This document shows positions 1-64,000 of a stretch of DNA of 64,000 bases, in pieces. The DNA is taken from positions 62,001 to 126,000 of the forward strand of contig NZ_JAMXEX010000006.1 of the NCBI RefSeq assembly GCF_025370775.1, read 5' to 3'. This DNA comes from Ancylothrix sp. D3o. Its GTDB lineage: Bacteria; Cyanobacteriota; Cyanobacteriia; Cyanobacteriales; Oscillatoriaceae. The translations under genes and the position numbers were made by a program. The stretch's first letter is position 1. Every line of letters starts with the position of its first letter. Under the pieces are notes generated by a model. The model was given only the letters and a program-made list of their open reading frames with translations, made no database searches and was not told where the DNA came from.

Positions 1-108
1 GGAATAGACCCAGCCACAGGCAAAGCGCTTTGGGGCGCACTCCTCGGCCCCTTTCGATTTACCAAGTGCCAGGATTTTTCACGAGAGCTACCCATAGAAA
101 AGTCTTGA
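1..108 (+). CDS. possible 3' end of a gene cut by the window edge
   Basis: Frame 1 is open from the first base to a TGA at 106-108 and gives 35 residues beginning GIDPATGKALWG and ending RELPIEKS, which has ordinary protein composition. No family can be recognised from so little. It may be the tail of a gene starting to the left, or a chance open frame. The following 76 bases, up to the end of the STAS gene, hold no clear terminator. Confidence 0.3.
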   Translation, partial: GIDPATGKALWGALLGPFRFTKCQDFSRELPIEKS

Positions 109-184
109 GGGAGCCTAAAAAAACATGAATCACCGCTTTGATCCTTGAGGTCAATGCGAAAACGAAAGCAGGAAGGCCGGCAAA

Positions 185-547
185 TTAACTGGCACGAGGA
201 ACACCCTCTAAAGCCTCCTCCTCAGTTTCAAAAATCTCAAACACAGAATCCATCATGGTGACTTCAAACACCAGTTTGGCTTCTGGATGGACATTGCAAA
301 TGCGGAAACTGCCTTTTACCTTATCTGCATCTCGCATACCGGCCACCAGTGAAGTGAGGCCAGAACTATCGATAAAATTCACTTGACCCAGATTCACAAC
401 GATATGGCGACTAAGCTTGGAAATACACTCTTGCAACTTTAAGCGAAATTGCCAAGCTGTTGTAATGTCCAGGCGTCCAGTGGGTGCCAAGACAATAACC
501 GTTGTGCCGTCTTGGGTTGTGTGGGTTTTTTGCTCTATATGAATCAC
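185..547 (-). CDS. STAS-domain anti-sigma factor antagonist
   Basis: This is a single STAS domain of about 120 residues, of the SpoIIAA / anti-anti-sigma type. Such proteins bind a switch kinase or anti-sigma factor and are controlled by phosphorylation of a serine. The sequence VNFIDSSGLTSL carries the conserved D-S-S-G-L loop where the phosphoserine normally sits, and a hydrophobic strand (RHIVVNLGQV) precedes it. I chose a GTG start at 545-547 because a strong purine-rich site (GAGGGGAGGG) lies just before it and because the domain begins there. An upstream ATG at 592 would add 15 residues of low-complexity sequence. No kinase or sigma partner is adjacent, so the partner is unknown. Confidence 0.85.
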   Translation of the reverse strand: MIHIEQKTHTTQDGTTVIVLAPTGRLDITTAWQFRLKLQECISKLSRHIVVNLGQVNFIDSSGLTSLVAGMRDADKVKGSFRICNVHPEAKLVFEVTMMDSVFEIFETEEEALEGVPRAS

Positions 548-764
548 GAACCCTCCCCTCGCTTCGGATAGACTTTGAAGCCGATCTGGCAACAGATCGC
601 GCTTATAACTGTAAACGAAACCGACAACTTTTTATATCTTAATGTAGCGAGATCCAACAGCCAAATTTACGAATGAGGATTCGCCCGCGATACGAATCCC
701 CAAAAAAACTATGATGACTTTTTTCGCTTGTCTTACCGCTCTGGCCAAAAGTGTCAGAAATTGC

Positions 765-1805
765 CTAGCTGTGCTGAGTGGGTGTCCAGTTTGCCCAGTC
801 TTGAGGCTTAAGGAAAGTGTTGTAAAGTTCGGCTTCGCGGCTATTGGCTTCGGGTTGATAGCCATACTCCCAACGCACCAAAGGCGGTAAAGACATCAAA
901 ATCGATTCTGTACGGCCATTAGTTTGTAAGCCGAAAATCGTTCCCCGGTCATAAACCAAATTAAACTCGACATACCGGCCCCGACGATATAGCTGGAAAT
1001 TGCGCTCATTTTCGCCATATTCCATTTGCCGCCGGCGCTCAACAATAGGCTGGTAGGCGGGTAAAAATGACCTTCCGCAGTCTTGGATAAATGCAAATAA
1101 GTCTTCCCAATTGCGGGGGGTAGGGCTGCCGATTTCGCGGCTGTGATGGGCTGCGGGGCCGTTTTGATCGGGGCCGCGATAAAGCTCACCAAAACCGTCT
1201 TGATAGTCAAAAAAGATGCCGCCTACGCCGCGAGTTTCATTGCGGTGCTTTAAATAGAAGTATTCATCACACCACTTTTTAAACACTGGATAGTATTCGT
1301 TGTGATGGTTATCGCAAGCTTTTTTGAAGGTTGTGTGAAAATGGGCTGCATCTTCGGCAAAGCCATAATAGGGGGTTAAATCTGCCCCACCGCCGAACCA
1401 CCAGACCGGCCCTGCTTCAAAATAACGATAGTTGAGGTGTACGGTAGGAATGTAGGGACTGCGGGGGTGTAGAACCATAGAGGTGCCGGTGGCATAAAAT
1501 CCGTGACCGGCTGCTTCGGGGCGTTGAGTCAAAATGGACGGTGGTAGCTGAGTGCCCCACACTTCTGAAAAATTAACACCACCTTGCTCAAATACTCCTC
1601 CTTCACGAATAACACGAGAGCGACCGCCGCCCCCTTCTGGGCGTTCCCAAGAGTCCTCAATAAACGTGCTTTGGCCGTCCAACTCCTCCAAACCTTTGCA
1701 AATTTCGTCTTGCAGTTGTTTCATAAACTGGCTGACTCGTTCGCGGGAGTCTTTTCCTGGCAAAGATGCGGATGTAATCGCCTCAGAAGTTACAGAAACA
1801 GTCAT
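765..1805 (-). CDS. hemF: oxygen-dependent coproporphyrinogen III oxidase
   Basis: HemF converts coproporphyrinogen III to protoporphyrinogen IX with O2 in haem and chlorophyll synthesis, as a soluble dimer. The 346-residue product has the usual family length and its hallmark blocks. These include [12 protein letters not shown] near residue 145, [11 protein letters not shown] near 205, and [13 protein letters not shown] at about 277-289 near the C-terminus. The ATG at 1803-1805 starts MTVSVTSEA. The frame stays open upstream to 1958, but that stretch encodes a non-family 51-residue extension, so the internal ATG is preferred. The gene is monocistronic and divergent from mrp, with about 270 bases between them that probably hold both promoters. 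Confidence 0.95.
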
Positions 1806-2073
1806 AAAGTGAAATATTTTTTTTGTATTGCTGAATGGATAGGTGCCAAAGCAAGCAAAAAACGCTTTGCTGCAACGGATAATGAGAAGGAAGTTTAGCA
1901 ACTTTGTAGCTGTTTTATTGACAAAATTGCACTTACTCTGGCTCTCATTTACCAACACTACTACAAGATGCCCAAAGGGAAACGCTTAACTGAGCAAAAC
2001 TAAGGTTAAGATCCATTAAGAACAAAGGCAAAAATAGTAGCCCCGATACGCTTAGAGTGGAGAAAAACGCCCA

Positions 2074-3144
2074 ATGTCTCAGGTGCTAGATTCTAGTGCA
2101 GTATTAGAAGTGCTGCGCCCGGTGCAAGACCCCGAACTTCGCAAAAGTTTGGTGGAATTAAATATGATCCGCAATGTCAAAATTGCAGGCAGTCAGGTCA
2201 GTTTTACTCTGGTACTAACAACACCGGCTTGTCCGCTACGGCAGTTTATTGTTGAAGACTGTCAAAGGGCGGTTAAACAATTACCAGGTGTGGAAGAGGT
2301 GGTGGTAGATGTAACTGCCGAAACGCCTCAACAAAAAAGTTTACCCGACCGGCAGGGTATTGCTGGGGTAAAAAATATTCTGGCAATTTCTAGTGGTAAA
2401 GGTGGCGTTGGTAAAAGTACGGTAGCTGTTAATGTGGCGGTTTCTTTGGCTGCTGCCGGTGCAAAAGTTGGGATGATTGATGCGGATATTTACGGCCCCA
2501 ATGTGCCGACTATGTTGGGTCTGGATAATGCAAAAATAACTGTCAAAAACGGCCCGCAAGGTGAAATCCTCGAACCGGCTTTTAATTATGGCGTAAAAAT
2601 GGTTTCGATGGGTTTTTTAATTGATAAAGACCAGCCGGTGATTTGGCGGGGCCCGATGTTAAATGGCATTATTCGGCAATTTCTTTATCAAGTAACTTGG
2701 GGTGATTTAGATTATTTAATTGTGGATATGCCGCCGGGTACGGGAGATGCTCAATTAACTTTGTGTCAGGCGGTGCCGATGGCTGGGGCTGTGATTGTTA
2801 CAACTCCGCAAACGGTGGCGCTTCTCGACTCGCGCAAAGGTTTAAAAATGTTCCAACAATTAAAGGTGCCGGTGTTGGGAATTGTGGAAAATATGAGTTA
2901 TTTTATTCCCCCAGATATGCCTGACCGGCATTATGATATTTTTGGGTCGGGTGGCGGCGAAAAAACAGCTAAGGAGTTGGGTGTACCGATGCTTGGTTGT
3001 GTGCCGATAGAAATTCATTTGCGCGAAGGCGGAGATGTTGGCGTGCCGGTGGTGGTTGGTCAACCAGACTCGGCTTCGGCAAAGGCGTTACGGGATATTG
3101 CTCAGCGCATTGCGGGTAAGGTTTCGATGGCGGCTTTGGCTTAA
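2074..3144 (+). CDS. mrp: Mrp/NBP35-family iron-sulphur carrier ATPase
   Basis: Mrp/ApbC proteins are cytosolic P-loop ATPases that bind and hand over Fe-S clusters. An N-terminal MIP18/DUF59 domain (about 5-85) is followed by a deviant Walker A, SSGKGGVGKST, at about 106-116. The ATPase core then shows VDMPPGTGDAQLTL and the ENMSYF motif. The CxxC that usually follows ENMS in proteobacterial Mrp is replaced by IPPDMPDRHYDIFG, a pattern I recall from other cyanobacterial Mrp proteins, so cluster ligation must differ or be absent. A GC-rich hairpin about 85 bases after the stop may be its terminator. The DUF59 + ATPase order resembles chloroplast HCF101. Confidence 0.92.
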   Translation: MSQVLDSSAVLEVLRPVQDPELRKSLVELNMIRNVKIAGSQVSFTLVLTTPACPLRQFIVEDCQRAVKQLPGVEEVVVDVTAETPQQKSLPDRQGIAGVKNILAISSGKGGVGKSTVAVNVAVSLAAAGAKVGMIDADIYGPNVPTMLGLDNAKITVKNGPQGEILEPAFNYGVKMVSMGFLIDKDQPVIWRGPMLNGIIRQFLYQVTWGDLDYLIVDMPPGTGDAQLTLCQAVPMAGAVIVTTPQTVALLDSRKGLKMFQQLKVPVLGIVENMSYFIPPDMPDRHYDIFGSGGGEKTAKELGVPMLGCVPIEIHLREGGDVGVPVVVGQPDSASAKALRDIAQRIAGKVSMAALA

Positions 3145-3228
3145 GATTTACGCGGCTAAAATGCCTGTTTTTTGGAGGGGCAATCGCTGGCTTTCCGGCC
3201 CGCGCAACTGGGGCTTAAGATAAGTGGG

Positions 3229-3245
3229 GCGGGCATCTTGCCCGC
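3229..3245. repeat. GC-rich hairpin (GCGGGC-atctt-GCCCGC)
   Basis: Perfect 6-bp arms surround a 5-base loop downstream of mrp, flanked by CTTAAG on both sides. It could act as a terminator, but no clear T-run follows. It resembles the GC-rich hairpins at 35895 and 48971, so it may be one of a dispersed repeat family. Confidence 0.55.
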
Positions 3246-3404
3246 TTAAGAGTGGTTGCCCCCCTTGGGCAAGGCTGGAAAAGTTGAGTATGTTTGCTGT
3301 ACACCGTACCTGAGAAGTTGGAGAGAGTGCCGGTTTAAAAGACAGATAAAATCTCAAATCTAAAATGATATAAGCTAGGAAAAGAAAATTTAGGAGTAAA
3401 AAAG

Positions 3405-3602
3405 ATGATTCTCCCAGGTTCAGCAGTTCGGGTAAAAAATCCTGATGATATTTATTACAATTTTCAAGGACAAGTGCAACGAGTGACTGATGGTAAGGCA
3501 GCAGTTTTGTTTGAAGGAGGTAATTGGGATAAGTTAATTACTTTCCGCCTTTCAGAAATAGAAGTGGTGGATGCTACCGCCGGTCGAGGTAAAGGAAAAT
3601 AA
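3405..3602 (+). CDS. ndhS: NAD(P)H-quinone oxidoreductase subunit S (DUF3252, Ssl0352-like)
   Basis: This 65-residue basic protein starts [15 protein letters not shown] and continues [15 protein letters not shown]. That pattern matches cyanobacterial NdhS (Ssl0352), the SH3-like peripheral subunit that helps the thylakoid NDH-1 complex accept electrons from ferredoxin. Family identification is from memory of the sequence. The SD-like sequence TTAGGAG lies about 9 bases before the ATG. The gene stands alone between mrp and a repeat-filled spacer. The short charged tail (GRGKGK) is typical of a flexible end. The alternative would be an unassigned DUF3252 protein. Confidence 0.8.
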
Positions 3603-3608
3603 AATTTG

Positions 3609-3750
3609 TACGTTGTCATTTGTCCTTTGTCAAGCGTCATTTGTTTTTTGGGAAAATGTATTGTTTTTCATGTTTGAGAACTTAAAATCAATGACCAATG
3701 AAATGATACATAACGATAAATGACAACGGACAAATGACAAATGACATTTA
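3609..3750. repeat. TGACAAATGAC-type short tandem repeats in inverted orientation
   Basis: Degenerate 7-9-base units (GTCATTTGTCC / TTTGTCA) run on one strand at 3614-3642. Their reverse-complement form (ACAAATGACAAATGACA) runs at about 3719-3748, filling the spacer between ndhS and the next gene. This is the kind of heptameric short repeat common in cyanobacterial spacers. The two blocks could pair into a long imperfect stem. Confidence 0.8.
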
Positions 3751-3772
3751 TTGATTAGAGGTTAAGAAAAAT

Positions 3773-4438
3773 ATGCGGCTTCCTCTCCCACAGTTTAATG
3801 CTGAGAATCGTCACCCGGATCATTTTGCGGAGGTGATTGAGACTTCGACGATGGAATTTTTGGCGCAATGTTTGGAACCGGAGGATTTGAATTTTCCGCC
3901 GATGCCGGCTTTTGGCAGTTGGGTGAAGGCGACGGATGAGGAGTCAGGAAATTTAATTTATGCGGTGGTTTATCATGCGACAACGGCGCCTATTGATTCG
4001 GTGCATCGGGCGAGGGCTTTGGGTTTGTCGTTGCAGGGTTTGAGGGAAGAACAACCACAGATTTTTGCGATGTTAAAAACAGAGTTTCGAGGGGCTATTG
4101 TGGGGTTTTCGCCGCCGGTGATCGGCAGAAATGGCAGCAAAAAACCGAGTCTGGTTTACCAGTATATTCCGCCACGTCCGCCACAAATTCACGCTAGTGT
4201 TTATCGCTGTGAACCGGCAGAAGTTGTGCATTTTAGTGAGGGGTTGGATTTTTTGCGGACGTTGTTGGAAGTGAAGGGGGCGCCGGTGGAAGCGCTGACG
4301 GCGGCGGCTATTCGTGATATTTATCAGTTCCGAAAAAGTGATCGAGAATGGTTGATTAAGGTGGGCCGGATGTTGAGTGTTTTGCTAAAGGATGATTATG
4401 ATCGCTTACGGGTGATTTTAGGCCAAGTGCATCCTTGA
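3773..4438 (+). CDS. HAS-barrel domain protein, conserved in cyanobacteria
   Basis: This 221-residue soluble protein has an N-terminal stretch (about 35-75) containing FGSWVKATDEE and LIYAVVYHATTAPI. That stretch has the short beta-barrel pattern of the HAS (HerA/ATP-synthase) barrel. The remainder is mixed alpha/beta with conserved-looking LYQYIPP-like and VHFSEGLDFLRTLL segments. No catalytic motif is visible and the function is unknown. It is preceded by the repeat block and followed by a gap of about 260 bases before the antiporter. The HAS-barrel call is by pattern and moderately sure. Confidence 0.65.
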   Translation: MRLPLPQFNAENRHPDHFAEVIETSTMEFLAQCLEPEDLNFPPMPAFGSWVKATDEESGNLIYAVVYHATTAPIDSVHRARALGLSLQGLREEQPQIFAMLKTEFRGAIVGFSPPVIGRNGSKKPSLVYQYIPPRPPQIHASVYRCEPAEVVHFSEGLDFLRTLLEVKGAPVEALTAAAIRDIYQFRKSDREWLIKVGRMLSVLLKDDYDRLRVILGQVHP

Positions 4439-4702
4439 TTGTATTGCAAATAAATCGGCCATTTGCTCTATTTCAGAGAGAAGGGGTAAATATTACATAC
4501 TAGAAAGCCTGTTTTTTAAGAAACTGCTTTTTTAGCTTACTAAACTTTGGCGGTAAATCTATCTTGCGGTGGATAGCCGGAGAGTCGCTGTTTGGTTAAA
4601 AATTAAATGAATTCAAGCGAAAATCAGTTGCCATCGGGAATAGTATAGGAAATTACATGGCTGCTGATGGCTATTGATGATTTTTATTTTTAACTGAGTT
4701 TT

Positions 4703-6799
4703 ATGGAACACTATTCAGAAGTAATTAAGGAACCGATTCTGCCTTTTGCGATTTTGTTGGTGGTGATTTTAACGGTTCCAATTGTTTTTAGAAAGTTGCG
4801 GATTCCTGAGTTGGTGGGTTTGCTGGCGGCGGGGATTATTTTAGGCCCTTTTGGGCTAAATGTGTTGACAAATAAAATGCCCACAATGGAGTTGCTATCA
4901 GATATTGGGTTGCTTTACTTGATGTTTGTGGCAGGGTTAGAAGTAGATATTCAGCAGTTTAAGAGAAAGAAAAATCGATCCCTAGTGTTTGGGAGTTTGA
5001 CTTTTATTATTCCGTTGATAGCGGGAATTTTGGTAGGTAGGCTGTTTGGTTTTGACTGGAATGCTTCGATTTTAATTGGTTCACTTTTGGCTTCCCATAC
5101 GCTGCTGGCTTATCCAATTATTAGTCGATTGGGAGTGGTGGGAGATGAGTCAGTGGTGGTTACTATTGGGGCAACAATTTTTACAGATATTGGTGCTTTG
5201 TTAGTGTTGGCGGTTTGTGTGGCAGTGGAGGCGGGGAATTTTACTATAGTTCAGTTAATGACGCTTTTGTTGTCGCTGGTGGTTTATACGGCTTTGGTTT
5301 TGTTTGGTTTTGATTGGGCGGGACGGGAGTTTTTTAAACGAACGGGGGATGAGGAAGGAAATCAGTTTTTATTTGTTTTGTTGGTGGTGTTTTTGTCGTC
5401 TTTAGGTGCTCAGTTAATTGGGGTAGAAAAGATTATTGGGGCGTTTTTGGCCGGTTTGGCGGTGAATGATGTGGTGGGAAAGGGGCCGGTTGAGGAAAAG
5501 GTTGTTTTTGTTGGCAGTGTGCTGTTTATTCCGATTTTCTTTGTCGATTTGGGTTTGCTGATTGATGTGCCGGCTTTTTTAAAAAGTGTCGCTTCAATTT
5601 GGATGCCTTTGACGATTGTTTCGGCCTTAATTGGTAGTAAGTTTTTGGCGGCTTGGTTTTCGGCTTTGATGTTTCGTTATAATCGCCCGCAAATGCTAAC
5701 AATGTGGTCGCTTTCTTTGCCGCAGGTGGGGGCAACTTTGGCGGCAACTTTGGTGGGATATCGGGCCGGTTTGCTGACGGAAGGTGTGTTAAATAGTGTA
5801 ATTGTTTTAATGTTGGTTACGGCAACTTTAGGGCCGGTGATTACGAGTTTGGTTGCACCGGCTTTAACGCATGAAAGTCATGGGGAATTTGAAGGGGAAA
5901 CCGCCCCGGCAACTGGAGAAATTTTCAAGAAAAATTTCCGGGTTGTGGTGCCGGTTTATAATCCCCAAACCCAAGAATTTTTAATTAAAATGGCGGCTTT
6001 GTTGGCGCGCCATGAAGGGGGAAAAATTGTGCCTTTGGCAATTGCAACGGCTCAGGCTCACATGGATACACCGCAAATGGAATCCGCTTTAGGCAGGGGT
6101 GAGTTGTTGTTAGAAACGGCGCAGCAACAAGGCTTGCAATTGGGGGTGGAGGTGGAGCCGGTTTTGCGAATTGATTATGATATTGACCGAGGAATTACGC
6201 ACGCAAGCCGTGAGAAAGATGCAAATTTAATTGTCATGGGATGGGGGAAACGCACTGGTTTACGGGCTCGTTTGTTTGGAAATGTCATTGATAGCGTTTT
6301 GTGGGCGGCTCATTGTCCGGTTGCGGTGACGCGGCTGTTGAAATCGCCTCTGGAATTTCAACATATTTTGGTGCCGGTGGATAATTTGAGCTATGAAGCA
6401 GTTAGACCTTTAAAATTTGCTCAAATTTTGGCTCTTGAAAATGGCGCAAAGGTGACGGTTTTAAATGTGTGTGAGCGACGGACAACTGCGACGCGGATTG
6501 CTTGGATTGAGTCGCAACTTTCGGTTTTAGTTTCTAAGTGGATTGATTCTAATAAGGTGCAAGTTGAAATTAAATGTATTGCTGAGGGTGATGTCTCTAA
6601 GGTGATTTTGAAGGCGGCGGAGTCGGCAGATTTAGTGGTTTTGCGTTCTCTGCCTCGGCGCAGTGCAGCAGGGTTGGTTATCAGTGATGTTACAACTGAG
6701 TTGCTGGAAAAATTACGGTGTTCGGTGGTAATGTTGGGTGAGCCTAATCGACCTCTCTTACCGACTTTAAAGGATTCATCAAGCAGTAAAACTGTTTGA
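4703..6799 (+). CDS. CPA2-family cation:proton antiporter with two Usp domains
   Basis: The N-terminal 390 residues are a 12-13 segment Na+/H+ exchanger domain of the CPA2 (KefB/NapA-like) type, with LVGLLAAGIILGPFGLN and a GAFLAGLAV motif typical of the family. It would exchange Na+ or K+ for H+ across the plasma or thylakoid membrane. Residues about 410-545 and 555-690 form two cytoplasmic universal-stress-protein domains. The first ends VMGWGKRTGLRARLFGNVID, the glycine-rich ATP-binding type signature. Such tails usually sense nucleotide or stress state. The gene is monocistronic, with a hairpin 55 bases after the stop. Ion specificity cannot be read from the sequence. Confidence 0.9.
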   Translation: MEHYSEVIKEPILPFAILLVVILTVPIVFRKLRIPELVGLLAAGIILGPFGLNVLTNKMPTMELLSDIGLLYLMFVAGLEVDIQQFKRKKNRSLVFGSLTFIIPLIAGILVGRLFGFDWNASILIGSLLASHTLLAYPIISRLGVVGDESVVVTIGATIFTDIGALLVLAVCVAVEAGNFTIVQLMTLLLSLVVYTALVLFGFDWAGREFFKRTGDEEGNQFLFVLLVVFLSSLGAQLIGVEKIIGAFLAGLAVNDVVGKGPVEEKVVFVGSVLFIPIFFVDLGLLIDVPAFLKSVASIWMPLTIVSALIGSKFLAAWFSALMFRYNRPQMLTMWSLSLPQVGATLAATLVGYRAGLLTEGVLNSVIVLMLVTATLGPVITSLVAPALTHESHGEFEGETAPATGEIFKKNFRVVVPVYNPQTQEFLIKMAALLARHEGGKIVPLAIATAQAHMDTPQMESALGRGELLLETAQQQGLQLGVEVEPVLRIDYDIDRGITHASREKDANLIVMGWGKRTGLRARLFGNVIDSVLWAAHCPVAVTRLLKSPLEFQHILVPVDNLSYEAVRPLKFAQILALENGAKVTVLNVCERRTTATRIAWIESQLSVLVSKWIDSNKVQVEIKCIAEGDVSKVILKAAESADLVVLRSLPRRSAAGLVISDVTTELLEKLRCSVVMLGEPNRPLLPTLKDSSSSKTV

Positions 6800-6854
6800 G
6801 AATCTGGTGGTTATTTTGAATTTATTTTTGGGATCTTATAAAGCAAAATCTTAA

Positions 6855-6877
6855 GGGTGTCGTTAACTCAGACACCC
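6855..6877 (+). terminator. hairpin after the antiporter gene
   Basis: GGGTGTC and GACACCC form perfect 7-bp arms around a 9-base loop, 55 bases past the stop codon. Only a short T-rich tail follows, so this is a probable but weak intrinsic terminator. Confidence 0.55.
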
Positions 6878-6994
6878 CTATTTCACTTGATGCCTAATAA
6901 TTTCAAGGCTTGTCAATAGAAAAAAGGTTAGGGAGGGTAACAATTTAAACTGGTGCAGAATATAAGTGAGGAATGTTTTAATTTGGGGGGGTTT

Positions 6995-7252
6995 TCAATC
7001 AACAACTCTCACCCACCCCCGCCGTACATTATAAATGAGCCGATTGATGATGTCGTGTTCGTTTTCGCTGAGAGCTTCTTTAAGAAGGGCTGCTTTAATA
7101 AGCTGCCTATCTGTGCTAGTAACGACATTAGAAAACATTACTTGTCCGTAAAGTTCTTCAAGGGTGATTTGGTACAAATAGTTGGGAAATTGCATTTTTC
7201 CGGGGAAGGTTATGGTTTTCACTACACTACTGGTTATACAAAGGGGTTTCAT
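6995..7252 (-). CDS. small conserved cyanobacterial protein of unknown function
   Basis: This 85-residue ORF lies alone on the minus strand. Its second half (TDRQLIKAALLKEALSE, then IINRLIYNVRRGWVRVVD) resembles a small cyanobacterial protein type that I recall with the pattern 'D-R/Q-L-I-AALL...INRLLYAVRRG'. That argues for a real gene rather than chance. A start at the internal Met (7195, MQFPNYLYQ) is equally possible because neither start has a good SD. The helical, charged composition suggests a small soluble or regulatory protein. No function is assigned. Confidence 0.6.
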   Translation of the reverse strand: MKPLCITSSVVKTITFPGKMQFPNYLYQITLEELYGQVMFSNVVTSTDRQLIKAALLKEALSENEHDIINRLIYNVRRGWVRVVD

Positions 7253-7624
7253 GTTTTTGTGATGACGAGCGAAGCTATCTTTGACGGATTAATGATATTT
7301 GTCTATTTTGTAAAAAAATTTCTTTATTAACTGTGACACACATCCCCACAGCTTGTGATTTTAATCTCAATATGGCTGTGATGACAGTCTCAAAGGGTTA
7401 AGATTTAAATACATTGCCTTTTGTAGCAACCTTTATGAGTCTTTACCATCTCAAAGATTAAGTTATTGTGATATTTTTGGTTGGGGCGGGTAATCAGTTG
7501 TTATCGGTTATTTTAAAGGATTGTCGCCTGCTACAAAATTTTGAGAATTTCTGAATTTTTTAGCTGCTGGGGTATAGTAGCTATCGGTTAGTTGGTTATA
7601 GATAAGTTAAGCTTGGAAATTTAA
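7253..7624. other. gene-free stretch between convergent or tail-to-head genes
   Basis: About 370 AT-rich bases with no convincing ORF, tRNA or strong hairpin. It probably carries the promoter of the 85-aa gene and the 3' trailer of the GT39-like gene. Confidence 0.5.
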
Positions 7625-9193
7625 TTATTTTTTGGGTTTCCACAGCCATACTTCTTGGTTGCGATCTATGTACAGCGGCTGGACGGGAAAATTCATTGTT
7701 CTTTCGACTTCCGACTCAGGTCTAACAGTGGCTGTATAGATAAAGATGTCGCTAAATTCTGGTGGTATTTGAGGAATATTGGGATTAATAACTAATTGAA
7801 ATCGCACTTTGGGATCAACTAAATAGCTTAAAGAAACTAAATTTCCATAGCTAGAGTTTGACAGGTTACTAACAACCAGCGGACGTTGACTTTGATTAAT
7901 TTTCCTGGCAATTTCTGGGTTACTTTGGCCCCATTCTTTAATCCACCATGTATCAGCACCGGCACTAACTCCACAGGAAATCAGCCCTAAAAATATAAGG
8001 GTTAGCGTAATGAGTTTACCTTGGATTTGAGAAGCTGCGGAACTTCTATCAAATATTTTATAGGCAAGGAAATAAGAAACCGCCAAGCGGATACCTAAAT
8101 AGCAGGGGATGAGATACCTGGCTTTTGTGGAGCGAATTCCACCGAAAGTTAAATCGGGCAGAATTATAGCCATTCCTGTTACCCCAACTAATGCCACAAC
8201 CAATAACCAGACTCGGATAGGGGTGTGTCTTATTAAAAAATAAAAGGCATAACCCACTAAAGCCAAAATAGCTAAAATTATCAGGGCGCTTGGAATTAAA
8301 TAAATTTTGGGAGAAGAGGAATTTGTATTGATATCAAAATAACCAGCCGCGATGTTTTTAACCCAGTTAATCCCTAAAGATTGCACTGTAATTGGTCTAT
8401 CTATCCACTGAAGTCTTTGAACTACGGTTTTTCTACTAATTAATATACTTATTATCCAAGGTAAAAAACTTATGCCGGCAATCACCAAACTCAAACCAAA
8501 CATTTTAAGGTTTTTAGTCCACCGGCATTTTTCAATGACCAGCATATAAATTGCGTGGGTGATTGCCACGAGCGCCGTTAAGAGATGGCTGTATAAACCT
8601 ATAATAAGACTGAGGATATAAACGCCCCACCACCTCTTTTTTTGAAGCTTTATGCTGCGTAAAAAAGCGGCTGTTGAAACTAAAATTGTGACTGTCCACA
8701 AACTGTAAGGACGGGCTTCTTGAGCGTAAAGAACATGAAAGGGAGAAACGGCTATTAATCCAGCAGCAAGCCAGCCGGTGACTGAAGAGCTAAATAACTC
8801 TAGGCACAGCCAGTAAATACTGGGAAAAATAAGTAAACTAAAAATGGCTGACAGACTGCGAATGCTGGCAATGGAATAGCCAAAAGTCTGGCCCCAAAAG
8901 CGAGCTAAGATAAAATACAGAGGCGTTAGCTGAGGTTCTTCGGCGGCTAAACCCTGAACTGTATCGAACAAGGTTTTTTCGGGAGTAGGCTGTTGGAAGC
9001 GTTGTAAATCTTGAGGGGTAAGAATTTGGCCGGTGGCCACTTGTTTGACAATTTCTGATTCCCTGTAGCCAGAAATGCGTAAAGAAGTAAAAGTTTCGTC
9101 GTACCAGTAATATTTTTTATCGATATTAAAAAAAAGAAAAGATGCACCGATTGCTATTAAGCAGAGGATAGAGTACCTGAATTTATTTGTCAT
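7625..9193 (-). CDS. GT39-like membrane glycosyltransferase
   Basis: This 522-residue polytopic membrane protein has about 10-12 hydrophobic segments. Early in it come YWYDETFTSLR and, at about residue 157, LYAQEARPYSLW. The acidic residue in the first luminal loop and the 'QEARPY' motif are hallmarks of ArnT/PMT-like (GT39/GT-C fold) enzymes, which use polyprenyl-linked sugars on the outer face of the membrane. The C-terminal 100 residues form a soluble domain. It sits before the PEP-CTERM gene and the polysaccharide cluster, so cell-surface glycan or glycoprotein modification is likely. The acceptor is unknown. Confidence 0.85.
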   Translation of the reverse strand: MTNKFRYSILCLIAIGASFLFFNIDKKYYWYDETFTSLRISGYRESEIVKQVATGQILTPQDLQRFQQPTPEKTLFDTVQGLAAEEPQLTPLYFILARFWGQTFGYSIASIRSLSAIFSLLIFPSIYWLCLELFSSSVTGWLAAGLIAVSPFHVLYAQEARPYSLWTVTILVSTAAFLRSIKLQKKRWWGVYILSLIIGLYSHLLTALVAITHAIYMLVIEKCRWTKNLKMFGLSLVIAGISFLPWIISILISRKTVVQRLQWIDRPITVQSLGINWVKNIAAGYFDINTNSSSPKIYLIPSALIILAILALVGYAFYFLIRHTPIRVWLLVVALVGVTGMAIILPDLTFGGIRSTKARYLIPCYLGIRLAVSYFLAYKIFDRSSAASQIQGKLITLTLIFLGLISCGVSAGADTWWIKEWGQSNPEIARKINQSQRPLVVSNLSNSSYGNLVSLSYLVDPKVRFQLVINPNIPQIPPEFSDIFIYTATVRPESEVERTMNFPVQPLYIDRNQEVWLWKPKK

Positions 9194-9313
9194 TTCACAG
9201 GTCGGGTTAAACAGTTTTCTCTCTGCTAAAATAGCACAACCTAGCTAAAACTTCAGCGTTGGAGAGGACTAAATTATCCGCTTTTTAGCTTCCATGATAG
9301 TAGGGGTGCTGCT

Positions 9314-9967
9314 TTAATCTTCTTGAGATTTAAAACCTATTCTTTTGCTGCCTTGGAGGGTTAAAAAACCAGCTAGTAAACCTAAGCCTAACAAGGTACG
9401 GGGTTCGGGGACAGAGACAGAGGGGGCTTCTTGCCAGGACGCTTTTACAAAGAAGTCGTTGGTATCTCTGTCGCCGACAAAGCCATCATCCCAAGCCAGG
9501 GTGTAAGAAGTTTCTGAGTTGGGGGTAAAGACAGTCGATACGGGAGAAGAGGAATCCACGATCTTGTCTGGGGTGCTGCGATAGCCCCATTTGGTAGTAT
9601 CGATTTGAATTTTTTCGTAACTTTGGAGAACTAACTTGTAGTCGGTTTGGGCTTGGAAGGTAAACGATGCGAAGCATTGTAACACGGAAATGCCACAAGT
9701 GCCCTGCCAATCGTTGACGTTAGTGTGCTGAATATCCGCGTTTTGAGTTTCTTTGAGCAGAGAAATAAAACTGCCACCGGCCTGCTGGACACCAAAATCT
9801 GACTTATAGATGCCCTGTGACTTCAAAAACTCAAAATTTACAGTCGTATCTTTATCAAAACGGATGCCGCTGTTAGCAAAAAGGTTAGAAGCTTGTGCGG
9901 GGGGAGAAACGCCAAAGCTCAAGACGCTTACAGCGCTAATGAGGGCAAAATCTTTGAGGAATTTCAT
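9314..9967 (-). CDS. PEP-CTERM sorting-domain secreted protein
   Basis: This 217-residue protein starts with a classical signal peptide (positive MKFLKDF, hydrophobic core, cleavage after AQA). The middle is a polar beta-rich domain with QGTCGISVLQCFASFTF. It ends with VPEPRTLLGLGLLAGFLTL followed by basic residues. That layout (V-P-E-P, hydrophobic span, Arg/Lys cluster) is the PEP-CTERM signal recognised by an exosortase. Such proteins go to the cell surface and are often encoded near exopolysaccharide genes, as here. The ligand or role of the central domain is unknown, and no exosortase gene is in the window. Confidence 0.88.
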   Translation of the reverse strand: MKFLKDFALISAVSVLSFGVSPPAQASNLFANSGIRFDKDTTVNFEFLKSQGIYKSDFGVQQAGGSFISLLKETQNADIQHTNVNDWQGTCGISVLQCFASFTFQAQTDYKLVLQSYEKIQIDTTKWGYRSTPDKIVDSSSPVSTVFTPNSETSYTLAWDDGFVGDRDTNDFFVKASWQEAPSVSVPEPRTLLGLGLLAGFLTLQGSKRIGFKSQED

Positions 9968-10471
9968 ATTATGCTCCTGAAAATCTCACTTTTGAGATGC
10001 TCCTGACCTGAGTAGTTGACAAACGAGAGGTTATTTTAAGCCTTTACGGTAAGCCCATTCTACTTAGTTCTGGGTTGTTTTGCACCTTGCCGGTGGTAAG
10101 TTTAGAGAAATTTGCTTAAGTCTTTACAATGGGTAAAGTTTTTGTGAAGTTGTGAAATTATCTACATTTTTTAACTTCTTCAAAACTTTTAGGTGATAAG
10201 TTTTTTGTTTAGGTTTTAGCCAGAGAACTTGGAAAGCTTTTTTGGGTATTTTCCAAGCTGCTGACCTGCATTGTACAGAATAGCCCTATTGCTGATCATA
10301 AAGCAGAGGGCATCAGCACCGATACAGTAAAATTACTATTTTGGTGAAAAAGAACAGCTAAAGCTTCTCAGTAGAATTACGCAAACAGGTCAAATCACCG
10401 GCACTGCAAAGGAGTGGGCCGGTGAGTTTGGGAACGATAAAAGAACCGCTTAAGGAGGGGGGTGGTTAAAT
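9968..10471. other. 500-base spacer upstream of the PEP-CTERM gene
   Basis: No ORF with coding character was found. It should hold the PEP-CTERM promoter (minus strand). It also holds the tail of the wzc transcript, with the hairpin at 10395-10425. The rest is AT-rich without recognisable repeats. Confidence 0.5.
10395..10425 (-). terminator. hairpin downstream of the wzc-like gene
   Basis: TCACCGGC and GCCGGTGA are perfect 8-bp arms around a 15-base loop, about 45 bases beyond the stop of the minus-strand autokinase gene. On the minus strand a short TTT follows. It is a plausible terminator, although the arms also carry the locally frequent ACCGGC/GCCGGT motif. Confidence 0.5.
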
Positions 10472-12781
10472 TTAGCGGACTTTTGCGTAGGGGGAAGGGG
10501 TAGAGCCTTTGGCACCATTGGCGACCAAACCCAGCACCGAAGCGCCAGAAATTTTTAAGCCTTCCATTGCTTTAATTAAGACGGAGCGGTCGGTTTTTTC
10601 CATGCTGACGACTAAAACCATGCCATCGGTATGGGCGCCAATGATGTTGGCATCGGCCAGACCGACCAAAGGCGGGGTATCATAAATTACCAAATCAAAA
10701 AATGCCTGAAATTGCTCCATCAAATAAAGCATTTTGTTGGAAGACAGTAATTTGATTGGGTCTGGTGGAAGTGAGCCGGCAGTCAGAACAAATAAATTAT
10801 CCTGACCAGGGATTTCTTCTGACCAAACACTGTGAGCGCGTTGAATGACATCATTGAGACCCATATCGGTGGCAATGGCATCACTGAGACCGCGTACATT
10901 GGGGAGGCCAAGTTTAGTATGAATTTTAGGACAGCGCAGATCAGCATCGACGAGTAAAACGCGCTGACCGATGGCGGCGGCGGTTTGGGCGAGGTGGACA
11001 GCGACTGTGCTTTTGCCGTCACCGATGGAGGCTGAACCAATAGCAAAAGAGCGGATCGGGTTTTGGGGGTTGAGTAAGCGGATGTTGGTGTAGAGATAGC
11101 GGAAGGCTTCTTTGACCGGTTTGGTGGTGTCGGTGCGAGAAGAGGTGTTGACATTGCCCAAAACCAGATTTAAGCCGCCGGTGGACGACGGCGCGGTTGT
11201 CAGGGGTTCAGAGGTCGGTGGAACATTAACTTTGTCGAGAGTTTTGGCATAGGGAATGACTCCCAACAGAGGCAATTTGGTAGCAAATCGCGCTTCTTCG
11301 GGCGTGTGGAAAACAGTGTTAAGGACTTCCACCAGAAAGCCGACGCCGATCCCCAACAACAAGCTCAACACAACCACAATGGCTAACTGACGGCTGGTTT
11401 GTGAAATCGTAACGGAGATGAGGCGGCCTTCTTCATCCTTAATCAAATCGGGTTTAGCAACAAGCGTCCAGTTGACCTGTTGTTGAGCAGCACCGAGTTG
11501 CATGGTTTCGCGTTTTTCTAAAAACAGCTTCAGGCTGTCGGTGGCGACTTCTAGTTCTCGTTGTAGGTCGGTATATTGACGCAAAACCGAGGGAAATTGC
11601 TCGATTTGTTGATTTAAAACGTCTTGACTTTCAGACAGTTGGCGTTCACGGGCTTCTAGTTGGCGAATCTGACCGGCAATATTTTCAAGGGCAGCTTGTG
11701 CTTGTTGTTGCAGCGATTGGTTGAGACTTTTCTGTTGTTCACGCAAAGACTGGATCGGGGCGCTGTCATCATAAAAAATTGCCGAGTTAATAGAGAGTTG
11801 ATTGTTTATGGCATTTAACTGTCCGATGATACTTTCGTAGGCTTTAGGGTTAACCTGTACCAGCCAGGTTGTATCGCCTCTATCTAGTTGCTGTTGGAGG
11901 TTGTTGTAGTAGGCACGGGTTTCGGCGAGTTGGGTTTGCACATCCAACAAACGGATGGCTAAAACGTTGGATTGATCCGCTTGACTTCTGCTGGTAATTT
12001 CTGGCAGGCTGAGGTTGGATTCTTGCCGCAGTTTTTGCAATTGAGCTTGCAGTTTGTCTACCCGCTGGCGCAATTCGGGAAGCTGAGAGTCTATAAAACT
12101 AATTGCCTTTTGAATTTGGCTGAGGCGTTCTTTGCGGCTGTAATCGAGAACGTAGTCTGCCAAAGTGTTGAGAACCAATTTAATTTTTTGGGGCTCTTCG
12201 TCTTGGTAAGTAAAATTTAACAGTTTTGTGCCGGCTTGTTTGCCATCTCTTTCATACATAACCCGGCTGATTGAGAGCCTATTTACCAGCGAGCTATAGC
12301 TAATACTATCGGGATCTTTTACTTTTGCTTTTAATTGATCAATGACTGGGGCAAGAATTTCGGGACTTTTGAGCAGGCGAATTTGAGTTTGATAATCGAG
12401 TAAACTAGAGTCTTCAACGGCAGCGCCAATTCTGCTGATATCGCCGACACCTTCATTAACGCTTTGCGCTTGTAAAAACAGTCGAGCGATCCGGCCTTCG
12501 GCTGTGACTGGCTCAACTAAGACACGAAAACTGCCTTGATATTCTTTAGGAATTTGCTTGTTGTTCCAAACCACCGCACTGCCGGCGGCGGCGCTGATGG
12601 CGACTGCCACGCCCAACATGACGATCAGGCGGCGGCGGACGGCGGAAAACACCCAAGCTAAATCAAGAGCCTGTTCTTCGCCTTCGCCGGGGGTGACGGC
12701 TTTGCTGTTGGCCGTTAGGGATGTAGGCGGGGGGCTGTTGCGTTTGGAGTTTGGGGATTGAAAGTGATATTCTGTATCCAT
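10472..12781 (-). CDS. Wzc-like polysaccharide co-polymerase / tyrosine autokinase
   Basis: This 769-residue inner-membrane protein has an N-terminal Wzz segment with a first membrane span near 53-75. A long periplasmic coiled coil (about 210-440) and a second span near 465-490 follow. The cytoplasmic BY-kinase domain has Walker A GSASIGDGKST at 582-592, Walker A' LLVDADLR near 609, and Walker B LVIYDTPPL near 697. These proteins set chain length and drive export with Wza. The C-terminus ends SPYAKVR and lacks the usual tyrosine cluster, so autophosphorylation must use few or other tyrosines. It is followed on the same strand by no partner and preceded by the Wza-like gene 45 bases upstream, so the two are probably cotranscribed. 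Confidence 0.93.
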   Translation of the reverse strand: MDTEYHFQSPNSKRNSPPPTSLTANSKAVTPGEGEEQALDLAWVFSAVRRRLIVMLGVAVAISAAAGSAVVWNNKQIPKEYQGSFRVLVEPVTAEGRIARLFLQAQSVNEGVGDISRIGAAVEDSSLLDYQTQIRLLKSPEILAPVIDQLKAKVKDPDSISYSSLVNRLSISRVMYERDGKQAGTKLLNFTYQDEEPQKIKLVLNTLADYVLDYSRKERLSQIQKAISFIDSQLPELRQRVDKLQAQLQKLRQESNLSLPEITSRSQADQSNVLAIRLLDVQTQLAETRAYYNNLQQQLDRGDTTWLVQVNPKAYESIIGQLNAINNQLSINSAIFYDDSAPIQSLREQQKSLNQSLQQQAQAALENIAGQIRQLEARERQLSESQDVLNQQIEQFPSVLRQYTDLQRELEVATDSLKLFLEKRETMQLGAAQQQVNWTLVAKPDLIKDEEGRLISVTISQTSRQLAIVVVLSLLLGIGVGFLVEVLNTVFHTPEEARFATKLPLLGVIPYAKTLDKVNVPPTSEPLTTAPSSTGGLNLVLGNVNTSSRTDTTKPVKEAFRYLYTNIRLLNPQNPIRSFAIGSASIGDGKSTVAVHLAQTAAAIGQRVLLVDADLRCPKIHTKLGLPNVRGLSDAIATDMGLNDVIQRAHSVWSEEIPGQDNLFVLTAGSLPPDPIKLLSSNKMLYLMEQFQAFFDLVIYDTPPLVGLADANIIGAHTDGMVLVVSMEKTDRSVLIKAMEGLKISGASVLGLVANGAKGSTPSPYAKVR

Positions 12782-12826
12782 TTTCCGGGGGGTGTTTGCT
12801 TTAATGAAGAGTCAACAATTTTGAAT

Positions 12827-14440
12827 TTAAAATCCTAGTAATCTTAATAATTCGATAATCCGAGCCGGAATTGACACCGCTCCCAGGGTGCCGGCAGCAG
12901 GGCTTAAACCCAAATTTAAAGCGTCTACTAAGCTGGCAGTGCGGGAGCTTTTAACAAAGATGACATCGTTGTTGGAAAGGATGGGATTGGTTAGTTCATT
13001 GAGGGATTGGCCTAAGTCTAGGCTAAGAGTGCGCCTAGTGACGGTGCCGTCAAGGTTGAGACGAATTAGATCAATTTGATCGGTTTTGGCGCGGCTTTGG
13101 ATGATGCCCCCTGCTGCTAGGATAGCTTGATTTAGGCCGGTGTTGGCGGGAACTTGTACGGGGCCGGGCCGGTTGACTTCTCCAACAACTGTAACTTGTA
13201 TGGCAGCCGGAGCTAGGGTTGTTTTGCCAATTAAGCTGGCTTCTGCGGGGCTTAAATCGGTTGCAGTGGGAACGATAATCGTATCTCCATTTTGAACGAT
13301 GGTGTCTTGAGTGGCATCCCCGGTTTGCAGTAATTGCCAGAGATTTATATTAAATATTTGTTGGCCGGCTGTTTTGGTCAGCCTACGGATTTGAACTTGG
13401 CGCAGGTCTGCTTGTGGGCGAATACCGCCGGCGAGTTGGATAGCTCTGGTGACGGTGGGTAGTCCGACATTGTTATCAATGGTGGTGTTTCCTCCGAGCA
13501 AAACGTAACTGCCGGGGCGGTTGATTTCGCCGATGATGGTGATGTTGCGTGGTTGCTCAGCGGGGGTACCAAAACTGGCGGCTGAGAGTTGGATAGCTTC
13601 GGTGAGGTTGATGTTTGTGGAGGGGGGGACAAAGATGGCATCTCCATCTCGCAGGGTGATGTCGCTGGTGAGGAAGCCGGTTTGCAGGTATTCCCAAAGG
13701 TTGAAGGTGAGCAGTTGTTCGGGTGCGTTTCCGGGCCGGCGTCGCAGTTGGATGCGGCGAATATCGGCGCTTTGGGTGACTCCTTGGGCTCGTTCGAGGG
13801 CTTGGACTAGGGTAGGAAATTGAACTGAGGGGACGTTTCCTGAACCGGAGGTCAGGGGTATAGCGTAGGAGCCGGGCCGGTTGACTTCGCCGGAGATCCA
13901 GATGTTCATTGGACGGGCGGCGGATAAGCTGACGGTAATTATGGGCCGTCTGAGGATGCGGGAGTAGGCTGCTGAGATGTTGTCCGCTGCTTCTTGGAGG
14001 GTTAAGCCTTGGACGGATATGCCGCCGATGAGGGGCATTTGAATGGTGCCGCCGGCCGGGATTTGGTATTGTCCGCTAAGTTGGGGTAGGTCGTAGATGT
14101 CGATGCGGATATTGTCTCCGCCTCCCAAGGTGTAGACGCCTTGAGTAGGGGGTGCTGCGTTGGCCGGTGCTTGTGGTGGTGTCAGAAATGGCGATGGGGT
14201 GTTGGCCGGTGCTTGTGGTGGTGTCAGAAATGGCGACGGGGTATTGGCCGGTGCTTGTGGTGGTGTCGGAAATGGCGACGGGGTGTTGGTCGGTGCTGGT
14301 GGTGGGGGGGGGGCGGTTGTTGGGGGTGGTATGTTTGGCAATTGTGCCAAGCTAGGAGAGGCGACAGCTAGGGCGCTTACTGCCAATAGGCTAAGGCTTG
14401 TTAGGATTTGAGCGATAGGTTTTGATACCGCACGGGGCAT
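12827..14440 (-). CDS. Wza-like polysaccharide export protein with SLBB domains
   Basis: This 537-residue secreted protein has a signal peptide followed by a proline-rich linker of three 14-residue repeats (NTPSPFLTPPQAPA). Next comes the Poly_export domain (GGGDNIRIDIYDLPQLSG onward, about 105-190). At least three SLBB domains follow, each opening with a 'GEINRPGSY' type motif (GEVNRPGSYAIP, GEINRPGSYVLL, GEVNRPGPVQVP). The family forms the outer-membrane export channel of Wzy-dependent polysaccharides. Its SLBB set is longer than in E. coli Wza, as is usual in cyanobacteria. It is the first gene of a probable operon with the Wzc-like kinase and is divergent from the polymerase gene. Confidence 0.93.
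   Translation of the reverse strand: MPRAVSKPIAQILTSLSLLAVSALAVASPSLAQLPNIPPPTTAPPPPPAPTNTPSPFPTPPQAPANTPSPFLTPPQAPANTPSPFLTPPQAPANAAPPTQGVYTLGGGDNIRIDIYDLPQLSGQYQIPAGGTIQMPLIGGISVQGLTLQEAADNISAAYSRILRRPIITVSLSAARPMNIWISGEVNRPGSYAIPLTSGSGNVPSVQFPTLVQALERAQGVTQSADIRRIQLRRRPGNAPEQLLTFNLWEYLQTGFLTSDITLRDGDAIFVPPSTNINLTEAIQLSAASFGTPAEQPRNITIIGEINRPGSYVLLGGNTTIDNNVGLPTVTRAIQLAGGIRPQADLRQVQIRRLTKTAGQQIFNINLWQLLQTGDATQDTIVQNGDTIIVPTATDLSPAEASLIGKTTLAPAAIQVTVVGEVNRPGPVQVPANTGLNQAILAAGGIIQSRAKTDQIDLIRLNLDGTVTRRTLSLDLGQSLNELTNPILSNNDVIFVKSSRTASLVDALNLGLSPAAGTLGAVSIPARIIELLRLLGF
14162..14305. repeat. 42-bp tandem repeat inside the Wza-like gene
   Basis: Copies begin at 14162, 14204 and 14246, and a degraded fourth begins at 14288. 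They differ by one or two bases and encode the 14-residue NTPSPF(L/P)TPPQAPA linker units on the minus strand. Near-identity at the DNA level points to recent unit gain, and copy number may vary between strains. A run of 10 G (14304-14313) follows directly. Confidence 0.95.
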
Positions 14441-14655
14441 AATCTTCTAAGATTGCTTGATTCTTTCAATTTAGCTGGAGAAGGGAAATTCTGCAAAATT
14501 TAAGTCAGGGTTAAGTTAAAGGGTAGATCAAGAAAGTGGGGCTGACTTTAACTCTAGGTTGTTGCTGTGCTTGGGGGTGTGGTGTTGGCTGCCGATAGAA
14601 ATTCTTAGAATAAGTTGGCAATAAATTTTTTAAGGTAAAAATTGGTGATTAAGCC
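14441..14655. promoter_or_regulatory. divergent promoter region of the polysaccharide cluster
   Basis: This 215-base spacer separates the minus-strand wza/wzc-like pair from the plus-strand polymerase and following genes, so both directions must start here. It is AT-rich with no strong palindrome. I cannot point to exact -35/-10 boxes. Confidence 0.5.
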
Positions 14656-16014
14656 ATGAAAGAGCTTTTAGGAAATCCTTTAATTTTGTTGATTTTGGCC
14701 GGTCTGGGGATTGTCTATGGTTTGATGATTTACAATACTGTTGCCAAAAATGAAAAGGTTGCTAGTACGTTTGAGAAAATTGCTATAGGAATCTTTATTT
14801 TTACGATTTCAGGCGCTACCGGCGTGACGGTGATGCCTTTTACAAAATTTCATCCCTCTGTGATTCATAACGCCGAAACAAAAGATATTACTATTATTTT
14901 ACATTTGGCTTTTTATGGGAGCCTTTTGATTCTTTTATCTCCGCGACTTGTAAGTGGGGGTAAAAATTTGGTTCCTGCTATTATGAAATTTTTGGCCACC
15001 GATCCCAGTTTAGCACTTTTTTTAATATGGATGAGTATATCTGCTGGTTGGTCGGATACGCCTATGATCACATTCAGAGCATCTCTTGTGTATTTAGAAG
15101 TAACTTTTGTGGCGATTTATTTGGCAAAACAGTACACTTGGGAAGAATTATTTGCTGTGTGGCGGTGGGTCAACTTTTTTGTATTAATTTGGAGTTTAGC
15201 TAAACCCAATGCTTCTGTTAGGGCGGACATGGCAGGGTGTTGGAGTGGGATTCTAGGGCACAAAAATCAGTTTTCGTTTTTTATGGCACAAACGGCGGCT
15301 TTGTGGTTTGTTTTTGGAGCTTATAATCCAAAGAAACGTTTGATGGCTTTTGTGATTGGTATTTTAGCTTTGATTGGCTTGCAAAAAGGATGCAGCGGCG
15401 CGAGTCGAATTTTAACGGTGATTTTGATTGCGCTATGGGGTTCGTTGAGTTTTCTAAAAAAGTTGCCGGTGCAGTGGGCTTTTGTGTCTGTGATTCTTTT
15501 TATGGTGTTGAGTATTTGTGTTGGAATTGTAGTGCTGGATAATTTAGAGGCAATTGTGGTGGGCAAGTTGAATAAGGATATGACTCTCACAGGTCGAACT
15601 TTATTTTGGCCGCAGATTGTGGATTTTATCAACAAACGTCCCCTGACCGGTTATGGGTTGGCGGGATTTTGGCAGCCTTGGCGAGGTTTGGATAATCCGG
15701 CGGGGCCGATCATTGAGCCAAAAAGCAGTTTTATTCCTCCTCATTCTCATAATGGTTTTTTAGATTTGGCTTGTGATCTGGGATGGGGGGGTTTGGCGTT
15801 ATTTATCATTTCTTTTTTTGTTAATGTTTTTAAAGGGGTCGTGTATCTAACGCGGGATAAACTTCCTTATGCTGGCCTGCCTTTGTTTTTCCTAACCTAT
15901 GCGTTGATGACAAATCTAACGGAAACGGGTTGGTTTGGAACGACAAGTATTTGGTTTTGGTATATTGTTGTATCTGTGCGTACAGGTTTAGACACAACAT
16001 CTAAAAATTATTGA
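14656..16014 (+). CDS. O-antigen ligase / Wzy-like polymerase family protein
   Basis: This 452-residue polytopic membrane protein has 10-12 predicted spans. A large loop near residues 330-370 contains GLAGFWQPWRG and SHNGFLDLACDLGWGG. The H-N-x-(Y/F)-L-(D/E)-x-x-x-x-x-G-x-x-G pattern is typical of the Wzy_C domain of O-antigen ligases and repeat-unit polymerases. It would join lipid-linked repeat units on the periplasmic face. Being next to a flippase and export genes, a Wzy polymerase role is more likely than ligase, but the sequence alone cannot separate them. Confidence 0.88.
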   Translation: MKELLGNPLILLILAGLGIVYGLMIYNTVAKNEKVASTFEKIAIGIFIFTISGATGVTVMPFTKFHPSVIHNAETKDITIILHLAFYGSLLILLSPRLVSGGKNLVPAIMKFLATDPSLALFLIWMSISAGWSDTPMITFRASLVYLEVTFVAIYLAKQYTWEELFAVWRWVNFFVLIWSLAKPNASVRADMAGCWSGILGHKNQFSFFMAQTAALWFVFGAYNPKKRLMAFVIGILALIGLQKGCSGASRILTVILIALWGSLSFLKKLPVQWAFVSVILFMVLSICVGIVVLDNLEAIVVGKLNKDMTLTGRTLFWPQIVDFINKRPLTGYGLAGFWQPWRGLDNPAGPIIEPKSSFIPPHSHNGFLDLACDLGWGGLALFIISFFVNVFKGVVYLTRDKLPYAGLPLFFLTYALMTNLTETGWFGTTSIWFWYIVVSVRTGLDTTSKNY

Positions 16015-16097
16015 ATAACTTTGCAGTTTTTGCTAAGTGGAGAAGTTTATAATAGAGGAACTGTTAACAAGGGTCTGCCCGTTGTTGGAGGTAGAAA

Positions 16098-16124
16098 ATG
16101 ACCACGATTTCGCTATCTTCATAG
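16098..16124 (+). other. possible 8-codon leader ORF
   Basis: An ATG with a strong SD (TTGGAGG, 7 bases away) opens an 8-codon frame (MTTISLSS) ending at TAG. It lies about 60 bases before the flippase start and just after a small hairpin (AACAAGGG ... CCCGTTGTT). It could be a translated leader or a decayed start. Confidence 0.25.
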
Positions 16125-16184
16125 GCAGGCCGGTGATCTAAGTCTGAAAAAGTCTATTCTCTACCACAATGGGTGAGCGTTCTA

Positions 16185-17528
16185 ATGTTTGATAAGCTTA
16201 AGGCGATTTATCAAAAGTTGAGTCCAGGTTTCCGTCAAGTGTTGAGCAATACAGCCTGGTTGTTTGGAGAAAAAATTTTGCAAATGGCCTTGGGTTTGCT
16301 GGTAGGGGTTTGGGTGGCTCGCTATTTGAGTCCGCAAAATTTTGGCTTGCTTAATTATGCGACGGCGTTGGTGGGACTTTTGAGTCCGGTGGCGACTTTG
16401 GGGTTAAGCTCAATTGTGGTGCGGGATTTGGCCCGCGATTCGTCCCATAGAGAGGAAATTTTGGGGACGGCTTTTGTGTTAAAACTACTAGGGGGTTTGG
16501 CAACTTTTGCGGCGACTTTTGCTTTGGTAATGGTGTTAAATCCCCAGGATAAGCTAACGCATTGGTTGGTCGCCATTGCTGCCACGGGAACGATTTTTAC
16601 TTCTTTTGATGTGATTGATTTTTGGTTTCAGTCGCAGGTGCAATCTAAATTTACGGTTTGGTCTACTAATACGGCTTATATTTTAATTAATGTTGTCAAG
16701 ATTACGCTGATTCAAATGAGGGCATCGCTGGTGGCGTTTTCTTGGGCTTTGACGGCGGAAAAGGCGGTGGCTGCGGTGGCGCTGCTCATAACTTATAATT
16801 TGAAAGGGTATAAGTCGAGGGCGTGGCGTTTTAGTTGGGTGAGGGCAAAGGAATTATTGTCACAAAGTTGGCCGCTGATTATTTCTGGTTTTGTAATTAT
16901 GATTTATATGCGGATTGATCTGGTGATGTTGGGTCAAATGCGAAATTCGGCGGAGGTAGGGGTTTATTCGGCGGCGGTGAAAGTGGCGGAACTTTGGTAT
17001 TTTATCCCAGGATCGGTGGTGCAATCAGTTTTTCCGAAAGTGGTAAAAGCTAAGGATAACGATGAGAAGATTTATTATGAACGCTTGCAACAATTGTTTA
17101 ATTTTATGGCTTGGATTTCTTATGCAGTTGCGATTCCAATGACGTTTTTTTCTAATCAAATTGTTTGGTTGCTTTATGGGCCAAAATATGCGGATGCGGC
17201 TCCCTCGCTGGCGGTGTTGGTGTGGGCTGGCTTGTTTGTGTCTCTGGGCTTAGCAAGAGGGCCTTGGTTAATTACGGAGGGGCTGATGAAGTATTCCGCA
17301 GGTACGGCAGCGGTGGGGGCGGTTATTAATATGATTTTTAATTTCTTGTTGATTCCCAAGTATGGGGGTTTAGGGGCGGCGATTGCTACGGTTATTGCTC
17401 AGATGTTTGCTTCGTATGGTGCGAATTTATTTTATCCAAAAACTCGGCCTATATTTATACAGCAAACAAGAGCGCTTTTAGGATTAGGTTTGATAGATTT
17501 TATCCAGAGGAAATTAAAAAAAGATTAA
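16185..17528 (+). CDS. Wzx-like lipid-linked oligosaccharide flippase
   Basis: This protein of about 447 residues has 12-14 membrane segments of the MATE/MOP superfamily polysaccharide-synthesis type. The start has FGEKILQMALGLLVGVWVARYL and a long early hydrophobic block, and residues near 235-260 contain the charged MRIDLVMLGQM motif shared by RfbX/Wzx flippases. It moves lipid-linked repeat units across the membrane for the neighbouring polymerase. I prefer the ATG at 16185 because GGTGAG lies 8 bases upstream. A GTG at 16173 in the same frame would add four residues. Confidence 0.9.
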   Translation: MFDKLKAIYQKLSPGFRQVLSNTAWLFGEKILQMALGLLVGVWVARYLSPQNFGLLNYATALVGLLSPVATLGLSSIVVRDLARDSSHREEILGTAFVLKLLGGLATFAATFALVMVLNPQDKLTHWLVAIAATGTIFTSFDVIDFWFQSQVQSKFTVWSTNTAYILINVVKITLIQMRASLVAFSWALTAEKAVAAVALLITYNLKGYKSRAWRFSWVRAKELLSQSWPLIISGFVIMIYMRIDLVMLGQMRNSAEVGVYSAAVKVAELWYFIPGSVVQSVFPKVVKAKDNDEKIYYERLQQLFNFMAWISYAVAIPMTFFSNQIVWLLYGPKYADAAPSLAVLVWAGLFVSLGLARGPWLITEGLMKYSAGTAAVGAVINMIFNFLLIPKYGGLGAAIATVIAQMFASYGANLFYPKTRPIFIQQTRALLGLGLIDFIQRKLKKD

Positions 17529-17677
17529 AACAGTCAAAAATTATTTATCTATAGCTAGAATTAGATGGCAGATAATCAAGCAAGGGAGTGGAAAACTAAA
17601 ACAAAAAAATAATGCTAAAAATGTCGGCGATGGGTTTTTAATAGCTAACACCATTACGATAAAAATAAGGAGGACAA

Positions 17678-18610
17678 ATGTCAGAGATAGAAGGTTTAAA
17701 TAGAAAATTGAAAACGCCGGTTGCTTTTTTTATTTTTAAACGCCCATACACCACTGAGAAGGTATTTGAGGTAATTCGTCAAGCGAAACCGATGAAACTT
17801 TTGGTAGTGGCTGATGGCCCAAGGGCAGACCGAGCGGGTGAGGCTCAAAAGTGCGCTGCTGTTAAGGCTATTATAGATAGGGTTGATTGGGACTGCGAAG
17901 TTCTCAAGAATTATTCTGATGTCAATTTGGGATGTAAAAATCGGGTTTCTAGTGGGTTAGATTGGGTATTTAAGACGGTGGAAGAAGCTATTATTTTAGA
18001 GGATGATTGTTTGCCGAATCTCAGTTTTTTTCGGTTTTGTGAAGAGTTACTAGAAAGGTACAGGAATGATGAGCGGATTATGATGATTAGCGGAACAAAC
18101 TATGTGGGAGAGTGGAAGTCTGGCAGTCAAAGCTATCATTTTTCTTATTATGGAGGGATATGGGGCTGGGCTTCTTGGCGGAGAGCGTGGAAAAATTATG
18201 ATGTTAAGATGCAACTCTGGGAGTCGGAAGAAGTCAAGAATAGAATCAGGGATGTTCTGGCTAATGAATCTCAGTATAAAGTTCGGGCAAAACAGTTTGA
18301 AGAAACCTTTTTAGGAAAAATAGATACTTGGGATTACCAGTGGAGTTTTGCCCGTTTGTTGCAGTCTGGTTTATCGGTGGTTCCTTGCAAGAATTTAATT
18401 GCTAATATTGGTTTTGGAGAAGATTCTACTCACACAAGTTCTACATCATCTGGAGTTTCTGAAATGCTAACTTATGATTTTAATTTTCCAATTATGTTCA
18501 ATGAATTTACGGCTGTGGATAGAACGTACGACCAAAAGCTTTTTGACACGATAATTTCACCCAGGAGAGATTTATTGGCAAAAATCAAGAATAAGTTTAA
18601 TAAAAGGTAA
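17678..18610 (+). CDS. GT-A fold glycosyltransferase
   Basis: This 310-residue soluble enzyme starts near PVAFFIFKRPYTTEKVFEVI and has AIILEDDCLPN near residue 108. The E-D-D triad matches the metal/nucleotide-sugar-binding DXD motif of GT-A enzymes. Then come FFRFCEELLERYR and a conserved GGIWGWASWRRAW block around 160-172. This arrangement is known from cyanobacterial and enteric exopolysaccharide loci. The sugar donor is unknown. AAGGAGG lies 6 bases before the ATG. It is the third gene of the plus-strand assembly series. Confidence 0.85.
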   Translation: MSEIEGLNRKLKTPVAFFIFKRPYTTEKVFEVIRQAKPMKLLVVADGPRADRAGEAQKCAAVKAIIDRVDWDCEVLKNYSDVNLGCKNRVSSGLDWVFKTVEEAIILEDDCLPNLSFFRFCEELLERYRNDERIMMISGTNYVGEWKSGSQSYHFSYYGGIWGWASWRRAWKNYDVKMQLWESEEVKNRIRDVLANESQYKVRAKQFEETFLGKIDTWDYQWSFARLLQSGLSVVPCKNLIANIGFGEDSTHTSSTSSGVSEMLTYDFNFPIMFNEFTAVDRTYDQKLFDTIISPRRDLLAKIKNKFNKR

Positions 18611-18671
18611 AAAAAACCCTATCTTATTTTTTTCAAAAAATCCGCTCATAAAATAAAAACCCAGAGGAAAA

Positions 18672-19613
18672 ATGCAAACTATCAGCCTGCTAGACACTTC
18701 AATTTGTAGCTCTAATTTAGGAGATCAAATTATTATGGATTCTGTTCAAAAGCATTTGGACAGTTTATTTGATGCTCTTTTTATTCATATGCCCACTCAC
18801 GATGTGATTTCTAAAGAATCTTATCAATTTATGAAAAAGAGTGATTTTATTTTCGTGGGAGGGACAAATTTGCTCTCTTCTAATATGAATTCTTACAATC
18901 AGTGGAGAGTGAGTTTGTGGGATGCTATGTTTGTCAAAAACATAATTTTGATGGGTGTGGGTTGGTGGCAATATCAAAACTTGCCTAATTTCTATACTAA
19001 AACTTTATACCATAGGCTGCTGAGTAAGCAATATTTACATTCAGTCAGAGATAGCTATACAGAAAAGCAGTTAAAGGCGATTGGCATCACTAATGTCATC
19101 AATACGGCTTGTCCGACGATGTGGAATTTGACCGAGGAGCATTGTGCGGAGATCCCCAAAGAAAAATCCTCATCGGTGCTGGTGACGTTTACGGAATATA
19201 ACCAAAATCCAGAATATGATGCAGCTTTGGTCAAATTGCTTAAGAAAAATTATGAGGAAATTTACTACTGGACACAACAGCCAAAAGACTATCAGTATAT
19301 GAAGGATCTGGGCGGGGATAGTGTGATTTACCTCAAACCTAATTTAAAAGCTTTGGATGAAATTTTAGAAACGCGCAGAGTTGATTATGTGGGGACTCGA
19401 TTGCACGCGGGGGTTCGGGCGTTGCAATACAAAAGACGAAGCTTGATTTTATCGGTGGATAATCGGGCAGCGGAGATTTCTAAGGATACCAATTTGCCGG
19501 TTATTTCGCGCGATGATGTGTCGGGAATTGCTGATCGTATTAATTCCGTATATGAAACGCAAATAAAACTCCCCACTGACCAAATTAAGAAATGGAAAAG
19601 CCAATTTCGTTAA
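18672..19613 (+). CDS. polysaccharide pyruvyl transferase family protein
   Basis: This 313-residue protein starts with SLLDTSICSSNLGDQIIMDSV, where N-x-G-D-x-x is the family's N-terminal signature. It has VGGTNLL near residue 75 and ends with a YVGTRLHAGVRAL block. These are hallmarks of the CsaB/WcaK-type PS_pyruv_trans family, which adds pyruvate ketals from phosphoenolpyruvate to sugars and gives the polymer a negative charge. It follows the GT-A gene by 60 bases, with GAGG before the ATG, so it is probably cotranscribed. Some family members act as plain glycan-modifying enzymes of unknown donor. Confidence 0.85.
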   Translation: MQTISLLDTSICSSNLGDQIIMDSVQKHLDSLFDALFIHMPTHDVISKESYQFMKKSDFIFVGGTNLLSSNMNSYNQWRVSLWDAMFVKNIILMGVGWWQYQNLPNFYTKTLYHRLLSKQYLHSVRDSYTEKQLKAIGITNVINTACPTMWNLTEEHCAEIPKEKSSSVLVTFTEYNQNPEYDAALVKLLKKNYEEIYYWTQQPKDYQYMKDLGGDSVIYLKPNLKALDEILETRRVDYVGTRLHAGVRALQYKRRSLILSVDNRAAEISKDTNLPVISRDDVSGIADRINSVYETQIKLPTDQIKKWKSQFR

Positions 19614-19685
19614 GGTTTTTTGGGTGTAAAAACAAAGAAAAGAATGTGGATATAATTGAAAAGTGATCTTAGAATTGGTAGAAAT

Positions 19686-19710
19686 TGAGATCGGCATCAT
19701 GCTGATCTCA
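19686..19710. repeat. 25-base near-perfect palindrome before the GT4 gene
   Basis: TGAGATCGGCA and TGCTGATCTCA pair (one G-T) around a 3-base centre, and T-rich sequence follows 12 bases later. It lies 33 bases ahead of the GT4 start. It may terminate the pyruvyl transferase transcript or be an operator. Confidence 0.55.
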
Positions 19711-19743
19711 CTCCGGTTAAATTTTTATTAGGTTAGTCAAAAT

Positions 19744-21009
19744 ATGAAAGTATTGTTAATTAGTAAATCGGATGATGGTGGGGCCGGTCGAGCGGCCTAT
19801 CGGCTGCATCAAGGCTTAAAAAAAGCTGGTGCAAGTTCCCAAATGCTCGTAGAATTGAAGACCAATAAAGACCGCTCAGTTTTGGAACCGGAAACTTTTT
19901 TAGCAAAATTAAGCGGAAAATTAAAATTAACTGAACGCTTAGATGCTCTGCCCTTAAAGCTTTATAACCGTCATCCTGTGAGTGATTTTTCACTACAGTG
20001 GTTGCCGCATAAAATGCTTTCTAAAGCGGTAAATAGCAATGCCGATGTAATTAATTTGCATTGGGCGTGTCATGGTTATTTATCGATTGAAAAGCTGGGC
20101 AAAATAAAGCAGCCGGTGGTTTGGACTTTACATGATATGTGGGCATTTACCGGCGGTTGCCACTACAACGGTGAATGTGAGCGCTATATTGATTCCTGTG
20201 GCAGTTGCCCACAAATAAAAAGCCATAAAGAAAATGACTTTTCCCGTTCGGTGTGGCAGCGCAAACAAAGAGCTTGGAAAAATCTTAATTTAACAGTGGT
20301 GACACCGAGCGTCTGGCTGGCACAATGTGCGGCTTCGAGTTCGCTACTCAAAGACTACCGAATTGAAGTGATCCCCAACGGATTAGATATACAAAAATAT
20401 AAACCTCTTAATCGGCAATTTGCGCGAGAATGCCTGAATTTACCACAAGATAAAAAACTAATTTTGTGTGGGGCAATGGATACCGGCGATCAGCGGAAAG
20501 GCTTTTACTTATTGAAACCAGCCTTAGTAAATTTAGGAAAATTAGGATGGGATGATAAGGTAGATTTAGTGATGTTTGGAGCTTCAGAACGAGACACCCC
20601 CGAAAACGCTTTAAAAATTCACTATTTGGGTCGATTACATGATGATACAACTTTGGCTTTAGCCTATGCAGCGGCGGATGTATTTGTGGCTCCTTCCACA
20701 CAAGATAATTTGCCAAATACAGTAATGGAATCTCTAGCTTGCGGCACTCCTTCTGTAGCTTTTAAAATTGGCGGAATGCCGGATTTAATAGAACATCAAC
20801 AAAACGGTTATCTGGCAAAACCTTTTGAAATTGATAGTTTAGCTGAGGCTATTATCTGGGTATTAGAAGATCCAGAGAGGCACAAAAAACTTTGTTATCG
20901 CGCTCGTGAAAAAGCAGAACTAGAGTTTACTGTAGAACTGCAAGCACATCGTTATTTATCTTTGTTTGAGGAAGTAGCTAAAGATAAAAAAGCGGCTCAG
21001 TTCAGTTGA
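19744..21009 (+). CDS. GT4 family glycosyltransferase
   Basis: This 421-residue GT-B fold enzyme has an N-terminal acceptor domain starting MKVLLISKSDDGGAGRAAYR. Its glycine-rich opening and VWTLHDMWAFTGGCHY near 125-140 are typical of the colanic-acid WcaC-like subgroup. The C-terminal donor domain has VIPNGLDIQKYKP and FVAPSTQDNLPNTVMESLACG with the E-x7-E region, giving a retaining GT4 assignment. Two CxxC-like cysteine pairs (CHYNGEC and CGSCPQ) may bind metal or form a structural unit. It is last in the assembly series. Confidence 0.9.
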   Translation: MKVLLISKSDDGGAGRAAYRLHQGLKKAGASSQMLVELKTNKDRSVLEPETFLAKLSGKLKLTERLDALPLKLYNRHPVSDFSLQWLPHKMLSKAVNSNADVINLHWACHGYLSIEKLGKIKQPVVWTLHDMWAFTGGCHYNGECERYIDSCGSCPQIKSHKENDFSRSVWQRKQRAWKNLNLTVVTPSVWLAQCAASSSLLKDYRIEVIPNGLDIQKYKPLNRQFARECLNLPQDKKLILCGAMDTGDQRKGFYLLKPALVNLGKLGWDDKVDLVMFGASERDTPENALKIHYLGRLHDDTTLALAYAAADVFVAPSTQDNLPNTVMESLACGTPSVAFKIGGMPDLIEHQQNGYLAKPFEIDSLAEAIIWVLEDPERHKKLCYRAREKAELEFTVELQAHRYLSLFEEVAKDKKAAQFS

Positions 21010-21412
21010 TTATAATGTTGAGGATAAAAAGATTGAATGTTTATTTCCATTTTAAGGCCGATATAATTTCGCTTAATATTACATAAGGCAAGGTTTTAGT
21101 TATAAATATTTTCAAGAAAATATCAACTTAACCTAGCTGTTTAAGGTGGCGGATTATTCAGGCGTGCTTTTTTTAAGGGAAAATTTGGGAACACCAAAAA
21201 CTAAATTAGCCGCTCATTAGCAAGTTGCCTTTTTATGAAATCTTGCTAATTTGCGCGATTGAATAATATAATAAATCGCTGCAAATCTACTAAATCCAAT
21301 ACTCGTGAAGTTTTGTAACTAATTTTTGAAGAGTTTGTTTGAGAATTATTTAAGTTTTTTTAATTATTTGGCGATTGATGAATTCCCGCCGGCATCTAGG
21401 GAACCATAGAAA
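21010..21412. other. 400-base spacer with a 9-bp inverted repeat
   Basis: No gene was seen. ATTAGCAAG at 21216-21224 and CTTGCTAAT at 21242-21250 form perfect arms around a 17-base loop, about 210 bases after the GT4 stop. It may be a late terminator or a small regulatory site. The rest is AT-rich leader of the pentapeptide gene. Confidence 0.5.
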
Positions 21413-22447
21413 ATGAAACCAAAACCAGCAAAGGTAAAAACTATGAATGAGTATGAATTACTAAAACGCTATTCCGCCGGCGAAAGAAATTTTAAAGGAG
21501 CAAATCTCAAGGCAGCCAATTTAATAGGAGTGACGCTTAACCACGTTAACTTGACGGCAGCGAACCTGAAGGATGCTTCTTTTGCACGGGCCAATTTGAG
21601 CCGCTCTTTTTTACTGGAGGCGCAGTTATCGGGGGCGTTTTTGTATGGGGCTGATTTAAGTTTTGTGAAGCTGAAAGGTAGCAGTTTAGTTGAGGCAGAT
21701 TTAACGAAAGCTGATTTACAAGGTGCTCATTTGGCAAATGTGGATTTAGCTGGGGCAAAACTCAGCGGGGCAAAACTTAATTGGGTGACGCTTTTTCGGG
21801 CGAATTTACCAGGTGTTAATTTGTGTGGTGCGAATCTTGATGGTATTAATTTACGTTCGGCAAATTTGGCCGGTGCTAATCTTAACTGGACAAATTTAAG
21901 CGGCGCGAGATTGAGTGGTGCTTGCTTAAAAGGAGCGCAAATGAATAATGTTAAGTTGAACCGAGCTTTTTTAAACGGCTTAAGTTTGGAAGGGGTAAAT
22001 TTCAGCGGTTTGGAACTGCAAGAAGTTAAAATGAATGGGGCAAAATTGCAAGGTTCCAATTTTACGGGCGCGGATCTGAGTGGCGCTCAATTGCGTTTGG
22101 TGACGTTTGATGAGGCAATTCTCCAACAAGCGGATTTGCATAATGGAAATCTGCGCGACGCTCGTTTTACCGGCGCCAATTTAATGAAAACAGATTTGCG
22201 GGAAGCTGATTTAAGAAATGCTGATTTGAAAGGGGCTAATTTGAATTTGGCTAATCTTGCCGGTGCTGATTTACGAGGAGCAAATTTACAAGGAGCCTAT
22301 TTGTGGGGGGCTGATTTGGATGGGGTGAATTTGGAAGGGGCAGATTTGCGGGGTGCTTCTTTGCGGGATGCGGCAATTGCGGGGGCAAATCTGCGGAATG
22401 CTCTTTTGGATGGGGCGGTTTTGCCTGGTGGTAAACTCTGCGCTTAA
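21413..22447 (+). CDS. pentapeptide-repeat protein, copy 1
   Basis: The 344 residues are almost wholly A(D/N)LxX pentapeptides from about residue 25 to the end (ANLKAANL, LRGANLQGAYLWGADL). They should fold into a right-handed quadrilateral beta-helix. The head (MNEYELLKRYSAGERNFKG) is a short module seen before such repeats in cyanobacteria. The Met at residue 11 is a likely alternative start. No signal peptide or membrane span is visible, so it is probably cytosolic. Function is unknown. It is paralogous to the next gene, with the same head, length and tail (LPGGKL versus MPDGSV). Confidence 0.9.
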   Translation: MKPKPAKVKTMNEYELLKRYSAGERNFKGANLKAANLIGVTLNHVNLTAANLKDASFARANLSRSFLLEAQLSGAFLYGADLSFVKLKGSSLVEADLTKADLQGAHLANVDLAGAKLSGAKLNWVTLFRANLPGVNLCGANLDGINLRSANLAGANLNWTNLSGARLSGACLKGAQMNNVKLNRAFLNGLSLEGVNFSGLELQEVKMNGAKLQGSNFTGADLSGAQLRLVTFDEAILQQADLHNGNLRDARFTGANLMKTDLREADLRNADLKGANLNLANLAGADLRGANLQGAYLWGADLDGVNLEGADLRGASLRDAAIAGANLRNALLDGAVLPGGKLCA

Positions 22448-22454
22448 TTTAGGG

Positions 22455-22482
22455 GTAGGTTGGGTATTTTAACCCAATCTAC
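22455..22482. terminator. hairpin GTAGGTTGGGT ... ACCCAATCTAC
   Basis: Eleven-base arms with one G-T pair flank a 6-base AT loop just 8 bases after the first pentapeptide gene. It probably terminates transcription. The GTAGGTTGGGT form is also a common cyanobacterial dispersed hairpin. Confidence 0.65.
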
Positions 22483-22749
22483 AAATAAATATTGTCAAGT
22501 AAGGCTAGTTAGTATGGGATGGGTTTAGGTGTGAGTACCGATGCGGTGCTGGCTTTGGTAAGTGTTAAGTTTTTCAACTAAATTGTTGTTTTTCAACTTT
22601 AAACTGTAAAATTTATCTAGTATAGATATTGTAGTTTTTCGCCCCACGCAGGCGAGAACTGTTAATTTTATTTTTAATAACGAAATGCTGAGTTAATAAA
22701 AATGAAAGAAAGTTAATTAAGTCTCTTTTGTAAGGCGGAGTAATTTCCC
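22483..22749. other. spacer between the two pentapeptide genes
   Basis: AT-rich, with no ORF of note. A purine-rich AAGGCGGAG lies shortly before the second gene's ATG and may serve as its ribosome site. Confidence 0.4.
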
Positions 22750-23790
22750 ATGTTAAACGAAATCAAACCTTTTGTGATGCTGCGGGGGAGAAAAACTAAA
22801 ATGGATGTTTCGGAATTATTGAGAAGATATGCAGCCGGGGAAAGAGATTTTCAAGAGATAAATCTGATCGGGGCTAATTTGGAAAGAGCCCATTTAGCGG
22901 GAGTCAATTTTGCGGGGGCTTATTTGTCGGCGGCTTGTTTAAGTCGGGCGGTTTTGACGGGGGCAAATTTGACTGGTGCGTTTTTACATCGGGCGGATTT
23001 GAGTTATGCCAAACTCAATGAGGTGAGGTTGACAGATGCGGATTTAACTAAAGCTAATCTTAAAGGTGCTTATGTGGTTAAGTCGCTTTTGAATGGGGCA
23101 AAATTAAGCGGGGCTGTTTTGTCTGGGGTGAATTTGAGTTTGTCGAATTTGCGGGGTATTAATTTGTGTGGGGCAGATTTGCGGGGCATTAATTTGCGTT
23201 CGGCTTGTTTGGTGGATGCTAATTTGAATTGGGCAAATTTAAGTGGGGCAAGATTGAGTGGTGCTCGCTTGCGCGGGGCTTTGTTGAATGGAGCAAAATT
23301 GACGGGGGCGTTTTTAAATGGGGTTGATTTAAATGGTTTAGATTTGGATGGGGTGAATTTAAGTGCGACAAAGTTGAGTGGGGCTAATTTGAGTGGGGCT
23401 AATTTATCTGCAACTAATTTGAGTTATTCTCAGTTGAGAGTTACGCTTTTGACTCGCTCAATTTTGCACGCGGCAAATTTAATGGGGGCGAATTTGGCAA
23501 AGGCAGATTTGTGTGAGGTAGATTTGAGTAAGGCGGATTTGTGTGAGGCGGATTTAACGGGGGCGGATTTAACGGGGGCGAATTTGAATAAGGCAAATTT
23601 AGAGGATGCAGATTTAAGTTTGGCTTCTTTGCGTGGTGCTTATTTATGGGGGGCTAATTTGAATGTGGCGCAGGTACGAGGGGCTGATTTGAGAGGGGCT
23701 TCTTTGCGGGGTGCTAAATTGAATGGGGCTGATTGGAAGGAGGCAATTTTAACGGGGGCGACGATGCCGGATGGAAGTGTTCACGAGTAA
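22750..23790 (+). CDS. pentapeptide-repeat protein, copy 2
   Basis: This 346-residue paralogue of the preceding gene has head VSELLRRYAAGERDFQEINL and then about 60 consecutive pentapeptides (ANLSGANLSATNL, ADLTGADLTGANL). It has the same beta-helix architecture and the same GADLRGASLRGAKL ending. The Met at residue 18 (MDVSELL) is probably the true start, because the family head begins there. Several units are identical neighbours at DNA level (GCGGATTTAACGGGG repeated), so unit turnover is ongoing. The function is unknown. It converges on the oxoprolinase gene with about 100 bases between. Confidence 0.9.
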   Translation: MLNEIKPFVMLRGRKTKMDVSELLRRYAAGERDFQEINLIGANLERAHLAGVNFAGAYLSAACLSRAVLTGANLTGAFLHRADLSYAKLNEVRLTDADLTKANLKGAYVVKSLLNGAKLSGAVLSGVNLSLSNLRGINLCGADLRGINLRSACLVDANLNWANLSGARLSGARLRGALLNGAKLTGAFLNGVDLNGLDLDGVNLSATKLSGANLSGANLSATNLSYSQLRVTLLTRSILHAANLMGANLAKADLCEVDLSKADLCEADLTGADLTGANLNKANLEDADLSLASLRGAYLWGANLNVAQVRGADLRGASLRGAKLNGADWKEAILTGATMPDGSVHE

Positions 23791-23888
23791 AAATGGTAGG
23801 ATTTTTGTTGTTGAGGGGCCGCTTTTGAGCTAGGGTTTGAGATAGCTGGTGCAGTTAATTAATATGCAGATTAGCCCAAAATGTATGA

Positions 23889-26800
23889 TTATTCCTCTAC
23901 TCTACCAAACCCCCCACCACCCGGAGTTTCAATTCCAAAAACATCACCGGCATTCATTTCAACAACGGCGGTACTTCCTAATTCTTCAACACCCGCATTT
24001 TCCCGCACAACATAATTTTTTCCAAGAGAACCGGCATCCCCACCATTTAACCCAAAAGGCGGAATAATTCTGCGTCCTGATAATATTCCCGCCGTCATTT
24101 TTTCCAAAAATTGCACACGCCTCACAACCCCATTACCGCCACAAAATTGCCCCTTGCCACCGCTATTTTCCCGAATACCAAAATGAGTTAAAAGGACAGG
24201 AAAACGCCATTCTAAGACCTCTGGATCAGTCAAGCGTGAATTTGTCATGTGGGTATGCACCCCATCGGTACCATTAAAACCAGAACCGGCCCCGGAACCG
24301 CCGCAAATTGTCTCATAATATTGATAGCGTTCATTACCAAAGGTGAAATTATTCATGGTGCCTTGAGACGCCGCCATTACCCCCAACGCACAATACAAAG
24401 CGTCGGTAATATTTTGCGAAGTTTCGACATTCCCGGCAACTACCGCCGCTGGATAAACGGGGTTAAGCATACAACCTTGGGGAATAATAATTTCCAGAGG
24501 TTTAAGACAACCGGCATTTAAAGGAATATCATCATCAACTAAAGTGCGGAAAACATATAAAACTGCGGCTTTACAAACAGCAGCCGGTGCGTTGAAATTG
24601 CTATTAAGTTGAGGTGAGGTGCCGGTGAAATCAACTTTAGCACTGCGGGTGTTTTTATCAATCGTAATTTTGACTTTTATTTCCCCGCCGTTATCCATTG
24701 GATAGCTAAATTCGCCATCGTTTAAAACTTCAATAATACGGCGGACTGATTCTTCAGCATTATCTTGCACAAAACCCATATAAGCTTGCATAGTTTCTAT
24801 GCCATAGTGCTCTACCATTTTAAGAAGTTCTTGAACTCCCCTTTCATTGGCGGCAATTTGTGCTTGTAAATCTGCTATATTTTGGCTTGTATTTCGCGCT
24901 GGATATTTGCCAGAGTTGAGGATTTCCAGTAATTCTTTTTGGCGGAAATTGCCGTTTCTAACGAGCAAGAAATTATCTAAAAGTATGCCTTCTTGTTCTA
25001 CCGTTGTGCTGTTGGGAGGCATAGATCCGGGAGTGATACCACCGATATCTGCGTGGTGTCCGCGTGAAGCGACATAAAACAGGATTTTTTCCTTGTTTTC
25101 TGCTTGAGAAAACACCGGCGTTATAACGGTAATATCAGGTAAATGAGTTCCGCCGTTGTAGGGGTTATTAGAAACATAAACATCGCCGGCTTTTATGCTA
25201 TTTGCGTCAGCATAAATTAAAGCTTTCACACTTTCACTCATTGAGCCTAAGTGTACGGGAATATGAGGCGCATTAGCAACAAGTTCGCCGTTTTGATCAA
25301 AAATTGCACAGGAAAAATCGAGACGTTCTTTGATATTCACAGATGAACTGGTATTCTGAAGAGTAATCCCCATTTGTTCGGCAATAGAACGAAAAAGATT
25401 GTTAAAAATCTCCAACATCACAGCATCAGATTTATTAACCGCAGATGAACGCTGATTAACGCGGATAGATTGATCGGCGTTCATCCTGCTTCGGTGGTTT
25501 AAAATTAAATAATTTCTTGCAGTTAATTCTGCTTGCCATCCGGTTTCTATAACATTAGTGCCGGTCGCTTCAATAATAATAGCCGGCCCGCTAATTTTAT
25601 CTCCTGGTTGCAACTCATTTCTCTGAAAAACCTGCACTTCTTGCCAAATTCCACCGCTATACATTTGCACACTAGAAACCGGCACCGGCAACCCATCATT
25701 TTGACGCGAAATTATCCCCTCATCAGGCACATCATTTTTCGCCACAACCTCCACCGAAATTGCCTCAACAATTAAACTTTTTTCCATCACAAACCCATAA
25801 CGCTGCCGGTGTACCTCCTCAAAATCCCCCACCATTTCCCCCACATCCCCAAAATCCACAATTAAAGCCGAATCCGTCCCCTCATACCTTAAACGAACCT
25901 TACAAAAAACCATCTGCGTTAATCTGCGTTCATCTGCGGTTAATAAACCCTCTTTCCCCTCCCCTTCCAACTCCGCAAAAATCCCCTTTAACCTCCCCAC
26001 CAACCCCTCATTTAACACTTCCTCAACCGACTTTTCTTTAATCACCCGCACATCAGCCAAACCCATCCCATAAGCAGACAAAACCCCCGCATAAGGATGA
26101 ATAAAAATTTGTTTCATCCCCAAAGAATCGGCAATTAAACAAGCGTGTTGACCCCCCGCACCCCCAAAACAACACAAAGTATATTCAGACACATCATAAC
26201 CGCGTTGCAGAGAGATTTTTTTAATCGCATTTGCCATTTTTTCAACAGCAATGGCAAGGAACCCCGAAGCAACTTCTGCCGGTGTTCTTCCATCGCCAAT
26301 TTCTGATGCCAACTGATTAAATTTTTGCCCGACAATTTCTAAATCTAAGGCTGCATTTCCCTCAATTCCAAACACTTTAGGAAAAAAGGCCGGTTGAATT
26401 TTCCCCAGCATGACATTGCAATCAGTCACCGTCAACGGCCCACCTCTACCGTAGGAGGCCGGCCCTGGATTGGCACCGGCGGATTCTGGGCCAACGCGAT
26501 ACCGTGAACCGTCAAAAGTGAGAACAGAACCACCACCGGCAGCCACCGTATGTATAGCCATCATCGGGGTACGCATCCGCACACCGGCCACCTCAGTTTC
26601 AAATTCTCTCTCATATTCACCGTTATAATGTGCGACATCGGTGGATGTGCCACCCATATCAAAAGTGATAATTTTTTCAAAACCGGCCATTTTACTTGTC
26701 TGCACAGCGCCAACAATACCGCCGGCGGGCCCGGATAGGATGCTATCTTTGCCTTGGAATTGTTCTGCATCCACGAGTCCGCCGTTGGATTGCATAAACA

Positions 26801-27548
26801 TTAGTTTTGTCCTTTGTCCTTCGTCATTTGTCCTTGGTTTGTTTTCGGACAATTGATTGCTAACTTGGTCTACATAGCGGCGGAGAATAGGTGAGAGATA
26901 AGCATCGACTACAGTTGTATCTCCACGACTTACAAGTTTGATTAAAGGGCTAACTTGGTGAGAGACGGAAATTTGTGTAAAACCGATTTCTGCGGCAATT
27001 TTTGCAATGCGGTTTTCGTGTTCGGGGTAGCGGTATCCGTGCATTAAAACGATGGCACAGGAACGGATGCCGGTGTTAAATGCTTGTTGCAGAGATGGGA
27101 TAATTTGTGATTCGTTGAGGGCAATTAATTCTTCACCTTTTGCGCTGTAGCGTTCCTCTATTTCGATGACGAATTCATATAACATTTCTGGCAAAATAAT
27201 ATGACGGGCGAAGATATTAGGCCGATTTTGGTATCCTATTCGTAGGGCATCTTTGAAGCCTTTTGTTATCAATAAAACGGTGCGTTCGCCTTTGCGTTCC
27301 AGTAAGGCATTTGTGGCAACAGTTGTCCCCATTTTAATCACTTCTATGGCATCGGCGGGGATGGGTTCATTGGTGGGGATATTCATCATTTCCCGAATGC
27401 CTTGGATGGGTGCATCGGTGTAGCGTTCGGGGTTTTCTGATAATAGTTTATGGATGATTAATTGGCCGTCGGGACGTTTGGCGACGATATCGGTAAATGT
27501 GCCACCTCGATCTATCCAAAATTGCCAGCGGTTGTTAGTGTTTGTCAT
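23889..27548 (-). CDS. 5-oxoprolinase / hydantoinase A+B fusion
   Basis: This 1219-residue protein joins an HyuA-type ATPase half (about 1-690) to an HyuB half (about 715-1219). HyuA blocks are WIDRGGTFTDIVAKRPDG, MQSNGGLVDAEQFQG, GPAGGIVGAV and TFDMGGTSTDVAHY. HyuB blocks are LEIFNNLFRSIAEQMG, YVSNNPYNGGTHLPDI and HFGIRENSGGKGQFCGGNG. The eukaryotic-like OPLAH arrangement opens 5-oxoproline to glutamate with ATP, returning glutathione-derived glutamate. Relative to the family it has three extra stretches made of dispersed DNA repeats. They lie at about 26805-26846, 25912-25946 and 25426-25500, and all stay in frame. Enzyme activity is therefore plausible but unproven. It is monocistronic. 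Confidence 0.93.
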   Translation of the reverse strand: MTNTNNRWQFWIDRGGTFTDIVAKRPDGQLIIHKLLSENPERYTDAPIQGIREMMNIPTNEPIPADAIEVIKMGTTVATNALLERKGERTVLLITKGFKDALRIGYQNRPNIFARHIILPEMLYEFVIEIEERYSAKGEELIALNESQIIPSLQQAFNTGIRSCAIVLMHGYRYPEHENRIAKIAAEIGFTQISVSHQVSPLIKLVSRGDTTVVDAYLSPILRRYVDQVSNQLSENKPRTNDEGQRTKLMFMQSNGGLVDAEQFQGKDSILSGPAGGIVGAVQTSKMAGFEKIITFDMGGTSTDVAHYNGEYEREFETEVAGVRMRTPMMAIHTVAAGGGSVLTFDGSRYRVGPESAGANPGPASYGRGGPLTVTDCNVMLGKIQPAFFPKVFGIEGNAALDLEIVGQKFNQLASEIGDGRTPAEVASGFLAIAVEKMANAIKKISLQRGYDVSEYTLCCFGGAGGQHACLIADSLGMKQIFIHPYAGVLSAYGMGLADVRVIKEKSVEEVLNEGLVGRLKGIFAELEGEGKEGLLTADERRLTQMVFCKVRLRYEGTDSALIVDFGDVGEMVGDFEEVHRQRYGFVMEKSLIVEAISVEVVAKNDVPDEGIISRQNDGLPVPVSSVQMYSGGIWQEVQVFQRNELQPGDKISGPAIIIEATGTNVIETGWQAELTARNYLILNHRSRMNADQSIRVNQRSSAVNKSDAVMLEIFNNLFRSIAEQMGITLQNTSSSVNIKERLDFSCAIFDQNGELVANAPHIPVHLGSMSESVKALIYADANSIKAGDVYVSNNPYNGGTHLPDITVITPVFSQAENKEKILFYVASRGHHADIGGITPGSMPPNSTTVEQEGILLDNFLLVRNGNFRQKELLEILNSGKYPARNTSQNIADLQAQIAANERGVQELLKMVEHYGIETMQAYMGFVQDNAEESVRRIIEVLNDGEFSYPMDNGGEIKVKITIDKNTRSAKVDFTGTSPQLNSNFNAPAAVCKAAVLYVFRTLVDDDIPLNAGCLKPLEIIIPQGCMLNPVYPAAVVAGNVETSQNITDALYCALGVMAASQGTMNNFTFGNERYQYYETICGGSGAGSGFNGTDGVHTHMTNSRLTDPEVLEWRFPVLLTHFGIRENSGGKGQFCGGNGVVRRVQFLEKMTAGILSGRRIIPPFGLNGGDAGSLGKNYVVRENAGVEELGSTAVVEMNAGDVFGIETPGGGGFGRVEE
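25435..25466. repeat. CCGCAGATGAACGC-type repeat inside the oxoprolinase gene, copy A
   Basis: The 32 bases starting TTAACCGCAGATGAACG match the reverse complement of 25912-25943 at 30 of 32 positions. They encode part of an extra stretch between the HyuA and HyuB halves. Confidence 0.95.
25912..25943. repeat. CCGCAGATGAACGC-type repeat inside the oxoprolinase gene, copy B
   Basis: This is the inverted partner of 25435-25466. Read on the coding strand it gives LLTADERRLTQM, an insert in the late HyuA half that has no counterpart in the family as I know it. Confidence 0.95.
26805..26835. repeat. TTTGTCC/TGACAAATGAC-type repeat inside the oxoprolinase gene
   Basis: TTTGTCCTTTGTCC followed by CGTCATTTGTCC matches the repeat at 3614-3642 and encodes TNDEGQRTK. 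It sits between the YVDQVSNQL and LMFMQSNGG blocks, which are normally nearly adjacent. Confidence 0.85.
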
Positions 27549-27665
27549 AGGATTTTTTATGGTTGATTTTTTTATTTTAGGGCGTGAGGCGTGCGGTTTT
27601 AAAATTAATTCACGAACAAATTAATCTAAATTTATCCGTGCATACTTTCTATGCGGTTGGTGTGA

Positions 27666-28007
27666 TTAGGATTTTAGGAAATTGCATAATTTGTCAGCAA
27701 TTAAAGTTTGTGTGTCTGGGGATAATACACCTAATTCTCGCCTAATCATGGATTTACGAAGGGTTATTAAGTGATCTAGTCTAAGAGTAGATTCTTTGTG
27801 CAAACCGCTGCTGGCAAAGTCGGGATGGCTGCTATTAAGCACAATGTCAGTTTCCATCAAATCTGATGGAATTTTGCTGGTAATAATAGCAAACAAAATG
27901 TGTTCATATTTTCCCACAGGGTTAGTTAGACAAAGAACAGGACGTAACTTTGTAGCTGATAAATCATCAAAGGGGAAATCTACGAGAACAATTTTACCTT
28001 TAATCAT
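27666..28007 (-). CDS. PemK/MazF-family toxin-like protein
   Basis: This 113-residue protein has the PemK/MazF pattern: KGKIVLVDFPFDDLSATKLRPVLCL at the N-terminus, AIITSKIPSDL in the middle, and GLHKESTLRLDHLITLRKSM later. The family members are usually ribosome-independent mRNA interferases. The start overlaps the end of the Z1 gene by 8 bases (28000-28007), which suggests translational coupling. No MazE-like antitoxin is adjacent, so it is either an orphan toxin or a nuclease component of the upstream operon. Catalytic competence cannot be judged from sequence alone. Confidence 0.85.
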   Translation of the reverse strand: MIKGKIVLVDFPFDDLSATKLRPVLCLTNPVGKYEHILFAIITSKIPSDLMETDIVLNSSHPDFASSGLHKESTLRLDHLITLRKSMIRRELGVLSPDTQTLIADKLCNFLKS

Positions 28008-30339
28008 TGAATGGCTTTCCGTCCGCTAGGGTATAAATATCTTCTTCTGCATCGTGCAAAAATGCAAATACTGGATTATTTGCGGCGGCGTGTAGCCATT
28101 CTTGTTCGTCTATTTCTTCTGAATCATCCCACTCCAAGTCATCCTCTATTTCTTCAGACTCATCTGCGTAATTAAACATAAACACAAACTTACTTTTAGG
28201 CAGAATCAGCATAGGAAGATAGAGCGGTTGATTGTCCCAGCGCTTGTATTTTTCTCCTTTGTATTTTTCTCCTTTTTCATACATCATCAAAACTGTAGGA
28301 ACATTTTGATATTCATTTTTAGCTTTAGTGATCCATGTACTGGTAGCAAAACCATACCCTCCCCAATCACTCGGCTCTTGGCGTGTTAAGCCTAGTCCTT
28401 CACCCGTTTTACCCCTCCGAACATTAAGCCTTCCCTTTTCAATACCGTTAGCCTTCATTCCTTGAAGTGCTTTTTGAACCCGCTTGTCTTCCCATTTCCT
28501 TCCGCTCACATAGTGGCTGTGTGTATGGGAAATTATTTCAATCAAGAAATCAATATCCACTTCGTAGTATTTATCATTTTCTGTGTAGGGGTTCAGTAGT
28601 TTATTTAACTCTTCTGTCTCTGCTTTTACATCCGAGGATTTATAAAGGGGAGCCCGTGGAAAAATATGCGAGCCAGGTATAAAAGCATCTATTTCTGCTG
28701 GATTCAAGACACAAGAACGAGTAGCTTTCAGTTTTGGCCCAACCCACACCGGCTGAATTTTAATATTGTTCGGATCGTCTCCAATTGCTTCTCTCATCGC
28801 CTCATCAGCCTCATGGATAGCACGAAAAGCTTCTAAGATATGTTGAGGCAAAAACAAACGAGTAACATCTTTCAACTGTTCGCGGTATCCATACATTCTT
28901 GCGTGCTGATGCACGGTATCCATTACTTTTTGCTTGGCATCACGTCCATAATATGTCACCATCAAACCTTCAATTGTTACACCCCGCCCCAGCCTGTTAC
29001 CACCTATGAGAATATTCATTCCTGGGGTATAGTTTGGTTTTTTATCAGGATTATTGGCATTGATAACCTTTGGAATTGCACGCCTTAATTCATGTTTTAA
29101 CTCCTCAATTAAGTAATCCAAAGATGGTAAATAAAGTGCTGTCTTACTTAACTCTTGATAAGCTTCAGTTAGCCATTTTCGCGCCTGCTCTTCCTTGGTG
29201 GCTGACAATTGTCCTCTTAGAGATTTATCAAGTTCAACAACAAACCCGCTAATAATTTTTTCTAAATTTTCTTGATTGTCTTGCTTGTAGCAAATATGAG
29301 CTAAAAAAGAATAGATGCCATCAGGCTCAGATTGCATTTTGTACACTGCTCCCAAAAAGAAACAGCACAAAGCAAGTCTCAAACCTTCAGGAATATCCCA
29401 GTTGCTCCCAGGGTTAATTTTTCCTTTCTGTTTTTTTAGCGCTTCCAATTCTTCAGCATTAACCGTGCGACAATAAGCAGTGCTCTCTGTAAAAAATAAG
29501 TCTCCTCCCATATAACTATTCCCTGGTTCAGGAAGAGCGGCACAAAAAGCTGGTTTACAGGGATGGTCAAGATTTTGAAGTAACAAGCTTTGTGGAGTAG
29601 CGGTAATTTGTAAATAAATATGGTTAGCTACTGCTTTACGAATTTTTCCAATTTTTTCAAAAATTTTACTATCGGGGACTGTTTCTTTGTCATCTTTTGC
29701 TTGCTTTGCTTCATTGGTGTTTAAACTAGCATTGTCCGCTTCATCATCAAATATTAAACAAGGTACGGTATTGGCTTTAGCATACTTGAGAACTTTAAGC
29801 AAGTTGTCAAGGTGACGCACATTTTTTGTGGATACCAACACAACGCCTGTGTCTTTGATATAGTGAAGTAATTTATTTTTGACAAAATCTTCAGGATGTT
29901 TTTTCCATTCCTCCCAATTAAAAACCACCGGCCCTCCTTTTAATTGATTATTGAAACGATCCGCCGTTTGTTTCCCCAACCAAGTATTATCTGAAGTCAA
30001 CACAATGAAACAACGAAATTTATTTTCTTGAGCAATTGCCAATGTAGCAATGGTAGTATTAGTTTTACCACTTTGAACTCTGCCATAAATTAACCCTGTT
30101 GTGCCGTAGGGAATTTCTTGTTCTTTTGTTCCCTTATAAGGAAGACTGACAAAACCGCTACCTGTCGCCCCCACATCCCCCTCGCCGAATTTTTCGGAGT
30201 AAACATCAACGCAGTTTTGTACAATTTCCACAGCAGTTTGCTTTAATTGTTCTGCGGCTTTATCCCCTATTTTTTTTTCCAACCGACCTATCAGCGTATT
30301 AATGCAATACCCATCGGTTTTAATTGGAGTCTTACTCAT
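28000..30339 (-). CDS. Z1-domain superfamily ATPase (defence-associated)
   Basis: This 779-residue protein has helicase-like ATPase motifs in order. Walker A is GRVQSGKT (86-93), Walker B is LIFDDEAD (196-202), and the motif-III-like TATPQ is at 246-250. Late motifs are GRGVTIEGL (451-459) and HQHARMYGYR (about 477-486). These match the Z1 domain, known mainly from restriction-like gene clusters with MORC-type ATPases, methylases and nucleases. The C-terminal third is mixed alpha/beta with an acidic tail (EESEEIDEQEW-like). It is 10 bases after the 153-aa gene and overlaps the toxin gene, so the three form one operon. None of the usual Z1 partners is present. Confidence 0.88.
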   Translation of the reverse strand: MSKTPIKTDGYCINTLIGRLEKKIGDKAAEQLKQTAVEIVQNCVDVYSEKFGEGDVGATGSGFVSLPYKGTKEQEIPYGTTGLIYGRVQSGKTNTTIATLAIAQENKFRCFIVLTSDNTWLGKQTADRFNNQLKGGPVVFNWEEWKKHPEDFVKNKLLHYIKDTGVVLVSTKNVRHLDNLLKVLKYAKANTVPCLIFDDEADNASLNTNEAKQAKDDKETVPDSKIFEKIGKIRKAVANHIYLQITATPQSLLLQNLDHPCKPAFCAALPEPGNSYMGGDLFFTESTAYCRTVNAEELEALKKQKGKINPGSNWDIPEGLRLALCCFFLGAVYKMQSEPDGIYSFLAHICYKQDNQENLEKIISGFVVELDKSLRGQLSATKEEQARKWLTEAYQELSKTALYLPSLDYLIEELKHELRRAIPKVINANNPDKKPNYTPGMNILIGGNRLGRGVTIEGLMVTYYGRDAKQKVMDTVHQHARMYGYREQLKDVTRLFLPQHILEAFRAIHEADEAMREAIGDDPNNIKIQPVWVGPKLKATRSCVLNPAEIDAFIPGSHIFPRAPLYKSSDVKAETEELNKLLNPYTENDKYYEVDIDFLIEIISHTHSHYVSGRKWEDKRVQKALQGMKANGIEKGRLNVRRGKTGEGLGLTRQEPSDWGGYGFATSTWITKAKNEYQNVPTVLMMYEKGEKYKGEKYKRWDNQPLYLPMLILPKSKFVFMFNYADESEEIEDDLEWDDSEEIDEQEWLHAAANNPVFAFLHDAEEDIYTLADGKPFND

Positions 30340-30349
30340 AACTACTCTT

Positions 30350-30811
30350 TTACTTTGATATAACTACACGAGGCCAGTCATTTTGTGGTACAGTTTGCTC
30401 TAACCGTTGCCGCCCAGGGCCACTTATATGATAGCTTCCATGAGCCCGTCTTGACACAGATATATGCTGACCATTCATAACAGCATCTTTTTCCAAGATA
30501 GTGCGAAGGCGCTCAAGAGCGATGCAGCAAATACCGTCTTTGTGACAGACAAAAGCTAGAAATACAGAAAACCCTGGATACTCATAATGCACCTTATCAA
30601 AGGTCAACTCTTCCGTGTTGCTTAAAGTGAAAGACCATGCAGATGTCGGTTTTTTCGACACTTTAAATAAAATAGCAGATTTTTTACCAGAACCTTCTAC
30701 TAGGTAGACTGACGGATGAATCTCCGATGCGTGCAAGATAGTGATACTTTCTCCTGAGTTAATAAGCCGTAAAAACGCTGCACCGTGTAAGAATTCCTGA
30801 TCGTTTATCAT
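30350..30811 (-). CDS. unknown protein, first gene of the Z1 operon
   Basis: This 153-residue protein I cannot assign to a family. It has an N-terminal helix (EFLHGAAFLRLINSG), then alternating beta strands (SVYLVEGSGKKSAILFKVS; AWSFTLSN) and a hydrophobic strand FSVFLAFVCHKDGICCIALE. A compact alpha/beta domain is likely. The order beta-(x)-K and E-x-K-like pairs could hint at a nuclease fold, but I see no clear PD-(D/E)XK set. The gene starts about 90 bases after the hairpin at 30897-30924 and is 10 bases ahead of Z1, so it is probably a dedicated partner of Z1. Confidence 0.7.
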   Translation of the reverse strand: MINDQEFLHGAAFLRLINSGESITILHASEIHPSVYLVEGSGKKSAILFKVSKKPTSAWSFTLSNTEELTFDKVHYEYPGFSVFLAFVCHKDGICCIALERLRTILEKDAVMNGQHISVSRRAHGSYHISGPGRQRLEQTVPQNDWPRVVISK

Positions 30812-30896
30812 TAGGGAAAAGAGAGGCTGTTTAAAATCTGTAAATCAATAGTTGACCTAGGCTGATCATAACAAACACCGGCCCCCACGCCACAAA

Positions 30897-30924
30897 AAAA
30901 ATGTCTCCAAGTGGAGACATTTTC
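30897..30924 (-). terminator. strong intrinsic terminator
   Basis: ATGTCTCCA and TGGAGACAT (extended by A/T pairs) form a tight stem with a 2-base loop. On the minus strand eight or more Ts follow, immediately after the 136-aa gene's stop. It separates that gene from the Z1 operon and may also work in the plus direction. Confidence 0.9.
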
Positions 30925-30927
30925 ATA

Positions 30928-31338
30928 TTAATAAGATTGCCAATCAGGACAACTTTCGCCCTCCCAACCAAAAGGGTGCATCCCACAAACCATCAAATTT
31001 CCCCCATAAACTTGACCGTGATAATTTTGACAACCCCGACAGGCAGGATTTTTTTGCTCCGTTGGTTCCACATAATGCACAAACAAATCAGCCTGATTAA
31101 TATCTTCGGCTCTCTCAAACTCCAAATAAACCTCAACCACCGGCTCAACTAACTCATTAAAAAACTGCTCCAAATCAGCAGGAATTGCATTTTCTAACTG
31201 CTCAAAAATCTCCTCAGAAGACTGAAGAAACGAATCAATCACCTCGATTGCTCCCTCTGCCATTTCCGTAAAAATTTGCTCGACTTCGTTCGTCGCAACT
31301 TCCCATACTTCAATAAAACCTTTTTGCCAATCTTCCAT
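30928..31338 (-). CDS. conserved protein with C-terminal cysteine cluster
   Basis: This 136-residue protein has two parts. Residues 1-95 are an acidic amphipathic helical region (VEQIFTEMAEGAIEVIDSF, LEQFFNELVEPVVEVYLEF). The C-terminal 40 residues carry ACRGCQNYHGQ, MVCGMHPFGW and ESCPDW, that is C-x2-C ... C-x2-H-P ... C. This arrangement suggests a zinc or iron-sulphur site. It resembles a protein type found across cyanobacteria, but I know no function. It ends at a strong terminator. The neighbours are unrelated small conserved genes. Confidence 0.75.
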   Translation of the reverse strand: MEDWQKGFIEVWEVATNEVEQIFTEMAEGAIEVIDSFLQSSEEIFEQLENAIPADLEQFFNELVEPVVEVYLEFERAEDINQADLFVHYVEPTEQKNPACRGCQNYHGQVYGGNLMVCGMHPFGWEGESCPDWQSY

Positions 31339-31476
31339 TGCCGTCTCTTTGCTTCAGCAACAACAACCTAAAAATGCCGGCATTTCTTCCTCAAAACAGG
31401 ACAATTGCCGGCATCCTTCTCTATTCTGATCCCTAACAGGCCGGGTGGACATCCAAGATCACGGATCTTTACACAC

Positions 31477-31848
31477 TCAATCTTTTTGCAACCGGCGCAA
31501 CTCTTCCTGCAAAGCCTCTACCTGACTTCGCAAAGTATCCGCCTCCTTACCTTCCGCCTTCACCGGCTCCTCATCATCATCCAAAATCTCAATTTTGCGA
31601 GGCTCAGCCGGCTTTTGTTGCTGTCCCTGCACCTCAGCCTGTTGCTGCTGAGCCTTACTCACCATATCATCAATAAACTTTCGCGCTTCGTCGGTTGACA
31701 TCTCGCCGCGTTCCACCATCTCCTCCGCCAATTTTTGCGCTTGAGAGCGGACTTGCGAGAGAGTTGTACCGGCCTTCTCACCGGCAAAAGAAGCCAACCC
31801 AACGCCCAAATAAAACGCCTTTTGTACAATATCTCCTAAACCAGGCAT
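31477..31848 (-). CDS. phasin-like coiled-coil protein
   Basis: This 123-residue protein has an amphipathic N-terminal helix (LGDIVQKAFYLGVGLASFAGE) and a phasin-type helical stretch (AQKLAEEMVERGEMSTDEARKF). A Gln-rich linker and a C-terminal coiled coil (LRSQVEALQEELRRLQ) follow. The 'VERGEMSTDEARKFIDDMV' block is the recurring feature of the PhaI/PhaF-like poly(hydroxyalkanoate) granule-associated family. PHA association is not shown here, and many cyanobacterial homologues are simply of unknown role. The gene is about 105 bases after ffs on the same strand. Confidence 0.7.
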   Translation of the reverse strand: MPGLGDIVQKAFYLGVGLASFAGEKAGTTLSQVRSQAQKLAEEMVERGEMSTDEARKFIDDMVSKAQQQQAEVQGQQQKPAEPRKIEILDDDEEPVKAEGKEADTLRSQVEALQEELRRLQKD

Positions 31849-31952
31849 CCTAACTTTTGCTCCTAAAACCTATAGTGCTGCGATAATTCCAGCATAGGAG
31901 CAAACCCCAAAAATTGCCCACCGCCATCTGCCGGTTTTGGCCGAAAAAAAAA

Positions 31953-32049
31953 GTGACCCGGAGAACACGCCTATCACAAGCATCCCGTGTTGCTGCTCCC
32001 TTCCGGGCCTGACAAGATTTGGGCGTTGAAATCGCATGAATCCGAGTCA
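31953..32049 (-). ncRNA. ffs: signal recognition particle RNA (small bacterial type)
   Basis: The minus strand carries TGTCAGGCCCGGAAGGGAGC followed by AGCAA, the near-invariant apical loop and symmetric-loop region of 4.5S SRP RNA. Outward pairing supports the ends: AACGCC with GGCGTT, and GACTCGG at the 5' end with CCGGGTC at the 3' end. The molecule is about 97 nt, the usual small-SRP size, and is followed by nine Ts (31944-31952) as a terminator. It binds Ffh and guides membrane-protein targeting. Confidence 0.95.
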
Positions 32050-32071
32050 ATTTCAATATAACATACTTTTT

Positions 32072-32338
32072 TTATTCCACAACCACACACCACTCAAAAA
32101 GATCGTATTTCACGCAACCATTCACCACCAAAGGATCTCGCGCCACGATCTCCTCCGCCTCCTGACGCGACGGCGCCTCAAACAGCAACATCCCCCCACC
32201 CCTGCGCGCCCAATAGCCGGTACGCGCTTTGTGACCTTTTTCAATCAACTCTCGCACATATTCTTTGTGCGCCGGCACATATTGGTCAAACGTTGTTTTT
32301 TCTACAATTCCCTGTTCAATTTTTGCAAACCAAGGCAT
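32072..32338 (-). CDS. YciI family protein
   Basis: This 88-residue ferredoxin-like-fold protein starts MPWFAKIEQGIVEK. It has the family's HKEYVRELIEKGH segment, GGGMLLFEAPSRQEAEEIVARDPLV, and a closing beta strand (VKYDLFEWCVVVE). The His near residue 24 and the Asp in ARDP correspond to the putative active-site pair of the YciI/YCII superfamily. Its substrate is unknown. The gene lies just upstream of ffs on the same strand with only about 20 bases between them, so read-through into ffs is possible. Confidence 0.88.
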   Translation of the reverse strand: MPWFAKIEQGIVEKTTFDQYVPAHKEYVRELIEKGHKARTGYWARRGGGMLLFEAPSRQEAEEIVARDPLVVNGCVKYDLFEWCVVVE

Positions 32339-32464
32339 GATCGGGTTTTAGATTTTTGATTTTTAATTTTACATTCCTTCACGGTACACGAGTCAAGCTG
32401 AAAGGTACTATCATCTCAAAAAGAAAGTCGGGTTAATTTTCCAATCACTGCAAGAAACTGAAAA

Positions 32465-33019
32465 ATGGATAAGTCAAAAAAACTTTTTTTTATTGCCCTT
32501 GTTCCACCCCCCGATATTTTTGCTTATGTCAACCATATTAAGCAAGACTTCGCCGCAAACTACAACTCTCGCCGTGCTCTAAACTCCCCTCCCCACATTA
32601 CCCTACAACCCCCCTTTGAATGGATACCCGAAAACGTGCCGGTACTCCACCAAACCCTGAGAGAATTTGCCGAAATGCGAGAGCCGGTTAACATTCTCCT
32701 CTCGGGGTTTGGCGCATTTCCCCCCCGCGTCATTTACGTTAATGTAATTAAAACACCGGCCCTCTTATCCCTCCAATCAGACTTAACCACCCATCTCGAA
32801 ACCCACCTTAATATCATCGATATCAAATCCAAAAATCGCTCTTTTTCCCCCCATCTCACCGTTGCTTTTAAAGACTTAACCAAACAAAATTTTCAAGCTG
32901 CATGGCCGGAATATAAAGACAAAAAACTGCAATTTACTTTTACAGCCTCCCACCTTACCTTATTACAACATGATGGGAGCCGGTGGAATATTGAAAGTGA
33001 GTTTCCATTGCTTCGCTAA
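32465..33019 (+). CDS. LigT/2H phosphoesterase (2'-5' RNA ligase family)
   Basis: This 184-residue protein has two H-x-T motifs in the right places: PPHITLQPP (His44/Thr46) and SPHLTVAF (His130/Thr132). These are the paired catalytic motifs of 2H phosphoesterases such as LigT/ThpR. The family hydrolyses 2',3'-cyclic phosphates or joins 2'-5' RNA ends in vitro. The length is normal. It converges with the following minus-strand gene (only 4 bases between stops) and has no operon partner. Confidence 0.9.
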   Translation: MDKSKKLFFIALVPPPDIFAYVNHIKQDFAANYNSRRALNSPPHITLQPPFEWIPENVPVLHQTLREFAEMREPVNILLSGFGAFPPRVIYVNVIKTPALLSLQSDLTTHLETHLNIIDIKSKNRSFSPHLTVAFKDLTKQNFQAAWPEYKDKKLQFTFTASHLTLLQHDGSRWNIESEFPLLR

Positions 33020-33023
33020 TGTG

Positions 33024-33794
33024 TTAACGCAACTCCACCCAAGCTTTCTTAACTTCCTCAGACACAATATTGCCATAATATCCTTGTATAATCGGTAAAA
33101 ACTCATTGTCTTGGGTTTTTCTTAGTGCCGTGTACAGCAGCCCATTATTCCCAAATTCCTTATTTTTGGCCATTTTTACAACATCTTCTCTTGATCTAAT
33201 ATTCAATATCTTTAACGGTTGCATTTCGCCATAAATAAACGAGATAATATCGTATCTCATTTGTGCTGCCAAATCCCAAATAAACGTAGGCTGAAAATTA
33301 TAAAAACCGTGATCTATCCAGCCGGTAAAAGGAAAAGCGTGCAACATTATCCCCCCTGGTGCTGTTAAATCGTGAACCGTTGCAAAAAACTGAGCCAGAT
33401 TAAAAATGTGTTCAGAAGTTCCAAAGTTTGCTGTAATATCAAACTGCCTATCCATAATCACCGGATAGTTTAAATCAAACTTATGAGCATTGGGCCCTCC
33501 CATATCAATTGCTGTCAGAGATTCGTAGTCTACAAAAAATTCCCAAAATATTTTAGCAAGATCAAAGTTAATCCAAGGATTGTTTTCTTTTTGATCTACA
33601 ATCTTTATTAACTTTTCTGCCAATTCTGACCGATCATTACTGCTGGAATTTTCAATATCGTGCAAAAGTTGAGCCACCGGCACATCCCCATACCAGTTAT
33701 TTTCGCCAAATTCTAAAACATGAGGCTTTTCAGGTAATATTTTTGCCTCTTTAAGGTTCGTAAATAAGGCGTATTCTATTTCAGTGATTGCCAT
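33024..33794 (-). CDS. SAM-dependent methyltransferase-like protein
   Basis: This 256-residue soluble protein has a first strand HVLEFGENNWYGDVP in place of the usual glycine-rich loop. Later comes FDITANFGTSEHIFNLAQFF, followed by LTAPGGIMLHAFPF, the 'post-motif' of Rossmann-type methyltransferases. The glycine loop is not canonical (E-F-G-E-N), so cofactor binding may be weakened or different. I would not name a substrate. It lies between LigT and rca, separated from rca by a hairpin. Confidence 0.7.
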   Translation of the reverse strand: MAITEIEYALFTNLKEAKILPEKPHVLEFGENNWYGDVPVAQLLHDIENSSSNDRSELAEKLIKIVDQKENNPWINFDLAKIFWEFFVDYESLTAIDMGGPNAHKFDLNYPVIMDRQFDITANFGTSEHIFNLAQFFATVHDLTAPGGIMLHAFPFTGWIDHGFYNFQPTFIWDLAAQMRYDIISFIYGEMQPLKILNIRSREDVVKMAKNKEFGNNGLLYTALRKTQDNEFLPIIQGYYGNIVSEEVKKAWVELR

Positions 33795-33848
33795 TGTTTA
33801 ACTCCCTTATTTCTTTGCTTTTTTTTTGGGCTAATAACGCCTATAGTA

Positions 33849-33887
33849 GGGGCTACTCCCTACCAATTATAACAAAGCAGTAGCCCC
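33849..33887 (-). terminator. hairpin between rca and the methyltransferase-like gene
   Basis: GGGGCTACT and AGTAGCCCC are perfect 9-bp arms around a 21-base AT loop. They lie 20 bases after the rca stop on the minus strand. The T-run is poor, so termination efficiency is uncertain. Confidence 0.6.
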
Positions 33888-33908
33888 AGCACTCAGCAGA
33901 CGAAAAAA

Positions 33909-35174
33909 CTAACTATTGGGCCGGTGAATAATCGTTTCTACAACCCGCCGTTTTGCCTTCGGTTCAATTCCTACCAAGCGGATATAATCGCTACTGTGGT
34001 CTTTTAAACAGTGTTGAACTGCCGTAAGTGCTGACTCTTGTTCCTCTGGCGAAAGAGAAGCACAACTTGTCCAAGAATTTGTCCGAAACCGGCGCTCATC
34101 TACATATTCTATACCCAACCGATAACCCCGGCTTAAAATCTGCTGCACCTGTTCCATCACTTCTGCACTCACGCCGTTTTTTCCATTCCCGCTAGTATTG
34201 GAATTAACAACCGGCTGCTGTGCAATTGGCTGCTGTACAGGGATAGTTTGTGTGGGTGCCGGTGCGTTAACATTTTGGTTTTGATTCGGGTTTCTTAACA
34301 CCTGATTATACTCTCTTACCAGGCCCATATCCTGAATGCGTTTTTGCTCTTGCACCAGCAAATTACCAAATTCAATTAAACGAGATAAGCTAAAATCTGG
34401 CTTCGGAAAATTCGGCGGCCCATCAGAACTATTTACTACTCGTGATGAAACTTTTTCAAAGCCGACTTTATAAAGAAAATCGCGGATTTGTTCATCATAA
34501 ATTCGCGCTCGCACAGCCCCAAAAAAATCAATTGCTTGGGTGGGGAAAGTCTCGACCATTTGCTCAACTTGACTGCGAGAAATTCCGTCGGGTTCAAAAA
34601 TTCCCGCTACAATTCCTACTTTATCTTCGCGGTTTGGTTCCCAATAAAATTTTTCCATCCGTCCATCACGGATTAAGGGTTCATAAAGTGTCGAAAAATC
34701 ATTGCCGGTGACAATAATCGGCACGCGATGTAAAGGTGTAGAATCATAACTACCCGGTAGTTGTACGTTGGTAGGATTGTCGGCAATATTCATCAATGTA
34801 CCGTTTACCAACTGAGTATTAACAGTATATTGAGTAGTTGAATCAAATCTACCGGCACCGGCATCCAAATCATTAATCATCAACACCACCATTTTGCCGC
34901 GAACTTTGATCAGTTCGGCAGCTTCACGGTAGCGCAAACGAATCAGACGCGCCGGATCGCCGGCATCAGGACTTTCTAATTCACCGGCAGTCATGTGGAC
35001 AACTTCAATGCCCATTTTTTCGTAAATTAATTCGCATTGAAAAGATTTACCCTCTCCTTTGCGTCCGTGAATACCCAAAATGAGAGGAACTCTAACCCCC
35101 GGCAGATCGAGGAAGTTTTTGGTAATGTGGATTGCTAGTTTATCGAGAAAACGGGGGGAAATGTAATATGCCAT
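33909..35174 (-). CDS. rca: Rubisco activase with C-terminal small-subunit-like domain
   Basis: This 421-residue AAA+ protein has Walker A GRKGEGKS (37-44), the Rca-type sensor/arginine-finger core (LVNGTLMNIADNPTNVQLPG, IVTGNDFSTLYEPLIRDGRM), and helical C-domain. A Gln/Asn/Pro-rich linker (about 300-330) follows. Residues 334-421 resemble a Rubisco small subunit (GYRLGIEYVDERRFRTNSW), the SSUL domain. Rca removes inhibitory sugar phosphates from Rubisco. The SSUL tail recruits it to Rubisco in the carboxysome. It lies about 5.7 kb downstream of rbcS on the same strand, with an accessory islet in between. Confidence 0.95.
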   Translation of the reverse strand: MAYYISPRFLDKLAIHITKNFLDLPGVRVPLILGIHGRKGEGKSFQCELIYEKMGIEVVHMTAGELESPDAGDPARLIRLRYREAAELIKVRGKMVVLMINDLDAGAGRFDSTTQYTVNTQLVNGTLMNIADNPTNVQLPGSYDSTPLHRVPIIVTGNDFSTLYEPLIRDGRMEKFYWEPNREDKVGIVAGIFEPDGISRSQVEQMVETFPTQAIDFFGAVRARIYDEQIRDFLYKVGFEKVSSRVVNSSDGPPNFPKPDFSLSRLIEFGNLLVQEQKRIQDMGLVREYNQVLRNPNQNQNVNAPAPTQTIPVQQPIAQQPVVNSNTSGNGKNGVSAEVMEQVQQILSRGYRLGIEYVDERRFRTNSWTSCASLSPEEQESALTAVQHCLKDHSSDYIRLVGIEPKAKRRVVETIIHRPNS

Positions 35175-35439
35175 TGTTGTGCTAGTTTAGGAGCGCTTGT
35201 TTTACCCTTATAGTTAAAATTTTATGACAAAAGGGTTGGTTTTGAATATTTTTTTAAACATCGTTGTTTTTCTGATAGTTGAAGCCGTCATTATGAGGTC
35301 TATTAGCTAATTTATATATTTTTCAAGTTTGTTTAAGGATAACTAATTTTGGTAGGGATTATCAGCCTCAATTATTAACATTAATCAAAGCGAATTTTAG
35401 AGTTTTAAGCAGGGGTTTTTAGAGATGCGAAACTGGTGT

Positions 35440-35859
35440 TTATTTTGGATTTATGCCACAATTTCCTCTAGCCCATCCCCACTCTTCAACACCCACAGAA
35501 ATTTGTGCCCCAGGCTTAATATTGCCTTTGGAAAGATCCACCAGTGTTACTGCCGTCGCCGCCTGGAAATTTCCCCGATAGATCGGTTGACCTTTGCTGT
35601 TTTCTCTGTCGTATTTTAACGTAGAAACTTGCGGCGGTTGACCGGCCCGTTTCCAGCTTATTTGCGTAAACCGGCCATTCACATATTGCGCCGTATAAAC
35701 CCAGCCATTTCTCATAGTGCCGGTGCAAGTAAAAGTTTGTGCTGCCTGAACCGGCCCCACCGGCAACAACGCTTGTAAACTCAGTAATATAGTTACATTT
35801 AAACCCAGGACACCGGCTTTTTTGCAAATTGTTGTCTTCAAAATATTTAACATATACAA
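35440..35859 (-). CDS. secreted protein of unknown function
   Basis: This 139-residue protein has an N-terminal signal peptide (basic TTICKK, hydrophobic VTILLSLQALLPV, cleavage near VQAAQ). A small domain with two cysteines (FTCTGTM and RGNCGIN, likely one disulphide) and many beta strands follows. No family is recognised. The Met at residue 3 is an alternative start. It follows the transposase remnant by about 20 bases and has a spacer of about 265 bases before rca. Confidence 0.65.
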   Translation of the reverse strand: MYMLNILKTTICKKAGVLGLNVTILLSLQALLPVGPVQAAQTFTCTGTMRNGWVYTAQYVNGRFTQISWKRAGQPPQVSTLKYDRENSKGQPIYRGNFQAATAVTLVDLSKGNIKPGAQISVGVEEWGWARGNCGINPK

Positions 35860-35879
35860 AATTGCTGTTTTGTTGTTTC

Positions 35880-36151
35880 AAACAAGCTAGTGGCGCAGGC
35901 GTCCCGCCTGCGATTCCCGCTGCGCCAGAGGCAATCGAATCAACCCCCCTTTCATTATATTTCTTGATGATCCTACGGGCATAATCATAATTTAAACCGA
36001 CCGAAGCAGCACTCTCTTTAACTGTCCATCCTAAAGCCACTTTCCATAGTAGATGCCAACGTCTAGCTTCGACCATATCTTTAGCTTTTCGGTATCGATT
36101 TTTTAGTTCTGCCTCATTCAGGTGGGGGACTAGCTCAAGTTTTCTTGGCAT
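35880..36151 (-). pseudogene. N-terminal remnant of an IS630-like transposase
   Basis: The first 75 residues (MPRKLELVPHLNEAELKNRY, then WTVKESAASVGLNYDYARR) are a helix-turn-helix head of the type found in IS630 transposases and related resolvase-like ORFs. The frame then runs into a GC-rich hairpin repeat (35895-35911) and continues into unrelated sequence. The DDE catalytic part is missing. No terminal inverted repeats were recognised, so this is a truncated leftover rather than a live element. Confidence 0.65.
35895..35911. repeat. GC-rich hairpin GCAGGCG-tcc-CGCCTGC
   Basis: Seven-bp perfect arms with a 3-base loop sit at the breakpoint of the transposase remnant. It is similar in kind to 3229-3245 and 48971-48985. 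Confidence 0.8.
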
Positions 36152-36209
36152 GGCTGCTATGGAGCGTATTTTTGTTTGATTATAACATACTCTTGCCAGC
36201 CGGATTTAG

Positions 36210-36371
36210 TATGACTATAAAAGTTTAGTTCAGTTGAAAAATGTTGCGGATTTGTTTACACATAAACAATGGACAACTAAGGAAGCTATTTATATGGCTA
36301 AAACTAAATTCCGTAAGTCTTATTTACCAGGGAAACCAGAATCTGTTAATAAATTTGGCAATGTCTTATAA
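36210..36371 (+). other. possible relic ORF
   Basis: A 53-codon open frame without a good start (its only ATG with a usable context is at 36294) reads TKEAIYMAKTKFRKSYLPGK and stops at TAA 36369-36371. The composition looks protein-like and may be a leftover of a mobile or accessory gene. No family is recognised. Confidence 0.25.
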
Positions 36372-36399
36372 AGAGTTAGGCTTGTTCCTTGACCAAAAA

Positions 36400-37437
36400 T
36401 TATAATAGCTCCGTCAAGTGCATCTCACCATTTACAAATTCAAATTGCACAACTCGCCTTGTCTTATTATTGCCTGTAAATTGTACGAAACTATTGTAAA
36501 TTCTGCTATCATCTCCATTATCAATAAAAACTGTGAATGCTACTTTTTCTTTTTTCTCTCGATCCTTATAAAAATTCACTAAGACGGTGTGTTTTCCTTT
36601 GGGTATTTGTTCCCAAGTTACGTTTTCTTGTGGATTACTTACAGAGTTTTCATTGGCATTTGCGTCAATATCTAATTTTCCAATTATTCCTTGATACTCA
36701 ACTGTCTTATTTTGATAATCTATTCTACCTCCTTCGGTACTAATTTGTAAATCCAAGTCATCAGTTGTATTCCAAGAAAGATTGACACGAAATTTTCCAG
36801 CGTTACCTTGTAATTTTTGCTGGCTTAAACTTACAAGCCTATCTAATTCTGTTTTTATCTTATCTTTTTGATTTTGCGGTGCGGTGATGTATGCTCGATG
36901 CTTTGCTCCTACTAATTCGTCAATTAATTTATTCCTTCTTTCTTCCGCTGTTTCTGAAACTTTCAATGTTTTTGTCTCAGTCTGATTTAGTTGGGGAATG
37001 TTTTTGATAAATTGTATAACTTCTTGTAAATCCAGATAAATAAAATATAGGATAGGCGCATCTCCTAGCCTCAATTCTCCGTATTTGACACCCCTTTCTT
37101 CTTTAAAGTCTGTTAAGTCTTGGTCAAAAGAAACAACATATCTGGGCTTGAAATTTATCGTCCCATCATCATTTTTACTTATTACATTCATCACTTCTTT
37201 GTAAACATAGGATTTTACATAGCTTTCTTGGGTATCCTTTTGTGAAAACTCAATTTCAGTTTTAATTTTATCAGGATCTAACTCTTCATAATAATCAATT
37301 CCTCCTTTATCTATAAAAAAATCCTTTAAAATTGGATAAATAAACTCTTCATTCACTATTTGCCGAACTTGTGGATCTAGTGAAACAACAGGATTAAAAC
37401 GACTGATAACGCTAAGGGCCGAATCATGCTTTATCAT
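36400..37437 (-). CDS. YfaP/DUF2135-like beta-sandwich protein, third gene of the McrB-like cassette
   Basis: This 345-residue protein has two parts. Residues 1-160 contain LDPQVRQIVNEEF, YVVSFDQDLTDF and APILYFIYLDLQEVIQF, with no family that I recognise. After a helical hinge (EERRNKLIDELVGAKHRAY), residues about 215-345 form a beta-rich domain. It shows RVNLSWNTTDDLDLQIS, GKLDIDANAN, NPQENVTWEQIPKGKHTVLV, the layout of YfaP/DUF2135 domains. ATGA overlap with the upstream nuclease gene means translational coupling. It is a candidate accessory or sensor subunit of the nuclease pair. No catalytic residues are evident. Confidence 0.7.
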   Translation of the reverse strand: MIKHDSALSVISRFNPVVSLDPQVRQIVNEEFIYPILKDFFIDKGGIDYYEELDPDKIKTEIEFSQKDTQESYVKSYVYKEVMNVISKNDDGTINFKPRYVVSFDQDLTDFKEERGVKYGELRLGDAPILYFIYLDLQEVIQFIKNIPQLNQTETKTLKVSETAEERRNKLIDELVGAKHRAYITAPQNQKDKIKTELDRLVSLSQQKLQGNAGKFRVNLSWNTTDDLDLQISTEGGRIDYQNKTVEYQGIIGKLDIDANANENSVSNPQENVTWEQIPKGKHTVLVNFYKDREKKEKVAFTVFIDNGDDSRIYNSFVQFTGNNKTRRVVQFEFVNGEMHLTELL

Positions 37438-39050
37438 ACTATTACTTGCTTAATATAAAAATCTTGAATTGTTTTGAAATTAATTTTTACCAGTTGAATT
37501 TTGCTTTGATTGAAGTGAAGATTACTTACTGTGTGTAACTCTTCCAACACTAACGGGTCATTGGAGAAATAAGGTATCCAAAACTCACTTTCAGTTTTTT
37601 CCTTCCAATTCTGCTGTACTGTCCATTCATAGATTAACTGTTTCTGTATATCATCTTTTACTTTATTTTCGCCTTTTTTATCAATATAGTTTGGTGAGTA
37701 CCTTTCATAATCCAAAATCCTCATATACTTGTAGTCAACAATTTTGACAGAGGAGGATGAAGCCTGAAAAGCTTGCATTAAAAGATTTTTAAATAATTCT
37801 AAATTTTCATTAGACATACATCTAGGTCGGATAGAACCTATAGTTGAATTATGTTCTTCAGGTCGTGAAAGTTTTAGATACTGAGCATAGATTTTTGGAT
37901 GGTTTATTTTAAAACTATAAAGGTTTGGTAGTAACTTAACTCTAAAAACCGATTGTCTACCTGGTAAATCTATTAGCTCAGTTTTATAAACATTTTCTAT
38001 TTGGTATTTTTCTTTCGCCTTCAATACTAAATCAGGCCGCAAAGAACGTACTCTTGGCAAATTATTCAATTTTAATTCAAATGGATTAATAGGATATTCA
38101 TTGATTAATTGTTTAAGCCTTCCTTCAACATCCGCAAAGATTGCTCTTTCTTTATATTCAGGTGTATTGAGTACATAAGTTTGGCACATATCCTCCCATA
38201 TATCATAGAAACTGCTAAAACCCCAGTAAATACCTTTATTATCTTCTTGTCGCTGTCCGTATAAAAACGCCTCTACTGCTTCAAAAAAATGCCAATAATC
38301 ATCATCTTTATAGGCTGTTTTAGTGTCAATATCTTCTAGGGTTTCCCTCAAAATATCTAAAGTTTCGGCAAATGTATCTTCGCCAAATAAACTACTGTCA
38401 GGTTGCAAATAGTTTTCTTTAAACTCCTCGGCAAGCTCGGCAGCCCTATCGGAAATATGTTCTAGTTCTTCCAACTCTGTTTTGATTTCGGTGTAAATAA
38501 AACAAAAAAGTTGTAAAATTGGCGGACTTTCTTTGACTAAGATATTTTTAGCAATATTCATTTCGTCAATATAAATCACATCCTTATCAAGATAGATAGC
38601 TTGGTGCATATACCGATGAATCTTTGAGTAGTCAATTTCGGGGCTTCTCCTTTGTCTTTTTTCTAAAGACGAAATTCGCAATTCATCGTAACCCTCAAGT
38701 ATTTTATCTAAAGAATTGAGTTTGCCATAAAAAACTACCTGTTCATTATTTTCATTGATAAAACTAAATCCGTTTTCATTTTCAATAATTCCGTCTCGAT
38801 TAATGGTTATGTCTTTGCTCTCCATATAATTCTGTTTTCTTTGCAGATACGTTTTGAAGGTTCGGTACATCTTGAAGAAGAAACCTTTGACTAGGTTAAA
38901 ATCTGTATGATCAAAATCATCAAATCCTAACGGCAGCCAAAACTCTAAGCGATCAGTTTGCTGATTTCTCTGAAGACCGACGAACGAATAGCTACTGTAG
39001 CCACGTTGTTGATCGGTTTTAATGATATCTATATTACTGAGGTCAAACAT
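37434..39050 (-). CDS. McrC-like PD-(D/E)XK nuclease subunit
   Basis: This 538-residue protein has a helical middle with FYDIWEDMCQTYVLN (about 281-295), the helix seen before the nuclease core in McrC/LlaJI/DUF2357 proteins. The core motifs are LRPDLVL (337-343), VKIVDYKY (435-442, the D-x-K strand) and QKQLIYEW (469-476). Together they make a PD-(D/E)XK site with a long insertion between the PD and DYK elements. It would cut DNA when driven by the McrB-like motor. Its start ATG is directly adjacent to the McrB stop, and its end overlaps the next start by 4 bases. Confidence 0.82.
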   Translation of the reverse strand: MFDLSNIDIIKTDQQRGYSSYSFVGLQRNQQTDRLEFWLPLGFDDFDHTDFNLVKGFFFKMYRTFKTYLQRKQNYMESKDITINRDGIIENENGFSFINENNEQVVFYGKLNSLDKILEGYDELRISSLEKRQRRSPEIDYSKIHRYMHQAIYLDKDVIYIDEMNIAKNILVKESPPILQLFCFIYTEIKTELEELEHISDRAAELAEEFKENYLQPDSSLFGEDTFAETLDILRETLEDIDTKTAYKDDDYWHFFEAVEAFLYGQRQEDNKGIYWGFSSFYDIWEDMCQTYVLNTPEYKERAIFADVEGRLKQLINEYPINPFELKLNNLPRVRSLRPDLVLKAKEKYQIENVYKTELIDLPGRQSVFRVKLLPNLYSFKINHPKIYAQYLKLSRPEEHNSTIGSIRPRCMSNENLELFKNLLMQAFQASSSSVKIVDYKYMRILDYERYSPNYIDKKGENKVKDDIQKQLIYEWTVQQNWKEKTESEFWIPYFSNDPLVLEELHTVSNLHFNQSKIQLVKINFKTIQDFYIKQVIV

Positions 39051-40256
39051 TTACAGAGCCATTATTTTTTTAACAAATTTTTGAACGATATCTTTTTGGG
39101 TAAATTGTCCAAATGTAACTAAATCTCTTTCAGTCATTCCCAAAAGTTCAGTCAAAGGCTTACGATTGTTACTAAAAACAGTATCCCAGATAAAGAACAT
39201 CAATTTATTTTTGATGTGTTCTTCTGTTATAGTTTCTTCATTAATAAAAAAGTAACCAATCTGTTTGTCCTCAATTTTTCTAACTGTCTTGTAATGACTG
39301 CGGATGAATTCATTTAACTTATCAACAAAATCATTCCATGCACAAGTATCATTGTTGTAAAGTTTTACTCTTCTGCTCGATACTACGTTTCTTTGTCCAT
39401 CATCCTCAATATTTACAAACTCCCAATCCCAACGACGTTTAAAGGCACTATCCATAAAATAGATTGAGTTGTCAGAAGTATTCATGGTAGCCAAAATAGA
39501 TAAATTTGGCGGAAGTTTTATTTTGTTATCTAGCAAACTAACTTTTTCATCTTCTTCTAAGTCATCAAAAACCAATTCCAGAGCCTTATTATATTCGTCT
39601 TGCTTACACTCTTTTCCTTGAGATTTGTATTTCTTTTCTGAAGATCCACTCTCCGTTGTATAGAAGGTTGAAAAACCTGCTTCTTTTAAAAGTCCAATAG
39701 TTTCAATATCAGAAATGGTAATCGGATACTCTGACCACCCATTTTTAGCTCTATCAAGTAATTGGAATACCGTACCAAATATAGCTGCGGAATTCCCCCT
39801 ATTTAATTCATCAATTACTAATACAACATTGTTGGGGGTTGGTTTTTCAACCAAGTCATATAATCTATCTAGTTCCTTTTCTTGACTTGGGTTCAATTTA
39901 GCACCTGATGCTAATTCATCAACAGTTCTTAGCTTCAGCCTGTATTCATCTTTTACCTTGTTTTTTGCTGACTCATAATCTCGATGAGCGCTTATGATGT
40001 TTGTATAAGATATTCCAAGGGCTTTCAAAAAATGTCCTGTATAGAATCTGTATGAGACTTTCTGATTATCATCGGTAAGTGGCATTAATTTACCCATGAA
40101 ATCACCATAGGTGTATTCTGGGTGAAAGACAGTTGTAATAATATTTGACTGGTCAGTTATATTTAACTGCCCAGGAATTATTTTACTTTTAACCCTATAA
40201 CTTTTTCCGGTTCCAGGGCTTCCGAAAAGAATCTTTTGAATGGGTCTATTGGACAT
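39051..40256 (-). CDS. McrB-like AAA+ motor subunit
   Basis: This AAA+ ATPase/GTPase of the McrB group has Walker A FGSPGTGKS (residues 11-19), Walker B VVLVIDELNRGNSAA (about 144-158) and ILATMNTSDNSIYFMDSAFKRRWDW (about 254-278). In that last block the family's NxxD signature reads NTSDN. I prefer the ATG at 40256 (401 residues). The open frame to a TTG at 40385 adds 43 unstructured residues. It has no N-terminal DNA-recognition domain, unlike E. coli McrB, so target recognition must come from a partner. It is the first gene of a three-gene transcript. Confidence 0.88.
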   Translation of the reverse strand: MSNRPIQKILFGSPGTGKSYRVKSKIIPGQLNITDQSNIITTVFHPEYTYGDFMGKLMPLTDDNQKVSYRFYTGHFLKALGISYTNIISAHRDYESAKNKVKDEYRLKLRTVDELASGAKLNPSQEKELDRLYDLVEKPTPNNVVLVIDELNRGNSAAIFGTVFQLLDRAKNGWSEYPITISDIETIGLLKEAGFSTFYTTESGSSEKKYKSQGKECKQDEYNKALELVFDDLEEDEKVSLLDNKIKLPPNLSILATMNTSDNSIYFMDSAFKRRWDWEFVNIEDDGQRNVVSSRRVKLYNNDTCAWNDFVDKLNEFIRSHYKTVRKIEDKQIGYFFINEETITEEHIKNKLMFFIWDTVFSNNRKPLTELLGMTERDLVTFGQFTQKDIVQKFVKKIMAL

Positions 40257-40828
40257 AAGGTTTAATCGTTTTTTGGGAAATCGATAAGGTGATCGATAAG
40301 TGAGCAAGTTAAGAAAGTTATTTGTCTGTAAGCCTGAATAAATTTGAATTTCTTCAGAATTATTGACAAGAGTGAGCCTTGTCAATGGGTGTCATTCTAA
40401 ATTGGGGTTATTCTCTAATGCTCACTACTGCCATCTTACAAGTTAAATTTAGCACATCCACATCATACAATAATATAGTGAGTTGGCAAATGCTGAGAGT
40501 AGGTTGTTTAGGTACACCGATAAAAGCCACTCGCCTCAAGCCGCAATAATCAACGAGCCAACACTCAAGAATCCCTAGAAGGGCGTATTATTCCACTTTT
40601 AGTATTAATTGAAAGTACAATCTTAACTCGTCAACCCCCGTCTTTTGAGTTCTGCAACCAGCAATGGATGTGCCTCTAAATTCGGCAGGACTTACGCAAA
40701 TTATGACAATCAGCACTACTTGTACGCGCAATCGCGCTGGTTTCCCCTGAGCCTGCCGAAGGGTGGTTGTCCCTATATTGGTCGTCTCTGCGTAAGTCCT
40801 GCAATTAAAAATCAAATTTTATCTAAAA
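40257..40828. other. 570-base gene-free stretch holding a MITE-like element
   Basis: The region upstream of the McrB-like gene has no convincing ORF. It must carry that operon's promoter (minus strand), and 40685-40802 is an inverted-repeat element. The rest, with several stops in every frame, looks like decayed sequence. Confidence 0.5.
40685..40802. mobile_element. 118-bp MITE-like element
   Basis: The ends GCAGGACTTACGCA (40685-40698) and TGCGTAAGTCCTGC (40789-40802) are perfect 14-bp inverted repeats. Inside lies GAGCCTGCCGAAGGG, a motif found in dispersed cyanobacterial repeats. No coding capacity is present. The GCAGGACTTACGCA end is one I recall from many cyanobacterial spacers. A non-autonomous element mobilised by an unlinked transposase is the simplest reading. 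Confidence 0.85.
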
Positions 40829-40853
40829 AAAAAGCCCGCACCGGCGGGCCTTA
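40829..40853 (-). terminator. intrinsic terminator of the rbc operon
   Basis: On the minus strand GCCCGC-cggt-GCGGGC forms a GC stem followed by nine Ts (plus-strand A-run 40828-40836). It sits about 45 bases after the rbcS stop. Confidence 0.9.
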
Positions 40854-40897
40854 TATTTGTAGCCCTATATTTCAAGGAGCTACAAACGGCGATTAAA

Positions 40898-41233
40898 TTA
40901 ATAACCGCGAGTATTGGGTTTGTGAACGATAAAGCTCAAAACTTGGCACTGCTTCACGTTGTCAAAAGCAACAACGCGGATATAGCAGTTGGGGTATTCA
41001 CTGCGGCACTGTTGAACTTCGTTCAAAACTTCGTTGGTGCTGCGGGCGCTAAACAAAGGCAACTTCCACATTGTCCAGTAGTAAACAGTCGGTTCAGAAT
41101 TTTCGTTGAACTCAACGGCGGGGAAATAGCCATTATCCAAAACATACTGGATTTGTTTGGCAATTTGAGCATCAGTAAGCGGGGGCAAATAGGAAAGAGT
41201 TTCGTAACGGCGCTCTTTGGGTAGGGTCTTCAT
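40898..41233 (-). CDS. rbcS: Rubisco small subunit
   Basis: This 111-residue small subunit of form I Rubisco starts [20 protein letters not shown]. It has [24 protein letters not shown] in blocks and ends VHKPNTRGY, the normal cyanobacterial length. Eight copies cap the L8 core inside the carboxysome. A strong SD (GAGGAAG) lies just before the ATG. It is last in the rbcL-rbcX-rbcS operon, 63 bases after rbcX, and followed by a good terminator. No transit peptide is present, as expected for a bacterium. Confidence 0.98.
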
Positions 41234-41296
41234 GTCTTCCTCAGTGTCTTGCAGAACTATCGACGATTTTGGTAATTGCTAATGCTTAATTAGCCC

Positions 41297-41704
41297 CTAA
41301 GTGGATAAATTATCCAAATTAGGTTGACTTGCTTCCTGTTCGGGGTGTGATGCCGTCTCAGGTAAATTTAACTGCGTCATGCGTTCCAGATGATGCCGGC
41401 GGTGCTGCATATTTCCTTCCTGAATGCCGGTGCGAACCATCTCCGGTAAGGAGTCCATCACTTCCTGTGCGAGATGTTCTCTCACAGTCAATAAGCGAAT
41501 TGCCAAATCTGGCTTTTCCTGAAATAACTCTTTCAAGTAGGCTTCACCATCTTGAATTTTGGCTTGCGAGGAAAACCTTTGCAGCCAATAAGCCAAGGGA
41601 GGATTCGTTTCATCAAGTTGAGCTAATACAGTCCGCATCGCTTGATAAGTCAGGTAACTCATCAGCACCTTAGCGCTATCTTTGGCGATTTGTTTTATAT
41701 CCAT
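41297..41704 (-). CDS. rbcX: Rubisco assembly chaperone RbcX
   Basis: This 135-residue all-helical protein has the RbcX pattern: MDIKQIAKDSAKVLMSYLTYQAM at the start, then VLAQLDETNPPLAYWLQRFS, YLKELFQEKPDLAIRLLTVRE and HRRHHLERMTQLNL. It acts as a dimer that clamps the C-terminal peptide of RbcL to assemble L8 cores. It sits between rbcL and rbcS, the typical beta-cyanobacterial order. The spacer to rbcL is about 240 bases and contains tandem short repeats, which could affect message stability or processing. Confidence 0.97.
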   Translation of the reverse strand: MDIKQIAKDSAKVLMSYLTYQAMRTVLAQLDETNPPLAYWLQRFSSQAKIQDGEAYLKELFQEKPDLAIRLLTVREHLAQEVMDSLPEMVRTGIQEGNMQHRRHHLERMTQLNLPETASHPEQEASQPNLDNLST

Positions 41705-41885
41705 ATTGGTTGTGATTTTTGATATTGCGGTTATGTTCTTTTACCAAAATGTTATGCAAGCGACAGCCGAAACGCCTCTTGCTTTAGGTACAACAACTTA
41801 GCCGCTTTCCCTTGGCTAAACAGCATTGGGAATTACTTTTTTACTACAACCTGTAGGATTTCGCCAAAGACTGGCCTCTGGAAGA

Positions 41886-41935
41886 GTCATTAGTCTTTTG
41901 TCCCATGACTCTTGACTAATGACCCATGACTAATG
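41886..41935. repeat. short tandem repeats between rbcL and rbcX
   Basis: Degenerate units (CATTAGTCTTTTGTCC, CATGACTCTTGACTAATGAC, CCATGACTAATGA) cover about 50 bases directly after the rbcL stop. They belong to the ATGACTA heptamer-type repeats common in cyanobacteria. Confidence 0.85.
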
Positions 41936-41943
41936 AGCAGTCA

Positions 41944-43374
41944 TCAGACGGTATCCATTGCCTCGAATTCAAACTTGATTTCTTTCCAGAGTTCGCAAGC
42001 TGCGGCCAATTCAGGAGACCACTTGCAAGCTTCGCGGATAACGTCGTTGCCTTCACGGGCCAAGTTGCGGCCTTCGTTACGAGCTTGGATACAAGCTTCC
42101 AAAGCAACGCGGTTTGCAGTTGCACCAGGAGCATTACCCCAGGGGTGGCCCAAGGTACCGCCACCGAATTGCAGCACGGAGTCATCACCGAAGATTTCCA
42201 CCAATGCCGGCATATGCCAAACGTGGATACCACCGGAAGCAACGGCCATAACACCAGGCATAGAAGCCCAGTCTTGGGTGAAGTAGATACCGCGAGACTT
42301 GTCTTGTTCGACATAGTTTTCACGGAGCAAGTCTACGAAGCCCATAGTAATGCCGCGTTCGCCTTCGAGTTTACCCACAACGGTACCGGTGTGGATGTGG
42401 TCGCCACCAGACATCCGCAGGGTTTTGGCTAATACGCGGAAGTGGATACCGTGATTTTTCTGACGGTCGATCACGGCGTGCATAGCGCGGTGGATGTGGA
42501 GCAACACACCGTTATCGCGGCACCAGCGAGACAAGGTTGTGTTGGCGGTGAAACCGGCAGTCAGGTAGTCGTGCATGATGATCGGCATTTCGAGTTCTTT
42601 GGCGAACTCGGCGCGTTTCATCATTTCTTCGCAGGTAGGAGCGGTTACGTTGAGGTAGTGACCTTTGATTTCGCCGGTTTCAGCTTGAGATTTCTTGATC
42701 GCATCTGCTACGAACAAGAAACGGTCGCGCCAGCGTTGGAAAGGCTGAGAGTTAATGTTTTCGTCGTCTTTGGTGAAGTCCAAACCACCGCGCAAGCATT
42801 CATACACAGCGCGTCCATAGTTTTTAGCAGACAAACCGAGTTTCGGTTTGATGGTGCAACCCAGCAAGGGACGACCGTATTTGTTTAATTTATCGCGTTC
42901 TACTTGGATACCATGCGGCGGGCCTTGGAATGTTTTCAGGTAAGCAACGGGAATCCGTAAATCTTCCAACCGGAGGGCGCGCAGGGCTTTGAAACCGAAT
43001 ACGTTACCTACGATGGAGGTTAACATATTGGTAACGGAGCCTTCTTCAAACAGATCCAAAGGATAGGCGATGTAGCAAATATACTGGTTATCTTCGTTGG
43101 GGACGGGTTCGATGTCGTAGCAACGACCTTTGTATCGATCCAAGTCGGTCAGCAAGTCTGTCCACACGGTTGTCCAGGTGCCGGTGGAAGATTCAGCGGC
43201 CACAGCAGCGCCGGCTTCTTCGGGGGGAACTCCAGGCTGAGGGGTGACGCGGAAAGCTGCCAGAATATCAGTATCTTTGGGTGTGTAATCTGGTGTGTAA
43301 TATGTCAGTCGGTAGTCTTTTACACCGGCTTTGTAGCCAGTTTTTGTCTGCGTCTGCGTTGAAGCGTAAGTCAT
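41944..43374 (-). CDS. rbcL: Rubisco large subunit, form I
   Basis: The 476-residue catalytic subunit fixes CO2 onto ribulose-1,5-bisphosphate. Active-site blocks are present. [14 protein letters not shown] spans about 177-190. [13 protein letters not shown] contains the carbamylated lysine at residue 202. [12 protein letters not shown] and [20 protein letters not shown] carry phosphate and catalytic residues. AGGAAGGGG lies before the ATG as an SD. The N-terminus [20 protein letters not shown] is typically cyanobacterial. It is first in the rbcL-X-S operon. I see no unusual residue in the catalytic motifs. Confidence 0.99.
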
Positions 43375-43680
43375 AACCCCTTCCTAAATCGTCGATTCAG
43401 CAGCTTGTTTTGGTCAAGCTCATTACACTATATCAGGGATCAAATAAGTTATTCTTCAAATCTTTTTCATCGGGTGATAATTTTTGTTTATCTTTTTTGC
43501 GAATTCTTAAGATTTTGTTACTACCTAAAAACTTGAGCATAAATACTCTTGTCATGGTTAAGAGTGGTGTGCGTTTAAACAATTGCAAGTCGGCAGTCGC
43601 CCGTACCCACGTCCCCTTTAGCCGCTACAATGAGCCAAAATACAGACTTGCGCTTACTGCACACCGTTTTTTGAGTTATT
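43375..43680 (-). promoter_or_regulatory. rbcL promoter and leader region
   Basis: About 305 bases separate rbcL from the divergent kinase gene. A -10-like TATAGT lies on the minus strand at 43427-43432, about 55 bases before the rbcL start, with the SD at 43379-43385. I cannot pick a convincing -35. No known LysR-type palindrome was recognised with confidence. Confidence 0.5.
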
Positions 43681-45414
43681 GTGCCTCAGTCTTTTTCCCT
43701 GACTTCTGTTCACTGTATTAATCCTGAGTGCCCCCGTCCGTCTTCTCAACGTTGGGGTAATCGGTTTTGCCAAAGTTGCGGTACGTCATTGCAGCTAAAG
43801 GATCGCTATGTTCCTTTGCAACAGTTGGGAAGTGGGGGGTTTGCGGTGACTTATACGGTTTTTGATCTCCAGTCTCAAACGGAACGGGTACTTAAGGTTT
43901 TGCTTGAGTCTTCTGATCAGGCTTTAAGGTTGTTTGAGCAAGAGGCGCAGGTTTTGGCAAGTTTGCGCCATGCGGGGATACCAAGGGTTGAGGCTGATAG
44001 TTATTTTGGGGTGCAGGTTGTTAATCCGAGCCGCAGGGTTCTGCCTTGTTTGGTGATGGAAAAAATTAATGGTCAAACCCTTGAGGAAATTTTAGAGCGT
44101 TATCCGCAGGGGTGTCCTGAAGCTTTGGCGGTGGGTTGGCTTTATCAGGCTGTGGATATTTTACAGCTACTCCACCGGCGCGGGATTATCCACCGCGACC
44201 TCAAACCGGCCAATTTAATGTTACGTCGGGAAACTCAGCAGTTGGTGGCGATTGATTTTGGCGGGGTCAAACAAATTGCTACTCATTTATATAAAGGTAC
44301 AAAGCAAGGCGTTAATATCTCAACTCGTTTGGTTTCTCCGGGTTATAGTCCTCCTGAACAAATAGCGGGGGGTGTGGTTGGCCCACCGGCTGATTTTTAT
44401 GCTCTGGCTCGGACGTTTATTCATTTGCTGACCGGTCGCTATCCGGGGGATTTGGATGATCCCCATACTCTGGTTTGTCGGTGGCGTCCTCATGCACAGG
44501 TTAATCCTGCTTTGGCGGATCTTTTGGATGAGATGATTTCACCGGCCCCGGAAAACCGACCGGCTTCTGCTGGGGAATTGTTGGGGCGTTTGGCAAAAAT
44601 TTCGCGCCGGCGCAAGCGTGTTGCTAAAGCACTTCGCAGTTTTGATGTAGTTTTATCTATTTTGAGGTTAATTTTTAAGCCGTTTGTTTTGGTTGCGGAA
44701 GTTTTTTATAAATTGCTGGCCGGTTTAACTAAAAACTTTTGGCGAATTTTAACTTATAGCTTTCAGGCTCTTTTAGATACGTTGTTGGGAATGATCATGG
44801 CCGGTTTGGGAGGAGGTATTGGGGCGGGAATGGGGTGTTGGTTGGTTTATGGGGTGCCGGTGGGGAGAAAGTTTGCTGCTTGGCTATCAACACAATCGGG
44901 TTTAATTGAAAGTGGGATGGTAATTGAACCGGCGCTTTTTCTGTTTGCTTTGGCCGGTTTTGGCACAGCTTTAGGTTTAACAGAGTCGGGCAGTTTTTCT
45001 CAAAAAAGACAATTTTGGCGGGCCGGTTTTCTTGGTATTTTGGGTTATATTGTGGGATGGTTGTTCGCGCAGACTATTCCACCGTCATCGGCACAAATTT
45101 TAAATCAGTTTATGGGATTTTCTGCGATTGGGATTGCTTTGCTGACCTTGGGTTTAGGTTTGCCAAAGCATCATTTATTGCTGGGGTCTTTGGCTGCTAT
45201 GGGAACGGCGGTTTTTGTAGCTGTTTTCCTGGCTGTTTTTCCTTTAGAGTTAAGTTTTTTGTTTAACTCAAATGCTGTGGCGGGTAAGTTGGGGTGGCAA
45301 GAATTTTCGGCGTGCGTGATCTTTTTTGCTTTTTTGGGAAGTAGTGGTACTTTTTGCTTGGGTTGGGTTTATTATGTGTTGATTCCTGTCTTAAGATTTT
45401 TGGGATTTCGGTAA
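43681..45414 (+). CDS. Ser/Thr protein kinase with zinc-finger head and membrane tail
   Basis: This 577-residue kinase starts at a GTG. An N-terminal 4-Cys ribbon (Cys12/17 and Cys30/33, in NPEC and RFCQSC) precedes a Hanks-type kinase. Its glycine loop is LGSGGFAVTY (49-58), the lysine is Lys72, HRDLKPAN is at 171-178 and DFG at 192-194. It is a complete catalytic set. From about 340 several hydrophobic segments follow (GMIMAGLGGGIGAGMGCWLV and others), so the kinase faces the cytosol anchored by a 6-7 span domain. Substrate and signal are unknown. It is divergent from rbcL. Confidence 0.92.
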   Translation: MPQSFSLTSVHCINPECPRPSSQRWGNRFCQSCGTSLQLKDRYVPLQQLGSGGFAVTYTVFDLQSQTERVLKVLLESSDQALRLFEQEAQVLASLRHAGIPRVEADSYFGVQVVNPSRRVLPCLVMEKINGQTLEEILERYPQGCPEALAVGWLYQAVDILQLLHRRGIIHRDLKPANLMLRRETQQLVAIDFGGVKQIATHLYKGTKQGVNISTRLVSPGYSPPEQIAGGVVGPPADFYALARTFIHLLTGRYPGDLDDPHTLVCRWRPHAQVNPALADLLDEMISPAPENRPASAGELLGRLAKISRRRKRVAKALRSFDVVLSILRLIFKPFVLVAEVFYKLLAGLTKNFWRILTYSFQALLDTLLGMIMAGLGGGIGAGMGCWLVYGVPVGRKFAAWLSTQSGLIESGMVIEPALFLFALAGFGTALGLTESGSFSQKRQFWRAGFLGILGYIVGWLFAQTIPPSSAQILNQFMGFSAIGIALLTLGLGLPKHHLLLGSLAAMGTAVFVAVFLAVFPLELSFLFNSNAVAGKLGWQEFSACVIFFAFLGSSGTFCLGWVYYVLIPVLRFLGFR

Positions 45415-45600
45415 TTTTTTGCTTGGGAATATTTATGGCTGGGAGGCTAAGCTTTTGTTTTAAATAAAGCAGGTAGCAAAGCTAACTCTGAGGAAGACGG
45501 AGGCAGGTTCTCTGTCTTGCAAGGCTTGAAAATAACTTGACAATATGAGCATTTTATGCTAATAATATTTGCTTAAGTTAATAAGGATAATCAGTGAAAT

Positions 45601-46380
45601 ATGGTGGTTACTATCCAACAATTAATGCAGTGGAAACAGCAAAATCGTCCTATTGTGGCGTTGACTGCTTGGGATTTTTTGTTTGCTGAGTTGTTGGATA
45701 AGGCGGGGGTAGATTTGATTTTGGTGGGGGATTCTTTGGCGATGGTGGCGTTGGGTATGGAAACGACGCTGCCTTTAACTATGGATGCAGTAATTCATCA
45801 TGCACAGGCGGTAAAGCGGGCTGTGAAAAAGGCTTTACTGGTGGTGGATTTGCCGTTTATGAGTTATCAGGAATCTCCGCAGCAAGCTTTGCAAAATGCG
45901 GGACGAATTTTGAAGGAAACGGGGGCAAATGGGGTTAAGTTGGAGGGGGGTTATCCGGTGATGGCGGAGACTGTGGAACGTTTGGTTTTGGCGGGGATTC
46001 CTGTTTTGGGTCATTTGGGTTTAACGCCGCAATCTGTTCATCAGGTTGGTTATCGTCAACAGGGTAAAACAAAGGAGGCTGGGGAACGGATTTTAAGGGA
46101 GGCTTTGGCTTTGCAAGCGGCGGGTGCTTTTGCTATTGTTTTAGAGCATATTCCGGCAGAGTTGGCGAAGGAAATTACGGCGCAGCTTGTTATTCCTACT
46201 ATTGGTATTGGGGCGGGAAGTTTTTGTGATGGGCAAATTTTGGTGACTGCTGATTTGTTGGGTTTTTCTAACCGGCAGCCTCCTTTTGTTAAGTTATATG
46301 CAAATTTGCAAGAGACGATTGGGCAAGCTTTGCAGGAATATTGCAGGGAAGTGAGAGAGGGGAAGTTTCCTGAATCTTAA
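45601..46380 (+). CDS. panB: 3-methyl-2-oxobutanoate hydroxymethyltransferase
   Basis: PanB adds a hydroxymethyl group from 5,10-methylene-THF to ketoisovalerate, giving ketopantoate, the first committed step of pantothenate synthesis. The 259-residue TIM barrel has [30 protein letters not shown] with the catalytic-site Lys/Glu, HLGLTPQ and [15 protein letters not shown]. These are all standard family blocks, and the length fits. It stands alone, with no panC nearby. The start was taken at the ATG giving [13 protein letters not shown], the normal N-terminus. Confidence 0.96.
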
Positions 46381-46518
46381 GCCGTTGTTTGGCCCACCAT
46401 TATAAGCCGATGGGCAAAGCCTAGGGGTTAAATTTTTCATCCTTTAGGATTAGGTCAAATTGGGCTAAAAACAGGCAAGATCAAGTGAGAAATATCTGGT
46501 CTACGGCCTATAAAAGTT

Positions 46519-47967
46519 ATGCAACGGCTGTCTTTAAATCTACATTCTAATTCTCAAACTTCTGAAATTTTGCATCCGGTTTCTAGGTGGGCAAAATTTA
46601 GTGCATTGGTTGCGTTGATAAATTTAGTTTTAGTTTTGTTCAATACAAGCTATATTCCTCTGCGTAATTTTTATGTGCGTCAGTTTCCTCAGTTGGTGGC
46701 TGTGTATGATCCTCTTAAAGGTATTAAACCGCACCCTGTTACTCAAAAATATCTGAGGACTGTGGATGAACTGGGGGCGCAGGTGTCGCAAACCGGCCTG
46801 GAAAATTCCCAAACTCAACAACTTTTGCAAACTCTGCGAAGGGAAAGCGAAATTTTAATGGATGAAAATCCTTTTTCTGGGGGTTTGGGTTCAGAAACTT
46901 TTGCTCAGGTTCAACAGCGCATTTCTGCTCATGTTGGCAATATTTCGGCAAAACAAGCTTTTGAGCAGTTTTGGAGTGTGGAACGTTTGAAACAAGCCGG
47001 TTTGCAATCGGAACTGGTTTTTTTTAATTCCCAAATTCGGCCTTTGATTTTACCAAATTATTCTCGGAGTCTCAATCAATATGGGTATCCGATAGATAAT
47101 TTTTGGATGATTGATAGTTTTTTTATTGGTTTTTTTGGCTTGGAGTTTTTGATTGGGACGTATTGGCTTTCGCGCAGGCTTTCGGTGAAAACTTGGCTGG
47201 ATGCGATGATAAGGCGCTGGTATGATGTGTTTTTGGTTTTGCCTTTTTTGCGGCCTTTGCGGGTGATTTCTGTGGGGGTTCGTTTGCATCAAGCTGGTTT
47301 GTTGAAGTTTGACCGATTTTTGGTTCAAGCGTCTCACGAACCGGCGGCGCCTTTGGCGGATCAAATGACGGATTTGGTGATTATTCGGATTATTAATAAG
47401 CTGCAAAATGCGATTCGCAATGGTGATGCGGCGCGGTTTTTACTTGAGCCTAAACCTTTGGTGACGGTGAATAATGTTGATGAGGTGGAGGCGATTACTG
47501 ACCGGCTAATGCAGGTTACTATCAGTAAAGTTTTGCCAAAGGTGCAGCCAAATTTGGAGGCGCTGATGCACCACAGTATTGAAAGTGCTTTTAAACAGTC
47601 GAATCTTTATCAAGGTTTGCAAAAAATACCGGCTTTGGGTGTTTTGCCAAGGGAGGTGATCGAACAAACTGCAAATTATCTGGCGGGTGCGGCGGTGGAT
47701 GTGGTGGCTAGTTCTTATTCTGATACGCAGGCTAAGCAAATTTTAGACCAATTAACGCGAGATTTTAGTGCGGAATTGCGCCGGCAGTTGCGGGATACGA
47801 AAACGCTTTCTGAAATTGAAAATTTGCTTTCTGATTGGTTGGAGGAGTTGAAGTTAAATTATTTGGTTCATTCGGGTGTTAGTGACACGGAGGATAGTTT
47901 GGCGGAAGCTGAGGTTTTGCGACAAGTTGATGAAAACCAGACCGATTCTTTACCGACGATATCATAG
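46519..47967 (+). CDS. conserved membrane protein of unknown function
   Basis: This 482-residue protein has a membrane span near residues 30-50 (SALVALINLVLVLFNTSYI), a periplasmic-looking helical region to about 190, and then a second span near 196-215 (MIDSFFIGFFGLEFLIGTYWL). The remainder (YDVFLVLPFLRPLRVISVGV and long helices to the end) is probably cytosolic. The arrangement vaguely recalls the voltage-sensor end of ion-channel proteins (RPLRVISVGVRL), but no pore motif is visible. I believe it is conserved in cyanobacteria. No function is assigned. Confidence 0.75.
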   Translation: MQRLSLNLHSNSQTSEILHPVSRWAKFSALVALINLVLVLFNTSYIPLRNFYVRQFPQLVAVYDPLKGIKPHPVTQKYLRTVDELGAQVSQTGLENSQTQQLLQTLRRESEILMDENPFSGGLGSETFAQVQQRISAHVGNISAKQAFEQFWSVERLKQAGLQSELVFFNSQIRPLILPNYSRSLNQYGYPIDNFWMIDSFFIGFFGLEFLIGTYWLSRRLSVKTWLDAMIRRWYDVFLVLPFLRPLRVISVGVRLHQAGLLKFDRFLVQASHEPAAPLADQMTDLVIIRIINKLQNAIRNGDAARFLLEPKPLVTVNNVDEVEAITDRLMQVTISKVLPKVQPNLEALMHHSIESAFKQSNLYQGLQKIPALGVLPREVIEQTANYLAGAAVDVVASSYSDTQAKQILDQLTRDFSAELRRQLRDTKTLSEIENLLSDWLEELKLNYLVHSGVSDTEDSLAEAEVLRQVDENQTDSLPTIS

Positions 47968-48040
47968 CTACAAAGCCGGTTTCTAAAACAAAGCAGCTTT
48001 GTAGAAATTGTTTGTTTACCTTCGCTGAGTCGAAATTGTT

Positions 48041-48697
48041 TTAAATTTTTCGTTCTGCTGTCCAGTGCCGGTCTGAAGATTGATAAACTTTGATGTTTTC
48101 TAAACCGGCTTTTTCTATCATTTGCTGCACTTCTTCGAGGGTAAATGCGGCGTGGAGTGAGTCGCAAAAGAGTTGTTTTTGATGTTCGTTACAGTCGCCG
48201 GCATATTGTTTTACTAAAGAGTCTACAATTTGGCTAGATGCCGGTCTTAATAAGTCTCTGAGGAAAATAGCGCCGGCGGGTTTTAATACTCGTTTGATTT
48301 CGCATAAAAATGGTAAGGGATCGCTAAGGTGGTGGACGATGCTGTTAGAAATTACTAGGTCAAAATGGGCATCGGGATAGGGCATTTTTTTGGCATCGAT
48401 TAATTGGAGGTTAATTTGGGATTCTAAACCGGCCTTCTCGATGTTTTCTGCTCCTATTTTTAGCATATTTTCTGATAAGTCTATGCAGGTAATTTGCCAA
48501 TTTGGGCGCATTTGGGCGATAAAGATGGGTATGCGGGCGGTGCCGGTGCCGGCGTCTAATATTGTTGCTGGTGCCGGTGGTGCAAGTTGGATTACGCTTT
48601 CGGCAAAGGCACGATTGACTTGTGTAAAATCCATTGCATCATATTCAATGGCTTCTTGCCAAGTGTCCATGACTTCGGGTTCTAATATTCGCTGCAT
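48041..48697 (-). CDS. class I SAM-dependent methyltransferase
   Basis: This 218-residue Rossmann-fold enzyme has motif I ILDAGTGTARIPI (about 44-56), motif II ITCIDLSENML, LVISNSIVHHL and a post-motif LKPAGAIFLRDLLRP. It belongs to the broad Methyltransf_11/25 group. The small-molecule or lipid substrate is unknown. The N-terminal region is short, so substrate specificity must lie in the C-terminal helices. It converges with the membrane-protein gene, with about 70 bases between their stops. That spacer holds an ACAAAGC-a-GCTTTGT palindrome which may terminate both. Confidence 0.88.
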   Translation of the reverse strand: MQRILEPEVMDTWQEAIEYDAMDFTQVNRAFAESVIQLAPPAPATILDAGTGTARIPIFIAQMRPNWQITCIDLSENMLKIGAENIEKAGLESQINLQLIDAKKMPYPDAHFDLVISNSIVHHLSDPLPFLCEIKRVLKPAGAIFLRDLLRPASSQIVDSLVKQYAGDCNEHQKQLFCDSLHAAFTLEEVQQMIEKAGLENIKVYQSSDRHWTAERKI

Positions 48698-49073
48698 AAT
48701 GCTTTAGTAATAAGGGCTGTAAATATTTTATAACTTTATTGCCTGATGATAAAGTTATCTAAATTTTTAAGCGGCGATATAATGGTGATGGCTTCTGATG
48801 AGCAAAGTGTGATTTTATGGGATTTTAAATGTATTTTAAAGTTACATTTGTTTGAGGCCGGTTGTCATTGAGCGGGGGATTATTTGCAAACAAATTCTGA
48901 GGTTTCTGAGAGTGAGCGTTGGTTGTGCTACCGATAATTGTTCATTGTTTCTTGCTTTTTAGGCCGGTGGGGCGGCTGTCCCGCCTGCCTCCCTGTCCAG
49001 AAAGTCGCCTGTGACGAAAATCACATCCCATAATCAACAATAAGCCTTATAATAAACGTAAGTCGAAGTCGTT
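48698..49073. other. 376-base spacer between divergent genes
   Basis: No gene was seen. GGCGG-ctgtc-CCGCC at 48971-48985 is a short GC hairpin of the dispersed type. Promoters of the methyltransferase gene and of the NTRC gene must lie here. Confidence 0.5.
48971..48985. repeat. short GC-rich hairpin GGCGG-ctgtc-CCGCC
   Basis: Five-bp arms with a 5-base loop, in a GC-rich island (GGTGGGGCGG ... CCCGCCTGCC) within an AT-rich spacer. Similar islands are at 3229 and 35895. Confidence 0.6.
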
Positions 49074-50456
49074 ATGAGTTTAAGTAAAACTATGGCAAAC
49101 GTAGAAAACTTGGTGATTATTGGTTCCGGGCCGGCAGGCTATACAGCAGCGATTTATGCCGGTCGGGCCAACCTCAAGCCGGTGGTGTTTGAGGGCTACC
49201 AAATGGGCGGTATCCCAGGCGGTCAGTTGATGACTACGACTGAGGTTGAGAATTTCCCTGGTTTTCCTGAAGGTATCACCGGCCCCGCGTTAATGCAGCG
49301 CATGAAGGCTCAGGCCGAACGCTGGGGAGCCGAATTATATACAGAAGATGTGATATCTGTTGACCTCACACAGCGTCCCTTTACCGTAAAGTCGGAGGAA
49401 CGGGAAGTTAAAGCCCACAGTATTGTGATTGCTACTGGCGCTACTGCCAAACGCTTAGGGCTACCAAGTGAGCATACATTCTGGAGTCGCGGGATCTCTG
49501 CTTGTGCGATTTGCGATGGTGCGACACCGATTTTTAAGGGCGTAGACTTGGCGGTGATTGGGGCCGGTGATACGGCGGCGGAAGAGGCAATTTATCTCAC
49601 AAAGTATGGCTCCCACGTTAATATGTTGGTGCGTACTGATAAAATGCGAGCTTCTAAAGCAATGCAAGATCGGGTTTTAAGTAATCCGAAAATTACTGTG
49701 CATTGGAATACGGTGGCGGTGGATATTTATGGAGATGTTGCTAATGGCAGAATGGATGGAGTTAAGTTAAAAAATACCCAGACTGGTGAGGAAAAAGATT
49801 TGCCGGTGAAGGGGTTATTTTATGCCATTGGTCATACTCCAAATACGCAGCTTTTTAAGGGTCAATTAGAGTTAGATGAAATTGGCTATGTGGTAACAAA
49901 ACATGGCTCTGTGGAAACGTCTGTGGAAGGTGTTTTTGCTGCGGGAGATGTGCAAGATCACGAGTTTCGACAAGCGATTTCTGCGGCGGGTACTGGATGT
50001 ATGGCGGCGATGTTAGCAGAACGTTGGTTATCGGTTAATAATTTAGCTCAGGAATTTAAACAAGCAGAGGAAGATCACAAGCCTGCTGAGCCGGTGAATG
50101 AGCAAAAAGCGGATACTGCGGAGACTTTTGAAATTACAACAACCCGCCATGCTGGAGGCTATGCGCTGAGAAAATTGTTCCATGAAAGTGACCGTTTAAT
50201 TATGGTAAAATATGCGTCACCAACTTGTGGCCCTTGTCATACTTTGAAGCCAATTTTGGGTAAGGTTGCTGAGGAGTTTGATGGCAAAATTCACTATGTG
50301 GAAATTGACATTGAACAAGATCAAGATATTGCTCAAAATGCTGGGGTGACTGGTACTCCGACTGTGCAATTTTTCAAAGATAAGGAGTTAGTGACGGAGT
50401 TTAAGGGTGTTAAGCAAAAGAGTCAATATCGGCAAGTGATTGAGAGTCATTTGTAA
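49074..50456 (+). CDS. ntrC-like (NTRC): NADPH-thioredoxin reductase fused to thioredoxin (NTRC)
   Basis: This 460-residue bifunctional redox protein has an FAD-binding [16 protein letters not shown] near residues 17-31 and the reductase disulphide CAIC at 144-147. The NADPH site is [12 protein letters not shown] and the second FAD motif is [17 protein letters not shown]. After a Glu/Ala-rich linker (about 325-355) comes a thioredoxin domain with CGPC at 385-388. The fusion uses NADPH to keep 2-Cys peroxiredoxin and other targets reduced. The ATG at 49074 is 6 codons before a second one (MANVENLV) that may be used. It ends at a strong terminator. The bare symbol ntrC is avoided elsewhere because it also names the nitrogen regulator. 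Confidence 0.95.
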
Positions 50457-50463
50457 GTTGTAG

Positions 50464-50489
50464 GCTGGGCTTTGCCCAGCATTTTTTTA
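50464..50489 (+). terminator. intrinsic terminator of NTRC
   Basis: GCTGGGC-ttt-GCCCAGC is a perfect 7-bp stem followed by seven Ts. It lies 8 bases after the stop codon. Confidence 0.95.
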
Positions 50490-50499
50490 TTATAGGCTT

Positions 50500-51639
50500 A
50501 TGAAGATTTCGTTTTGTGCTATTGTTAAGAATGAAGGGGCGAATTTACGCCGGTGTTTAGCTAGTGTGAAACCTTATGTGGATGAGTTAGTTGTGGTGGA
50601 CACCGGCTCTACCGATGATACGGTAGAAATAGCGCGAGAATTTGGAGCCAAACTTGGTTATTTTGAGTGGTGTGATGATTTTGCGGCTGCTCGAAATTAT
50701 GCGCTTTCTTTGGTGACTTTTGATTGGGTTTTGGTGTTGGATGCTGATGAGGAGTTGGTTGTTTTTGAAGATTATTTTAGGGAAAGTTTAATTGATTGTA
50801 ATTTGCTGGGATATACGTTGCAAAGAAGGGAAGCTTCTCAACCTGATGGGATGACTCCTTTGCATACTTTGCGATTATTTCGTAATCTTCCTGAGTTGAG
50901 GTTTGAACAGCGTTTTCACGAAGATTTGAGGTATGAGAATAAACTTCTGAGGGCTGATAAAATTGGCTTTTTAGAATCTCTACGAATTTTGCATTATGGG
51001 TATGAAACAGCGGAGGTAAGATTTCAGAAAAGTCTTAATCGCAATATTCCGATTTTAGAGCGTATTCGTGCGGAAGAAGGGCTGAGTTTGATGTTGCTTT
51101 ATTGTTTGGCGGGGATGTATGCAGACACTCAACAGCCGCTAAAAGCAATGGAGTGTTATCAAGAGGCTTTTGACAGGCTTTTTTTAAATTTGCTGGAGGG
51201 AAACCCGCCGGAAGATTTTAGGTTTGTGCCTTCGTTGCTTGTTAATTTGGCGGTACATTTTTTGCAAGAAAATAATTTTGAAGATCCGCAATTTTTGTTA
51301 CAAAGAGGCTTAGAATGGTGTCCGAATTTTCCACCTTTAAATTATTTGGCGGGAGTGACTCATCGGGGCTTAGGTTTGACTGAGGAGGCGATTGCTTTTT
51401 TTGAGAATTGTATTAAAATAGGTAGAGAAAATTGCTACTATACCGGCGAGCCTTTTGATGGGGGATATATGACAATTTATCCGGCTTATGATATGGCTTG
51501 TGTTTTCAGGGAGTTGGGGCAATTAGAAGAGGCGCGGAAGGCTTTTGAGTTGGCGCTTAGTTTTGATGAAAATTTTGGGCCGGCAAGGGATGCTTTAGAA
51601 AAACTTAATCAAATTATAGAAGAAAATGACACAGTTTAG
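50500..51639 (+). CDS. GT2 glycosyltransferase with TPR tail
   Basis: This 379-residue GT-A enzyme has ISFCAIVKNEGANLRRCLAS at the start, VVVDTGSTDDTVEIA and the DXD-type VLVLDADEEL (about 84-93). These are the SunS/TagF-like GT2 features of enzymes that glycosylate peptides or act in surface glycan assembly. The C-terminal 160 residues have several TPR-like pairs (LAGMYADTQQPLKAMECYQE, LAGVTHRGLGLTEEAIAFFE, ACVFRELGQLEEARKAFELA). The combination is common in cyanobacteria. It starts 44 bases after NTRC and overlaps the decayed gene that follows by 14 bases. Confidence 0.87.
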   Translation: MKISFCAIVKNEGANLRRCLASVKPYVDELVVVDTGSTDDTVEIAREFGAKLGYFEWCDDFAAARNYALSLVTFDWVLVLDADEELVVFEDYFRESLIDCNLLGYTLQRREASQPDGMTPLHTLRLFRNLPELRFEQRFHEDLRYENKLLRADKIGFLESLRILHYGYETAEVRFQKSLNRNIPILERIRAEEGLSLMLLYCLAGMYADTQQPLKAMECYQEAFDRLFLNLLEGNPPEDFRFVPSLLVNLAVHFLQENNFEDPQFLLQRGLEWCPNFPPLNYLAGVTHRGLGLTEEAIAFFENCIKIGRENCYYTGEPFDGGYMTIYPAYDMACVFRELGQLEEARKAFELALSFDENFGPARDALEKLNQIIEENDTV

Positions 51640-52092
51640 TTATCCAAAAATAGAGCCGATGACAAGCGAAAAAAGACCCTTTTGGTCGGAAATGATTCCG
51701 GCTTATAATAATACAAAATTTTTAGAACAAGCGCTGCAAAGTATTTTAGCTCAAGATCCGGGCCCGGATGAGATGCAAATTGAGGTGATTGATGATAATT
51801 CCACAAAAAATGACCCGGAAGAAATTGTTAGGAAAATTGGAAAAGATCGGGTGATTTTTTACCGGCATCCTTAACAAAAAAATCGGGCGATCATCACGCA
51901 ATTTTTGCTTTTTATTTGGCAGGGTAGTTATTGCGGTCTGGAGATGTCGCCGGTGCGATTACTCAGATAAAAGAGGGACTAAAATGCAGTCAGTCTCAGG
52001 AAGTTATGCAACGTTTAGGTGCGTTGTTAGCGTCGCCAGAAAGTGAGCCGGTGTTGAGAGTTTTTGCAGATTTATTGCAAGCCGGTGGTTAA
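51626..52092 (+). pseudogene. decayed GT2 glycosyltransferase
   Basis: The first 82 codons (SEMIPAYNNTKFLEQALQSIL, EVIDDNSTKNDPEEI) are the opening of a GT2 enzyme up to the first DDxS motif, ending at TAA after VIFYRHP. Beyond it, a different frame from about 51931 to TAA 52090-52092 gives a helical tail (GDVAGAITQIKEG, LRVFADLLQAGG) like the C-termini of related multi-domain glycosyltransferases. The middle (the catalytic aspartates) is missing. This looks like an internal deletion plus frameshift. The head overlaps the previous gene's end. Confidence 0.6.
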
Positions 52093-53489
52093 TTCGTAAG
52101 TTCTGCAATACACTGTTTTAAACGTTCAGCCATTGTATAATTTTCCAGGTTTTTTTGCCGATTAATTTCGCTCTGCAAAAATGAAATAAATTCGGTAATT
52201 TGTTCGGAATTGCTGTTAGATAGGCTGAATAACCACGTTGTTTGTGCTTCCAATTCTTCGTCATTTAAAAAATAGGCTAAACCCAGATACCAATAGTTTG
52301 ATATAATCGTAGAGTCAGCCTCAATTGCTTGCTCATAAAGTCTTGCGGCTTCGCCGAAATTTCCTTGTAAAAAAGCGTCATAAGCCTGCTGTTGAAAATT
52401 ACAAATTTGGTTTAACCATTTTATCCATTCTTGTGCTCGCACCGGCCAAATGCAACAGTTATTAATATAATCCACTTGTTGTTTCAAGTGAGTTTCCAAA
52501 TTGGGAGATTCTTTTAAAATACGGACAGTTTCGTTAATAAAAGAAGTTTGATAATTTTCGGGATTTTTCCAAGAAAGTAACGAGGCAAAACCGCTAGTTG
52601 TTTCGGGTAGTGCGCCTAAATTGCTGGTAATAACATAACATCCACTTGCCATTGCTTCCATGACTGCAATACAGGAAGTTTCAGGATAATGATTTGGATA
52701 AGCTAAAGCTGTAACTAACTTTAATTGACGGGAAAGTTCTGGCTGAGGGACGGAACCTATATACTCTATTCCTTCGGTTTCTTGGCATTTTTTGTAAAGC
52801 TCATTATACTGCTCATCTGCATTTGAAAGCTGGTAAACTTTCATGCTAGAAAACACTTTTAGCGTGGTGCCGGGCACAGCTTCGCGAATTTTGGGGAAAA
52901 TTTCTACAAGGATATCTAACCCCCTAAACGGCGTACTGGTATAGGCAATAACCGGCGGTTTTGTTTTTTGAGAAACGATGGAAATGTCATTAGAAAAAAG
53001 GGCAGAAAAACTGGGAGAAATGGCATTGCGGAGAATAGCAGTTTTATTGAAATTGATATTAAACTGTTCTATATATTGCTGGCGTTGCCACTCGCTGACA
53101 AAGGCAAACGCATCATAACTTTCTCTTTCCTCTCTGTTTTGTAAAGCAGAAATTGCCGGTTGATCTGATGCGTGTTGCGTCCACAAAATGAAACGGGTAT
53201 TTTTACCAATAAGAGGTTTAATTTTCGTCCCGGCTACCGCCATATTTAAAACAATTAAAACATCAAGATTTTGTAATAAATCATTAGCCACAATATTAAT
53301 CGGCACACACATTACACCCCGCGATTTTTCCGCCATTGAAATGTTGTTCAATAGCCAAACTTCCTGTCCTTGTTGTGCCAAAGCTTCGGCGAGATAACAA
53401 AGCGCAGACTCGGAACCTCCCATTGGCATTTGATAAACGCTTTCTATGTTATAGTTTCTGTCGCTTAAGTCGAGAAAGGCAATTTTCAT
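52089..53489 (-). CDS. GT4-type glycosyltransferase with TPR tail
   Basis: This 466-residue GT-B enzyme has an N-domain starting MKIAFLDLSDRNYN and GGSESALCYLAEALAQQG, and a C-domain with VFSSMKVYQ, IEYIGSVPQPELSRQLK and CIAVMEAMASGCYVI (the E-x7-E zone). These fit the GT4 fold, with a non-standard NAISPSF in place of the usual NGVD. After about 370, helices AYDAFLQGNFGEAARLYEQA and NYWYLGLAYFLNDEELEAQT look like TPR units. It converges with the decayed GT2 gene and the two ends overlap by about 4 bases. The substrate is unknown. Confidence 0.82.
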   Translation of the reverse strand: MKIAFLDLSDRNYNIESVYQMPMGGSESALCYLAEALAQQGQEVWLLNNISMAEKSRGVMCVPINIVANDLLQNLDVLIVLNMAVAGTKIKPLIGKNTRFILWTQHASDQPAISALQNREERESYDAFAFVSEWQRQQYIEQFNINFNKTAILRNAISPSFSALFSNDISIVSQKTKPPVIAYTSTPFRGLDILVEIFPKIREAVPGTTLKVFSSMKVYQLSNADEQYNELYKKCQETEGIEYIGSVPQPELSRQLKLVTALAYPNHYPETSCIAVMEAMASGCYVITSNLGALPETTSGFASLLSWKNPENYQTSFINETVRILKESPNLETHLKQQVDYINNCCIWPVRAQEWIKWLNQICNFQQQAYDAFLQGNFGEAARLYEQAIEADSTIISNYWYLGLAYFLNDEELEAQTTWLFSLSNSNSEQITEFISFLQSEINRQKNLENYTMAERLKQCIAELTN

Positions 53490-53633
53490 CTCAATTTATC
53501 ATCCCTGAGCAATTTTTATATCATAATAACCCAAAATTTTCTCACAGTTCTGTTAAAAATGTTAAACCGGCCCCAAAATTGGGTAAACTTATTATCAGGG
53601 TGTCGCCGGCTGAAAATCAGCTTTTTTTAAAAT

Positions 53634-54197
53634 ATGCCAACTTATTTAAGCGGAATCAAGGAATTTATCGCCTCGTGGGATGATCCTTTTGTGGAAGAAA
53701 AAGAAGGCGAAATCATCCGAGAAAGTGCCGAGGGACACATTAACACCGATGGTACAACAGCTTGTTTTAATTCGCCAATTTTTACCCGTTATCATCGCAA
53801 GTTTAAACGTTCGCTGGAAGCAGGGATAAGAGAACTTGCAACCATTCTCATTTTAAAATTTAACTGCATTACTTATTCAAGTTGTCAAGGTCATTTTTCC
53901 ACCGCTGATGCAGTAATGCGACAAAGATATGTGGGAGTTATCCCCCGCAATGACAATGAATACCAAAAAATTAAAAAGCTTTTCTTGAACTTAGCAGAAC
54001 AAACTAATGCTCAAATTCCGGGTAGTTGTGTGCGGTTGTGGGTGGATGAAGATCAAGTAGACTCAGAAGAGTGTAGTTTGGCTTGTTTGCATTTATTTTT
54101 TGTCGGAGTGGATGCAGATGAAAAACGCTATTTTACAGATGTAGAAATCGTTTATAAAAAACTTTTAGAAAATCTTTCAACTTACCCCCAAGGTTGA
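53634..54197 (+). CDS. unknown protein
   Basis: This 187-residue soluble protein I do not recognise. Visible features are a charged N-terminus (SWDDPFVEEKEGEII), a helix (FKRSLEAGIRELATILIL), and the segment NCITYSSCQGHFSTAD, whose Cys/His arrangement looks like a catalytic or metal-binding site. Then come YVGVIPRNDNEYQKIKKLF and a C-terminal strand-helix (SLACLHLFFVGVDADEKRYF). It is divergent from the glycosyltransferase gene. A coding origin is supported by length, composition and isolated position. Confidence 0.65.
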   Translation: MPTYLSGIKEFIASWDDPFVEEKEGEIIRESAEGHINTDGTTACFNSPIFTRYHRKFKRSLEAGIRELATILILKFNCITYSSCQGHFSTADAVMRQRYVGVIPRNDNEYQKIKKLFLNLAEQTNAQIPGSCVRLWVDEDQVDSEECSLACLHLFFVGVDADEKRYFTDVEIVYKKLLENLSTYPQG

Positions 54198-54566
54198 AGG
54201 GCTACCGGCAGGACTGGTTTTTTTTTGGCAATTATGTTAAGGTTTTATGACAAAAGACCCCCACCCGCTACCAGTCAAAATTGACAATAACCAGAAATTA
54301 ACAAAAAAATTTGCGGTTCAGTTGCTTTATTTCAAAACGATAGAAAGGCAAAAAAAGAAGCGGGATTTAAAATTGAAAACAGGAAACTCTAAAATGTAAG
54401 GTAAAAAACAGAATTAGCAGACAACAGCGTGTTAGGATAAAAAATTGGACTGTCTGCAATCAACCAGCCAGAATAAAATGCGCGGCTTTTTAAAGAAGGG
54501 GCCGGTGGCTGCTGGGAATAATGCACAGTTTAATAAAAGTTTGTTTCCTTATAACTTGGTTTCATT
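54198..54566. other. 370-base spacer before agrE/argZ
   Basis: No ORF or strong hairpin is evident. It presumably contains the agrE/argZ promoter. Cyanobacterial nitrogen genes often use NtcA (GTA-N8-TAC), and I did not find a convincing copy by eye. Confidence 0.45.
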
Positions 54567-56681
54567 ATGACGGATTCGATTCGCTACCTGATGTGTTCTC
54601 CTGATCATTACGATGTGGATTATGTGATTAATCCTTGGATGGAGGGCAATATTCATAAATCCTCGCGGGATCGCGCTGTTGAGCAGTGGCAAAAGCTTTA
54701 CCACACCCTTAAAAATCATGCAATTGTAGATTTAGTTCCCCCACAAAAAGGCTGGCCGGATATGGTATTTACGGCAAATGCCGGCCTGGTTTTGGGTAAA
54801 AATGTTGTTTTATCGCGGTTTTATCATCCAGAACGGCAAGGCGAAGAACCGCATTTTAAAGAATGGTTTGAATCGCAAGGTTATAATGTTTATGAATTGC
54901 CGAAAGATTTGCCGTTTGAAGGTGCTGGGGATGCGCTTTTAGATCGGGAAGGCCGCTGGTTGTGGGCCGGTTATGGTTTTCGCTCAGAATTAGATTCGCA
55001 TCCTTATATTGCCAAATGGCTCAATATTGAGGTAGTTTCTTTACAGTTGGTAGATCCGCGTTTCTATCACCTTGATACTTGTTTTTGTCCTTTGGCCGGC
55101 GGTTATTTGTTGTATTTTCCCCCGGCTTTTGATTTCTATTCCAACCGCATTATCGAAATGCGTGTGCCGCCTGAAAAACGAATTGCAATTTCTGAAGCTG
55201 ATGCCGTTAACTTTGCTTGCAATGCGGTGAATGTTGACGAAATTGTGATTATGAATAAAGCAAGTCAGGATCTAAGAGATCGCTTGCAAGCCGTTGGTTT
55301 TCAAGTGCTTGAAACGCCGCTGACGGAGTTTTTAAAAGCGGGGGGTGCGTCGAAGTGTTTGACGCTGCGAGTCACAGAGCCGGTGCGCGAAGAAAGGCAG
55401 GCAAATGTGCCGGTGGAAAGTCGCGTCATTCGCATGGAAGGTCATTTGCTTGACTCTGGTTTAATTAGCCGTGCTCTCGACCGTGTGATGGAGTGTGGCG
55501 GCAGTTTCCAAGTGTTGAATTTTAACTTGGGTGAACAGCGCCAAAGTACATCCTCGGCTGAGGTAAAAGTATCGGCTCCTTCTCACGATGTGATGGAGGA
55601 AATCGTCGCACAATTGATCGATTTAGGTGCGGTGGCGCTGCCAGAAGAAGAACGCGACGCCAACCTGGAGCCGGTGGAAATGGACGGCGTTGGGCCTGAT
55701 GATTTTTACGTTACAACGATTTATCCAACGGAAGTAAGGGTAAATGGTCAGTGGGTGCGGGTGCGCTATCAGCGTATGGATGGGGCAATTGCGATTACCT
55801 ACGAGGGACAAACGCCGGTGGCTACCTGTAAATTACTTCGTGATCTCAAAGTTGGTGAGCAGGTGGTGGTGGATGTGGTTGGCATTCGCACGGTTCGCAA
55901 AAAAGAATCGCGTGAACAGCGAAATACTCAGGAATTCACGTTTATGTCGTCTGGGGTGTCCAGCGAGCGCCGCGTTGAGTTAGTTGTGGATCAGGTGGCG
56001 TGGGAGTTGCGCCAAATTCGGGATCGCGGCGGTAAAGTTGTTGTGACTGCTGGGCCGGTTGTTATACATACCGGCGGTGCAGAACATCTGTCATGGTTGA
56101 TTCGTGAGGGATATGTGCAGGCGTTGCTCGGCGGTAATGCGATTGCGGTGCATGATATGGAGCAGTCGATGATGGGAACGTCTCTCGGCGTGGATATGAA
56201 GCGCGGGGTAGCGGTTCGCGGTGGCCACCGGCACCATCTCAAGACGATTAATACAATTCGCCGCTATGGAAGTATAGCTAAGGCTGTTGAGCAAGGTCTT
56301 CTCACAAAAGGTGTAATGTATGAATGTGTGAAGAACAATATACCTTTTTCGCTGGCCGGTTCGATTCGGGATGATGGCCCGCTACCGGATACGCAGATGG
56401 ATTTGATTAAGGCACAGGAAGAGTACAGCCGCTTGATTGGCGGTGCTGATATGATTTTGATGTTGTCTTCCATGTTGCACTCAATTGGTGTGGGAAATAT
56501 GACGCCAAGTGGGGTAAAAATGGTCTGTGTTGATATTAACCCTGCTGTGGTTACAAAGCTCAGTGATCGCGGTTCTGTGGAGTCAACTGGTGTGGTAACT
56601 GATGTTGGTTTGTTCCTGAGTTTGTTGGTGAAACAACTTGAACAGTTAACGAGTCCTTACGCCGTTGCTTCTGCTGTTTAA
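54567..56681 (+). CDS. argZ: arginine dihydrolase / ornithine cyclodeaminase fusion (AgrE/ArgZ)
   Basis: This 704-residue bifunctional enzyme has an N-terminal guanidine-modifying domain (about 1-275) carrying His168 (FYHLDTC) and Cys264 (GGASKCLTL), the catalytic pair of the family. It turns arginine into ornithine, CO2 and ammonia. Residues about 285-690 are the TIGR00300-type domain with HDVMEEIVAQLIDLGA, GGKVVVTAGPVVIHTGGAEH and GVDINP-like motifs, which converts ornithine to proline. The arginine-to-proline route feeds on cyanophycin. It is named argZ in Synechocystis and agrE in Anabaena. It ends with a strong hairpin. Confidence 0.93.
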   Translation: MTDSIRYLMCSPDHYDVDYVINPWMEGNIHKSSRDRAVEQWQKLYHTLKNHAIVDLVPPQKGWPDMVFTANAGLVLGKNVVLSRFYHPERQGEEPHFKEWFESQGYNVYELPKDLPFEGAGDALLDREGRWLWAGYGFRSELDSHPYIAKWLNIEVVSLQLVDPRFYHLDTCFCPLAGGYLLYFPPAFDFYSNRIIEMRVPPEKRIAISEADAVNFACNAVNVDEIVIMNKASQDLRDRLQAVGFQVLETPLTEFLKAGGASKCLTLRVTEPVREERQANVPVESRVIRMEGHLLDSGLISRALDRVMECGGSFQVLNFNLGEQRQSTSSAEVKVSAPSHDVMEEIVAQLIDLGAVALPEEERDANLEPVEMDGVGPDDFYVTTIYPTEVRVNGQWVRVRYQRMDGAIAITYEGQTPVATCKLLRDLKVGEQVVVDVVGIRTVRKKESREQRNTQEFTFMSSGVSSERRVELVVDQVAWELRQIRDRGGKVVVTAGPVVIHTGGAEHLSWLIREGYVQALLGGNAIAVHDMEQSMMGTSLGVDMKRGVAVRGGHRHHLKTINTIRRYGSIAKAVEQGLLTKGVMYECVKNNIPFSLAGSIRDDGPLPDTQMDLIKAQEEYSRLIGGADMILMLSSMLHSIGVGNMTPSGVKMVCVDINPAVVTKLSDRGSVESTGVVTDVGLFLSLLVKQLEQLTSPYAVASAV

Positions 56682-56692
56682 TATGTGGTTTT

Positions 56693-56718
56693 TTGGGTGG
56701 GGTTCAAACTCCACCCAA
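56693..56718 (+). terminator. hairpin after argZ/agrE
   Basis: TTGGGTGG and CCACCCAA are perfect 8-bp arms around a 10-base loop, preceded by a T-run and followed by AT-rich sequence. It lies 12 bases after the stop. It may also work in the other direction. Confidence 0.8.
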
Positions 56719-56829
56719 ATTAAATTTATGCTGAAATAAAGCATCGGGTTGGGATATCCTGCGGGCAGATTTAAAATTGCTAGATTATGATTTAGAGAAA
56801 ATTAAGGCCGGTCGCTCAATGGAGGCTTT

Positions 56830-57396
56830 ATGGAGAATCGAAAACAGCGGGGTATTTTAACTTCATGGAAAGATGATAAAGGTTTCGGTTTCATCAAACC
56901 CGATAGGGGAAAGGCAGAGGTTTTTATACATATCAGCGCCCTAAAAGGATCGGCTCGTCGTCCGCGAGTGGGGGATGTTATTTTTTATGAGTTAGCCACT
57001 GCGGATCATGGTAAAGTTCGCGCTTGTAATGCTTCTATTCAAGGGGTTGTTTCTGAACCGGCAGCGCGAAAGCATAAAAGGAAAAATGACAAGTTGTTTC
57101 CCAAATCTTCTTATCTTAGTGGCATAGCTACGCTCGCTATTTTGGGAATTATTTTTACTCAACTTCGGAATTTTCAATTCAATACATTTCTTAGACAATT
57201 CGCTCCGATTCAATCTGTAGTAAAACCCGCTTGTATTATCAAGGGTAATATTTCCCAAAGCAGCGGTAATAAACTTTATCACGTTCCTGGGATGGAGGAT
57301 TATGGAAACACTGTTATTGATTTGAGTCGTGGAGAGCGGTGGTTTTGCACGGAAGCAGAAGCAATTCAAAATGGATGGAGAAGAGCGCCAAGATAA
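56830..57396 (+). CDS. cold-shock domain membrane protein with sunset-like tail
   Basis: The 188 residues show three parts. Residues 1-75 are a cold-shock domain (GILTSWKDDKGFGFIKPD and VFIHISAL, the RNP-type aromatic motifs), which binds single-stranded nucleic acid. A basic stretch (RKHKRKNDK) and one membrane span (ATLAILGIIFTQL, about 100-115) follow. The C-terminal 50 residues (KGNISQSSGNKLYHVPGMEDY ... GERWFCTEAEAIQNGWR) resemble the sunset domain found behind nucleases in cyanobacteria. CSD and sunset domain would be on opposite sides of the membrane. The function is unknown. Confidence 0.8.
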   Translation: MENRKQRGILTSWKDDKGFGFIKPDRGKAEVFIHISALKGSARRPRVGDVIFYELATADHGKVRACNASIQGVVSEPAARKHKRKNDKLFPKSSYLSGIATLAILGIIFTQLRNFQFNTFLRQFAPIQSVVKPACIIKGNISQSSGNKLYHVPGMEDYGNTVIDLSRGERWFCTEAEAIQNGWRRAPR

Positions 57397-57430
57397 AAGA
57401 AAGTGTAAAATTGCCAAAAAACGTAAATAA

Positions 57431-58054
57431 TTAAAACCTTTTCACCAATTCTTGCTCAAAAACTTGCACAAAACCGATAGCTAATTGAATCACCGGCCAC
57501 CCCACTAAACAAATAAAAGCCGCCAAACGAGTTTTAATATCTAAACCTTGCCGAACAGCCACAATAACTGCAAGCAAACTCCAAACTGATAAAATTAATT
57601 CTATAGGCCGGCCCAATAAAGGAATCACCGTTAAAAAATTTAATACTTGCGGCGCATAAGCAAAGCCAATCGGAATTAATAAATCTTGGTAAGAGACATG
57701 ATTGGGTTTAAGCTTATCACCGATTAAATTAATGCTAAATGTCCAAAAATAGTAACCCCCGATAACGCTAAGCCCATCCAATACCAGGGCCAAAAAAAGA
57801 ATAAAAGGTTGAGCAAGATTTATTAACAAAATAATAGCACTTCCCAAAACGTGAGAAAAAGCGGCTAAAATTACAATTGTTCGGGCAATGCGTTGATTTT
57901 TGGGAGTGTTCCTAGCCGCTTCATAAAAATCGGCATTCAAAATAAGTGCGTTCCAAAGTGTGGTTTTAAAATTGGTTTTTATGGGTTTGTCTTTCATGGG
58001 TTCCTCGGAGGTTGCAATAGCTGATAACTTTGATAGAATACTACGAACCTGCAT
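57431..58054 (-). CDS. Yip1 family membrane protein
   Basis: This 207-residue protein has a soluble N-terminal region (TNFKTTLWNALILNADFYEAA) followed by five hydrophobic segments. Characteristic are TIVILAAFSHVLGSAIILLI, FTLTFW-like spans, IPIGFAYAPQVLNFLTVIPLLG and WSLLAVIVAVRQGLDI. The P-I-G-F-A-Y-A-P-Q motif fits the Yip1/DUF1282 family. The role in bacteria is not established. It is divergent from the hydrolase-like gene with only about 17 bases between starts, so the promoters overlap or lie within coding sequence. Confidence 0.8.
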   Translation of the reverse strand: MQVRSILSKLSAIATSEEPMKDKPIKTNFKTTLWNALILNADFYEAARNTPKNQRIARTIVILAAFSHVLGSAIILLINLAQPFILFLALVLDGLSVIGGYYFWTFSINLIGDKLKPNHVSYQDLLIPIGFAYAPQVLNFLTVIPLLGRPIELILSVWSLLAVIVAVRQGLDIKTRLAAFICLVGWPVIQLAIGFVQVFEQELVKRF

Positions 58055-58071
58055 AGTTTAAATTAAGTTAA

Positions 58072-59088
58072 ATGCTGCAATTAATTGGCCGGCTGCTTGG
58101 GTGGCTGCGGGGTGGAACGTTAAATCTGTTGGGGATCGGCTTGGTGATTTTGCTGGTGTGGGGAATCACTTCGCCGGTGGGAACATTGGTGTGGTGGTTG
58201 GGGGAAGGTGCAGAGTCTTTAGGACTGCGAAAAAACCGGCCTAAAAATTTATTACCACCCAGTAGCAAAACAACACCAGCGCCACAAAAAGCCGGTGATA
58301 AAGACAAAACTTGTTATATTATTTTTCTGCCTGGAGTGGGTGATTTTTCTGCCGATGAATTAACACCAGGCGAAACCTATTTTTTAGCTCGTTTAGTTCA
58401 GCTTCACCCCAATTGTGTAGCGGTTTCTGATGTTTTTCCCTATTCTGCGGCGAATAGAAGTTTAGGCGGTGGAAGACCTTTAGCTCAGTTTTGGCAGTTT
58501 GCAAATGATGCCACCGGCTGGCTGGGAGGAGCCGATATTTTAATTAAAATTCGTAATCTTTGGCGGTTTGCAATTTCTGCCGACTCTCGTTATGGGCCGG
58601 TTTATAATCAAGGCATTGCCAGCGCAATTATTGAGCGAATGAATGACGAAAATCCCGTTCCTGAAAACCCGAAACAACCGATTAAAATTCTGTTGGTTGG
58701 TACAAGTGGTGGTGTCCAAGTTTCTTTGGGGGCGGCGACTTATTTAAAACAGTGGTTAAGTTCCGAAATTACGGTTATTTCCATTGGTGGAGTTTTTGAT
58801 GGAAATCATGGATTTGAATCTGCAAATCATGTTTATCATTTAAAAGGAAAACGCGATCCTATTGACAATATTGGTGCTATTGTTTTTGCTTCTCGTTGGT
58901 CTTGGGTGGTCGGTTCTCCTTTTAATATGGCGCGACGCCAAGGCAAATATACTGAGCAAATTAGCGGCCCACACGGCCATGATGGGCCCCAAGGTTATTT
59001 TGGCGAAGATGTTGCTAAATCCCCTGATATTACCTATGTGCAATTAACGGTAAAAGAAGTGGATAAATTGCCGGTTTGGAAGCCGTAG
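58072..59088 (+). CDS. conserved hydrolase-like protein
   Basis: This 338-residue protein has an N-terminal hydrophobic anchor (LLGIGLVILLVWGI) and a soluble domain. It contains YIIFLPGVGDFSADEL, the nucleophile-elbow-like ILLVGTSGGVQVS (about 205-217) and IGGVFDGNHGF. The GTSGG sequence in a beta-turn-helix setting suggests an alpha/beta hydrolase. A His late in the chain (SGPHGHDG) could complete a triad. I believe it is conserved in cyanobacteria. The substrate is unknown. It converges on the amidase gene across a large hairpin. Confidence 0.7.
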   Translation: MLQLIGRLLGWLRGGTLNLLGIGLVILLVWGITSPVGTLVWWLGEGAESLGLRKNRPKNLLPPSSKTTPAPQKAGDKDKTCYIIFLPGVGDFSADELTPGETYFLARLVQLHPNCVAVSDVFPYSAANRSLGGGRPLAQFWQFANDATGWLGGADILIKIRNLWRFAISADSRYGPVYNQGIASAIIERMNDENPVPENPKQPIKILLVGTSGGVQVSLGAATYLKQWLSSEITVISIGGVFDGNHGFESANHVYHLKGKRDPIDNIGAIVFASRWSWVVGSPFNMARRQGKYTEQISGPHGHDGPQGYFGEDVAKSPDITYVQLTVKEVDKLPVWKP

Positions 59089-59138
59089 GGCGATGTTCTG
59101 CCCACCATGTCGAGGCCGGTGGGCAATGGCTACCCTAC
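59086..59138. terminator. two-step stem-loop between convergent genes
   Basis: TGCCCACC (59099-59106) and GGTGGGCA (59118-59125) are perfect arms. Outside them GTAGGG near 59086 pairs with CCCTAC near 59133-59138. A related GCCCACC...GGGC hairpin lies at about 46391-46415 after panB. It is probably a bidirectional terminator of the dispersed GTAGGG-GCCCACC type. Confidence 0.85.
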
Positions 59139-59142
59139 AGTT

Positions 59143-60888
59143 TTACCGGCTTTCTGCAACCCATTCAACAATGCCATCCGCCAACGCAACGGCTAATTTT
59201 TTCTGTTCTTCAGAATTGGTAATCCATTCAAACTCATAAGGGTTAATCATAAAGCCCAATTCCAACAACAAAGAAGGCGCTACAGCAGGTCGAGTTAAGG
59301 CTAAATTATTCCAAAACACTCCATAGGAAGGCCGGCCTAATTTTTCCACCAAATAATTCTGCAAAAACACGGCTAAACTGTGTGCTTGAGTATGATACCA
59401 AAACATCCCCACGCCTTTTGTATTCATCGCATCACCGTTATCCGGCAAGGCGTTATAATGAATACTCAAAGCCAAATTTGGCTCTTGTTTATTAATCATC
59501 GTTGCCCGATCTCCGGGTAACAAATCGATATCCCCTTCCCTCGTCATTAAAACAGTTGCGCCACGTTTAATTAACTCTTCTCGCAATAGTTTGGAGACAA
59601 TTAAAGTTACTTCTTTTTCAGGATAACCATTCGGCCCCCGCGCCCCCGAATCTTCTGGCCCGCCATGCCCCGGATCAAGCATAATTGTCATGCCAGATAG
59701 CGGTTGATTGGGATTATTTGTGGCCGGTGCAGTTCGCAAGGTTAGCACCAATGTTGTGCCGCGATATTCTAGTTTATATCCCCATTGTTGCGCGGATTTT
59801 AAGTTAAAAACGTACTGCACTTGTTCGGGTGCTAATTGTTGCCAATCGAGGCGAGAAATCAAGGGGTTATCATCAAACCGAATGGTATCAGTTTGAGCCG
59901 TTGTGTTGTATAAAGTTAGGCTAAATGTATTCGTTCCCTGCTGTACAGAAACCGGCACAGCTACTTGTAAAGGAAATAATATTTCCATCCCCCCAGCTAC
60001 CGGACGTGATGTGACACTGCGAATAATTGATTTTGGTGGAACTGCTGCTTTAAAAATTCGCGTTTCTCCACTTTTTATCCATCCACCATAATCTAAACGC
60101 AACCATTCTCCCTCGCGTCCGGTAATAATTGCCTGTGTTCCTTTGGGTAAGGGGGTGAGGCGAGAATGATCAGTGCTGGGGCCGGTTCTGGCTACACCGC
60201 TATCAACTGTTACCTCGGCAATTTCTATTTCTGCCGGTGATAATATTGTTACGTTTCCGGGTGCACTTTGGGTAATTGTTTGGCCGTTTAATGTTAATTG
60301 GAATTGAGGTTTACCTAAATTTCCGGGGGCGGAAGCGCTGGCGCAACCTTGATATTTTCCTGCTGTGGTGGTGGGTTGATTTGTGTCGGTTAAAACAGCA
60401 GAATTGGGGGGAAGTTCGACTTTTTGGGTGGGGAAAAGGGGGATACTTTGACCGGCTAATTGCACAGAAACTTGGGCGTTGGCCGGTGCAACTGCACCAA
60501 AACAAATTAATTCCCCTGGTTTCCGATAAATATCAACGGCGGGAGTTAAAGAATCTTTGGCAAATGCTAATCCCACCGGCATCACCGGCAAAGTCGATTC
60601 TCGCGTTACTTTGATTTGTAATTCTTGATTTTGATAGCGCAAACTAAACAAATTTTCGCCCATTTTTAAGGGAAAAGTTGGGGCAAAATGACCCCCCGGA
60701 CTGCGCTCTATTTTTTGATTGTTTACTAGCACTTCTCCGCCTGGGGGTGCACTGCCAATTAAAAAAATTCGATCCGAATTGGTTGTGTGATTTGGGGAGG
60801 GATAGGCCACAAATAAACCTTGTTGAGCATGAGCCGAAGAAACGCTGATCATAGAACCAATTAAAGCCAATCCTAGAATTTTTTTCAT
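59143..60888 (-). CDS. amiC-like: N-acetylmuramoyl-L-alanine amidase
   Basis: This 581-residue secreted cell-wall hydrolase starts at the ATG at 60888, with an AAAGG SD, giving signal peptide MKKILGLALIGSMISVSSAHAQ. The longer open frame to 61137 has no signal-like start. After two beta-rich (Ig/AMIN-like) regions and an SH3-like stretch (VARTGPSTDHSRLTPL), the Amidase_3 domain carries the zinc ligands. These are LDPGHGG, YPEKEV and SIHYNAL, and the catalytic Glu is in LLLELGFM. It cleaves the peptide stem from MurNAc during division or cell-cell communication. The symbol is by analogy. Confidence 0.92.
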   Translation of the reverse strand: MKKILGLALIGSMISVSSAHAQQGLFVAYPSPNHTTNSDRIFLIGSAPPGGEVLVNNQKIERSPGGHFAPTFPLKMGENLFSLRYQNQELQIKVTRESTLPVMPVGLAFAKDSLTPAVDIYRKPGELICFGAVAPANAQVSVQLAGQSIPLFPTQKVELPPNSAVLTDTNQPTTTAGKYQGCASASAPGNLGKPQFQLTLNGQTITQSAPGNVTILSPAEIEIAEVTVDSGVARTGPSTDHSRLTPLPKGTQAIITGREGEWLRLDYGGWIKSGETRIFKAAVPPKSIIRSVTSRPVAGGMEILFPLQVAVPVSVQQGTNTFSLTLYNTTAQTDTIRFDDNPLISRLDWQQLAPEQVQYVFNLKSAQQWGYKLEYRGTTLVLTLRTAPATNNPNQPLSGMTIMLDPGHGGPEDSGARGPNGYPEKEVTLIVSKLLREELIKRGATVLMTREGDIDLLPGDRATMINKQEPNLALSIHYNALPDNGDAMNTKGVGMFWYHTQAHSLAVFLQNYLVEKLGRPSYGVFWNNLALTRPAVAPSLLLELGFMINPYEFEWITNSEEQKKLAVALADGIVEWVAESR

Positions 60889-62897
<2,009 letters not shown>

Positions 62898-62936
62898 GGG
62901 AATGATAGCACCGCTACCGAAAGATGAGGGGGTTTT

Positions 62937-63155
62937 GTGGCGTACTGGATCAAAATTAATTACGAACGGGATAAACAAACCCACGTCATCGATCTGGAGC
63001 GCTTAGCTGCTTTTTCTCTTTCTTGGAATGGCCGTGTAACTATTTATTTACCGAATGGCGAACCCCTCGTTGTAACTCAGCAAAGTGACCCAGAATCTTA
63101 TCAAAAAGTTTTGGATTACATTGAAAAAACGACGGGGTTTGTCATTAGCCATTAG
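62937..63155 (+). CDS. small conserved protein of unknown function
   Basis: This 72-residue protein starts at a GTG (MAYWIKINYERDKQTHVIDL). It has three or four beta strands and one C-terminal helix (ESYQKVLDYIEKTTGF). It looks like a compact beta-barrel/hairpin fold of the kind often found next to housekeeping genes in cyanobacteria. No catalytic residues are evident. It follows pyrG by 40 bases on the same strand. The last codons (GTCATTAGCCATTAG) run into a short-repeat motif. Confidence 0.75.
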   Translation: MAYWIKINYERDKQTHVIDLERLAAFSLSWNGRVTIYLPNGEPLVVTQQSDPESYQKVLDYIEKTTGFVISH

Positions 63156-63225
63156 TCACTGGGGGCAGGCGCAGGATCACAGTGCTTATCTTAGTGTTTT
63201 TTTTGACTAATGATTTATTAGCTGC
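63139..63225. repeat. short ATTAGTC/ACTAATGA repeats between convergent genes
   Basis: CATTAGCCATTAGTCA at the end of the 72-aa gene and its inverted form TGACTAATGATTTATTAG at about 63204-63221 flank a T-run. They are the same family of short repeat as at 41886. They probably form a terminator-like stem. Confidence 0.65.
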
Positions 63226-64000
63226 CACGCTAATTTAGCCGCGCCTACCATACCGGCAGTGTTACCTAATTCGGCGGTTAAAATTTGCAAATCTGACCGG
63301 CATTCTGGGATAACTCGGCGCTCAATTTCTCCCATTGTTGCCGGTAAGAAAAATTCTGCACTCGCCGCAACTCCGCCGCCTAAAATAATCGCTTCGGGTG
63401 TTAAAACATAAATTAAACTTGCTAAACCGGCCCCTAATTGATGGCCATAGGTTTCCCAAAATTCTAATGCTTGGCGGTTGCCGGCTTTCGCTGCGTGGCC
63501 GAGTTCCGCCGGTTCTGTGCTGGTGCGGCGGCGAATGGCTTGGACAGAAACGTGCTGCTCTAAAGATCCCCTATTGCCGCTGTGACATTCTGCACCATAT
63601 AGGTCAATTGTGATTAAACCAAGTTCTCCAGCGGCGCCGGTGTGGCCGGTGAATAACTTCCCATTAAGTATAATTGCGCCGCCAACACCTGTACCTAATG
63701 TGAGCATGATTAAATTTTGAAAATGCCGACCGGCCCCTAACCAAGCTTCGCCAAGGCCGGCACAGTTGGCATCGTTGGCTAAGATCACAGGCCGGCCGGT
63801 GTTTTTTTCCAGCCAGTCGGCAAGGGGTACATTGTGCCAGTCGGCGAGATTAATGGCGACTTTGGCAATGCGTCCCTTTGCATCCACCGGCCCCGGAGTC
63901 CCGACACCAATGGCGACGCATTCTTGCTGGGGATCTAGTTGGGAAATGGCCTCTGCCATGACTTGAAAAACGGCGTTAGGAGTGGCCGGATGAGGGGTGG
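63207..64000 (-). CDS. ROK-family sugar kinase, start beyond the window
   Basis: The frame is open through the right edge, so the N-terminus (ATP-binding DxGxT) is missing; the visible part is about 263 residues. It has VAIGVGTPGPVDAKGRI, NDANCAGLGEAWLGAG (catalytic Asp in the NDAN motif), TLGTGVGGAIILNG, and GHTGAAGELGLITI. It also has CHSGNRGSLEQHVS, the position of the ROK zinc site, and IILGGGVAAS. This is a glucokinase-type ROK protein. Compared with the C-x-C-G-x-x-G-C-x-E zinc motif, only the first Cys and the final Glu region are visible (ECHSGNRGSLE), so metal binding is probably lost. Confidence 0.9.
   Translation of the reverse strand, partial: TPHPATPNAVFQVMAEAISQLDPQQECVAIGVGTPGPVDAKGRIAKVAINLADWHNVPLADWLEKNTGRPVILANDANCAGLGEAWLGAGRHFQNLIMLTLGTGVGGAIILNGKLFTGHTGAAGELGLITIDLYGAECHSGNRGSLEQHVSVQAIRRRTSTEPAELGHAAKAGNRQALEFWETYGHQLGAGLASLIYVLTPEAIILGGGVAASAEFFLPATMGEIERRVIPECRSDLQILTAELGNTAGMVGAAKLAWQLINH

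Follow-up and report, generated by a model that had tools for sequence, protein, structure and literature searches.

A mobile, probably McrBC-type restriction cassette with exchanged segments in its predicted motor and nuclease and a dedicated third subunit

The window (the whole stretch of DNA that was analyzed, 64,000 nucleotides) carries a mobile three-gene cassette that, judging from its sequence, is probably a McrBC-type restriction system. We lean toward a reading in which it is a mobile restriction cassette of the LlaJI/LlaI/BsuM branch, where A would be the motor, B the cutter, and C an adaptor, and where the target would be set by segments of A and B. More tentatively, it may represent methyltransferase-free restriction within the McrBC family, with specificity residing in exchangeable segments of the AAA+ core and nuclease domain, together with the dedicated adaptor C, instead of in an N-terminal reader as in characterized McrB and LlaJI. 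The genes and the two parts of C are as follows.

39051..40256, minus strand: gene A, McrB-like AAA+ protein of 401 aa without an N-terminal recognition domain (AAA_5, TgMcrB, and PADLOC matches)
37434..39050, minus strand: gene B, predicted PD-(D/E)XK nuclease of the LlaJI/YdjA type (McrC-like), 538 aa (motifs, Foldseek, and LlaJI matches)
36400..37437, minus strand: gene C, third subunit of 345 aa with a 4-nt overlap with B (ORF, recurrence in relatives)
36994..37437, minus strand: N-terminal domain of C, residues 1–148, which is what the third gene conserves (in three genomes, it is joined to the C-terminal end of B)
36400..36822, minus strand: C-terminal YfaP/DUF2135-like beta-sandwich of C, residues 206–345, optional (remote matches)

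The last base of A (39051) abuts the ATG of B (39050), and the stop of B and the start of C share 4 nt (37434–37437), an overlap that most relatives also possess. When the ORFs and motifs were re-read, the three minus-strand genes, both junctions, and the motifs of A and B proved to be as a preliminary description of this DNA had given them. The trio also recurs as a unit, as that description had anticipated: it is found in both Cyanobacteriota and Bacteroidota, on chromosomes and on plasmids, and because the order A-B-C is repeated in unrelated genomes (closer relatives share at least 60% identity per protein), it is not a chance arrangement. The N-terminal domain of C occurs in 11 of 386 cyanobacterial genomes, all 11 of which also have B. 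At every locus read, C either lies next to A and B or forms one protein with B, in three genomes (G041, G158, and G290) as an extension of the B C-terminus; C was never seen apart from A/B, and the third gene is thus indeed dedicated to its partners. The co-occurrence holds in one direction only, since 14 of the 25 genomes carrying B have no C, and C therefore marks a sub-branch, not the whole family. A search of 395 Bacteroidota genomes recovered the seed alone, so the family is rare in that group.

Gene A starts with an ATG at 40256, and its Walker A motif, FGSPGTGKS, lies already at residue 11 of 401 (nt 40200–40226); the N-terminal modified-base-binding domain of Type IV McrBC is absent. 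Further along are IDELNRGNS (residue 148, nt 39789–39815) and NTSDN (residue 259, nt 39468–39482; MNTSDNS spans 258–264), so that the AAA+ domain has the NxxD signature that is characteristic of McrB in Type IV systems. Matches to AAA_5 (1.7e-5), to TgMcrB among PDB sequences (2.7e-18), and to the PADLOC REase_II profile of the LlaJI.R1 type (3.1e-33) identify A as the McrB-like AAA+ subunit that is also found in LlaJI, LlaI, and BsuM. In the cassette, it would act as a ring motor driven by NTP, probably GTP.

Gene B is a predicted LlaJI-type nuclease. It possesses the motifs RPDLVL (residue 338, nt 38022–38039), VDYKYM (residue 438, nt 37722–37739), and KQLIYEW (residue 470, nt 37623–37643), and residues D439, K441, K470, Y474, and E475 are invariant among 26 homologues. 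Together with the TgMcrB match of A, these catalytic residues bear out the proposed pairing of a McrBC-like motor with a nuclease. The model of B matched the Bacillus subtilis YdjA-YdiS (BsuM) entry 9a5m in Foldseek (E=3.6e-9), but the TM-scores were low (0.33/0.37); plasmid-derived rows were left out of the folding input. A Pfam search with the window's own B recognized nothing, RE_LlaJI included, whereas one B homologue matched RE_LlaJI (8.3e-5). The assignment to the R2/YdjA type of PD-(D/E)XK subunit is made on the Foldseek match, on RE_LlaJI in that one homologue, and on a weak match of the B-family profile to Treponema R2; the RefSeq label of a homologue on a Nostoc plasmid is "LlaJI family restriction endonuclease." The conserved N-terminal part of B may dock on the A ring and stimulate it, with DNA being cut by the PD-(D/E)XK center.

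Three segments of A and B depart sharply from their surroundings.

37755..38018, minus strand: hypervariable segment of B, residues 345–432, an insertion that separates the PD motif from the DxK motif (mean pairwise identity 14.5% vs 66% for residues 1–300)
39828..40019, minus strand: hypervariable segment 1 of A, residues 80–143, following the helix-2-insert hairpin and preceding Walker B (mean 25.8% vs 70–80% in the flanks)
39516..39722, minus strand: hypervariable segment 2 of A, residues 179–247, flanked by the Walker B helix and by the NTSDN strand (mean 29.0%)

The helix-2 insert of A was located by alignment to TgMcrB, with Phe260/Tyr272 placed from PMC7680126. Segment 1 was considered as a candidate for the insert itself and rejected, as the alignment puts the hairpin at about residues 54–78 of A, with the segment coming after it.

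Comparison of the window with the copy in G079 reveals a mosaic. In B, nucleotide identity is 93–99% over residues 1–300 (~96%), 45–51% over residues 361–420 (about 48%), and 91% over residues 451–480; along A, it runs 84–87%, 44–53%, 77%, 46%, and 91–97%. The contrast in B is seen between two host families, and identity troughs are present in the other branches too. No donor for the window's variable segments was found beyond 38–40% identity, in G034. The segments of A lie in the AAA+ core of the motor and that of B beside the nuclease active site. Target recognition is most likely determined by the variable segments of A and B and not by C; exchanged among otherwise near-identical cassettes, these segments would carry target choice, and the swapped segments in motor and nuclease probably decide which DNA is attacked. 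Arms races commonly diversify defense proteins at the surfaces where inhibitors bind, and the pattern alone would equally fit diversification to evade phage-encoded inhibitors, with recognition elsewhere (e.g., in the N-terminal domain of C or in host partners). We regard this as unlikely, if worth keeping in mind, since near-complete replacement flanked by ~95% identity, in an AAA+ core and beside an active site, looks more like allele exchange of a recognition module. Exchanged recognition segments would bear on how McrB-like systems without an N-terminal reader domain choose their targets, a question that cassettes differing mainly in three short segments make directly testable.

The preliminary description had instead cast C as a dedicated sensor or accessory subunit, a reading in which its YfaP-like half would sense DNA or another substrate in place of the N-terminal domain that A lacks. 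One might expect as much from a motor without such a domain and with a dedicated partner, and the half does exist: it matches PHROG 1735 (4.8e-15) and, in tblastn, phage proteins, one of them annotated as DUF2135. The likeness is remote (Pfam DUF2135, E=0.13, under the curated cut-off), and the half is optional: of the 17 stand-alone C genes that the tree compares, 10 lack it, as do all three B-C fusions. Moreover, the N-terminal domain of C is not hypervariable (85% between the window copy and G079, while the variable segments show 20–40%), systems without C exist, and the swapped segments lie in A and B. A sensor role for C through its YfaP-like half is therefore improbable.

What is conserved in C is a domain of ~150 aa, and the conservation of this core is about equal to that of the scaffold. 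A fold and homology check of the 345-aa protein, as had been suggested, gave the remote matches of the YfaP-like half; the N-terminal domain has no convincing relative in Pfam, NCBIfam, PADLOC, PDB sequences, or PDB folds, and a C profile found no relative in the viral contigs searched. There was likewise no significant alignment of C with LlaI.3 or other LlaJI-family proteins, and against the collections compared C looks otherwise undescribed. The N-terminal domain could serve as an adaptor or regulatory subunit on B, and the optional tail as an extra binding or sensing module. As a third subunit, and one that a single lineage fuses to its nuclease, C would give McrBC-type complexes a defined new component.

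Linked cytosine methyltransferases are expected in the McrBC-related Type II group of LlaJI, LlaI, and BsuM, and a LlaJI-like one was found in none of the 22 trio neighborhoods, plasmid copies included. The scan covered the cassette flanks with LlaJI-type queries and simple motif patterns, and it recovered the methyltransferases of all three LlaJI-type controls. As none is linked, self-avoidance probably depends on recognizing modified or otherwise foreign DNA, in a Type IV-like manner. A conventional Type II restriction-modification system, with its protecting methyltransferase elsewhere in the genome, would agree with the nearest characterized relatives, which belong to Type II and have their own cognate methyltransferases (PMC1459862, PMC2614495), and with exchanged segments that resemble changed sequence specificity. 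We think it rather unlikely given the 3/3 against 0/22 result, and because a mobile cassette arriving without its methyltransferase would kill the new host.

That the cassette was horizontally acquired is seen in several ways. Its GC content is divergent (33% vs 42.8%); the DNA of B is ~96% identical to a copy in another host family, the rbcL of which is only 84% identical; and the cassette is absent between rbcS and rca in two genomes (G024 and G021). Plasmid copies of the trio exist, one of which adjoins an integrase and AbiEii. The role of the cassette would be anti-phage or anti-plasmid restriction. Two flanking elements lie outside the system.

40685..40801, strand not assigned: MITE-like element in the interval from the cassette to rbcS; its terminal inverted repeats are GCAGGACTTACGCA (sequence read directly)
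35516..36151, minus strand: helix-turn-helix ORF (HTH_23, 3.9e-8), which we take to resemble an IS630-type transposase fragment

Another copy of the trio, L063, adjoins a VWA/PP2C/kinase triad that is TerY-P-like, its kinase having an S1 domain. CoCoNuTs are McrBC derivatives often found with TerY-P triads (PMC11090510), and an RNA-targeting or abortive-infection effector comparable to these, and not DNA restriction, might be envisaged. This is quite improbable: the triad is at one locus only, A retains the NxxD motif, B is LlaJI/YdjA-like, and neither A nor B gave a convincing match to cold-shock or other CoCoNuT-type domains (one B homologue matched CSD2 at 0.11).

The architecture had been put forward as a candidate for an undescribed one, which does not hold: the layout of LlaI and BsuM, a short McrB without an N-terminal domain, a LlaJI/McrC-like nuclease, and a third ORF, is already published (PMC1459862; PMC2614495) and is also that of the trio. 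BsuM of B. subtilis (ydiR-ydiS-ydjA) is likewise a three-ORF restriction cassette with a short McrB-like subunit (343 aa; PMC1459862), and its deposited YdjA-YdiS model is the one matched by B, but it is a Type II system with methyltransferases (PMC2614495). LlaI of Lactococcus has the order of the trio (a 337-aa McrB-like protein, a LlaJI-family nuclease, and a third protein) and differs in its linked methyltransferase and in LlaI.3, which has an HExxH motif and a PADLOC capP match (2.4e-6) and nothing in common with the sequence of C; the third ORF is thus not a homologue of LlaI.3. The LlaI-like copy, L101, lies beside fragments annotated as adenine methylase; we presume it to be LlaI, given the 337-aa length stated in PMC1459862.

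LlaJI (pNP40) pairs a McrB-like R1 with a PD-(D/E)XK R2, as do A and B, and R2 and B share the co-linear motifs FVGI..LPxGF, YG..F..VWE, PD, DxK, and KQ. In contrast, its R1 recognizes DNA through an N-terminal domain (of the B3 type in the homologue from H. pylori; PMC7680126), two 5mC methyltransferases are linked, and there is no third restriction gene. McrBC of E. coli and T. gammatolerans also combines an NxxD-bearing AAA+ domain with a PD-(D/E)XK partner but recognizes DNA via the N-terminal domain of McrB (DUF3578 or YTH), which is missing from A. CoCoNuTs, though McrBC-derived, multi-gene, and sometimes accompanied by TerY-P, have a coiled-coil/cold-shock architecture not recognized in the trio, whose nuclease is of the LlaJI type. 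Any likeness to YfaP/DUF2135 proteins is a remote match limited to the C-terminal domain of C, where their domain forms an optional tail and not the conserved core. By homology, then, the trio is not of an unknown kind; it is a variant in the LlaJI/LlaI/BsuM branch of the McrBC superfamily.

Three genes on the minus strand, here called A (McrB-like AAA+), B (PD-(D/E)XK nuclease-like) and C (the third protein), lie between rbcS and rca, in an insertion region at 33909-41233 of the cyanobacterial window:

33909-35174, rca
36400-37437, minus strand, gene C, 345 aa
37434-39050, minus strand, gene B, 538 aa
39051-40256, minus strand, gene A, 401 aa
40898-43374, rbcL-rbcX-rbcS

A runs into B without a gap, and the junction of B with C is an ATGA overlap. 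An alternative TTG start would give an A of 444 aa; homologues favour the ATG at 40256. A MITE-like element of ~117 nt with terminal inverted repeats (GCAGGACTTACGCA) is found at 40685-40801, and on the cassette's other flank an HTH ORF (35516-36151), which overlaps another ORF, looks like the N-terminal portion of a transposase of the IS630 type.

Every motif named in the preliminary description was located at its expected place. Gene A matches the AAA+ domain of McrB from T. gammatolerans (2.7e-18) and E. coli (2.2e-8), keeps the NxxD signature, and has the PADLOC LlaJI.R1-type model as its best defence match (3.1e-33); it has no N-terminal domain, with Walker A already at residue 11. The window's B alone is not recognised by Pfam. 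RE_LlaJI, a Pfam model that also matches in B. subtilis (14 control genomes scanned), is matched by one of 19 B homologues (8.3e-5), and a Nostoc plasmid homologue is labelled 'LlaJI family restriction endonuclease' in RefSeq. Only one known fold matches the AlphaFold2 model of B (pTM 0.74) significantly: the integrative model of YdjA-YdiS from B. subtilis, with E=3.6e-9, a probability of 1.00 and TM-scores so low (0.33/0.37) that the match counts as fold-family evidence only. Residues D439, K441, K470, Y474 and E475 are invariant across 26 homologues.

Gene C consists of two parts. Residues 1-148 are kept in all its relatives and have no relatives in the libraries searched, and residues 206-345 form a beta-sandwich, remotely DUF2135/YfaP-like, with relatives among the domains of large phage proteins (BFVD matches in Acinetobacter phage ME3 and, at 6.2e-6, in Cellulophaga phage phi4:1). 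In a comparison of 17 stand-alone C genes, seven belong to the long type, counting one (L024) whose contig ends just before the domain with the linker present; the other ten lack the C-terminal domain, as do all B-C fusions.

The trio recurs as a unit, with A and B adjoining C at every C locus read, one pseudogenised copy included. It occurs in Spirulina, Planktothricoides, Geitlerinema and further cyanobacteria, in Saprospiraceae, Bernardetiaceae, Chitinophagales and Bacteroidales, and on plasmids of Hymenobacter, Nostoc and Geminocystis. The N-terminal domain of C is present in 11 of 386 cyanobacterial genomes, all of them among the 25 that carry B; 395 Bacteroidota genomes yielded the seed and no further member, which makes this a rare family of patchy distribution. 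In three genomes (G041, G158, G290), B and C form one protein, with C joined to the C-terminus of B. A tree of A sets the C-containing systems (20; 83/76, a weaker support) apart from six C-less ones, which have B without C; the C-less group (98/98) and the fusion group (100/100) are single clades, and Bacteroidota and cyanobacterial members are interleaved. Genome G158 (L059, L062, L084) holds three different B copies: one joined to C, one beside a separate C and one of the long C-less type. One cassette copy is decayed, with stops throughout (L065), and another is interrupted by foreign transposase-like ORFs within A (L061).

The cassette shows signs of mobility. Its GC content is 33%, against 42.8% for the window. 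Residues 1-300 of B share 93-99% DNA identity with those of G079, a genome of another family, whereas rbcL shares only 84%, and in two genomes (G024, G021) the rbcS-rca gap is ~0.5 kb without a cassette. Elsewhere, copies are carried by plasmids or have an integrase and AbiEii, or HerA- and ArdA-type genes, nearby. At L063 (10921-15853), the trio directly adjoins a VWA/PP2C/kinase triad, a TerY-P-like defence module whose kinase has an S1 (OB) domain. At L057 (8125-12035), the Nostoc plasmid trio precedes genes for a HerA-like (DUF87) ATPase and for a protein of 704 aa, two that may form a further defence pair.

Between the B genes of the window and G079, nucleotide identity is 93-99% over residues 1-300, only 45-51% at 361-420, and 91% again at 451-480. 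Along A it runs from 84-87% through 44-53% (91-150), 77% (Walker B) and 46% (181-210) to 91-97%. Two segments of A, 80-143 and 179-247, average 25.8% and 29.0% pairwise protein identity across ten close relatives (flanks about 70-80%), and B 345-432 averages 14.5% (66% in residues 1-300); since alignment is unreliable within these segments, the figures mean 'not recognisably alike'. The segments have the lowest or next-lowest identity among all stretches of equal length. Similar troughs occur in other branches, the first A segment not being variable in the C-less branch, and the N-terminal domain of C has no comparable trough (85%, window against G079). In the window's branch the PD and DxK motifs (338 to 437) flank the variable B segment; in the L031 branch just ~17 residues separate PD from the DxK that follows, and the variable stretch precedes PD. 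In its A segments G079 is similar to Planktothricoides G065 (63% and 76%), yet the C-terminal flank of its A has its closest counterpart in the window (92% vs 73%), which indicates recombination. In McrB and LlaJI.R1, specificity is located in N-terminal domains (PMC1459862, PMC7680126, PMC12707154); as A has no such domain, we infer that the variable segments of A and B hold it.

METHYLTRANSFERASES. Six methyltransferases from three LlaJI-type systems, each of which found itself in its own locus, had no match in 22 trio neighbourhoods. Motif patterns, a weaker test in that they missed the two LlaJI enzymes of L100, gave only one N6-like candidate (L027) in the linked neighbourhoods searched.

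LlaI, BsuMI and LlaJI are classed together as McrBC-related Type II systems (PMC2614495), and the LlaJI paper notes that the short LlaIB and BsuMIB come from three-ORF cassettes (PMC1459862). The three-gene layout, part of a candidate undescribed system in the preliminary description, was thus already published for LlaI and BsuM; the observation itself stands, and its interpretation is borne out in part. In one LlaI-like cassette (L101, 7432-8673), the restriction protein encoded third contains HExxH and is matched by the model of the CapP metallopeptidase. The third-ORF protein of LlaI, LlaI.3, shows no similarity to C. Judged from sequence, a restriction role for the trio is likely, and what is new is the missing linked methyltransferase, gene C as compared with LlaI.3, the B-C fusion and the exchanged segments.
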